The position numbers were made by a program, and so were the translations under genes. The notes beneath the pieces were generated by a model. That model had not been told where the DNA came from, ran no database searches, and saw only the letters and a list, made by a program, of their open reading frames with translations. Below are positions 1 to 34,260 of a stretch of 34,260 bases of DNA, one piece after another (the first letter of the stretch is position 1; each line of letters opens with the position of its first letter). Source of the stretch: a virus; the IMG/VR virus record IMGVR_UViG_3300044527_000091, positions 1-34,260 of that record; one strand, 5' to 3'.

Positions 1-21
1 GAAACAGAAGACGTACTGTAA
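1..21 (+). CDS. C-terminal end of an upstream gene (partial)
   Basis: The first six codons read E-T-E-D-V-L and end in TAA, which overlaps the ATG of the next gene as TAATG. This is the coupling pattern used elsewhere in this genome, so the fragment is probably the tail of a plus-strand gene cut by the window edge. Nothing about its function can be said. Confidence 0.45.
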   Translation, partial: ETEDVL

Positions 22-716
22 TGAAGCTAATGCCAATCATTGATGGTGACATTCTCTGCTACCGTGTAGGCTTTGCCTGTAACGAGGAAACAGAGAAGGT
101 TGCTATCAGAACGATGGCAGACATGTTGGAGGAGCTGATCTTTATTGAACTCTCCTCTAACATCCATGTCGGTTACTTAACTGGTAAGGACAACTACAGA
201 CATGACATCGCTAAGACACAACCCTACAAAGGAAACAGAAAGGATGCGCCCAGGCCCGTACATCTTCATAGCCTTCGTGAGTACCTTATTACTGCTTGGG
301 ACTTCAGAGTGGCTGATGGACAAGAGGCTGATGATGCTATTGGAATCCATGCCACGCTAACCAGGGATAACTCAATTATCGTATCTATTGACAAAGACTT
401 AGACATGATCCCTGGTCATCACTACAATCCTGTCAAGAAGGATCATTACTACGTGAATGACAAAGTAGCACTTAAGAACTTCTATCGTCAGATCCTTACT
501 GGTGATAAGGTAGACAATGTACAGGGATTACGTGGTATTGGCCCTAAGAAGGCTGACAAGATCCTCGGTGACTTTGATACTGACCTAGCCATGTATGAGG
601 CTGTTCTGAAGGCCTATGACGGTGATGCTGAACGTGTGTTAGAGAACGGACAACTACTGTGGATTAGACGCAGGAAGGATGAAATATGGCAACCACCGAC
701 ACCATCGTCTACCTAG
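21..716 (+). CDS. 5'-3' exonuclease (FEN/T7 gp6-like)
   Basis: This is a flap/5'-3' exonuclease of the PIN-FEN superfamily, expected to remove RNA primers or degrade host DNA during replication. The N-terminal strand carries the metal ligand D9 (IIDGD). YKGNR is at residues 69-73. The acidic clusters QEADDAIG (101-108) and SIDKDLD (122-128) supply the active site. TGDKVDNVQGLRGIGPKKA (160-178) is the helix-3-turn-helix DNA-binding motif with its conserved Asp residues. At 231 residues it is small for the family but complete. The start overlaps the previous stop (TAATG). An in-frame ATG at 30 (MPIIDGD) is an alternative start. Its end overlaps the next gene by about 30 bases. Strong call on motifs. 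Confidence 0.9.
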   Translation: MKLMPIIDGDILCYRVGFACNEETEKVAIRTMADMLEELIFIELSSNIHVGYLTGKDNYRHDIAKTQPYKGNRKDAPRPVHLHSLREYLITAWDFRVADGQEADDAIGIHATLTRDNSIIVSIDKDLDMIPGHHYNPVKKDHYYVNDKVALKNFYRQILTGDKVDNVQGLRGIGPKKADKILGDFDTDLAMYEAVLKAYDGDAERVLENGQLLWIRRRKDEIWQPPTPSST

Positions 717-1003
717 AGTGGGTAGATGCTGTAGCCAGCTCAGGATGGCAACTAAAGGGTACTGGTTCGTTAGCAAAGTGTAAGTCTGTTGGGTTTATGA
801 CTCATGAGACTGATGATGAGGTACACCTAGCAGCAGCGATAGGAGAGAATGATTGTAATGCTGTCATGATCATTCCTAAGAGCTGGATAAGTAATTGGAC
901 GGAGATTGACATTGAAGCCTTCAAGCGCAAAAAACAAAGGAAGACTGCTGCAAAAGCTGGTGGTACAAAAGTTAAGAGACACTTTCAATCTAAGCGAACA
1001 TGA
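686..1003 (+). CDS. Conserved hypothetical phage protein
   Basis: A 105-residue protein of unknown function. It begins inside the exonuclease gene. It contains a pattern familiar from many podovirus early regions: an Asp/Trp-rich start, a C-x-SVGF segment, then an acidic stretch and an IPK motif (residues 63-65) before a strongly basic tail. The tail (about residues 75-105) is encoded by DNA that is also the N-terminus of the next gene in another frame. No catalytic motif is recognised. It may be a small accessory of the replication block. Confidence 0.6.
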   Translation: MATTDTIVYLEWVDAVASSGWQLKGTGSLAKCKSVGFMTHETDDEVHLAAAIGENDCNAVMIIPKSWISNWTEIDIEAFKRKKQRKTAAKAGGTKVKRHFQSKRT

Positions 1004-1337
1004 TTGCAAAAGCACACCAATGGGTACACAGGGCGAGGATGTCTGGCTCTCGACGAATGCACTGGAACGATTTAGGTACGGCGTTGAGTGCAAGAACAGA
1101 GCAAGAATTGCAGTCTACACTGACTACGAACAAGCAATACGGCACTGTGAAGGCAAAGACAAAGAACCCCTCTTAGTTATCAAGCAGAATAGATCTGATC
1201 CTTTAGCACTGGTTAGCCTTGATCACTTCATAGCAATAGTAGAGAAGGCAAAGCTTTGGGAAATACATCAGAAGCAGAAGACTGTAGAGGAAAGTAAACA
1301 AGCCACCAGGATGAGAAAGGTTTATGGCAAACATTAA
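912..1337 (+). CDS. PD-(D/E)XK nuclease, Holliday-junction-resolvase-like
   Basis: A small restriction-fold nuclease, likely to process recombination or replication intermediates. The N-terminal SSAKNKGRLLQKLV helix is followed by MGTQGEDV, whose Asp fits the first metal ligand, and by VECKNRARI, whose E-x-K fits the second half of the signature. The order (basic helix, GED, ECK) matches phage resolvase-like PD-(D/E)XK enzymes. The start is a TTG. The one at 912 has GGAG (901-904) seven bases upstream and is preferred to the TTG at 906, which sits directly against the GGAG. It overlaps the preceding gene by about 90 bases in another frame. The 3' end overlaps the ATG of thyX. Confidence 0.75.
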   Translation: MKPSSAKNKGRLLQKLVVQKLRDTFNLSEHDCKSTPMGTQGEDVWLSTNALERFRYGVECKNRARIAVYTDYEQAIRHCEGKDKEPLLVIKQNRSDPLALVSLDHFIAIVEKAKLWEIHQKQKTVEESKQATRMRKVYGKH

Positions 1338-2031
1338 AGTAGACTACATCGAACACATGGGCAATGACTTAACGGTAGTCAATGCTGCTCGTGTTAGCTT
1401 TGATAAAGAGTCAGAGGCTGTTGATTGGTATGACACAGAGCAAAGCAACCATTACTTTCCTTTACCTGTGTTAGATCCTAAAGATATCAAGCTGATTAAC
1501 TATCTAGCTAAGCACAACCATTGGAGTCCATTCAGTCATTGTTTCATTCAGTTTAGGATCAAAGCACCTATCTTCGTAGCTAGGCAGTTGATGAAGCATA
1601 CAGTAGGGTTAGCCTGGAATGAAGTCAGTAGACGCTATGTTGATAGCTCACCAGAGTTCTATCAGCCTACGTACTTCAGACGTAAAGCACCAAATGTCAA
1701 GCAAGGAAGTTCATCAGAACCGGTAAAAAGTCACACTGACTGGAACGCAACAGTTGACAAGTACACTGCTTACATGGTAACATTGTACGACCTAATGCTC
1801 AAGGAAGGTATTTGCCCTGAGCAAGCTAGGATGATACTCCCCCAATCCATGATGACTGAATGGTATTGGAGTGGGAGCCTTTACGCCTTTGCTAGAGTAT
1901 GTCAATTAAGGTTAGCAAAGGAAGCCCAAGCAGAGACAAGGATCGTTGCAGAGAACATCTGCCGAGTCTGCTCTGAAGTATTCCCTAATGCCTGGGATGC
2001 CTTAATGAATGGAGATGAAGATGAGCGATAG
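1324..2031 (+). CDS. thyX: Flavin-dependent thymidylate synthase ThyX
   Basis: ThyX makes dTMP from dUMP using FAD, NADPH and methylene-tetrahydrofolate, supplying thymidine for phage DNA. Visible signatures are the N-terminal VVNAARVSF, HNHWSPFSH (64-72), WNEVSRRYVD (98-107) and the C-terminal ARMILP...AQAETR block (168-206) with conserved Arg residues that bind dUMP. Odd point: the classical R-H-R-x7-S signature is replaced by R-Q-x2-K-H-T-x3-A-W-N-E-V-S (87-102), so the canonical RHR triad is not present as such. The length of 235 is normal. It belongs with the exonucleases and the ribonucleotide reductase in a nucleotide-supply operon. Confidence 0.93.
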   Translation: MANIKVDYIEHMGNDLTVVNAARVSFDKESEAVDWYDTEQSNHYFPLPVLDPKDIKLINYLAKHNHWSPFSHCFIQFRIKAPIFVARQLMKHTVGLAWNEVSRRYVDSSPEFYQPTYFRRKAPNVKQGSSSEPVKSHTDWNATVDKYTAYMVTLYDLMLKEGICPEQARMILPQSMMTEWYWSGSLYAFARVCQLRLAKEAQAETRIVAENICRVCSEVFPNAWDALMNGDEDER

Positions 2032-2329
2032 TAGGATTAGTTTTAATGTGACAATAATGTCAGAAGACACCGAAGAAGAACAGCAGTTCAATGCTGACTA
2101 TGGTCACCCACTAAGTCATATGGTTGAGATCCGTGCTACCTACGATAGTGGTGTTGCATGGCCTAAGTTGTTAGAGAAAGCTTGTGAAGCTATAGGTTCT
2201 TACTACGGTTACGATGTTAAGGATAAAGTATTCGTTGACCAGTTCGGAAAGATCGTTAACATCTTCGGACACGAAGATCCTGTAAACTACGAAACAGATT
2301 CAGACGCTGATGCGAATCCTGCTACTTGA
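2021..2329 (+). CDS. Hypothetical acidic phage protein
   Basis: About 102 residues, not recognised. The ATG at 2021 is chosen because GGAG at 2011-2014 lies six bases upstream. An ATG at 2009 would remove that site. The first codons overlap the end of thyX. The protein is acidic, starts with SDSRISFNVTIMSEDTEEEQ, has a central helix (KLLEKACEAIGSYYGYD) and ends in an Asp-rich tail. The codons of that tail overlap the start of the 3'-5' exonuclease. No enzymatic motif is seen. Confidence 0.65.
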   Translation: MSDSRISFNVTIMSEDTEEEQQFNADYGHPLSHMVEIRATYDSGVAWPKLLEKACEAIGSYYGYDVKDKVFVDQFGKIVNIFGHEDPVNYETDSDADANPAT

Positions 2330-3044
2330 CATCGAAACAGCACCTAATACGGTGTTTTGTTGGGGTTTGTTCCAACAGAACATCAGTATCAGTCAGATCG
2401 TAGACAGCAGTAGTGTTTTGTGTTGGTCCGCTAAGTGGTATCAAGGTGATCAGTTAATGTTCAGTAGTATCCTAAACGGTAAGAAGACTATGTTAAAGAA
2501 GATCCATAGTCTCTTAGATGAATGCGATGCTGTGGTACATTACAATGGAACTAGGTTTGACATACCAACACTTAACAAAGAGTTCCTTGAGGCTGGTATG
2601 TCTCCTCCAGCACCTTACCATCAGATTGATCTGTTAAAGACTGCTAGAAAGGAATTTAGGTTTCCTAGTAACAAGCTGGACTATGTTGCTAGGGCGTTAG
2701 GACTAGGTCAGAAGACTAAGCATGAAGGCTTTGAACTTTGGATCAAGTGTATGAACAAAGACAAAGCAGCATGGGAAGTCATGGAGCAGTACAACAAACA
2801 GGATGTCATATTGCTGGAGAAGGTTTATGAGCGATTTCTTCCCTGGATTCGAACCCACCCTAACGCCTCAGTCAACAAAGACCACCGAAGCTGTACACGA
2901 TGCTCTAGTATCAATCTACAGAGGAGAGGGTTTAGTACCTCACTCACAGGAAAGTACCAACGCTATCAATGCCAAGACTGCGGTGGGTGGCAACAACAAA
3001 GAAGGAGTGAACCAATTGCTGCCGAAATACTCAAACCAAGCTAA
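2310..3044 (+). CDS. DEDDy 3'-5' exonuclease with C-terminal zinc ribbon
   Basis: An RNase H-fold exonuclease that would act as a proofreading or DNA-processing 3'-5' exonuclease. Exo I is LLLDIETAP (D7, E9). Exo II is VVHYNGTRFDIPTL (76-87, D84). The final motif is YNKQD (Y161, D165), giving the DEDDy class. Residues 195-224 form a zinc ribbon (C195-x2-C198 and C221-x2-C224) that probably binds DNA. No polymerase domain is attached, so it may be a stand-alone exonuclease subunit. The zinc-ribbon codons overlap a possible longer version of the following gene. Confidence 0.82.
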   Translation: MRILLLDIETAPNTVFCWGLFQQNISISQIVDSSSVLCWSAKWYQGDQLMFSSILNGKKTMLKKIHSLLDECDAVVHYNGTRFDIPTLNKEFLEAGMSPPAPYHQIDLLKTARKEFRFPSNKLDYVARALGLGQKTKHEGFELWIKCMNKDKAAWEVMEQYNKQDVILLEKVYERFLPWIRTHPNASVNKDHRSCTRCSSINLQRRGFSTSLTGKYQRYQCQDCGGWQQQRRSEPIAAEILKPS

Positions 3045-3258
3045 ACAGGTTGGTGGTGATCATTACAAGCAGACAACACTACAACCTTGGGATGTTATCT
3101 CAGCATGGTCATTAGACCCTTGGTTAGCTAATGTTGTTAAGTACGTACAGAGACACCAACGAAAGAATGGTAGAGAAGATCTACTTAAAGCAGTACACTA
3201 TCTGGAGTATGTGATTGAGAACTATGATTTAGTAAAAAGTAAGTATTATAAGGAGTGA
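3016..3258 (+). CDS. DUF3310 family protein
   Basis: The region KQVGGDHYKQ...LQPWDVI...LAN.VKYV.RH..KNGREDLLKA.HYLE matches the DUF3310 family, common in phages and sometimes labelled nucleotide-kinase-like without firm proof. The start is uncertain. TTG at 3016 follows a strong GAAGGAG (3001-3007) by eight bases and gives an 80-residue protein that is almost only the domain. The GTG at 3007 overlaps that site. An ATG at 2827 with GGAGAAGG upstream would add 63 residues read through the exonuclease zinc-ribbon codons in another frame. The domain begins right where the exonuclease stops (3042-3044), which favours the short form. Confidence 0.75.
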   Translation: MLPKYSNQAKQVGGDHYKQTTLQPWDVISAWSLDPWLANVVKYVQRHQRKNGREDLLKAVHYLEYVIENYDLVKSKYYKE

Positions 3259-3260
3259 CT

Positions 3261-3437
3261 ATGGCTTTAACGATTCTGGACTTATTTGAAAAACTTAAGA
3301 GACTGGATGAAATATCTCTACTTGAGATATTGAACATAACAGCGGAAGAACTGGTAGACAGGTTTGAGGACAGAATCGAAGCCATGTTTGACCAACTTGT
3401 TGACGAAATAGATGACACCGAAGAGGACGAAGAATGA
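3261..3437 (+). CDS. Small acidic hypothetical protein
   Basis: A 58-residue acidic, helix-rich protein (leucine-rich LFEKLKRLDEISLLEIL, then an Asp/Glu tail). ATG 3261 is chosen because AAGGAG (3250-3255) lies five bases upstream. The in-frame GTG at 3255 is part of that site. It ends with an ATGA overlap onto the ribonucleotide reductase, so the two are probably translated together. Function unknown. It resembles a small coiled-coil accessory or inhibitor only in composition. Confidence 0.6.
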   Translation: MALTILDLFEKLKRLDEISLLEILNITAEELVDRFEDRIEAMFDQLVDEIDDTEEDEE

Positions 3438-5332
3438 AGTTAAATAACTACTCAAGTTTTATCCACAAAAGCCGCTACAGTCGTTTCATTGACGAACAAG
3501 GCAGACGTGAGAACTGGAGTGAAACAGTTGAACGCTACATGGGTTTCATGAAGAAACAACTGTTAGACAAACACAAGTATGAGATCCCACAACACATCTA
3601 TAAGACAGTGCATAAAGCAATCCTAAACATGGATGTAATGCCTTCGATGCGTTGTATGATGACTGCTGGAGAGGCACTTGAGCGTCAGAACATTGCTGGT
3701 TATAACTGTAGTTATCTGCCTATCGACGACCCTAAGTCCTTTGATGAGGCGATGTACATCCTCTTATGCGGTACAGGCGTTGGATTCTCAGTAGAGGCTA
3801 AGTATGTTAATCAACTACCTGAAGTCCCTGATCAGTTATTTGATAGTAAAACTACTATCGTGGTATCCGACAGCAAAGAGGGCTGGGCTAAAGCATTACG
3901 ACAACTCATTGCTTTACTATACGCTGGAGAAATTGCAACCTGGGATGTATCCAAAGTTAGACCTGCTGGCTCCAGACTTAAGACCTTTGGAGGCAGAGCT
4001 TCTGGTCCAGAACCCCTCGTTGAACTATTCAAATTTGTTATTAGGAAGTTCCAAGCGGCCAAAAATCGTCGTCTGTCGTCCCTTGAATGCCATGATATTC
4101 TGTGCAAGATCGGGGAGGTTGTTGTTGTGGGTGGTGTGCGGCGTTCTGCGATGATTTCTTTAAGCGATCTCAGTGATGATCGTATGGCACACGCTAAAGC
4201 AGGAGCATGGTGGGAACAACAAGGACAGCGTAGCCTTGCTAACAACTCTGCTGTGTATGATGTAAAGCCTTCAGTAGGACAGTTTATGCGTGAATGGTGT
4301 TCGATCTATGAAAGCCATTCAGGTGAACGTGGTATCTTTAACAGAGATGCATCGAAGAAGCAAGCAGCTATCAATGGCCGTAGAGACCCTAACCATGACT
4401 TTGGTACGAATCCTTGCTCAGAGATTATCCTTCGTCCTTACCAGTTCTGTAACCTCACAGAGGTCATTGTTCGTGATACGGACACACTTCAAGACTTGAT
4501 GTACAAAGTACGTGTAGCAGCGATTCTAGGCACTTGGCAGAGCACGATGACTACCTTTCCATACCTACGTAAGATCTGGGAAAAGAACACCGCTGAAGAG
4601 CGTCTATTGGGTGTATCGCTGACAGGTATCTACGATCATAAGCTACTGAATGATCCTGATGATAAAGCGTTACCAGCAAGATTGGAGATGTTGAAAAATG
4701 AAGCAATCATTGCTAACGAAGTTACAGCAAATGCTCTTAATATCCCTGTCTCTGCTGCTATCACTTGCGTCAAGCCTTCTGGTACTGTGTCTCAGCTTTG
4801 TGGCACTGCTTCTGGCATTCATCCTCAACATGCCCAGTATTACATTAGGCGTGTACGATCAGATAAAAAAGACCCTCTCACGGCGTTTATGATCGAACAA
4901 GGTATTCCTAGTGAACCTTGTGTGATGAGACCGGATAGCACTACCGTGTTCTCATTTCCTATGAAGGCTCCTGAAGGTGCTATCACCAGGGATGATGTTG
5001 ATGCTATAGCTCACCTTAACTTATGGCGTGTGTATCAGCTTCACTGGTGCGAACATAAACCTTCAGTGACTATCTCAGTTAATGAGAATGATTGGCCTAC
5101 TGTAGGTGCTTGGGTGTATGACAACTTTGATATCTGTACTGGTGTATCATTCCTGCCAATGGATGGGGGTACGTATAGGCAAGCTCCTTATGAGACATGC
5201 AGCAAGGAAGACTATGAAGCCTTGTTAGCTAAGATGCCAGTAAATATCAACTGGGATATGCTTAAGGAAAATGATGATAACGTTGAGGGTGCACAGCAGC
5301 TTGCCTGTGTAGCCGGTGTGTGTGAAATCTAG
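3434..5332 (+). CDS. Class II (adenosylcobalamin-dependent) ribonucleotide reductase
   Basis: Reduces ribonucleoside triphosphates to deoxynucleotides using a B12-generated radical, feeding phage DNA synthesis. It matches the monomeric RTPR type. C92 (YNCSYL) and C339 (QFCNLTE) form the redox pair. NPCSE (326-330) carries the thiyl Cys C328 with its Asn and Glu partners. GVRRSAMISLSD (234-245) and VKPSGTVSQLCG are conserved barrel segments. The C-terminal C625-x4-C630 pair passes electrons from thioredoxin. At 632 residues it is about 100 shorter than the Lactobacillus enzyme (739). It starts by an ATGA overlap with the preceding gene and is the last gene of this plus-strand block. Confidence 0.92.
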   Translation: MKLNNYSSFIHKSRYSRFIDEQGRRENWSETVERYMGFMKKQLLDKHKYEIPQHIYKTVHKAILNMDVMPSMRCMMTAGEALERQNIAGYNCSYLPIDDPKSFDEAMYILLCGTGVGFSVEAKYVNQLPEVPDQLFDSKTTIVVSDSKEGWAKALRQLIALLYAGEIATWDVSKVRPAGSRLKTFGGRASGPEPLVELFKFVIRKFQAAKNRRLSSLECHDILCKIGEVVVVGGVRRSAMISLSDLSDDRMAHAKAGAWWEQQGQRSLANNSAVYDVKPSVGQFMREWCSIYESHSGERGIFNRDASKKQAAINGRRDPNHDFGTNPCSEIILRPYQFCNLTEVIVRDTDTLQDLMYKVRVAAILGTWQSTMTTFPYLRKIWEKNTAEERLLGVSLTGIYDHKLLNDPDDKALPARLEMLKNEAIIANEVTANALNIPVSAAITCVKPSGTVSQLCGTASGIHPQHAQYYIRRVRSDKKDPLTAFMIEQGIPSEPCVMRPDSTTVFSFPMKAPEGAITRDDVDAIAHLNLWRVYQLHWCEHKPSVTISVNENDWPTVGAWVYDNFDICTGVSFLPMDGGTYRQAPYETCSKEDYEALLAKMPVNINWDMLKENDDNVEGAQQLACVAGVCEI

Positions 5333-5334
5333 AT

Positions 5335-5361
5335 AAAAAAAAGACCCCTGCAAAGGGGTCT
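5335..5361 (-). terminator. Rho-independent terminator of the minus-strand late block
   Basis: An 8-bp perfect stem (AGACCCCT / AGGGGTCT) closes a GCAA loop at 5342-5361. On the minus strand the stem is followed by eight T residues (A8 on the plus strand at 5335-5342), which is a textbook intrinsic terminator. On the plus strand no T run follows, so it should act mainly on transcripts coming leftward out of the endolysin gene. It sits between the two converging blocks. Confidence 0.85.
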
Positions 5362-5383
5362 ATAAAGGTCACTAAGGAAAACT

Positions 5384-5557
5384 ATGCCGAATATATGGGG
5401 TTGGTCTTTTCTATCAGGGTTTATGTTAGGGATTTGTTACTCTGATGATTTTGTCGTAGCTGACGAGGACGGATCTGAGGTTCTTCTGGAAGGGTTCTTT
5501 GTCTTCATCAACATTGCCATGTTCAGTTTTGTTATTGGATGGGCTAAGGAGGAATAA
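5384..5557 (+). CDS. Small putative two-TM membrane protein, antisense to endolysin tail
   Basis: A 57-residue reading frame starting ATG with AAGGA six bases upstream (TAAGGAAAACT-ATG). The translation has a hydrophobic N-terminal segment (IWGWSFLSGFMLGICY, 4-19), an acidic middle (DDFVVADEDGSE) and a second hydrophobic segment (GFFVFINIAMFSFVIGW, 37-53), ending WAKEE. This looks like a real two-span membrane protein. It follows the reductase gene on the same strand and runs antisense to the non-conserved tail of the endolysin. A role in lysis is possible but is only inferred from place and shape. Confidence 0.5.
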   Translation: MPNIWGWSFLSGFMLGICYSDDFVVADEDGSEVLLEGFFVFINIAMFSFVIGWAKEE

Positions 5558-5998
5558 TGTCGCCTCTGCTTCACGACGAAGAACAAGACCTCTGGATACT
5601 TTACCTGCTTCAAGATTCCAACGCTTTAGTTCTTGAACAGCTTCCTCCCATCTTTCTTGGTTTATTCTTGTTCGCATCGTGGATGCTCGGAGCCTAGCTG
5701 GTCCTAAGTTGTAAGTCCAGCTAACTATTGCAGCAGCTTTATTTTGGTGTTTCGTCAACACTGGACAGGCTTTGTAGACTTGAAGTAGGAACCTTTCTGC
5801 AGCAAGTTCAAACAATTCCTGTCCTCTTTCTTTTGAGATCTCAGGATCATCTAAGGTAACCCTATCACCATTTTCATACATTGTTGATCCCCAGCCTATG
5901 GTGGGGACGTTAGCACCGCATAGATAGGGTTTACTTCTCCAGCCTTCGAATCTCTTGATTAGTGGTTCAGCGATGGCGATTACTTTAGACAAGGACAT
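5426..5998 (-). CDS. Endolysin, GH24 lysozyme (muramidase)
   Basis: Cleaves the peptidoglycan glycan backbone to release progeny. The N-terminal FEGWRSKPYLCGANVPTIGWGST shows the T4/P22-type catalytic arrangement E18-x8-C27-x5-T33. Cys replaces the Asp of T4 lysozyme, as in many phage relatives. The helical C-lobe runs to about residue 150 (RGLVLRREAEATLFL). The last 40 residues look non-conserved and lie opposite a small plus-strand gene. There is no signal or SAR-type N-terminus, so export needs a holin. The start overlaps the HNH gene by 14 bases. It is the last gene of the late block. Confidence 0.9.
   Translation of the reverse strand: MSLSKVIAIAEPLIKRFEGWRSKPYLCGANVPTIGWGSTMYENGDRVTLDDPEISKERGQELFELAAERFLLQVYKACPVLTKHQNKAAAIVSWTYNLGPARLRASTMRTRINQERWEEAVQELKRWNLEAGKVSRGLVLRREAEATLFLLSPSNNKTEHGNVDEDKEPFQKNLRSVLVSYDKIIRVTNP
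5557..5697 (+). CDS. Possible 46-residue peptide, antisense to endolysin
   Basis: The ATG at 5557 overlaps the preceding stop as TAATG, and a strong AAGGAGG lies at 5546-5552. The product begins with an acidic amphipathic stretch and ends in a hydrophobic run (PPIFLGLFLFASWMLGA). It lies fully opposite the conserved endolysin core, so the frame could be open by chance. The good ribosome site and the coupling are the only positive evidence. Confidence 0.2.
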   Translation: MSPLLHDEEQDLWILYLLQDSNALVLEQLPPIFLGLFLFASWMLGA

Positions 5999-6440
5999 TG
6001 TTTTTCTTACTACAATTCTCTGATTCAGTTAATATTTGTAGATTCCAAGGAACATGAAGACCAGAAACAATAGAATTCTTTAAAGGTATAATATGATCAA
6101 CATGATGTGCTATACCAGTCTGAAAAGACTTTGCTTTAGCTATTTCATAAAACTCTTGAATCTGTACTAACTGTATCGGAGTTAACCACTTAGGACGGGC
6201 TTTCATTTTTCTTGTATATCCATCCATACAAGCTGCGTTATGTCTTGCGGAATTATCTAACTTCCACAGTTTTGCTCGCTCTTTATAAGAATCTTTGTTT
6301 TCTTCGTAGTTCTTCTTAGCCTTTTCATTGATCTTTTCTTTGTTCGCTAAGTAATACTGTCTTTTCTTTTCTCTCAAAACTTCCTTGTTCTTTTCTCTAT
6401 ATTTCCTGTCTTGCTCAGACTTTTTAGCTTTATCTATCAT
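5985..6440 (-). CDS. Free-standing HNH homing-type endonuclease
   Basis: The HNH core is HHVDHIIPLKNS...WNLQILTESEN-SKKN near the C-terminus (the HH/DH pair, then N, then the final Asn/Lys segment). The N-terminal half is very Lys/Glu-rich with imperfect repeats of about 16 residues around Y-x-x-N-K-E, probably a DNA-binding or helical region. ATG 6440 is chosen because it overlaps the upstream stop as ATGA. A TTG at 6458 is less likely. The gene lies between a holin-like gene and the endolysin, a typical landing place for a selfish intron-less homing endonuclease. Confidence 0.8.
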   Translation of the reverse strand: MIDKAKKSEQDRKYREKNKEVLREKKRQYYLANKEKINEKAKKNYEENKDSYKERAKLWKLDNSARHNAACMDGYTRKMKARPKWLTPIQLVQIQEFYEIAKAKSFQTGIAHHVDHIIPLKNSIVSGLHVPWNLQILTESENCSKKNNVLV

Positions 6441-6904
6441 TTCTTTGAAGACTCCCAAACTCTACCGACAAAATAGAACGATAGTATCATAGCTAACATA
6501 CCCTCATCAAAATCCGTCCAGCCTGTGATGAGTACATTAGTCCAAACACCATCTTGTAAGAAAGCTAAGTACAAACCTGCTATCTTCACAGCAGAATAAA
6601 AGAATACAAACCAGTACGTCACTGCTGGTCTAACCAAAGCAGATAGTGATGCTATCCACTTCCAAGCCTTGCTATCAGACTCTGCTTGTTGTTTGAATGC
6701 TTCACCGATAGCATCTAATTCATGCTCTTGTAGACGTTGGTGTCCCTGCTGTAGAGCAAACTCTGCTTGCATCTTAGCGATAGAGACTTCAACATCTAAC
6801 TTCTTTAGTTCATGCTCTCTTTCAAACTTCCTATCTAATATCTTAAGAAGCTCTGGAGCAAGTCTAAAAACACCACCGATCAGAGCACCAATGAGTTCAA
6901 ACAT
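6437..6904 (-). CDS. Putative holin-like membrane protein
   Basis: 155 residues. A hydrophobic, Gly-containing N-terminus (LIGALIGGVFRLAPELL), then a charged helical stretch (about 23-80, probably coiled coil), then two hydrophobic spans (VTYWFVFFYSAVKIAGLYLAFL and MLAMILSFYFVGRVW). The layout resembles phage three-span holins encoded next to an endolysin. The stop overlaps the next gene's start and the ATG overlaps the previous stop, so it is coupled on both sides. Holin activity is inferred from position and topology only. Confidence 0.55.
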   Translation of the reverse strand: MFELIGALIGGVFRLAPELLKILDRKFEREHELKKLDVEVSIAKMQAEFALQQGHQRLQEHELDAIGEAFKQQAESDSKAWKWIASLSALVRPAVTYWFVFFYSAVKIAGLYLAFLQDGVWTNVLITGWTDFDEGMLAMILSFYFVGRVWESSKK

Positions 6905-9477
6905 TACTGCATCTCCTCTGGCATGTTAGCCTGGATGGCTGGCGTAGCTCTTACAGCACCCATTGCAGCATCATTGATTGCCATCTCTAGTAAGTTAACA
7001 CCGAACTTCTGTGCTGACTTCAGTGCTGAATTAACCTTAGTTAAATCTAAAGATCCATCAGCCTTAGGTGTAAAAGCCTGAGATAGCTTTTTAACTTCTT
7101 GAGGATTAAGCAATAAAGCCTTAAGTTGAGCATCAGTAGCTTCTGCTGTCTGCTTTGCCCAGAACTTGGATAGTAGTGATGTTACTACGTACGGTGCTGA
7201 TGTAAACCGATCACGCACTTGTGATGCTATAGACTCTGGTGTAGTACCTGTTATACGCTCAATTTCTGTCTTAGGTACTTCCTGTACGTTAAACTTAACG
7301 TTAGCAGGGTTGTCCGCTAATCTCCTAGAAGCCTCTGCCAAACTCTCTACATTCTTAATGTACGTAGGACCAAAGACTTTATCGTAGGTAGCCTTTCTAG
7401 TCCTATCAGTTAGTGCTGCAATAGGATCAGAAGCGGACAACACATCATCTAACATGAATGATCGTACAGCATTCAATGTATCTACGTTACTGCCATAAGT
7501 ACGTAAGAACTGATCTACGTTAGCTGGTTTGCTGTATAGACCACTTACGATCTCTTGTGCAGTCTTACCTTCTAGTTGGAGTAGCTTATTCTTCTTAGCT
7601 TCAGTGAAGGCATTGTTAATCTTTACCTTCTCTGCGTTGAGAGCTGTAACATCACTAATAGCAAGACGAACATCATCAGCTCTAGTCCCAAGTAGCGAAA
7701 GTGTTGGGTTGTTTTCCTTTAACCATTTACTAGCAGCTTTTGGATCAATAACACCATCTTTGATAACTGCTTTATCAAAGTCAATAATAAAAGCTTTTTT
7801 GGCTAAATCAAAACCTTCACTACCTGTTGCTGCTAAGAATTGACTTAATGCTGATCTATTCTTAGTAAGGACAGGGAGAACAGTCTCATCAAACTTAGCT
7901 CTATCTACTTGTTTAATAGCTTCCTGGTTGTAAGGTAAACCTACATTCTCTCTAAAGGCTGCATCAGCAGCTTTGTATCTTGTTGAGAATTCTTCAGGTA
8001 AAGCATATATAGCATCATCAACCTTTGTACGAAGCTCTCCTAATAAACGAAGTTCTTTAGGATCGTTTGAACTACGTAATGCTTTGTTTACTGCTTGTTT
8101 CAAAGAGTCTAAATAACTAATATCAAGATTATTAAAAAGCTGTGTCTCTTGATTAGGGCTAAAGTGTTTGTTTATCTTATTCCACAATGAAGGAAAAGTA
8201 CCAAACACATCTACTGCTTGTTTCTGATTAGCGAATGTGTAGATATCCTCCACACTGTTTGCTGGTAATACAATGTTGTTTTGTTTAGCAAAATCAAAAG
8301 CAGAATCATACAACGGGCTAGTAGCTTTTCTAGCAGCATCTTCTTTGGTTTCTACTAACTTTTTGACACGAGAACCTAACTGCTGTTGATCAGAGACATT
8401 AAAGATAGACTCTTTAGCAATCTGTTTATTCAGTGCGTCTAGTCTACGTTGTTGTACCTTATCAAGAGGTATATCCTTAACAGTTTGTTCGATGATTGTA
8501 TTAGCTGTTGCTGGTTGTCCGAACAATCGTGTAGCTCTTCCCTCTAAAGCCTGTTGAGCTTGTTCAAACTGTTGACCGTACTGACTACGGAATACAGGAT
8601 CTCTGGCAGCTAAACTCCTAACTTGATCAACCAATACAGGGTTACTGTTTAGGATAGCCGTTGCTGGTAGTTGTACGCCAGTAGTACGAGCTATCTCATC
8701 AGCTCTCTGAATGTTAGCAGCAATGTTAGGGTCAGCATCAGCAGCAGCACGTAAGATGTTTTCTACAGCACTACTAGCTTCACGCTGTATTTCTTCATCT
8801 GGAACAGTACCACTAAAACGTTGTTTAGCTTGTTGTATCTTAGGAGCAACTCTGTCATATCCTAACTTAGCAGCTCTAAAACCAAGCTGAGATTGTCCTA
8901 AACCACCAGCCACACCACCAGTTAAAGCACCGACAAACTGACCAGCATCACCAGCGATGTTCTGTCCTACTTGACCACCAAACTCTGCTGTCATTCCTGG
9001 TATGAAACCTTGCAATACTCTAGCAACAATACCACCACTACCAGAAGCAATGTTAACAGGCGAACCAGCAGACTCAATAGCAGCACCTGTAAGACGTAAT
9101 GCTTTATTAGGGGCAGGTATTTGCTGATAACCTACAGCCTGTTGTGTTCTTTGCTCTACAGGCTGAATAAACTGTTTTTCAATCTGTTGTGTTAGCCCTG
9201 GTTCTGCTGATGGAGTCTGTACAGGAGCTTCCATACCCGCAACAGCTCTCATAATATCTGGTACAAACCTAGCTACAGTCCCTTTAGCAACATCAGTTAA
9301 GTATTGACCAGGAGTAACACCAGTATCCTGTGGTCTGTTACGTTGGAATACCTTAGATAACTCTTTAGGTGTTACACCAGCCTGAGTAGGTAGTGTAGCA
9401 GCAATCTCATCAATCTCATCATCTGTGAGAGGCTTAGTAGTCCTTACAGTTCTACCGTTAATGGTATAAGTAGGCAT
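6904..9477 (-). CDS. Large internal virion / ejection-type protein
   Basis: 857 residues, unrecognised by specific motif. The start MPTYTINGRTVRTTKPLTDDEIDEIA is a short motif-like N-terminus. Residues 120-210 are Gly/Ala/Pro-rich and mildly hydrophobic (GSGGIVARVLQGFIPGM, FVGALTGGVAGGLGQ). The rest is long, helical and charged. Size, composition and position (third of three large proteins after adaptor and nozzle, before lysis) fit the ejection or internal core proteins of T7-like and P22-like podoviruses. The start has TAAGGAATAAGA just upstream. Confidence 0.6.
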   Translation of the reverse strand: MPTYTINGRTVRTTKPLTDDEIDEIAATLPTQAGVTPKELSKVFQRNRPQDTGVTPGQYLTDVAKGTVARFVPDIMRAVAGMEAPVQTPSAEPGLTQQIEKQFIQPVEQRTQQAVGYQQIPAPNKALRLTGAAIESAGSPVNIASGSGGIVARVLQGFIPGMTAEFGGQVGQNIAGDAGQFVGALTGGVAGGLGQSQLGFRAAKLGYDRVAPKIQQAKQRFSGTVPDEEIQREASSAVENILRAAADADPNIAANIQRADEIARTTGVQLPATAILNSNPVLVDQVRSLAARDPVFRSQYGQQFEQAQQALEGRATRLFGQPATANTIIEQTVKDIPLDKVQQRRLDALNKQIAKESIFNVSDQQQLGSRVKKLVETKEDAARKATSPLYDSAFDFAKQNNIVLPANSVEDIYTFANQKQAVDVFGTFPSLWNKINKHFSPNQETQLFNNLDISYLDSLKQAVNKALRSSNDPKELRLLGELRTKVDDAIYALPEEFSTRYKAADAAFRENVGLPYNQEAIKQVDRAKFDETVLPVLTKNRSALSQFLAATGSEGFDLAKKAFIIDFDKAVIKDGVIDPKAASKWLKENNPTLSLLGTRADDVRLAISDVTALNAEKVKINNAFTEAKKNKLLQLEGKTAQEIVSGLYSKPANVDQFLRTYGSNVDTLNAVRSFMLDDVLSASDPIAALTDRTRKATYDKVFGPTYIKNVESLAEASRRLADNPANVKFNVQEVPKTEIERITGTTPESIASQVRDRFTSAPYVVTSLLSKFWAKQTAEATDAQLKALLLNPQEVKKLSQAFTPKADGSLDLTKVNSALKSAQKFGVNLLEMAINDAAMGAVRATPAIQANMPEEMQ

Positions 9478-9491
9478 TCTTATTCCTTAGG

Positions 9492-10757
9492 TTATTCAAC
9501 AGTGTATTCAGTGCCTGACTTTGTTTTTCTCTTCCCTGTAGAAGTTCCTGGAACCACCCCAAAAGATTCTTCAAACGATGGGAAAATAGCGTTAGGATCA
9601 CCACCAGATTCTTTCTTAATTGCTTGTCTGAATGGGTTTAACCTACGCTCATATTGATCTTGTTCTCGTTTACGTAATGCAACAAGAACAGCTCTACGAT
9701 CTTCGTTAGTAACTTTAGTGTCTTTACCAGAAACAAAGTTAACAAATCTATTAGCAATACGCTCATCAAGAGAACCAGTGTTAGCTAAACCCTTTACCTC
9801 AGTAGCTGCTTTCTGAGAATCACCAAAAATTGATGCAATCTCTTGACGTAAAGCAGCTTCAGAGAAAGGTGTGTTTTGATCTATCAGCGATATTGAACGA
9901 TCAATAGACTGTACTCTATCAAAGATTGGTTTTGTAGCTTTTTGCCCTTGATCGACCAAAGCAGCAGTCTGTGGTGTGTTAAGAACAACATTGGTTGTTG
10001 AGCCACCTTCTCTAATTTGTCCAGTGAACGGTACTTCTTTTCCTTGACTATCGAAGGTAAACTGTTTACGTGTCTCAGGATCATAGTAAACCACTTGTCC
10101 TGTAGTTGATACACCTACTTTTTTTGGTTCTTTTGCTGCTTTTGGTTCTCTTGTGCTTTCTTTGTTAATATAGCTATCAAGTTCCTTCTTCCTTGTTTCA
10201 AGCCTTGTTCGAACTTGAGGATCTTGTTCTGTTTGCAAAGCATCATCAAGAGCATCTCTAGCTTCTTGATATTGGACTAAAGAAGGTACTTTAGCTGTTT
10301 TGGCTTGTTCTGCCTTACGTAGTGCTTCTTGTGTTTGTGCAGCAAGCTTACCAATCTCATAAGTCTGTCTAATACGTTTCTGTTCTTTATCAAGCGCAGA
10401 CTCTTCAGCAGCCTTAACCTGTGCAGCAGCAGAGATAGCTTCCTGTGTTAGACCAAGCCTAGCAGCTTCTTTAGCCATGATCTTGTAAGCTACTACAGGG
10501 TCTTGTCCATCCCATTGTGCTGAGATAGCATTCTTTAGTTCCTGCCTAGCTGATGCTTCCTTCAGCTTAGGGTCTTCCACACCGAACAACCCTGCAATAG
10601 ATCTACCAGCCTGTGTACCCGCCATAGCAGCACCAGCCCTAATGCTTTGATATGGTGTTAATCGAGCTTGAGCTATTGCGTTTTCTCTGTCCTGTTGCAT
10701 CTGTTGTTGTTGTACATCGTAGATGCTTGGACCAAATAGACTTTGTTGCTGTGCCAT
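9492..10757 (-). CDS. Internal virion-type structural protein
   Basis: 421 residues, Gln/Ala/Lys-rich and mostly helical. It starts MAQQQSLFGPSIYDVQQQQMQQ and has a Gly/Ala patch (SIRAGAAMAGTQAGRSIAGLFG) followed by long charged helices. The C-terminal portion carries NRFVNFVSGKDTKVTNEDRRAVL. It lies between two other large helical proteins in the ejection-protein position and was probably injected or packed with the DNA. No enzymatic signature is seen. A TAAGGAA ribosome site precedes the ATG. Confidence 0.55.
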   Translation of the reverse strand: MAQQQSLFGPSIYDVQQQQMQQDRENAIAQARLTPYQSIRAGAAMAGTQAGRSIAGLFGVEDPKLKEASARQELKNAISAQWDGQDPVVAYKIMAKEAARLGLTQEAISAAAQVKAAEESALDKEQKRIRQTYEIGKLAAQTQEALRKAEQAKTAKVPSLVQYQEARDALDDALQTEQDPQVRTRLETRKKELDSYINKESTREPKAAKEPKKVGVSTTGQVVYYDPETRKQFTFDSQGKEVPFTGQIREGGSTTNVVLNTPQTAALVDQGQKATKPIFDRVQSIDRSISLIDQNTPFSEAALRQEIASIFGDSQKAATEVKGLANTGSLDERIANRFVNFVSGKDTKVTNEDRRAVLVALRKREQDQYERRLNPFRQAIKKESGGDPNAIFPSFEESFGVVPGTSTGKRKTKSGTEYTVE

Positions 10758-10766
10758 TACTGTTCC

Positions 10767-13022
10767 TTACATTAGAAACTGACCAATGTCTTGATTACCG
10801 TATCCTAGTCCAGTACCAAAACCTAAGCTATTGATGTTTCCAGCAGCATTAGGATTTAGTATATTACTTAAGAGTCCTCCAGCAGCACTTCCTAAAGCAC
10901 CTTGGTTACCTAATATCTGATTAGCTACATTCTGTCTACCAGACATTAAACTAGCTAGTGCTTCTTGTTGGGCTTGTAAGTTACCTGCTAGACCAAGACT
11001 ACGTAGGTTACCTTGTGCATTCAAACCAGCTAACTGTGCTTGTAACTGTTGCTGTACACCAGCCTGTTGAGCATTAGCAGCTAACTGTTGACCTGCTAAG
11101 CCTGTCTGAGCCTGCGTCATGTAACCCTGTGCTGCTGGTTGAGCGAACAATCCTGCTGCACTGATCCTACCTTGTTGTGCTAGTTGACCTAACTGACCAG
11201 ACAACTGAGCCTGTGCCATCTCTTGCTGTGTTAACTGTTGTATAGGTGCTAGTGCCGCAGTGCCTTGGCTGAGGAGCGTACCACGTTCTCCTAAAGCAGC
11301 CTGTCTAGACTGTAGCTCTCTTTCTAGTTGCTGTCTAGCAATGGCTTGTTCCTGTGCTAACAGCTCTGGTGAAGAACCACCAAAAGCTGAACCACTTACA
11401 CCCAATCTTCCTTGAGCACGTAACCTAGCCTCTGTAGCAAGGCGTTGACGCTCTACTTCAGGTGCAGACAATGCAGCTAACTTGTTGTAGTAATCCTGAC
11501 TAAGCTGGTCTACGTTAGTCATGTTAGCAGCATTGATAGACTGATAAACAGACTGTGCTAATGGATTATATATACCAGCTCTTGCATCTTCTGTCAAGGC
11601 AGTGTTAACCTGTCCTGTCTTAGGATCATAGGTAGTTCCGAACAAAGAACCAGTAACACCATAAGGTGTAAACTGACCAACCATGTTAGCAGCAGTTTTA
11701 CCTACATTCATCAAACCTTGCTGTGCTGTGTTACCTAATGCTTGTGTATAAGGAAGAATACCTTGAGCAATCTGTGTCTGACCTAACCTAGCTGCTGCTC
11801 CCGCTGCATCGTACTGACCACCTAACTGATTAGCTAAGTTAGTGTATTCTGTTTGAGTTAGTTGTCCTTGCTGACGTAGCTTGTTAGCAGCATCCTGGAT
11901 CATTGCTAAGTTAGCACCAGAACTAATCAAACCACCAAGAACATTCTGTGCGTTAGTGTTCGTTAATCCTTGTAGTAAGGTGTTAGCTGCTGTGGTAAAC
12001 AACGATGCTGGGTTAAACAGTGTACTGGCAGCACCAGTTGCTGCACCTGTAGCGGCTCCTGTGGCTGCTGCGCCTGTGGCAGCACCTGCACCAGCACCAA
12101 CACCTGCACCAACACCTGCACCAGCACCAACACCTGCACCAACACCTGCACCAGCACCAACACCTGTGCCAGCACCTGCACCAGCACCAACACCTGTGCC
12201 AGCACCAGCACCAACACCAGCACCTGTGGCAGCACCTGTAGCGGCTGTACCAGCACCTGTACCAGCTCCTACTGCTGTACCGCCTAATGCTCCTGCGCCT
12301 GTAACCGTACCTGCTCCGGCTCCAGCAGCACCAGCGCCTTCTCCAAGAGCACCTAAGCCACCAAGCTCTGCTGCACCAGCGCCACCACCAAACAAGCCAC
12401 CAGCAGCTTCCAATAAAGCAGGACCACCGATAACAGCAGCAGCACCTAAAGCAATCTGAGGAAGTGCGCTAACAAATCGTTGCCACATTGAACGATCTTC
12501 AGATACAACTTGACTTACTTGTCCTGTGATAGGATCTAAGACATCATATCGTTTATTATTACCTGATAGACCTGACTGATCTGTAGACATAGTGACTAGA
12601 TTATCACCTGAAGGTCCAACAAGCCAATCACGCCCTTGGAAGTTAACTGGGTTGTATCGTGTCTCGTTACCGCCTTCTAAGCTTTCTGTGTACCTAGCAC
12701 TTTCAATAGCTTTCTGAGCAGGTGTTAACTGAGCAACCCTAGCTTGTTCAAACAACCAATCAATTTGCTGATCTTTAGCGCTTCTAACAACGGTTCCACT
12801 CTCTTCTTGGAAACCCATCTGATCAGTAAATGTAGGTATGTTTGACTTCGCTGCAACGCCTCTTTCAGCAAACCAAGCAGTATCTTCTGGTTTAATAACA
12901 CCAAGACTAACTAAGTTATCTGTAGATATACCTACATCCTTAAAGAACTTAGCTTTGTCACCTGCCCCTAATTTGTCCCAGTTAGCAGGAAGTATGTTCC
13001 TGATTTCCTCTTCTGTAAACAT
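10767..13022 (-). CDS. Internal virion-type protein with Gly-Ala-Val repeat linker
   Basis: 751 residues in three parts. Residues 1-190 are a globular-looking N-terminal part. Residues about 195-345 are a Gly/Ala-rich tract that becomes a near-perfect (G-A-G-V/T) low-complexity repeat. The C-terminal 400 residues are Gln/Ala/Leu-rich and helical, with repeats such as AQLAGLNAQGNLRSLGLAGN. The low-complexity tract is encoded by tandem 30-bp DNA repeats (12091-12210). It is probably a flexible or membrane-active linker in an ejected protein. Position in the block suggests a core or ejection protein; this is inference. Confidence 0.6.
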   Translation of the reverse strand: MFTEEEIRNILPANWDKLGAGDKAKFFKDVGISTDNLVSLGVIKPEDTAWFAERGVAAKSNIPTFTDQMGFQEESGTVVRSAKDQQIDWLFEQARVAQLTPAQKAIESARYTESLEGGNETRYNPVNFQGRDWLVGPSGDNLVTMSTDQSGLSGNNKRYDVLDPITGQVSQVVSEDRSMWQRFVSALPQIALGAAAVIGGPALLEAAGGLFGGGAGAAELGGLGALGEGAGAAGAGAGTVTGAGALGGTAVGAGTGAGTAATGAATGAGVGAGAGTGVGAGAGAGTGVGAGAGVGAGVGAGAGVGAGVGAGAGAATGAAATGAATGAATGAASTLFNPASLFTTAANTLLQGLTNTNAQNVLGGLISSGANLAMIQDAANKLRQQGQLTQTEYTNLANQLGGQYDAAGAAARLGQTQIAQGILPYTQALGNTAQQGLMNVGKTAANMVGQFTPYGVTGSLFGTTYDPKTGQVNTALTEDARAGIYNPLAQSVYQSINAANMTNVDQLSQDYYNKLAALSAPEVERQRLATEARLRAQGRLGVSGSAFGGSSPELLAQEQAIARQQLERELQSRQAALGERGTLLSQGTAALAPIQQLTQQEMAQAQLSGQLGQLAQQGRISAAGLFAQPAAQGYMTQAQTGLAGQQLAANAQQAGVQQQLQAQLAGLNAQGNLRSLGLAGNLQAQQEALASLMSGRQNVANQILGNQGALGSAAGGLLSNILNPNAAGNINSLGFGTGLGYGNQDIGQFLM
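12091..12210. repeat. Four tandem 30-bp repeats inside the internal-protein gene
   Basis: Four consecutive 30-bp units start at 12091, 12121, 12151 and 12181, each beginning CCAGCACCAACACCTG. The first two are identical and the last two differ at a few bases. They encode ten residues each of Gly/Ala/Val/Thr on the minus strand. The flanking DNA (about 12020-12260) is a more degenerate version. Such repeats can change copy number by slippage. Confidence 0.9.
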
Positions 13023-13034
13023 TATTCGTTGTCC

Positions 13035-14561
13035 TTAGGCGATTCTACCAGTTTTGAAAAAGGCATCGATTTGTTGAATAGACAATACATCAGCACTAAT
13101 GTTGGCTTCAATACCAATCTGAAACACTCTACCAGAACCGCTTACTTGTTGTCTTAGTTGATTGATGATTGTTCCTGAATTGTACTCAGCTATGTTATAC
13201 TCAGATATGTTGTATTCTGCTCTTGGCTGTCTTGATGGTAAAGCTATCTGAGCTGCTGAGTAGTTACCTGAATAGTCTGTACCCCAGTTTAAGAAGATCT
13301 CAGTGTTAGAGCCACCAATAACAAGCATGGCAAACTTCTTTAAGATCTTTATGATAGAGGCATTACCAGCATCAATGTGTGATGTGTAATAAGCAAACCT
13401 GAATGAACTGCCATTGTCAGAGTACAGAGCACCATATTCACCGATATAACCTACACGGCTGATGTATAGTTTCCTGTCTCTGGTGGACAATAACGACTTA
13501 GGAGCTATAGTCCAGGTAGTTGCTTTACAGCTACCATCTTGTAGTCGTTGTTTAAGATCAAAGCAATAGGTGTAGATCCTTGACGGTAAACTAAGTAGAT
13601 AGAATCCGTTACGTTCATCGAACACAGATTTGATGTCATCAGTAGTTGCGTTAGTGATCACATCAACAATCAAGTCATCACGGACATTCCTTGATACATC
13701 GAACAATGGTCCTGATTTTTCTTGAATAGTTCTACCTAGACTACGTACACCTGTATCAGACAAGAAGAAGATATCACTACCTACATCTTGTACAGAATCT
13801 CTAGCAATACATCCTACACCGTCAATAACCTCTACTAACTGAAGGTTTGTTGTAGGATCTTCTTCAGCACCAGAATAGATGATAGTGCTTTTCTTACAGA
13901 ATATGATCAACAAACCATTAAAAGCTGCTAAGGCTGTGATACTGTCAGAGCCATTAGTTAAGACAGATTCAATGCTGATAGAACCGTGAGTACCACCATT
14001 CCATTTATAACCAATCAATGAATCTGACCAAGTAACTGTCTTCTTATCTGTGGTGGTGTCAGCAACCCATAGACGACCGTAAGCTGCTAACACTTCATTG
14101 GCTAATGGTACAGTACCTGAATAAGAGGCATGTGCTGACATCTTCTGCCATGTGTTACCAACATGATCATACAACAGTGGATCATGACCACGTTGAAAGA
14201 AGTAAGTATGACTATTAAAGTTTACTGCTTTCCAGTTCTGTGCTGTCCAGGTAGCATCAGAGTAAACCTGAGTAAGTGTTGTCGTACCAGTGAAGATCTT
14301 CTTATCACCGATAGAACCGATAACTGTAGTACCATCAGACTTAACAATCTCAAAGATCAATGATGGTTCTTCACCGTTAAAACCTAAGGTAGTGTTAACG
14401 TTATCCCAACCTTTTCTAGCTGCAATACGACCATATTGGTCAATAACAGCATTCTCAGCACGAAGTGCAAACTCTTTAGGTAAAGCTACAGAAGAGTCTT
14501 GAGTATTGAGACCAGCAAAGCCTGGAGCAACAATACTTACTGATTGTAGCTCAGCAGCCAT
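13035..14561 (-). CDS. Tail nozzle / stabilisation protein
   Basis: 508 residues of beta-rich sequence. The N-terminus SVSIVAPGFAGLNTQDSSVALP and AENAVIDQYGRIAARKGW, the repeated bulge-like strands, and the C-terminal AEYNISEYNIAEYNSG...SGSGRVFQIGIEA...LSIQQIDAFFKTGR are typical of podovirus nozzle or stabilisation proteins that close the tail tube (P22 gp10 / T7 gp12 position). ATG 14561 is preferred: it forms TAATG with the adaptor stop and has GGGAG upstream. An ATG at 14570 lies inside the adaptor gene. It follows the adaptor directly, as expected. Confidence 0.75.
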   Translation of the reverse strand: MAAELQSVSIVAPGFAGLNTQDSSVALPKEFALRAENAVIDQYGRIAARKGWDNVNTTLGFNGEEPSLIFEIVKSDGTTVIGSIGDKKIFTGTTTLTQVYSDATWTAQNWKAVNFNSHTYFFQRGHDPLLYDHVGNTWQKMSAHASYSGTVPLANEVLAAYGRLWVADTTTDKKTVTWSDSLIGYKWNGGTHGSISIESVLTNGSDSITALAAFNGLLIIFCKKSTIIYSGAEEDPTTNLQLVEVIDGVGCIARDSVQDVGSDIFFLSDTGVRSLGRTIQEKSGPLFDVSRNVRDDLIVDVITNATTDDIKSVFDERNGFYLLSLPSRIYTYCFDLKQRLQDGSCKATTWTIAPKSLLSTRDRKLYISRVGYIGEYGALYSDNGSSFRFAYYTSHIDAGNASIIKILKKFAMLVIGGSNTEIFLNWGTDYSGNYSAAQIALPSRQPRAEYNISEYNIAEYNSGTIINQLRQQVSGSGRVFQIGIEANISADVLSIQQIDAFFKTGRIA

Positions 14562-15214
14562 TATGACCACTCCCAGGTTGTTTCATCACCGTAACGCTCT
14601 GCTTCAATAGAGATATAAGAAGCCACTGCTTTACGGTATAGATCAGCTTGTTGTTCGCTTAAACGTCCACCATCTTCACCACGTTCATTGATAGCACGAA
14701 GATAAGCACCTTGGATAACTAACTCTGAAGGGACATAAACAACATCAGTACCAGCGGACAAATCAGCCTGTGGTATAACACAGTCTACCTTTACCGTTAG
14801 CACTGACGATGGGATAGGCCATAGATCAAGAGTAATAACACCAGTAGATGATGTGCTGTTACCAATAGAAAAATAAAAAGGATCTCCATTCACTGAACCT
14901 TGAAGATTATTCCATTCATGCATTTGATTCTGTGTAGCTTGCTGAAGATCTCTCTTCAGCGATGGTATGTAAACCACTAACAACCTTGCTCTTGGATTAG
15001 TAGTAGGTATTTCGTAGTTCTGTGTGCCGCTAACAGTGGTGATTGTTTTTGTTGTACGAAGCACAGACCAGTTCCAAGCATCTTCAACTTCTCTCTTAGC
15101 TTCATTAACAAAATCACCAATTAACTTAACATAGGCTGTATCAGTTGGCGTGATAGCCTCTGTCTCTCGTATACGGCGTAGAACACCATTGATGCAGTCT
15201 AAGAATGTAGCCAT
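14561..15214 (-). CDS. Head-tail adaptor / tail tubular protein A-like
   Basis: About 217 residues. It opens with FLDCINGVLRRIRETEAI and has NEAKREVEDAWNWSVLRTTKTITT, YEIP and a C-terminal helix (GEDGGRLSEQQADLYRKAVASYISIEAERYGD). These are the helix, beta and helix features of podovirus adaptor proteins that sit under the portal (T7 gp11 / P22 gp4 role). ATG 15214 overlaps the preceding stop (TAATG) with AAGGTG upstream; the ATG at 15220 is too close to that site. The nozzle gene follows at once, supporting the assignment. Confidence 0.72.
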   Translation of the reverse strand: MATFLDCINGVLRRIRETEAITPTDTAYVKLIGDFVNEAKREVEDAWNWSVLRTTKTITTVSGTQNYEIPTTNPRARLLVVYIPSLKRDLQQATQNQMHEWNNLQGSVNGDPFYFSIGNSTSSTGVITLDLWPIPSSVLTVKVDCVIPQADLSAGTDVVYVPSELVIQGAYLRAINERGEDGGRLSEQQADLYRKAVASYISIEAERYGDETTWEWS

Positions 15215-15474
15215 TACCATTTCACCTTATCAGCCCAGTACGCAGCAGACATCTTACCTTTAGCAATGTTCTTAGCGTGGCGAGCCTTGAATGATTTATT
15301 TCTAGCAGAACCTTCTGGAGAACCTGAAACACCTTGTTGACCGAACCGAATCGTCTTAACTTGATCACCGTCCTTTGCTACAACAATGTGAGATTTAGTA
15401 GGATGTGTTGGGGTTTTTTTAGGGCGATTATATCCAGACACTCCTGCTCTTTCCAGCCTAGAATCCTTTTTCAT
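15214..15474 (-). CDS. Conserved small basic phage protein
   Basis: 86 residues, Lys-rich. It contains ERAGVSGYNRPKKTP-HPTKSHIVVAK, IRFGQQGVSG and KARHAKNIAKGKMSAAYWADKVKW. I recognise this pattern as a widespread small protein lying between portal or tail genes of marine and freshwater podoviruses, with no known function. The sharply conserved C-terminus (ARHAKNI..GKMSAAYWA) suggests nucleic-acid binding or a virion role. It is the last of three tightly overlapping small basic genes (ATGA junction at 15471-15474). Confidence 0.75.
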   Translation of the reverse strand: MKKDSRLERAGVSGYNRPKKTPTHPTKSHIVVAKDGDQVKTIRFGQQGVSGSPEGSARNKSFKARHAKNIAKGKMSAAYWADKVKW

Positions 15475-15617
15475 TTCTTCTTAGCAGTTTTTGCTGCCTC
15501 CTTAAATGCTTTTGCTGTAGGAGCACCTTTAGTGCCAGGTTTTCTCATCTTCTCACCAGAGCCTTCAGCGATACGCTTACGCTTGGCTTGGATGTTAGCG
15601 TATAGCCCTTCTTTCAC
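15471..15617 (-). CDS. Small basic phage protein (48 aa)
   Basis: Starts at GTG 15617, which overlaps the previous stop (GTGA). The product begins VKEGLYANIQAKRKRIAEGSG and continues EKMRKPGTKGAPTAKAF, ending in a lysine cluster. This GLYANI-x-AKRKRI-x-x-GSGEKMRKPG-x-KGAPT pattern is one I recognise from many podovirus genomes, always tiny and unannotated. It is highly basic, so DNA or RNA binding is plausible. It lies between two other small basic genes and is certainly co-translated with them. Confidence 0.7.
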   Translation of the reverse strand: MKEGLYANIQAKRKRIAEGSGEKMRKPGTKGAPTAKAFKEAAKTAKKK

Positions 15618-15766
15618 GATGGATAACCCATCTTCTTCTCTTTAGCCTTCATAGCCTTAGACTCTTTCTTCTCATGCATCTTCTTTGCTTTCTTTGATGC
15701 ATACTCTTCAGCAGCTTTTTTACCTTTAGCTGTGTAAGGAAACTTCTTATTCGCTACCATCGGCAT
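15614..15766 (-). CDS. Small lysine-rich protein (50 aa)
   Basis: ATG 15766 has GAAGGGG seven bases upstream and lies in the end of the membrane-protein gene. The product is almost one-third lysine (AKGKKAAEEYASKKAKKMHEKK...) and ends MGYPS. Its stop overlaps the GTG of the next gene. Function unknown. The composition resembles small DNA-condensing or virion-associated basic peptides. A second in-frame ATG (15760) is possible. Confidence 0.6.
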   Translation of the reverse strand: MPMVANKKFPYTAKGKKAAEEYASKKAKKMHEKKESKAMKAKEKKMGYPS

Positions 15767-15953
15767 TTTTATTCCCCTTCTTACGTCTAAACATACATTG
15801 AACGGTATCTGTTTCCCATATACGAATAGCAGTCCACATAATCGTTAAGATTGCAGCTATTGCTGGTAGCAGTTCAGCCAAAGTCCCCACCACAGTGAGG
15901 ATTGAGATAGCATCTCCAACTTGTTTGACATGTTCATCAGCTTGGAGAGCCAT
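15747..15953 (-). CDS. Small single-span membrane protein, possible holin
   Basis: 68 residues. A short charged N-terminus (MALQADEHVKQVGD) leads into a long hydrophobic stretch (AISILTVVGTLAELLPAIAAILTIMWTAIRIW, about 15-46, enough for one or two spans) and a basic tail (FRRKKGNKN). This is the shape of a small phage holin or pinholin, though it lies in the virion block rather than beside the endolysin. TAAGGACAA lies upstream of the ATG. The end overlaps the next small gene. Confidence 0.65.
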   Translation of the reverse strand: MALQADEHVKQVGDAISILTVVGTLAELLPAIAAILTIMWTAIRIWETDTVQCMFRRKKGNKNADGSE

Positions 15954-15976
15954 GTTTGTTGTCCTTAGGTCTCATG

Positions 15977-16240
15977 TTAAGGATTAGCTAAATAAGCAGT
16001 TCCTACCGCAATAGCTTGATTCACAGCAGATAAATCAAAACTATCAAACCAACCTTTTGCTACCATCAACTCAAGATGGTCAACATTACGCTTTACACAA
16101 TCTTTCTTTTCATTAACACTGCCTGAAATCATTTGAGTACCGGCAACGATGGCGTTGATGAGATCCACCGAGTCACCCATTGCTGAGAAATGGCGGTCAA
16201 GTTCTGCTTGGCTGGGTACTTCTTGAATAACTTCAGACAT
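15977..16240 (-). CDS. Conserved hypothetical protein after tail fibre
   Basis: 87 residues. The middle contains KKDCVKRNVDHLELMVAKGWFDSFDLSAVNQAI, a pattern seen in small proteins encoded directly downstream of tail-fibre genes in several podoviruses. Helical, acidic start, no catalytic motif. The start follows the fibre stop by two bases with an AAAGGAG ribosome site, so the two are co-expressed. A fibre-assembly or adaptor role is a guess from position. Confidence 0.6.
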   Translation of the reverse strand: MSEVIQEVPSQAELDRHFSAMGDSVDLINAIVAGTQMISGSVNEKKDCVKRNVDHLELMVAKGWFDSFDLSAVNQAIAVGTAYLANP

Positions 16241-16242
16241 GA

Positions 16243-17823
16243 TTAAGCTCCTTTCAGGGTTGCGATTTCAGCCTCTGCTGCTTGGAGGCGTGTGTTGAGT
16301 TCTTTGATGGCGTTAAGCATGTGCCAAAACACATTGTCGGAGTCTACGGACAACACGCCGGTGGACTCTTCCTTGACGCAATCAGGGCAGACTTGCTGAA
16401 GCTCTTGGGCAATAACGCCAAGTTGAACGCCGGATTTATTGATTGCATCCTGTGGCTTAAGTGATGGATCAACTTCCTCTGGCAAACGATATTCAAAGTT
16501 GCGAACCCTGATCTGGCTAATCTTGTCCAGACCCTCGGTGTTATCAACAATGTTTTTCTTTAGACGTTGATCGGAGGTCGTTGACCAAGATGAGGAGTTG
16601 TTGCCTTGATAGACACCACCAGCATTTGGGCTAATAAAGCCTGTGTTGTTTCCTTTTCCTTGTACGCCCAATACTGTTCCTATAACGATTTCATGTGTAC
16701 TTCCTGTGCTAGAGGATTGTGTACCATAACCCATCAAAATGTTATTAGAACCAGTAGTAAGATAATTTACATAATCTCCCGGTGAATTTCCAATACAGAT
16801 ATTTTGCGATCCTGTGGTTATTCTTGCTCCTGACCTACGGCCAAGCCCTATGTTACCAACCCCAGCCGTAACGTCTGTAAGCGCACCGTACCCTAACGCT
16901 GCATTTTCATTACCTGTTGTATTCGCATCCAATGTTTGATAACCGACAGCGACATTTTCTATGCCAGTGGTGTTGGCGCCTAGGGCTTCATAACCAACGG
17001 CGGTGTTATTGGAGACTGTATTATTGAATAGCGAACCGCTTCCTACAGCAACGTTATATTGACCAGTTTGATTGTAGTAAAGCGCATTTCTACCAACCGC
17101 AATGTTGTCAATGCCCGTAGTATTGCTGTAAAGAGCACTGTGCCCAATGGCAGTAATACTTGTGCCGGTGGTTACGTTGCCAGCTTGATAGCCTAAAAAA
17201 GTTCCATACGTTCCTGCTGAAGGCGTATTCCCATACACCGTCCCCAGTGTGGTGGGCGTGGCAGCGGAGACTGATGCTGTGTTTGAAAGTGTGCCAGCAG
17301 ACAAAGATAGACCACTACCAACAGTTACGTTACTGAAACCACCACTACCATTGTTAGCTAATAACTGTGCTGAAGTACCTGTTGTAGCAGCGGCATAGTC
17401 TGTTCCAGCAGCGGCATTGCTAAAACCTCCTGTACCGTTTCCTTTTAGGATTGCTGTGCCAGATGTTGCTGGTGCATAATCAGTACCAGCGGTTGCTGTA
17501 GTGATTGCGGACGTACCAGCACCTTTCAACAAAGCACCAGCACTAAAGGTATTAGTACCAGTACCACCATTAGCAACTAGAAGCGTACCTGTAACACCTG
17601 TCGTTAATGGTAATCCAGTCGCATTAGTCAACACTGCTGCTGATGGTGTACCTAAGTTAGGTGTAACCAGTGTAGGAGAGTTTAGATCTGCTTTAGTAGC
17701 AATAGCCGTAGCTATGTTATCAAACTCTGTGTTGATCTCAGTGCCTTTTACAACCTTATTCGCATTACCGCTTGGTAAGGAGTCTTTAGCAGCAAAGTTA
17801 GTGCTTTTGGTATAGTTAGACAC
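16243..17823 (-). CDS. Tail fibre with C-terminal S74 self-cleaving chaperone
   Basis: 526 residues. The N-terminus SNYTKSTNFAAKDSLPSGNANKVVKGTEINTEFDNIA is a virion-attachment segment. Residues 60-190 hold Gly/Thr-rich modules (VANGGTGTN). Residues 190-390 are repeats of about 15-16 residues around N-x-AVG-x-x-AL-x-x-N-T-T-G, expected to form a trimeric beta-helix. The last 110 residues are a peptidase S74 intramolecular chaperone, with the Ser and Lys of SDQRLKK (about 417-423) forming the cleavage site. GTG 17823 is preferred because AGAGG lies at a usable distance; TTG 17829 is too close. Codon use in the 3' half looks more GC-rich than its neighbours. Confidence 0.88.
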   Translation of the reverse strand: MSNYTKSTNFAAKDSLPSGNANKVVKGTEINTEFDNIATAIATKADLNSPTLVTPNLGTPSAAVLTNATGLPLTTGVTGTLLVANGGTGTNTFSAGALLKGAGTSAITTATAGTDYAPATSGTAILKGNGTGGFSNAAAGTDYAAATTGTSAQLLANNGSGGFSNVTVGSGLSLSAGTLSNTASVSAATPTTLGTVYGNTPSAGTYGTFLGYQAGNVTTGTSITAIGHSALYSNTTGIDNIAVGRNALYYNQTGQYNVAVGSGSLFNNTVSNNTAVGYEALGANTTGIENVAVGYQTLDANTTGNENAALGYGALTDVTAGVGNIGLGRRSGARITTGSQNICIGNSPGDYVNYLTTGSNNILMGYGTQSSSTGSTHEIVIGTVLGVQGKGNNTGFISPNAGGVYQGNNSSSWSTTSDQRLKKNIVDNTEGLDKISQIRVRNFEYRLPEEVDPSLKPQDAINKSGVQLGVIAQELQQVCPDCVKEESTGVLSVDSDNVFWHMLNAIKELNTRLQAAEAEIATLKGA

Positions 17824-17825
17824 AA

Positions 17826-17987
17826 TCAATCCTCTTTAGTTGACTTTGTGACCTTAACTTTACTTTCTTGTTTTTTATCTTCTTCTTTTACTTCTTCATA
17901 GTCTGGATGCCTACGCATCTGCTCAATGTCGTATTCGTATTCAACATTCATTAAGTTGTTTGACCATTTGCATCTAAAAGTGACCAT
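17826..17987 (-). CDS. Small charged hypothetical protein (53 aa)
   Basis: ATG 17987 has GAGG six bases upstream (AAGAGGTTACT-ATG). The product begins MVTFRCKWSNNLMNVEYEYDIEQM-RRHPDYEE, then a Lys/Glu tail. Start and stop tile between the capsid terminator and the fibre start, and the stop overlaps the fibre's upstream TTG. The MVTFRCKWSNN... and RRHPDYEEV pattern looks like a genuine conserved phage peptide. Function unknown. Confidence 0.65.
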   Translation of the reverse strand: MVTFRCKWSNNLMNVEYEYDIEQMRRHPDYEEVKEEDKKQESKVKVTKSTKED

Positions 17988-18003
17988 AGTAACCTCTTAT
18001 ATG

Positions 18004-18031
18004 AAAGAGGCTGCCGAAGCAGCCCCTCTTT
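18004..18031 (-). terminator. UUCG-loop hairpin after the capsid gene
   Basis: On the minus strand AAAGAGG-GG-CTGC pairs with GCAGCCTCTTT around a TTCG tetraloop (11 pairs with a two-G bulge). It begins nine bases after the capsid stop. Only a short T run follows (TCTTT is in the stem), so it is probably a partial terminator or an mRNA-stabilising 3' end that keeps capsid mRNA above the downstream genes. Confidence 0.7.
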
Positions 18032-18039
18032 AGCTTTTA

Positions 18040-19014
18040 TTAGCTAGGGATGATCAAAGCAATACCAGCATCGTTACGAAGCTCTGCAACACCGTACAGC
18101 GTGTCAGCAGTGTACAGCGTAGCAAGGTACTCTTGCTTGTACTGAGCCTGTGAGCGAACAGCCATTTGCTCTGCAAGAACCATTGCATCTTTGTGGAACA
18201 TCAAGCAAGCACGAGGAGCAGTACCGGACGAAGCATAAGCAGTGTCAGCGTTGCTGCTAACAAACACTTTAACACCGTACACATCACCGATCTGACCATT
18301 ACGAATGGTGTTGTTACCACCTTGCTCACCAACAAAGGCTTGTTCGGTGAAACGAGCAAGACCCATTAGGGTGTTACGAGCAACAGGAGGAATAACCAAG
18401 TAACGACCATCTTGAGGTACGTTAGCATCATCAAGACGCTGAATGGTACGACGAATAGCAGCATCAGTTAGTGCAGTTGCGTTACCAGCACCAGCACCAC
18501 CAACGAAGGCTGTAGTACCATCACCACCGATGTAAGCAGTGGTTGTACCGGACACACTGTAGTCACCGGTAGTGCCAGCGGCATGAGAGCCGTTGAAGAG
18601 ACGACCGATCTGGATTAGATCAGAGTCAACCTGCGTAGCCAATGCATAACCAGCATCTTCAGTGTAGAAACGACGAAGCGAAGCAAGAGCTTGAACTTCG
18701 ACGATGTCCTCAATCAAACGTGAGTATTCGTAGTGCTTGTTAATGGTAACTTGCACTTCAGACTCAACGTTCGCCTGAATCGTAACAGCAGTGTTAGCTG
18801 CTTTAGCGAATGCTGCACCACGAGTGGGGCTAGGAATATGAAGCGTATCACCTTTCTTACCACGCATTGTCATCTTGTTGACGAGGTTCGCCATAACAAG
18901 TGATTTCTTGTAAGAAGCGATGATTTCATCAGACCAAATCTCAGGTACAAATTTATCTGCGTTGGTCTTGTTTACTATGGAACCACTTCCACCAGGATAA
19001 GCTGCTGAAGCCAT
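18040..19014 (-). CDS. Major capsid protein (HK97-fold)
   Basis: 324 residues. Features typical of podovirus capsid proteins are KFVPEIWSDEIIASYKKSLVMANLVNKM near the N-terminus, the E-loop-like KKGDTLHIPSPTRG, VTINKHYEYSRLIEDIVEVQA and the C-terminal strands DVYGVKVFVSSN and AVRSQAQYKQEYLATLY. The scaffold gene lies directly upstream and a strong hairpin directly downstream. No N-terminal protease or prohead region is fused. TTAAGGACATTAAA precedes the ATG. Confidence 0.88.
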   Translation of the reverse strand: MASAAYPGGSGSIVNKTNADKFVPEIWSDEIIASYKKSLVMANLVNKMTMRGKKGDTLHIPSPTRGAAFAKAANTAVTIQANVESEVQVTINKHYEYSRLIEDIVEVQALASLRRFYTEDAGYALATQVDSDLIQIGRLFNGSHAAGTTGDYSVSGTTTAYIGGDGTTAFVGGAGAGNATALTDAAIRRTIQRLDDANVPQDGRYLVIPPVARNTLMGLARFTEQAFVGEQGGNNTIRNGQIGDVYGVKVFVSSNADTAYASSGTAPRACLMFHKDAMVLAEQMAVRSQAQYKQEYLATLYTADTLYGVAELRNDAGIALIIPS

Positions 19015-19035
19015 TTTAATGTCCTTAAAGTTAGG

Positions 19036-19818
19036 TTATCGGACCCTACCATCGCTATAGGCTGACATGATGTCATCTTGTAATGCCATATAACGTTCAG
19101 GGTCAGTCATTTGAAGTCGAATAAGATCTGCTCGACGATAAATTTTCTTGCTCGTCTCACCAGTAGCACCATCAACTGCTACAGTAGCTGCTTTGAGTGT
19201 TTGATTACGTTGTTCCTGAAGCTGTTGTGCTGCTTGCTGAACAGTGTCCTGTTTAGCTTTCTTCAATGCTTTGAAGTTAGACAACAACTCATTAGCGGAA
19301 TCGAAATCAAACTGTTTGTCTGCTGCTACGTACAATCTTTGACGTACAGGTGACTCATTTACCCATGAAGCAAACTCAGGATCAGTAATGACTTGAGTAT
19401 AATCAGGGTGTGATTGAGCTAGCCTGTTTGCTGTTTGCATCCTAGCCATCTGTGTTGCAGCCTGTTGAGCCTGAACAACTGCTGGATGGGATTCAACTGC
19501 TTTGTTAACTGCCTTAACAGGATCGGCAAAAAAGTCAGTATCATCTTCGATAGCTTTAGCAGGTTGATCCTGCGGTGTGATTTGCCTTTTGATGAGTTCA
19601 TCAGCTAACTTACGAACTTCTCCAACTTCTTGTGCTTGACGACCAATTAGCTTTTCAGCCTCCTGGTGCATCCTTATGATGTCATCTAACGATTTACCCT
19701 TATACTTCTCAGGGATCGTAGGTTCTTCCTGGGTTGGCGCTGCTTCAGCCTTAGCCTCTACAGCTTGAAATTCATCGTTACCTACTTCATCATCTAGAGA
19801 TTCTACAAATTCAGCCAT
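19036..19818 (-). CDS. Scaffolding protein
   Basis: 260 residues, acidic N-terminus (MAEFVESLDDEVGNDEFQ), then EKYKGKSLDDIIRMHQEAEKLIGRQAQEVGEVRKLADEL, a coiled-coil signature shared by podovirus scaffolds, and a helical C-terminus ending AYSDGRVR. It would assemble the procapsid and then leave. The position directly upstream of the capsid gene supports the call. AGGAGAAGCAG lies before the ATG. No protease motif is seen. Confidence 0.85.
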   Translation of the reverse strand: MAEFVESLDDEVGNDEFQAVEAKAEAAPTQEEPTIPEKYKGKSLDDIIRMHQEAEKLIGRQAQEVGEVRKLADELIKRQITPQDQPAKAIEDDTDFFADPVKAVNKAVESHPAVVQAQQAATQMARMQTANRLAQSHPDYTQVITDPEFASWVNESPVRQRLYVAADKQFDFDSANELLSNFKALKKAKQDTVQQAAQQLQEQRNQTLKAATVAVDGATGETSKKIYRRADLIRLQMTDPERYMALQDDIMSAYSDGRVR

Positions 19819-19873
19819 CTGCTTCTCCTAGTCGGGTATAACCCAATTGTTAGGAATTAAAAAGGAATCTAAG

Positions 19874-20113
19874 TTATCCCTCATAATAGGACTTAGACTT
19901 TGCTACGTTTACTGCTTGTTCATGCATCGTTGCCCATCTATCAGAAGCTGTTGGAAAAGCACCAGTGATGCCTTCTAGTTTGCTTCTAGGAGATGCTAAT
20001 TGTCTTTGTGCTAACAAGTCACAGTGTGGGCACTGTATTTCTTTAACATAGTGATCTGTGTACCTTTCAGTAACATGTCCGTTAGCACACTCAAAATCAT
20101 TCAGTATCCTCAT
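19874..20113 (-). CDS. FmdB-type zinc-ribbon protein
   Basis: 79 residues. A zinc site is formed by C9, probably H13, and C28-x2-C31 (ECANGH...CPHC), followed by LASPRSKLEGITGAFPTASDRW, a tail seen in phage zinc-ribbon proteins of the putative-regulatory (FmdB) family. It may be a virion-assembly factor or a regulator. It overlaps the 3' end of the previous small gene by 17 bases and precedes scaffold by 55 bases. Confidence 0.7.
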   Translation of the reverse strand: MRILNDFECANGHVTERYTDHYVKEIQCPHCDLLAQRQLASPRSKLEGITGAFPTASDRWATMHEQAVNVAKSKSYYEG

Positions 20114-20342
20114 TGACTAAATCCTCATAGGCTTTTTCCCAAACTTCATGCATCGTTAGGAGCCAATCTAAAGCTTTTAGTTGACCTTTACGTTCTTGTA
20201 GTTCTTCACCACTAGAGATAGTGGTTATGTCCGCTACTGCGTCTCTGTACTCTTTAGCATCTTCCAACAGAGTTTTCCATCCTGGATGACTCATAAGGTC
20301 GAATCGCTCTTCGTAGTACTTTAGTAACTTAGTAGTATCCAT
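20097..20342 (-). CDS. Conserved hypothetical phage protein
   Basis: 81 residues with LLKYYEERFDLMSHPGWKTLLEDAKEYRDAVADI, which I recognise as a common small protein in podovirus head genes. It is helical, with no catalytic motif. The ATG at 20342 lies only about one base from the predicted start point of the minus-strand promoter at 20350-20379 and lacks a ribosome site, so its mRNA may be leaderless. The next ATG (residue 17) would cut the conserved segment. Confidence 0.65.
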   Translation of the reverse strand: MDTTKLLKYYEERFDLMSHPGWKTLLEDAKEYRDAVADITTISSGEELQERKGQLKALDWLLTMHEVWEKAYEDLVNEDTE

Positions 20343-20349
20343 TGTTGTT

Positions 20350-20379
20350 ATTTTACCACAGTGAAAATATTGTTGTAAA
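20350..20379 (-). promoter_or_regulatory. Minus-strand late promoter P2
   Basis: On the minus strand -35 TTTACA (20379-20374), an 18-base spacer and -10 TAAAAT (20355-20350) preceded by TGG, an extended -10. The same arrangement and spacing recur at 29362-29391, which is strong evidence for a genuine promoter. The predicted start point is at about 20343. Confidence 0.7.
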
Positions 20380-20392
20380 GAGCCTTGACTAC
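20367..20392. repeat. Copy 1 of a 26-bp promoter element
   Basis: Identical to 29379-29404 at 24 of 26 positions. The shared part reads ATATTGTTGTAAAG, then two variable positions within AGC/TGT, then CTTGACTAC. It covers the -35 of the minus-strand promoter and the -35 of the plus-strand HNH promoter. Confidence 0.85.
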
Positions 20393-20413
20393 GTAAGTAA
20401 AACGTGTTACAAT
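20385..20413 (+). promoter_or_regulatory. Sigma-70 promoter for the plus-strand HNH gene
   Basis: TTGACT (20385-20390), exactly 17 bases, TACAAT (20408-20413). The predicted start is about 20420, with GGGAG (20423-20427) five bases before the ATG at 20433, giving a very short leader. It overlaps the minus-strand late promoter. Confidence 0.75.
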
Positions 20414-20432
20414 AACCCTTTCGGGAGACTCT

Positions 20433-21011
20433 ATGAAATCAATGCACTTTGCTAAAAGTAAGCTAACACCAGAAGAAAGACTAGATCTTGTTTGTCGTTT
20501 AGTTCTTCTAGGTAAACAAACTGATGAAATCAGGGTTGATCTAGGTAATGTCAGTCGTCAACGAGTACATCAGTTGTTTAACAAGTTAGTGTCTTTAGGT
20601 AGGCTTACGTACGAACAATTACCTAGACAGGCTACGCTACTGAAGAGACGATCTAGTTACAAACAGAAGTGGGGGCATTTCCCTGAAGAATCTTATGTTC
20701 GTGCTGATGAGTTCTACCAGATCATTAGAGAAAAGTTCAGACGTAAGAAAGCATCTAACTACAAACATGATTGGGATATAGAGTTCAATGACCTAACATT
20801 CCCTACTCATTGTCCGATATTAGGTATAGAGTTAGACTACCTAGCTAGTTTCCGTTCAGACAACTCTCCAAGCTTTGATAGGATTGATTCCTCTAAAGGA
20901 TACATCAAAGGAAACGTAGTTATCTTATCTTGGAGAGCTAACCGTATTAAGAATGATGGTACTGCTGAAGAACATCAAAAGATAGCAGACTTTATGCGAT
21001 CTGTGATGTAG
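20433..21011 (+). CDS. HNH / endonuclease VII-like nuclease with N-terminal HTH
   Basis: 192 residues on the plus strand inside the minus-strand virion block. The N-terminus (residues 10-50) reads as a helix-turn-helix (TPEERLDLVCRLVLLGKQTDEIRVDLGNVSRQRVHQL). The C-terminal half has CPILGIELDYL...SPSFDRIDSSKGYIKGNVVILSWRANRIKNDGT, the zinc-poor HNH-like signature (DRID...GNV...AN-x-IK) of phage nucleases. It has its own sigma-70 promoter and a good ribosome site, and overlaps the 3' end of the next minus-strand gene by 20 bases. Probably a mobile homing endonuclease; a regulator is possible because of the HTH. Confidence 0.8.
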   Translation: MKSMHFAKSKLTPEERLDLVCRLVLLGKQTDEIRVDLGNVSRQRVHQLFNKLVSLGRLTYEQLPRQATLLKRRSSYKQKWGHFPEESYVRADEFYQIIREKFRRKKASNYKHDWDIEFNDLTFPTHCPILGIELDYLASFRSDNSPSFDRIDSSKGYIKGNVVILSWRANRIKNDGTAEEHQKIADFMRSVM

Positions 21012-21309
21012 TAAACATAGTTACCTGATCTGTAGTCAGTAGTGTAGGTAGATCTATAGTCTCTATTAGCTCTATAGGCTCTACATTACCCCAAGCACTC
21101 TCAACCCAAGCCCTGTCTGCATGGTTCCAGTTCCACTGCCATCCTGCTCTGTCTGCTGGCTTAGGGTCACGTATCAGCCATTCCCAGTTTAGCCATACCA
21201 ACTCTTTACCATCAGGAATGTCTGTCGGAGGCGAAGGAGCCTGTTGCCAGCCTTCAGTACCATCTGTTTCAGTGCTTGGGATAGATCCGTTCTTTGTCCA
21301 ATATTGCAT
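20992..21309 (-). CDS. Trp-rich small protein, possible fibre-assembly factor
   Basis: 105 residues starting MQYWTKNGSIPSTETDGTEGWQQAPSPPTDIPDGKELVWLNWEW, with nine or so Trp residues in the first 80. It follows the LamG protein by nine bases with AGAGG upstream. Small Trp/Pro-rich proteins after fibre genes sometimes assist fibre folding or attach to fibres; that role is inference. Its 3' end converges with the HNH gene. Confidence 0.6.
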   Translation of the reverse strand: MQYWTKNGSIPSTETDGTEGWQQAPSPPTDIPDGKELVWLNWEWLIRDPKPADRAGWQWNWNHADRAWVESAWGNVEPIELIETIDLPTLLTTDQVTMFTTSQIA

Positions 21310-21318
21310 GGTCTACCT

Positions 21319-23523
21319 CTATATGGTTGGGAAGGCTGCTGTTGGTGCAGTGAAGTTGGCTGTGTAGCGAGCGTAGTTAGTTATTCGCACATCCTGAACG
21401 TATGCGTTAGCTGCGCTGCCACCTGTTCTGTCAGCACCGATATACATGGAATTGGTTTGGTTGAAGTCTGTGCTTACAGTACCAGTACCATCATTGGTTC
21501 CGTTAATGTATATCTTTGTTTGATTGGTGCTTGTACCTTCTCTGACTACAGCAATGTGCGTCCAGGTTGTGGCCGATACCGTACCCGATGAAGTGATTGT
21601 GCTTGAACCATAAGTAAAGACAACTTGGTTACTGCTGTTAAGCGAGACAAGCCATCCTGTTGTACCAGTACCTTTACCAGCAAGTCCATAAGTTCCAGAA
21701 GAGTTTCGGTACACCCACATTTCAATAGTAAAGTTACCTGTACCAATCCTTTGCGGTGACTGATCTGGTATTAACAACCAATCACCAGTGCCGTCAAAAC
21801 TAATACTACTCCCACCCCACTTGCTCTGTGTCGTACTTATCTGAGCATTCCCCACCGTCTCCAAGTCATTCTTACTTGTAGCATCGTAGATACCGGCGTT
21901 GGTGAAGTTGGTTAACAAAGCTACATTAGTTGTTGCTGTTGGCGGCTCTGTTGGTACTGAAATGCTTTCAGCGGTTCCGTTGGTGTATTTCAAACCACTA
22001 ATGTAACCATTCATTACGTTAGCGGCGCTACGATCACTACCTATATACAGCGTATCTGTTTGGTTAAAGTCTGTTGCTACTGTTGCCGTGGCAGAACTTA
22101 CACCATTGATGTAGAGCTGAAACCCATTAGTTGATGTATTAGTTCTAACGGCGGCAACATGAGTCCAAGCAGAAGCGGGAATGGTTGTTGTTGTATCTAC
22201 GTTAGTAGTACCATGCGTAAACCTAAGCACGTTTGTAGATGTTACTTGTAAAACATAGCCAGTTGATGCCCCACCTTTAGCTATGATGGAATGAGCTGCC
22301 CCTGACGCGTTTCTATATACCCACGCTTGTATAGTAAAAGCATTGGTTCCAAGACGAAGATTTGTGTTATCAGCAACACTCAAATAATCCCCACTACCAT
22401 CAAAATACCCACTCCCACCATTAGCGGCAGCACTCCAGCTTGCAGTGGGATTGAATGGGGAGAAGGCGACTACGGAGTTGCTTCCATTAACAGTTAAGGT
22501 TTTAGGGCTTGAGCTATTGTCAACAAAGCGATTGCTTTGGAAGGTAAGCAGTGCAACATTACCAGCGGTTGCGCCTTGAGATGTCGTTGTTAACGGTACG
22601 GTACTTGGCGTAAAGTTAGTGCTGTATAAAGCCTGTCCGTTTGTAATGCGAAAATTTGAAGCATAAAAAGGAACCGCAGAGGCAACGCCGTATTGATTAA
22701 GTAAATTTAAGGTCGCATAAGAACCTAGTGAAACCTTTGCCCTTGTTCCAGCAGCTTGTCCGTTAATGTAAAACGTAAAGGTGTTGGCGGTATTGTCGTT
22801 AACAATCGCTAAGTGAACCCAGCTTCCTAATGAATAAGAAACTGTAGACCCGCTATAAATAATAGCGTTTGATTCAGTGATTATTCGTAAATTGATAAGA
22901 CTGCTTGTTACATTAGCATCAATAAGCCATCGTGAAGGGAAAGTATTTGTGTTTGTGGCAATAATGTTTGTATTGTCTGTTACCGAAGGTGTCGTAAAGT
23001 TAAACCATCCTTCAATTGTGTAACTAACATTAGTACCAAACAAACCGCTAGTTCCTGCTACATCAATCCTAGAAGCCCCACTTACTGAGCCAACCGTATA
23101 ATTCCCCCACCCAGTCTGTGAGAACGGGCTAAACGTACCTTGTGTCGTGTTTCCGTTGCGGGTGATGGGGAAGGCTGAAGTGATAGACGTGCTTGCTACA
23201 GTCATAGACGCACTGACCGTATACGTCCCAACACCGCCAGTCGTTCCTGTTAACTGCGCTGTAACAGTCGTTCCTCCGGTAATACCAGAACCAGTAATCG
23301 TATGTCCAATAAGAATCGTTCCAGACGTAACCGCTGAAACTGTCATGGTTGTTACCGCTATGGAGCCAGTAAAGACTGCTCCAGCGTCTAAGAACGTATT
23401 GTTCTGTGCGCCATTCGTACCGTTGCCAGGAAGAAGTAGCGTGGTGTATTCGTAGTAAGGGTCTGGAGTGACTGCACTACTTTGAAAAATCTGCCCTATA
23501 AGCGTAGCTAAAATACCGGTCAT
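21319..23523 (-). CDS. Triple-LamG adhesin / host-recognition protein
   Basis: About 734 residues. A short N-terminal part with [12 protein letters not shown] is followed by three concanavalin-A/LamG jelly-roll modules at roughly 140-300, 370-530 and 560-725. Each shows [27 protein letters not shown], a W-x-H-[IVL]-A strand ([30 protein letters not shown]), Y-INGxxxGT and a final TNG or ITN segment. LamG modules bind glycans, so this is probably a virion receptor-binding protein. ATG 23523 is chosen for the ATGA overlap with the previous stop. Start at 23547 is less likely. Confidence 0.8.
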
Positions 23524-24386
23524 GACACGTTCCCAGAAACAACACAAACCGTACCAGAGATGAACAGAATCGTTGCAACACCTCTGGTTGCAAGCGTCAT
23601 TGTGTCTTTATCCGTATTGGTTCCAGCTATATAAGCAGTTGTGATCGACATCGTAAGCGTAATAGATGACGCTGAATTGTTAAAAATAACAACCACATCG
23701 CCAGCAGCAAATGTTGAGTTAGGAACCGTTTGACCCGCGCTTACTGACAGAACCTTACCAACATCACCAACAACGAGCGTATTCGTTGAGTTGCTTGATA
23801 TAGGTACATTTCTATATCCGACGGCGTTAGTACCGTCTACTGTACAGTTACTTAGTGTTCCTGAAGTAGGTGTACCAAGTACAGGTGTTGTTAAGGTTGG
23901 TGATGTTGATAACACCACTGAACCTGATCCTGTAGAAGTTGTTACACCAGTACCACCATTAGCAACTGGTAGAGTTCCTGTTACCTGTGTAGCAAGATTA
24001 ACAGTTCCAGCAACAGTCTTCATGTTACCATTACTGTCAAACGTACCATCTGTAGTCCAGGTATCGTTAGGCTGTAGTGTAACTTTAGCAATCTGTCTTG
24101 TTGTTGGTCCTGTTGAGTTGTTAAAGGTAACAGTAACAGTCACTGCTGCTGTATCTTTGTTTTGAATGGTCAACCACTTAACAACTCTACGTGTTGATGC
24201 TGATGGAGCAGAAACTAAAGTCACTGCTGTTGTGCCATTTAAAGCACCATCATTAGATCCTTCAGTTAAGGATGAAGAAGTGCTATCAGCATAAGCAACA
24301 GTAAAGTCTGGGTTGCTTGTCGCAGCAGCACCAGACATCACTGCCTGTATTGTTTTGGTTGTACCGTCTAATACTAATGTTGCCAT
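23520..24386 (-). CDS. Fibre-like virion protein
   Basis: 288 residues, Thr/Ser/Gly/Val-rich. The N-terminal half contains a beta-sandwich-like segment ([25 protein letters not shown]). The middle shows [15 protein letters not shown] and [22 protein letters not shown], a module also found in the S74 fibre here and in many phage fibres. A decoration or fibre-base role is likely. It is coupled by ATGA to the LamG gene and follows another fibre-like gene. Confidence 0.65.
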
Positions 24387-24395
24387 ATCTTATCC

Positions 24396-24932
24396 TTAAG
24401 ATATAAACCAAGCGTAATTGTTTGAACCTGACCCACCACCGCCTCCACCACCTGTACCGTTAGCTGCTGATGTGATACGACCTTGTGCATCAACAGTGAT
24501 GTTAGCGTTTGTATACGAACCTGCTGTAACTGCTGTGTTCGCTAAGTTAATGGTTCTGTTAGCGGACAAGTCACCACCACCAGACAACCCGGTACCAGCA
24601 GTAATGGTTGTTACTCCTACCGCATAACCAGCCGTAGCATGATTACCCCATCCATAAGCAGTATCCCAATCAGTTTGCTTTGATGTGGTAGGGATCGCAT
24701 AACCAGCTGTATTCGATATTGCTAACGTACCTGCTGATGTTACTGGTGATCCTGTTACAGTTAACCCCGTAGGCACTGACAAAGCTACTGAAGTTACTGT
24801 ACCGTTTCCAGACAAAGCAGCGATGTTGCTGAGTGTTGTCTTTACAGTGTTACCGCCTTGTACGATAGGTACAACTTCAGTACCAGCCAATGCTGATGCA
24901 TTTGATAGTGCTGATATCTTTACGTCAGCCAT
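24396..24932 (-). CDS. Fibre-like virion protein with Gly tail
   Basis: 178 residues. Starts [27 protein letters not shown], a conserved N-terminal pattern of phage head or tail fibres, and continues with [23 protein letters not shown] and [10 protein letters not shown]. It ends with [18 protein letters not shown], a flexible tail. It is probably a spike or short fibre attached by its N-terminus. The three fibre-like genes and the collagen-like gene form one cluster between portal and scaffold. Confidence 0.65.
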
Positions 24933-24934
24933 GT

Positions 24935-25495
24935 CTACTCCATGATAATGTAATCACCAGCTTCTGTGGTGAGGAAATCACCGTTTTCAGTAGCCAGGAT
25001 GTTCGAAACACTAAGCCAACCAAGTAAGTAAGTAAACGAAGCTTTCTTCCATTGTCCGTCTTGTCTAACAAGAAAGTATTCTGGTACAGGGTCTTCCGTA
25101 GCATCAGGTAAACCATCTAGTCCAAACTGCTGTGTATTCTGAATGTATATGTTGTCTTTGGACTTAGAAGTTTGTGGTAACTCACCAGCACTGACTTCAA
25201 TACCATTAGACAACTTAAGTACCAGTGAGTTGTCAATGTCAATGTAAGCATCAACAACTGATACACCATCTTTTCCTGGTTTACCGTCTATACCATCTTT
25301 ACCGTCAACACCATCTCTACCATCTTTTCCTGGTAGTCCATCTTTACCAGGGTTACCTTTATCACCTTTAGGACCTTGTTTACCTTGTGGTCCTTCTAGT
25401 TTACTGATGGTTTCTGCTTTAGAGTCTAGCTCACTTACTTTCTTCTTTAACTTACCAACAACAGCAGCTAGCTGTAGTAGTTTTTCCTCATCCAT
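24935..25495 (-). CDS. Collagen-like virion protein
   Basis: 186 residues. Residues 1-34 are a heptad-rich coiled coil ([22 protein letters not shown]). Residues 35-76 are 14 uninterrupted Gly-X-Y triplets, rich in Lys-Asp and Pro, expected to fold as a trimeric collagen helix. The C-terminal domain contains [22 protein letters not shown] and a short repeat ending in [10 protein letters not shown]. It is probably a head or tail fibre. It follows the portal by two bases. Confidence 0.8.
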
Positions 25496-25497
25496 GA

Positions 25498-27474
25498 TTA
25501 CTCACCAAGAGCATCGGTAAACTGCTTATCTACCTGCTTTTTAGTCTCCATTTGCATCTTGGCTATGTTTTCATTGCTTTTGATATCTTCTTCCTTCAAC
25601 ATTAATTCAGCAATCTTGATTCTACGTTGGAATTCACGCTCTGCTGAGTCATCGTTGTTAGGAAGGTTCTGAGTGGCTGCATTAACGATCTTAGCTCTTA
25701 CCTCTTCAGGCATTAACTGAGCCTCTATAGACGCTTTCTGAGCCTCTGCTGCTGCTTTCTGTGCTCTGGCTTGCTTTTCCTGTACGGTAGCTTGTGCATC
25801 AGCCAATTGAAGCTGTGTAGCTTGCTGTTGAGCCTGTTGTTGCTCAGGATTTGGCTGTGTTAGCTGCTGAAGTTGCTGTAGTAAGCTCTCACGGTTAGGT
25901 AATGATGAGTATTCAACGATACCTTGAAGCAATAAAGGTACGATAGGACTGTTTGGACCTAGCGTAGACATCATTGCCATCATCTGAGCCTGTTCAAACT
26001 CTCTAGCAACCATCCCTAGCGTACCTGTTGGGATAAATTCAAAGTCTTTTACAGGGTAACGGTCAGGAGCAAACTGCATATACCGCCATGCAGCCTTCTG
26101 TACGAACGGAATAAGGAAATCTTCTTGGAAATTCACTAAGGAACGCTTGTTCTTCTTGATAATACCGCTAACAGCCATCGCTAAACCAGCCGCTGCTGCA
26201 TCACCACCACTAACTTGAGCAGGTAAGTTAGCTGTATCTAACGTACCTGTAGCCTGTAGCATCATTCTTTCGAAGATTTGAGCTGTTTCGATGTTAGATT
26301 TGTCTGTAACACCAAACTTAAAGGGTTGTAGGATCTCTGATGGGTTACCATTGACAAGGATATTCTTCCCTGGTTTGATCTCAAACTTCTGTCCACGAGG
26401 TAATCTAGAAGCATCTATAGCCATCATAGGAGCTGCTGTAAGCCCTAAAGAGTCTACATGGCTACGAATCTGTGCATCAACAGCCTTTTGCATGTTGTAT
26501 GCCTTCTCAGCCGTTCCACGACCCCAGAAACGACCAGGAACGCTATCAGCTTGGTAGGCAACAACAGGTCTGTCCTGCATCATGAAGGGGTTTTCTTCAG
26601 CTTTGAGTAGATCTTCTCCGTTAGCAATAACGATCAAAGCCTCTACCATCTCTGAATACAACTCATCATCTTCAAAAGATAAGTCATCAGGGTTATCTAA
26701 CAACTTCTTAGGTACTAAACCATAGTAACGAAGTAGTAATACCTTATCTGATTGATAGTAAGTTAAGTCTTGATTAGGCTCTAGATCAGTGTCTAAGGAT
26801 GCTTCACCGATAGCAACTTTTTTATAAACACCATCTTCCATGCCTTTGATGACTGCATGTCTACCTACATACTCTTCGATAGCACAACCCATTGCATCAT
26901 CAATGGTGGTTGCGTTAGGATCAACAAGGAAGTTACGTGGATTGATAGGTTTTAAGTCTACCGATACTCTATAGTTAGTGTTAACACCAATCATAGCCAA
27001 TCCAGGCTGTGCTGTAGGCTGTGTTGCTGGTGTCAGACTCTTCTTTTGTTTGACAATGACCTCACCGATACCAGTACCGTAGATCTCTGCTAAGGTCATG
27101 ATCTGGCCAATGTTCTTACGTACTTTATCTTTCTTGAAATCTTCGGACAACAAAGACTTCATCTTCTCAACATCAGTCTTATCCTGATCACTGATGTCAT
27201 CGCTGATGTCAAAGAATACACCTTTAGCGAACACAGCTTCTTCAAGATCAGCTTGTTTGTTATCTACTGCTTGCTGTAGGGCAGGGCTAATAAGCCTTGA
27301 ACGCTCAGAATCCCTTGTTTTATCTTCATCAGCATAAAGACCTCGCCAGAGACGCTCATACTCATCCCAGCGATCCATGTAGTTCTCATCCCTGTAGTTA
27401 CGCCAATCGTTACAGCGATCCATGACGAAGGCTACTAAGGCATTCTGAGGTGTGATTTCAGATTCAAATTTCAT
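25498..27474 (-). CDS. Portal protein
   Basis: About 658 residues. The N-terminal WRNYRDENYMDRWDEYERLWRGLYADEDKTRDSERSRLISP, the central KGMEDGVYKK and VVAYQADSVPGRFWGRGTAEKAYNMQKAVDAQIRSH, and a long Gln-rich helical C-terminus (Ala/Gln-rich barrel, about 540-650) fit podovirus portals. It forms the packaging channel with the terminase. ATG 27474 is chosen; a GTG at 27480 overlaps the TerL stop and is possible. It immediately follows TerL. Confidence 0.85.
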   Translation of the reverse strand: MKFESEITPQNALVAFVMDRCNDWRNYRDENYMDRWDEYERLWRGLYADEDKTRDSERSRLISPALQQAVDNKQADLEEAVFAKGVFFDISDDISDQDKTDVEKMKSLLSEDFKKDKVRKNIGQIMTLAEIYGTGIGEVIVKQKKSLTPATQPTAQPGLAMIGVNTNYRVSVDLKPINPRNFLVDPNATTIDDAMGCAIEEYVGRHAVIKGMEDGVYKKVAIGEASLDTDLEPNQDLTYYQSDKVLLLRYYGLVPKKLLDNPDDLSFEDDELYSEMVEALIVIANGEDLLKAEENPFMMQDRPVVAYQADSVPGRFWGRGTAEKAYNMQKAVDAQIRSHVDSLGLTAAPMMAIDASRLPRGQKFEIKPGKNILVNGNPSEILQPFKFGVTDKSNIETAQIFERMMLQATGTLDTANLPAQVSGGDAAAAGLAMAVSGIIKKNKRSLVNFQEDFLIPFVQKAAWRYMQFAPDRYPVKDFEFIPTGTLGMVAREFEQAQMMAMMSTLGPNSPIVPLLLQGIVEYSSLPNRESLLQQLQQLTQPNPEQQQAQQQATQLQLADAQATVQEKQARAQKAAAEAQKASIEAQLMPEEVRAKIVNAATQNLPNNDDSAEREFQRRIKIAELMLKEEDIKSNENIAKMQMETKKQVDKQFTDALGE

Positions 27475-27476
27475 TG

Positions 27477-28730
27477 TCACCAACCTATTGTTGTGTCTAG
27501 GACTTCGTACTCTTCTTCATTCAAGTTCTGATTCCAATCTGCTACCTGTATTTGATCAATGTAACTAACAGCATCTATTAAGTCATCATGAGTCTTACTA
27601 TCAGGAAACTGCATCAGTTGGTCTATAAACTTGTTATTCCAATCAGCTTCTTTCAGTACAATCCTACCGTGTTCAAATCGTCCTTGTAGTGACCAAACAA
27701 TCCTATCTGTCTTCTTCTTATTACCGTGTGTTAACTCTTCAATACGAGGATAAAAACCATTCCTACGCATCAGATCATTCATGTAAGGCATTACTGCATT
27801 CTTCAGCGCACCTTTCTCAATCCCTACAGCATTGACTCTGTAGTCCTTAGCAGCCTTTAGTATCCTCACTGCTGTTTCTCGGACATCCCATCTACCATAC
27901 TGTATATCAGCAACCCACCAGCCTTTAGTGTTAACCTTAACAATGGCTATCGCTGTTTCATCCAACTTAGAGTTTTTCGTCTTGTTCGCCTGAGATGAAT
28001 CCGTAAAACCACAAAGATCCACCGCAATGAAGTAGTTACCATCCTCAGGTTCTTCGTCAGTAATTTTAATCCATTCATCTTTGAAGATCTCCGACTGTGC
28101 AGCCTCAAACGATGCCATAAACTCTTGTCTGAAAGCAAAGCTAGACATTGATCCTCTAGCAGCTTCAATCTCTTCAGGGTCTAACAATGGATTATCAAAG
28201 CTAGTGAAGTGCCATGCCTTGTAATGCTGATCCTTACCACTATCACCTAGTTTATACAGTTCATAGAAATGATTTCTACCCATTGGTGTTCCTATGAACA
28301 TTGCCCTACCCTTCTGATCCGCTAATGCAGGTCTAAGGATTTGTTCGAACACCTGTGGTTTCATGTCTGCATACTCATCCATCACTAAGTATTTAAGACT
28401 AACACCACGCATTGTCTCTGGTCTATCAGCACCCTTTAGCGATATCATTGCCCCATTCACCAACGTAATCTGCATATTGTTAACATGACTACCTTTGATG
28501 ACTGGGTGTCCTAGCTCTAACAGCGTAGTCCACATAATATCTCTAGCTTGTCCCTGCGTTGGTGCTACATACCAGACATGACCTTTATCAGTCTGTAGAG
28601 CCTCTATGATCAGTGTCCAAGCTGCTAACCTAGATTTACCTGTACGTCTACCAGCAGCGATGATCTTAAACCTTACAGGGTCTTTAAAGACCTCTTGCTG
28701 CCACGGTAGTAACTTAACTTGTAGATCCAT
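27477..28730 (-). CDS. Terminase large subunit
   Basis: 417 residues. ATPase: AAGRRTGKS (25-33, Walker A) and KYLVMDEYAD (Walker B, D118-E119), with the coupling motif near FIGTP (145-149). Nuclease: FIAVDLCGF (D238) and the C-terminal HDDLIDA (D382-D383) of the RNase H-like domain. This motor packages DNA through the portal. At 417 residues it is short for the class but complete. It overlaps the small terminase gene by 17 bases. Confidence 0.94.
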   Translation of the reverse strand: MDLQVKLLPWQQEVFKDPVRFKIIAAGRRTGKSRLAAWTLIIEALQTDKGHVWYVAPTQGQARDIMWTTLLELGHPVIKGSHVNNMQITLVNGAMISLKGADRPETMRGVSLKYLVMDEYADMKPQVFEQILRPALADQKGRAMFIGTPMGRNHFYELYKLGDSGKDQHYKAWHFTSFDNPLLDPEEIEAARGSMSSFAFRQEFMASFEAAQSEIFKDEWIKITDEEPEDGNYFIAVDLCGFTDSSQANKTKNSKLDETAIAIVKVNTKGWWVADIQYGRWDVRETAVRILKAAKDYRVNAVGIEKGALKNAVMPYMNDLMRRNGFYPRIEELTHGNKKKTDRIVWSLQGRFEHGRIVLKEADWNNKFIDQLMQFPDSKTHDDLIDAVSYIDQIQVADWNQNLNEEEYEVLDTTIGW

Positions 28731-29208
28731 CGTCTTCTTCTTCGTAGTCTATCAAGGTAGTTTCTACTTCAACAGGTTCATGCTCAATCATCTCTACTGG
28801 GGTATCATTTACTCCAGTGATGTTGATGGTAATGGCTCTAGAGCCTCCACCAGCACCTTTATCCTCAAAGTAACTTACTGGTAACATCCTATCAACACAC
28901 AGCTTCAGCGCTGCCATCTGATCCTTATCCTCATCATTAAGAGCCTTATGCACTATCTTTCTGATGATAGCCTGTGAGTGTGTCAGCAACAGTGAAGCTG
29001 TTAGTTCTTTAATCCTTGCTGCTTCACCAGGAGGTCTACCTCTTTTAGCTCTCTTAATGTACTTCTGTACTTCTTCCTTTTTAGGTCTTCCTCTTTTTCT
29101 TTTTTTCGCAGGCACTTTCTTTTCTTCATTGACTGCCACGACATCCTGGCTGACCGATGAAGGTAGCGAACAAAGATCAGATATAACTTCAGTTTTAATT
29201 TCGGACAT
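28714..29208 (-). CDS. Terminase small subunit with two AT-hooks
   Basis: 164 residues. KKRKRGRPKKEE and KRAKRGRPPGEAARI carry two GRP cores (41-43, 58-60 from the upstream GTG), which are AT-hook minor-groove motifs. The helical core LTASLLLTHSQAIIRKIVHKALNDEDKDQMAALKLCVDRMLP and the acidic tail follow. Position directly before TerL and the DNA-binding make-up point to the genome-recognition subunit. ATG 29208 is chosen with AGAGG five bases upstream. Confidence 0.75.
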   Translation of the reverse strand: MSEIKTEVISDLCSLPSSVSQDVVAVNEEKKVPAKKRKRGRPKKEEVQKYIKRAKRGRPPGEAARIKELTASLLLTHSQAIIRKIVHKALNDEDKDQMAALKLCVDRMLPVSYFEDKGAGGGSRAITINITGVNDTPVEMIEHEPVEVETTLIDYEEEDDGSTS

Positions 29209-29361
29209 CACTACCTCTATATAGTTTCTCTGCCGGAAGGCAGGACTGTAAGGTGTATATAATTTTATGTATCTACAATGTAGTGTATGACGATAAGTTA
29301 TATGTCTACTATTATTTAGTTTTTATACGATGTTTTGTTCATAGCCTACATAGAAGGACTT

Positions 29362-29391
29362 ATTGTAGCATACAAATGATATTGTTGTAAA
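29362..29391 (-). promoter_or_regulatory. Minus-strand late promoter P1
   Basis: On the minus strand TTTACA (29391-29386), 18 bases, then TGC-TACAAT (extended -10, 29367-29362). Start about 29355, giving a leader of about 145 bases before TerS. The leader includes a CTGCC-TTCC-GGCAG hairpin (29230-29243) close to the ribosome site. Confidence 0.75.
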
Positions 29392-29404
29392 GTGTCTTGA
29401 CTAC
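29379..29404. repeat. Copy 2 of the 26-bp promoter element
   Basis: Matches 20367-20392 at 24 of 26 positions. In this copy the plus-strand TTGACT (29397-29402) lacks a good -10 17 bases away, so only the minus-strand promoter is conserved. Confidence 0.85.
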
Positions 29405-29421
29405 TACTGTAGGGTTATTGT

Positions 29422-29462
29422 CAGTGCAGACTGTGTTTTAACCAGTGCAGATTCAGTGCAGA
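29422..29462 (+). repeat. Three phased CAGTGCAGA repeats
   Basis: CAGTGCAGA occurs at 29422-29430, 29443-29451 and 29454-29462, 21 and 11 bases apart, close to two turns and one turn of the helix. Related CTGTGCAG copies lie at about 29743 and 29763. This spacing suggests a protein binding along one face of the DNA. Confidence 0.65.
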
Positions 29463-29547
29463 CTACACAGCAATCAAGGCTATGGCGGGACTCCATTAAC
29501 ATGGTGTCATAGGCTCCGCAGAGGCTTTATAGATAACCTATTGATTC

Positions 29548-29582
29548 TTAAGAGATTTCTTAATAGTAATGAATTATCATTA
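29548..29582. repeat. Twin 6-4-6 palindromes
   Basis: TTAAGA-GATT-TCTTAA (29548-29563) and TAATGA-ATTA-TCATTA (29567-29582) are both perfect 6-bp inverted repeats with four-base centres, 19 bases apart. They may be operator sites or AT-rich unwinding elements. Confidence 0.55.
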
Positions 29583-29662
29583 GCATTGTCTATTTTGCTC
29601 TTTTTTGTGGCTAAGTAGCACCACAACAATCTACACCACTACTACACCCCTCCCCCTATGTC

Positions 29663-29735
29663 GTATACTGTATACAGAATACAATGGAGATACTGCAAGA
29701 TAGCAGCAAGATAGCGTAAGTTAACGTAAGTTACT
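29663..29735 (+). repeat. GTATAC pair and two sets of tandem repeats
   Basis: GTATAC-T-GTATAC at 29663-29675. Then GCAAGATAGCA/GCAAGATAGCG (11-bp tandem, 29695-29716) followed directly by GTAAGTTAAC/GTAAGTTACT (10-bp tandem, 29716-29735). No gene covers them. They are iteron-like in appearance. Confidence 0.6.
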
Positions 29736-29822
29736 GCATAGGCTGTGCAGTCTGTGCTGGATCTGTGCAGGTGGAAGAATGTATTGATGAAGCACCACAT
29801 AGATACACCTAAGCCAGTACAG

Positions 29823-29838
29823 TGTTCCACGTGAAACG
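29823..29838 (+). promoter_or_regulatory. parS-like ParB-binding site
   Basis: TGTTCCACGTGAAACG matches the bacterial chromosomal parS consensus TGTTNCACGTGAAACA at every fixed base but the last. Its 14-bp core GTTCCACGTGAAAC is a near-palindrome with one mismatch. It lies between the divergent late and early promoters. No parA or parB is present in the window. Confidence 0.7.
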
Positions 29839-29906
29839 TTGTATTCGAACAACACTACCATCCATCCTTGGTTATTGTCCGTTCATCGGATAGTCCTGAA
29901 ATGCCA

Positions 29907-29935
29907 TTGACAACGCAAAATCAGCCAGGTAGTAT
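29907..29935 (+). promoter_or_regulatory. Sigma-70 early promoter
   Basis: TTGACA (29907-29912), 17 bases, TAGTAT (29930-29935). Start about 29942. GGAG at 29958-29961 and ATG at 29969 follow. It would drive the plus-strand early block. Confidence 0.65.
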
Positions 29936-29968
29936 GCATACATCGACAACAAACACGGAGTAAATCAA

Positions 29969-30118
29969 ATGTTTAAAGTTTACTACTTGGGTACTCAAAA
30001 CCTAGTCGTTGATTACAACATACAAGCAAGCAGTGCAAAGCAGGCTAAGTTACTTGCAATCAAGTTGGCTAATTTGTCAGAGAACTTGCTTCCGTACCTC
30101 AAAGCAGTTAAAGTTTAA
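29969..30118 (+). CDS. First early small protein (49 aa)
   Basis: A 49-residue frame with GGAG eight bases before the ATG, about 27 bases downstream of the predicted early start point. Product: MFKVYYLGTQNLVVDYNIQ, then a helical, Ala/Leu/Lys-rich segment (SSAKQAKLLAIKLANLSENLL). First gene after the early promoter, so it may be a host-takeover factor; not recognised. Confidence 0.6.
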   Translation: MFKVYYLGTQNLVVDYNIQASSAKQAKLLAIKLANLSENLLPYLKAVKV

Positions 30119-30151
30119 AGCTTCAATCAACCCCACAAAGGACTAACTATC

Positions 30152-30454
30152 ATGAGCAAATCAACTTACAACGGCTGGACTAACTACGCAACTTGGAGAA
30201 TCAACCTAGAAATCTTCGATGGCATGACAGCACGTGATCTTACTGGAAGATCTGTACATTGCATGTCAGAATTGAGGACTGCTTGTCAAGAATATGCTGA
30301 GGAATTAATCGAGGCAACATCAAACGAAGGACTTGCACGTGATTACGCTTTAGCATTCTTGTCCGATGTTGACTGGTGGGCTATTGCTGATCATTTAGTA
30401 TCTGATATTGACGACGAAGACGAAGAGGAATCAGAAGAGGAAGAGACAGCATGA
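30152..30454 (+). CDS. Conserved early phage protein
   Basis: 100 residues with YNGWTNYATWRINLEIFDGM near the start, EYAEELIEATSNEGLARDYALAFLSDVDWWAIADHL in the middle and an Asp/Glu-rich tail. I recognise the NGWTNYATW...NLE-FDG and SDV-WW-IA pattern from early regions of many phages; function unknown. The acidity might hint at a DNA-mimic or antirestriction role, but nothing proves it. It ends in an ATGA overlap with the next gene. Confidence 0.65.
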   Translation: MSKSTYNGWTNYATWRINLEIFDGMTARDLTGRSVHCMSELRTACQEYAEELIEATSNEGLARDYALAFLSDVDWWAIADHLVSDIDDEDEEESEEEETA

Positions 30455-30612
30455 AAATCGTAGGCTATCTAGTCACGTACTATCTAAGCTTAGAAGGTGG
30501 CTTAGAGCACTTGGACAGGTTCGATACGTTAGATGATGCTGAAGACTTCGTTGATCGATTAGAACCTGAAGAGTACTGGATTAACCCTATCGTAGACTTA
30601 TCTGGAGAATAG
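30451..30612 (+). CDS. Small acidic protein (53 aa)
   Basis: Starts at the ATGA overlap with the previous gene. The product begins MKIVGYLVTYYLSLEGGLEHL, then FDTLDDAEDFVDRLEPEEYWINPIVDLSGE. Acidic, unrecognised. Only three bases separate its stop from the next ATG, so it is part of an early small-gene operon. Confidence 0.55.
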   Translation: MKIVGYLVTYYLSLEGGLEHLDRFDTLDDAEDFVDRLEPEEYWINPIVDLSGE

Positions 30613-30615
30613 ACT

Positions 30616-30705
30616 ATGAAATCTAATGATCTTGTATTGTATCTTGGTGGTAGTGCTTTCGGTGTATTGTTTGCCTTCATGATTTTTATAGGATTAACTA
30701 TATGA
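30616..30705 (+). CDS. Tiny membrane peptide (29 aa)
   Basis: MKSNDLVLYLGGSAFGVLFAF, then MIFIGLTI: a charged start and one hydrophobic span. It starts three bases after the previous stop with GGAG upstream and its stop overlaps the next ATG (ATGA). Tiny hydrophobic early peptides are known in phages for host-membrane effects; here it is a guess. Confidence 0.45.
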   Translation: MKSNDLVLYLGGSAFGVLFAFMIFIGLTI

Positions 30706-30926
30706 TTCAATTATATTTTAATGGTAAGCCCTGCGAGATAGTCAGCGAGATAGTTAGCGGGGACTCTACAGACGGTACAGTCTGTATCCGATACGCTGCT
30801 GATCATCCTAATTGGCCATTCCCTAATTATACTTGGGTTAATCCCAGCGTATTGTCTAAGCTTAGGCAGTCTAAACACGCTAAACGATTAGAGGCTCTAC
30901 AAGGCGTTGAAGATGCACTCATGTAG
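30702..30926 (+). CDS. Hypothetical early protein (74 aa)
   Basis: MIQLYFNGKPCEIVSEIVSGD, then TVCIRYAADHPNWPFPNYTWVNPSVLSKLRQSKHAKRLEAL. The N-terminal part looks like small beta strands and the C-terminus is a basic helix. Unrecognised. Coupled to the preceding peptide by ATGA, followed by a hairpin. Confidence 0.55.
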   Translation: MIQLYFNGKPCEIVSEIVSGDSTDGTVCIRYAADHPNWPFPNYTWVNPSVLSKLRQSKHAKRLEALQGVEDALM

Positions 30927-30941
30927 GTAGGTACCAACTTA

Positions 30942-30970
30942 GCCTAGATCGTTGCTTCTAGGCCCGTTTT
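30942..30970 (+). terminator. Weak intrinsic terminator
   Basis: GCCTAGA (30942-30948), an eight-base loop, TCTAGGC (30957-30963), then CCGTTTT. Seven perfect pairs and a four-T run on the plus strand. Probably a partial terminator inside the early block. Confidence 0.5.
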
Positions 30971-30992
30971 AATCGATTCTAGAGGGTATTCT

Positions 30993-31166
30993 ATGACCAA
31001 AGAGATGTTGGATGAATTGCTGTACCTGATTGAGCTTCAAATTAAGGCTAACATAGCCATTGCATTAGGTCATGCTGATGCTGCTGATAAGGAAGCAGAG
31101 AGAGAGCATGTTCAGTATTACAGGCTTGTTTCGTTGATTGACTCTATGAAAGATGATCTAAAGTGA
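30993..31166 (+). CDS. Hypothetical helical protein (57 aa)
   Basis: GAGGG lies upstream of the ATG. Product: MTKEMLDELLYLIELQIKA, then IAIALGHADAADKEAEREHVQYYRLVSLIDSMKDDLK, likely one long helix or coiled coil. Unrecognised. The stop overlaps the next gene as GTGA. Confidence 0.55.
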   Translation: MTKEMLDELLYLIELQIKANIAIALGHADAADKEAEREHVQYYRLVSLIDSMKDDLK

Positions 31167-31618
31167 AAAAGACTGACTTTGAGCGATGGCGTGAGAAAGT
31201 AGATATGAAAGGTCCGGATGATTGTTGGGAATGGTTAGTTGCTAAAAATAAGGATGGCTATGGTCGATTTAGAACCAACAAAAAAGTTATGTTGGCTCAT
31301 AGGTTTTCTTACGCTCACTACAAAAACAAAGGGCAACTCATACTAAGTAACCTATGTGTTTGCCATCATTGTGATAACCCTGGCTGTGTTAACCCTAATC
31401 ACTTGTTTTTAGGAACTCATAAAGACAATGCCCAAGATAGGGATAGGAAAGGGAGAGGTTTGTATAAAAACCTTAAAAAACACACTGATGATGAGGCAAT
31501 TAAGATCCGTTTAGATTATGCTTCTGGTTTATCCCAAAGGAAAGTAGCAAAGTTAAACGACACATTTCAATCTACAGTTCATAAGATAATCCACCACAAA
31601 CCACCCTATGATAGGTAA
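31163..31618 (+). CDS. HNH endonuclease (HNH_3 type) with C-terminal HTH
   Basis: 151 residues, GTG start overlapping the upstream stop. WEWLVAKNKDGYGRF and KVMLAHRFSYAHY lead into VCHHCDNPGCVNPNHLFLGTHKDNAQDRDRKGRG, a zinc-bound HNH core. The C-terminal DEAIKIRLDYASGLSQRKVAKLNDTFQSTVHKIIHH looks like a helix-turn-helix (NUMOD-like) target-recognition part. A free-standing homing endonuclease is likely. Confidence 0.85.
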   Translation: MKKTDFERWREKVDMKGPDDCWEWLVAKNKDGYGRFRTNKKVMLAHRFSYAHYKNKGQLILSNLCVCHHCDNPGCVNPNHLFLGTHKDNAQDRDRKGRGLYKNLKKHTDDEAIKIRLDYASGLSQRKVAKLNDTFQSTVHKIIHHKPPYDR

Positions 31619-31623
31619 TCAAG

Positions 31624-31821
31624 ATGAGATGTTTATCATGCAATGAAGCCTTAAGTGACTATGAAGCCTCTAGGCGTAGTGTTCGAACACACCAGTACAT
31701 TGACTTATGCAATGATTGTTTTAAGTATGTCCGTGATGAGATTGCTGCAGTAGGCAATGTACGCTTGATCAATGAAGGAGATGATGACATTGTAAGCAAA
31801 CGTAACATTGATGAAGAATAA
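31624..31821 (+). CDS. Zinc-ribbon protein
   Basis: 65 residues. C3-x2-C6 and C29-x2-C32 (MRCLSCNEAL...YIDLCNDCF) bind zinc. The YEASRRSV and DLCNDCF pattern is shared with small proteins of many podoviruses. Start five bases after the HNH stop. Function unknown. Confidence 0.65.
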   Translation: MRCLSCNEALSDYEASRRSVRTHQYIDLCNDCFKYVRDEIAAVGNVRLINEGDDDIVSKRNIDEE

Positions 31822-31822
31822 C

Positions 31823-31851
31823 TTGACAACTTTGTTTTTCTCTGATACCCT
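31823..31851 (+). promoter_or_regulatory. Possible sigma-70 promoter
   Basis: TTGACA (perfect), 17 bases, TACCCT (weak -10). It lies right after the zinc-ribbon gene and before the iteron region. The -10 is poor, so confidence is limited. Confidence 0.4.
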
Positions 31852-31860
31852 AAATCTATA

Positions 31861-31887
31861 TAGGCTATGTAGGCTACTTAGGCTATG
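31861..31887 (+). repeat. Three tandem 9-bp iterons
   Basis: TAGGCTATG, TAGGCTACT and TAGGCTATG are contiguous. A related TAGTCTATG lies near 31943. The 12-mer CTATGTAGGCTA in this run also occurs in reverse orientation at 29341-29353 in the control region. Confidence 0.75.
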
Positions 31888-31931
31888 TACTAAGTATATA
31901 CTATGTATAATATTTACTATATACTTAGTAC
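31887..31931. repeat. Large 14-bp inverted repeat around a TATAAT box
   Basis: GTACTAAGTATATA (31887-31900) and TATATACTTAGTAC (31918-31931) are perfect inverted repeats with a 17-base centre that contains TATAAT (31906-31911). It could be an operator, a hairpin or an unwinding element. It precedes the 31983 gene. Confidence 0.75.
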
Positions 31932-31982
31932 TTAGTCTAAATAGTCTATGTACAGTAGGGCTTAACATAAGGATTGTTCGAA

Positions 31983-32174
31983 ATGTACCCTGATGATGAA
32001 TTTTTACCTGATGAAGCATTCGACTACACTAAAGGTGAGTACGAAGACATGATGGAAGATCACAACATTAATGATGTCTTAAATCGTTTTGTTCGCTTAT
32101 GTCAAGAGTATGGGTTTTACTTTATGATGCGTCAGTTAACGAAGGCTTTGAATGCTAAAGGGTTCAACGTATGA
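31983..32174 (+). CDS. Hypothetical acidic protein (63 aa)
   Basis: MYPDDEFLPDEAFDYTKGEYEDMMEDHNINDVL, then RFVRLCQEYGFYFMMRQLTKALNAKG. ATG 31983 has AAGGA (31969-31973) nine bases upstream; a TTG at 31974 is too close. First gene after the iteron/palindrome region, coupled to the next by ATGA. Unrecognised. Confidence 0.6.
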   Translation: MYPDDEFLPDEAFDYTKGEYEDMMEDHNINDVLNRFVRLCQEYGFYFMMRQLTKALNAKGFNV

Positions 32175-32458
32175 GAAAGCGTATACAGCCAAGAAAGCGT
32201 AAGGTTAACCCCTATGTAGCCTACCTAGAGAATCATGGCCGCTATGCTACCTTAGAAGACCTCCTAGAGGCATTCCCTAACAAGACCTCTAAGCAGATCA
32301 GAGACTCTATGTCTAAGTTAGTTGATAACTACACTGTTGATAGGGATATTAGGAAGGATGATCATCAATACTTGATATCGTACTCACTAGGTGGATACAA
32401 CACCAGGGACAACACTGGTATCTGTTGGCATAACCCTTTTAACTTGAGGACAACATGA
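32171..32458 (+). CDS. Basic protein with winged-helix-like region
   Basis: 95 residues. A very basic start (MRKRIQPRKRKVNPY) and YATLEDLLEAFPNKTSKQIRDSMSKLVDNYTVDRD, which reads as a helix-turn-helix and wing. It may bind DNA and regulate early genes or replication. Coupled by ATGA on both sides. Function inferred from pattern only. Confidence 0.6.
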   Translation: MRKRIQPRKRKVNPYVAYLENHGRYATLEDLLEAFPNKTSKQIRDSMSKLVDNYTVDRDIRKDDHQYLISYSLGGYNTRDNTGICWHNPFNLRTT

Positions 32459-32865
32459 GCAGAGAAGCTATGCAGATGGCGCTTGATATGTTGAACGAGA
32501 TTGCTGATGACGTGTATTGCGACCAAAAACTAGAAGGAGTCATCACCGCACTGCGACAAGCACTGGAGGAAAAGCAAGAGCCGTTTGAATATTGGAACGC
32601 AGTTGAAGGGTGGGTAAAAATCGATGAGGTGTGTGAGCATTTCGATGCTGTAGGGTGCGGAACCATTTACAAGTCTGCTGGCGAAGGTCGGACACCTCTA
32701 TACACCACACCACCAAAGAAAGAATGGGTTGGGCTGACGGATGGGGAAATACAGGACTTGAGTTATTTATCTCAGAAAATCGACGAAGGTAATGCAGCGT
32801 GGTTTGATAGATGGGGATTCGCACGAGCAATCGAAGCCAAGCTAAAGGAGAAGAACAAGTGGTAG
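32455..32865 (+). CDS. Hypothetical protein, betaproteobacterial-phage type
   Basis: 136 residues. VITALRQALEEKQEPFEYW, then PLYTTPPKKEWVGLTDGEIQDL, then WFDRWGFARAIEAKLKEKN. The PLYTTPP-x-x-EW-GLTD-x-EI pattern is familiar from small proteins of betaproteobacterial phages. Codon use looks GC-richer than neighbours, suggesting later acquisition. Function unknown. Confidence 0.65.
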   Translation: MSREAMQMALDMLNEIADDVYCDQKLEGVITALRQALEEKQEPFEYWNAVEGWVKIDEVCEHFDAVGCGTIYKSAGEGRTPLYTTPPKKEWVGLTDGEIQDLSYLSQKIDEGNAAWFDRWGFARAIEAKLKEKNKW

Positions 32866-32905
32866 ATATCGTAATAGGACTACGACTCAAGTTAAAGGAG
32901 AAGAA
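32843..32905 (+). repeat. Direct repeat around a ribosome site
   Basis: TAAAGGAGAAGAA occurs at 32843-32855 and 32893-32905, 50 bases apart. The first copy codes the end of the previous protein; the second is the ribosome site of the primase-helicase. A GTG at 32859 between them opens an 18-codon frame that ends on the primase start. This may be a small duplication that created the intercistronic gap. Confidence 0.6.
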
Positions 32906-32908
32906 TCA

Positions 32909-34260
32909 GTGAACTACTTAGCCACTCATGTTGGCTGTGATGATTGTGGATCTAGTGATGCATTGTCCGTATCTGTTAACGATAAAGGAGAGACTTGGTC
33001 ACATTGTTTTGCTTGTGGTACGAATACTAAAATGTCTGAACATGATGATAACTTCAGGCAAAAGCATACAAAGTCTGCTAAGGTGATTCCAATGTTAGAT
33101 GGTAAGTATCAGTCTATACCGCTAAGAAACCTATCCAGAGATGCCTTAAAAGCCTTTGGTGTGATGATCACTGATGAGGGTGGTGTAGCTTTTCCCTACT
33201 GTGATGCTGATGGTAAGGTCACTGCATACAAGGTAAGACATGATGCAATGAAGACTGATTGCACTATCAAAGGTGATTGGTCTAAGGCTACTTTGTTCGG
33301 ACAACACTTATTCCCTAAGGGTGGTAAGAGCATTACCATTACTGAAGGTGAGTTTGATGCTGTTGCTGTATATCAGATGAACGGTATGCGGTATCCAGTA
33401 GTAAGCATACGCAACGGAGCACAATCAGCAATTAAGGACTGTAAGGACAACTATGAATATCTTGACTCTTTTGAAACCATTGTTATCAGCTTTGATGCTG
33501 ATGAAGTTGGTAAGCAAGCTGCTACGAAGGTAGCTGATCTGTTCGGTGCTAAGGCTAAGATAGTCAAGCACAGGCAACCACACAAAGATGCTAACGACTA
33601 TCTCAAAGATGAGATGATCAAAGAGTACATCCAGGACTGGTTTGCTGCTGAAGTCTATGTACCTGATGGGATCATCGAAGGATCAAAGCTTTGGGAAGAG
33701 ATCAATACCCCAGCCATTAAAGCCTCTTGTGACTATCCTTGGGTTGGTCTTAATGCTTTGACCTATGGCATACGTAAAGGTGAGCTGGTGACGTTTACAG
33801 CAGGTTCTGGACTAGGTAAATCACAGGTGCTAAGGGAGATCGTTTATCACATCCTATGTAAGACTGAGGACAACATAGGATTGATGTTTCTGGAGGAGTC
33901 TACTGTTCGCACTGCCAAAGGTATCATGTCTATCCATGCGAACAAGCCGCTGCATCTACCTGATACAGCGTACACTGATGAGGAGTTTAGAGATGCCTTC
34001 GAGCACACTCTTGGCACTAATAGGGTTTATCTTTTTGATCATTTTGGGAGTACATCAATTGACAACATACTATCAAGAGTCAGATTCATGGCTAAAGGAC
34101 TCGGATGTAGCTTTGTTGTGTTGGATCATATTAGTATTGTCGTCAGTTCTGGCGATGTTGGCGATGAACGTAAAGCATTAGATGAGATCATGACCAAGCT
34201 TAGGATGATTGTGCAGGAGACAGGCATAGCACTGTTGATTGTCAGCCATCTTAAGAGACC
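32909..34260 (+). CDS. T7 gp4-like primase-helicase (3' end missing)
   Basis: A fused DNA primase and replicative helicase, cut by the window edge after about 450 residues. The zinc site is C10-x2-C13 and C33-x2-C36. TOPRIM: ITITEGEFDAV (E146) and ISFDADEVGK (D196, D198). Helicase: GSGLGKS (299-305, Walker A) and FVVLDH (D406, Walker B), followed by DEIMTKLRMIVQETGIALLIVSHLKR. GTG 32909 has AAGGAG (32895-32900) eight bases upstream. It is the main replication gene of the early block, presumably followed by a DNA polymerase beyond the window. Confidence 0.92.
   Translation, partial: MNYLATHVGCDDCGSSDALSVSVNDKGETWSHCFACGTNTKMSEHDDNFRQKHTKSAKVIPMLDGKYQSIPLRNLSRDALKAFGVMITDEGGVAFPYCDADGKVTAYKVRHDAMKTDCTIKGDWSKATLFGQHLFPKGGKSITITEGEFDAVAVYQMNGMRYPVVSIRNGAQSAIKDCKDNYEYLDSFETIVISFDADEVGKQAATKVADLFGAKAKIVKHRQPHKDANDYLKDEMIKEYIQDWFAAEVYVPDGIIEGSKLWEEINTPAIKASCDYPWVGLNALTYGIRKGELVTFTAGSGLGKSQVLREIVYHILCKTEDNIGLMFLEESTVRTAKGIMSIHANKPLHLPDTAYTDEEFRDAFEHTLGTNRVYLFDHFGSTSIDNILSRVRFMAKGLGCSFVVLDHISIVVSSGDVGDERKALDEIMTKLRMIVQETGIALLIVSHLKR

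Follow-up and report, generated by a model that had tools for sequence, protein, structure and literature searches.

ORF1, a 57-residue frame on the plus strand opposite the C-terminal tail of a phage endolysin, is under purifying selection as a protein and is a genuine conserved gene. On the other strand of the same DNA, the endolysin tail is nearly unconstrained. The window analysed here is a 34,260-base fragment of a tailed-phage genome. The left part of its plus strand carries genes for an exonuclease, a thymidylate synthase, a DNA polymerase exonuclease subunit and the ribonucleotide reductase NrdJ, and a long minus-strand part carries the terminase, portal, capsid, tail and lysis genes. 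Given this gene content, describing the plus strand as the early strand, as the original prediction did, is reasonable. nrdJ and the endolysin gene converge, and ORF1 begins on the nrdJ strand, 51 nt past the stop codon of that gene. The features at this junction are as follows.

3434-5332, plus strand: nrdJ, B12-dependent ribonucleotide reductase, the upstream partner (phrog_367, E=2.4e-185)
5342-5361, minus strand: intrinsic terminator for late transcription through the endolysin gene, located between nrdJ and ORF1 (scan: 8 bp stem, T-run)
5370-5383, plus strand: leader CACTAAGGAAAACT with a Shine-Dalgarno-like AAGGA, conserved before the ORF1 ATG
5384-5557, plus strand: ORF1, 57 aa and TAA, ATG start (intact frame, N/S, codon-position flip, family profile matches)
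5426-5998, minus strand: endolysin, 190 aa, Phage_lysozyme domain at residues 15-145 (PF00959, E=5.7e-30; phrog_7, E=2.5e-40)
5429-5554, minus strand: endolysin tail, residues 149-190, opposite ORF1 (N/S 0.73, stop variation, end of matches)
5557-5697, plus strand: ORF2, candidate gene, 46 aa and stop, ATG start, hydrophobic C-terminus, opposite the endolysin catalytic domain and coupled to ORF1 by TAATG

Both plus-strand frames are present as originally described: TAAGGAAAACT precedes the ORF1 ATG and AAGGAGG precedes the ORF2 start.

Selection on the overlapping frames

ORF1 had 57 matching loci in IMG/VR, of which two run off the end of a contig. The frame was 57 residues long, with no indel or stop, in 46/46 relatives and in nine further sequences; stops in the plus-strand frame were sought, and ORF1 was intact in all complete relatives. 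With constraint from the endolysin only, neither ORF1 nor ORF2 stayed open in all leaves in any of 300 simulations each, under a simple mutation model that ignored codon usage. A third antisense frame, in phase 0 at 5460-5633, was likewise open in the 34/34 relatives examined. Given this open control frame, openness is weak proof of a gene; it was dropped as an argument after this control, and we relied on codon-position evidence.

The codons of ORF1 are exact reverse complements of endolysin codons, so that endolysin third positions lie opposite ORF1 first positions. Among 37 unique sequences, ORF1 positions 1, 2 and 3 had 0.60, 0.17 and 1.79 changes per site within the overlap, against 2.18, 0.23 and 0.55 in the same phases of the endolysin outside it. 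The codon-position pattern thus flips over the overlap (Fisher p=3.4e-22), with changes concentrated at the ORF1 wobble position, which is the endolysin first position. Among 45 unique sequences, N/S of ORF1 was 0.14 inside the overlap and 0.16 in its 14 codons outside the endolysin, whereas the endolysin tail gave 0.73. The rate of ORF1-synonymous change (3.46) was close to the endolysin background (3.99), indicating a normal supply of mutations. The site-by-site comparison that had been proposed as a check therefore identifies ORF1 as the constrained frame, and the description of the endolysin tail as non-conserved was correct.

The endolysin stop at 5426-5428 is replaced by CAA in 22/46 relatives, which lengthens the protein by four residues. 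In isolated phages, most of the lysozyme matches reach no further than residues 147-156, and residue 148, where the catalytic domain ends, faces the ORF1 stop codon. The nearly free N/S, the lost stop and the end of the domain at the ORF1 stop indicate that the 42-residue tail is a by-product of reading ORF1 antisense. In one relative (L033, on a contig shared with L163; 619-1320), about 45 endolysin residues around a TKHQNKAAA motif are duplicated in frame within the protein, which could be real or an assembly artefact.

Opposite ORF2, it is the endolysin that is under selection, with fewer synonymous changes. Its synonymous rate there was 1.69 against 3.99 elsewhere, 2.4-fold lower (permutation p=0.0017), and rates in the stretches flanking ORF2 were normal. 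ORF2 second positions lie opposite endolysin third positions, and endolysin changes at third versus second positions numbered 37:17 opposite ORF2 compared with 214:23, a shift toward the ORF2 wobble position (p=1.2e-4). No internal stop occurred before residue 42 in 45 sequences, and the position of the stop codon varied by two codons. The start was ATG or GTG, except in one contig that has neither and carries a TTG one codon later. The junction with ORF1 read TAATG, TGATG or TAGTG, a coupling that suggests reinitiation of ORF2. ORF2 as a second member of the ORF1 family was ruled out, and a profile search found no homologue outside this phage group. We consider ORF2 a probable translated frame and a candidate overprinted gene. 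Of the two plus-strand frames predicted to be genes, ORF1 is one by its codon-position flip and ORF2 probably is.

A small-protein family between reductase and lysin genes

By position and profile similarity, ORF1 appears to belong to a family of 40-65 aa proteins that has no annotation and whose genes immediately follow the ribonucleotide reductase gene in many freshwater phages. It has the family's size, its location downstream of the reductase on the same strand, the convergent lysin and the sequence pattern (an invariant G-x3-G, an acidic turn and a second hydrophobic stretch). An ORF1 profile was run over a set of 11,310 ORFs, almost all of them taken from 78 loci with nrdJ. The matches were weak (best E=0.004), and most came from same-strand ORFs immediately following nrdJ. 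Such nrdJ-adjacent ORFs made up 7 of the ten best and 14 of the twenty best matches, compared with 0-1 and 0-4 for reversed or column-shuffled profiles. In the reciprocal search, a sister protein recovered ORF1 at E=0.007.

The sister groups are A4, A5 and the L178-type, the last placed in the family mainly by position. G12 and G16 are invariant in A3 and common to ORF1 and A4. Profile-profile comparison gave E=1.8e-8 for A4-A5, E=0.0015 for A1-A4 and E=1e-5 over 15 columns for A1-A5; the hhalign probability of ORF1 was 16% to A4 and 82% to A5, the sequences being short. Weak PHROG and Pfam matches of single sisters were disregarded. ORF1 itself had no match in Pfam, PHROG, PADLOC, PDB sequences, Rfam or GTDB genomes, and none in isolated phages beyond a chance match at E=9. 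Sister proteins were likewise absent from isolated phages, including the reductase regions of four of them. A literature search turned up no description of a small gene next to nrdJ in a phage, nor of one antisense to an endolysin.

Among nrdJ loci with room for the gene, a family member was found downstream in 49/72 and none was recognised in 23/72. The upstream neighbour is nrdJ or, once, nrdAB, sometimes with a glutaredoxin gene in between. The convergent gene on the far side encodes a lysozyme or an M15 peptidase, and 103/103 lysin-like ORFs were on the opposite strand. Reductase class and lysin class are thus exchanged around the small gene, and its position stays. The lysin gene stopped short of the small gene in 20/25 sister loci and overlapped it by 4-33 nt in the other five; a 132 nt overlap was seen only in the present phage group. 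Since the lysin stops before it in most sisters, the small gene is the older element and the long overlap is derived. For the same reason, the overlap is not needed for the small gene's conserved role.

These linkages raise the question of whether NrdJ, the B12-dependent reductase, is the specific partner of the family proteins; we regard this reading as rather doubtful. A search from two sister alignments yielded 93 loci with nrdJ 0-930 nt upstream in 88/91 with room, a linkage to which shared descent contributes, because the seeds came from nrdJ-adjacent members. One group has the start codon of the small gene abutting or overlapping the nrdJ stop, which also fits a partnership. However, locus L323 keeps a close family member behind class I nrdB-nrdA and a glutaredoxin gene, with no nrdJ, and this reductase swap argues against a partner specific to NrdJ. 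Weak matches at L401 and L402 have no reductase nearby.

Two further observations concern these loci. L323 (314-2964) shows a swap of reductase class inside one operon layout, the glutaredoxin and the small gene staying in place. The weak family-like frames at L401 (1893-2021) and L402 (1178-1306), which read GFEYVPD...AIDLLIVRILFLW, lie in a structural-gene context.

Product, expression and role of ORF1

ORF1 had been called a two-span membrane protein, a label derived from hydrophobicity alone. On the Hessa scale, the best 17-residue sum of its first hydrophobic segment is +2.8 to +5.0, which makes it a poor span; that of the second, residues 38-54, is about 0, a borderline value. In the A5 sisters the whole protein scored +3 to +9, invariant D and R residues fall within the second stretch, and there is no span. 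With a close alignment as input and again with a broader one, AlphaFold modelled ORF1 as four strands (pLDDT 73 and 70, pTM 0.45-0.48, a modest confidence). The charged residues in the sisters and the predicted strands leave the two-span description unsupported, and with it the assignment of ORF1 as a membrane or lysis protein. Most likely, ORF1 is a small soluble beta protein, judging by the model; its second hydrophobic stretch could be a membrane segment. Foldseek found no structural relative of the model in PDB or BFVD, and neither ORF1 nor ORF2 matched Pfam or PHROG families, known lysis families included.

Taken as a whole, we find it likely that ORF1 is an old, selected junction gene for a soluble beta protein with a role in nucleotide metabolism or host takeover, that the endolysin tail is passive and that ORF2 is a younger overprint. 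ORF1 would be the last conserved gene of the plus-strand nucleotide-metabolism operon, with its own ribosome site just past nrdJ, and would be expressed with the reductase operon. Position and profile similarity suggest that phages keep a gene of this family where the reductase and the convergent lysin meet. In this group the lysin gene would have lost its original stop and come to read about 130 nt through ORF1 antisense, giving the passive tail. ORF2, probably younger and overprinted on the endolysin domain, may be translated by termination-reinitiation from ORF1. We infer that ORF1 acts in the early or middle phase, in or beside dNTP supply or in host takeover, and not in membrane lysis.

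Given the constant lysin neighbour, the family may have a role in the timing of lysis. An undescribed family at the switch between nucleotide metabolism and lysis might make lysis wait for the completion of DNA synthesis or otherwise link the two in time, with ORF2 arising de novo on the catalytic domain of the endolysin; we think this unlikely.

A more direct role in lysis appears distinctly unlikely; in this reading, ORF1 and ORF2 would be small membrane proteins, antiholin-like or located in the host membrane, that the phage produces early from the strand opposite its late lysis gene. In its favour are the hydrophobic character of the ORF2 C-terminus and of residues 38-54 in ORF1, and the convergent lysin gene that always adjoins the family. 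Against this stand the poor N-terminal span, the A5 sisters with their positive sums and invariant charges, the predicted strands, the lack of a PHROG lysis match and a separate holin-like gene on the late strand (6437-6904).

The plus-strand RNA could instead be the functional element, antisense to the endolysin mRNA and delaying lysis, the coding frames being secondary. The hairpin at 5342-5361 has a T-run for the minus strand only and none on the plus side; late transcripts should accordingly end past ORF1, and plus transcripts can enter ORF1 and ORF2 and cover 270 nt of endolysin antisense. An antisense effect of such a putative transcript on the endolysin mRNA is possible. As the main function it is very unlikely, since conservation tracks codon positions with no RNA pattern, no Rfam family was matched, and the overlap is absent from most sister loci. 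In relatives the terminator stem is swapped for other complementary stems and the A-run is kept; GGTCACTAAGGAAAA(C/T)T upstream of the ORF1 ATG was found in every relative listed, though the preceding hairpin varies. The alternate stems are unrelated (GACCCC/GGGGTC, GCCCTCC/GGAGGGC, GGCCTCC/GGAGGCC), and the loop occurs in either orientation (TGCAAA or TTTGCA).

It is hardly credible that the plus-strand frames are open by chance, as a mirror image of a conserved endolysin: exact codon-antisense frames do tend to be open, as the control frame illustrates, but over ORF1 the endolysin is the unconstrained partner, the ORF1 codons beyond it are also constrained, the gene has sisters at loci that lack the overlap, and for ORF1 the codon-position flip refutes chance.

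Related systems and neighbouring genes

Antisense overlapping genes were reported in 21/347 Podoviridae reference genomes (PMC7017920). As in those dsDNA phage overlaps, the shared stretch of two oppositely oriented coding genes exceeds 50 nt here; unlike them, the small gene is the older one, the overlap arose from read-through of a convergent lysin, and a codon flip marks the selected frame. Candidate antisense proteins of bacteria come mainly from ribosome profiling and their selection is disputed (PMC7457138). They resemble ORF1 and ORF2 as short frames antisense to an annotated gene, whereas selection on ORF1 is clear and is known from sequence alone. Holins, antiholins and spanins share with ORF1 a small size, hydrophobic stretches and a place beside the endolysin gene; in contrast to them, ORF1 is on the opposite strand and in another operon, has no sequence match to them, has sisters that are not membrane-like and is predicted to form beta strands. 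NrdH-type glutaredoxins are also encoded by small genes of the reductase operon, sometimes directly adjacent, but the ORF1 family lacks a CxxC motif and sequence similarity to them, and the two coexist in one operon.

Here codon-position evidence singles out the genuine gene of a pair of antisense frames and shows an endolysin that overran an older small gene. The small-protein family at the reductase/lysin junction has been overlooked by Pfam, PHROGs and records of isolated phages, and it offers a concrete target for studying the roles of small early phage proteins.

The surroundings of the junction contain several other features. The holin-like gene at 6437-6904 matches phrog_6637, with a weak match to the holin phrog_3427. 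Between it and the endolysin lies an HNH-endonuclease-like gene (5985-6458; endonuclease VII/HNH PHROGs). Few relatives align there, so this gene has the appearance of a mobile element inserted into the lysis cassette. Three large late proteins of 856, 420 and 750 aa, encoded at 6904-13022 on the minus strand, had no PHROG match at E 0.001. Finally, contig IMGVR_UViG_3300011116_000294 (L044/L047; 42,225 bases) carries an nrdJ/endolysin junction at each end, which suggests that the genome is circularly permuted, about 37-38 kb long and redundantly assembled.
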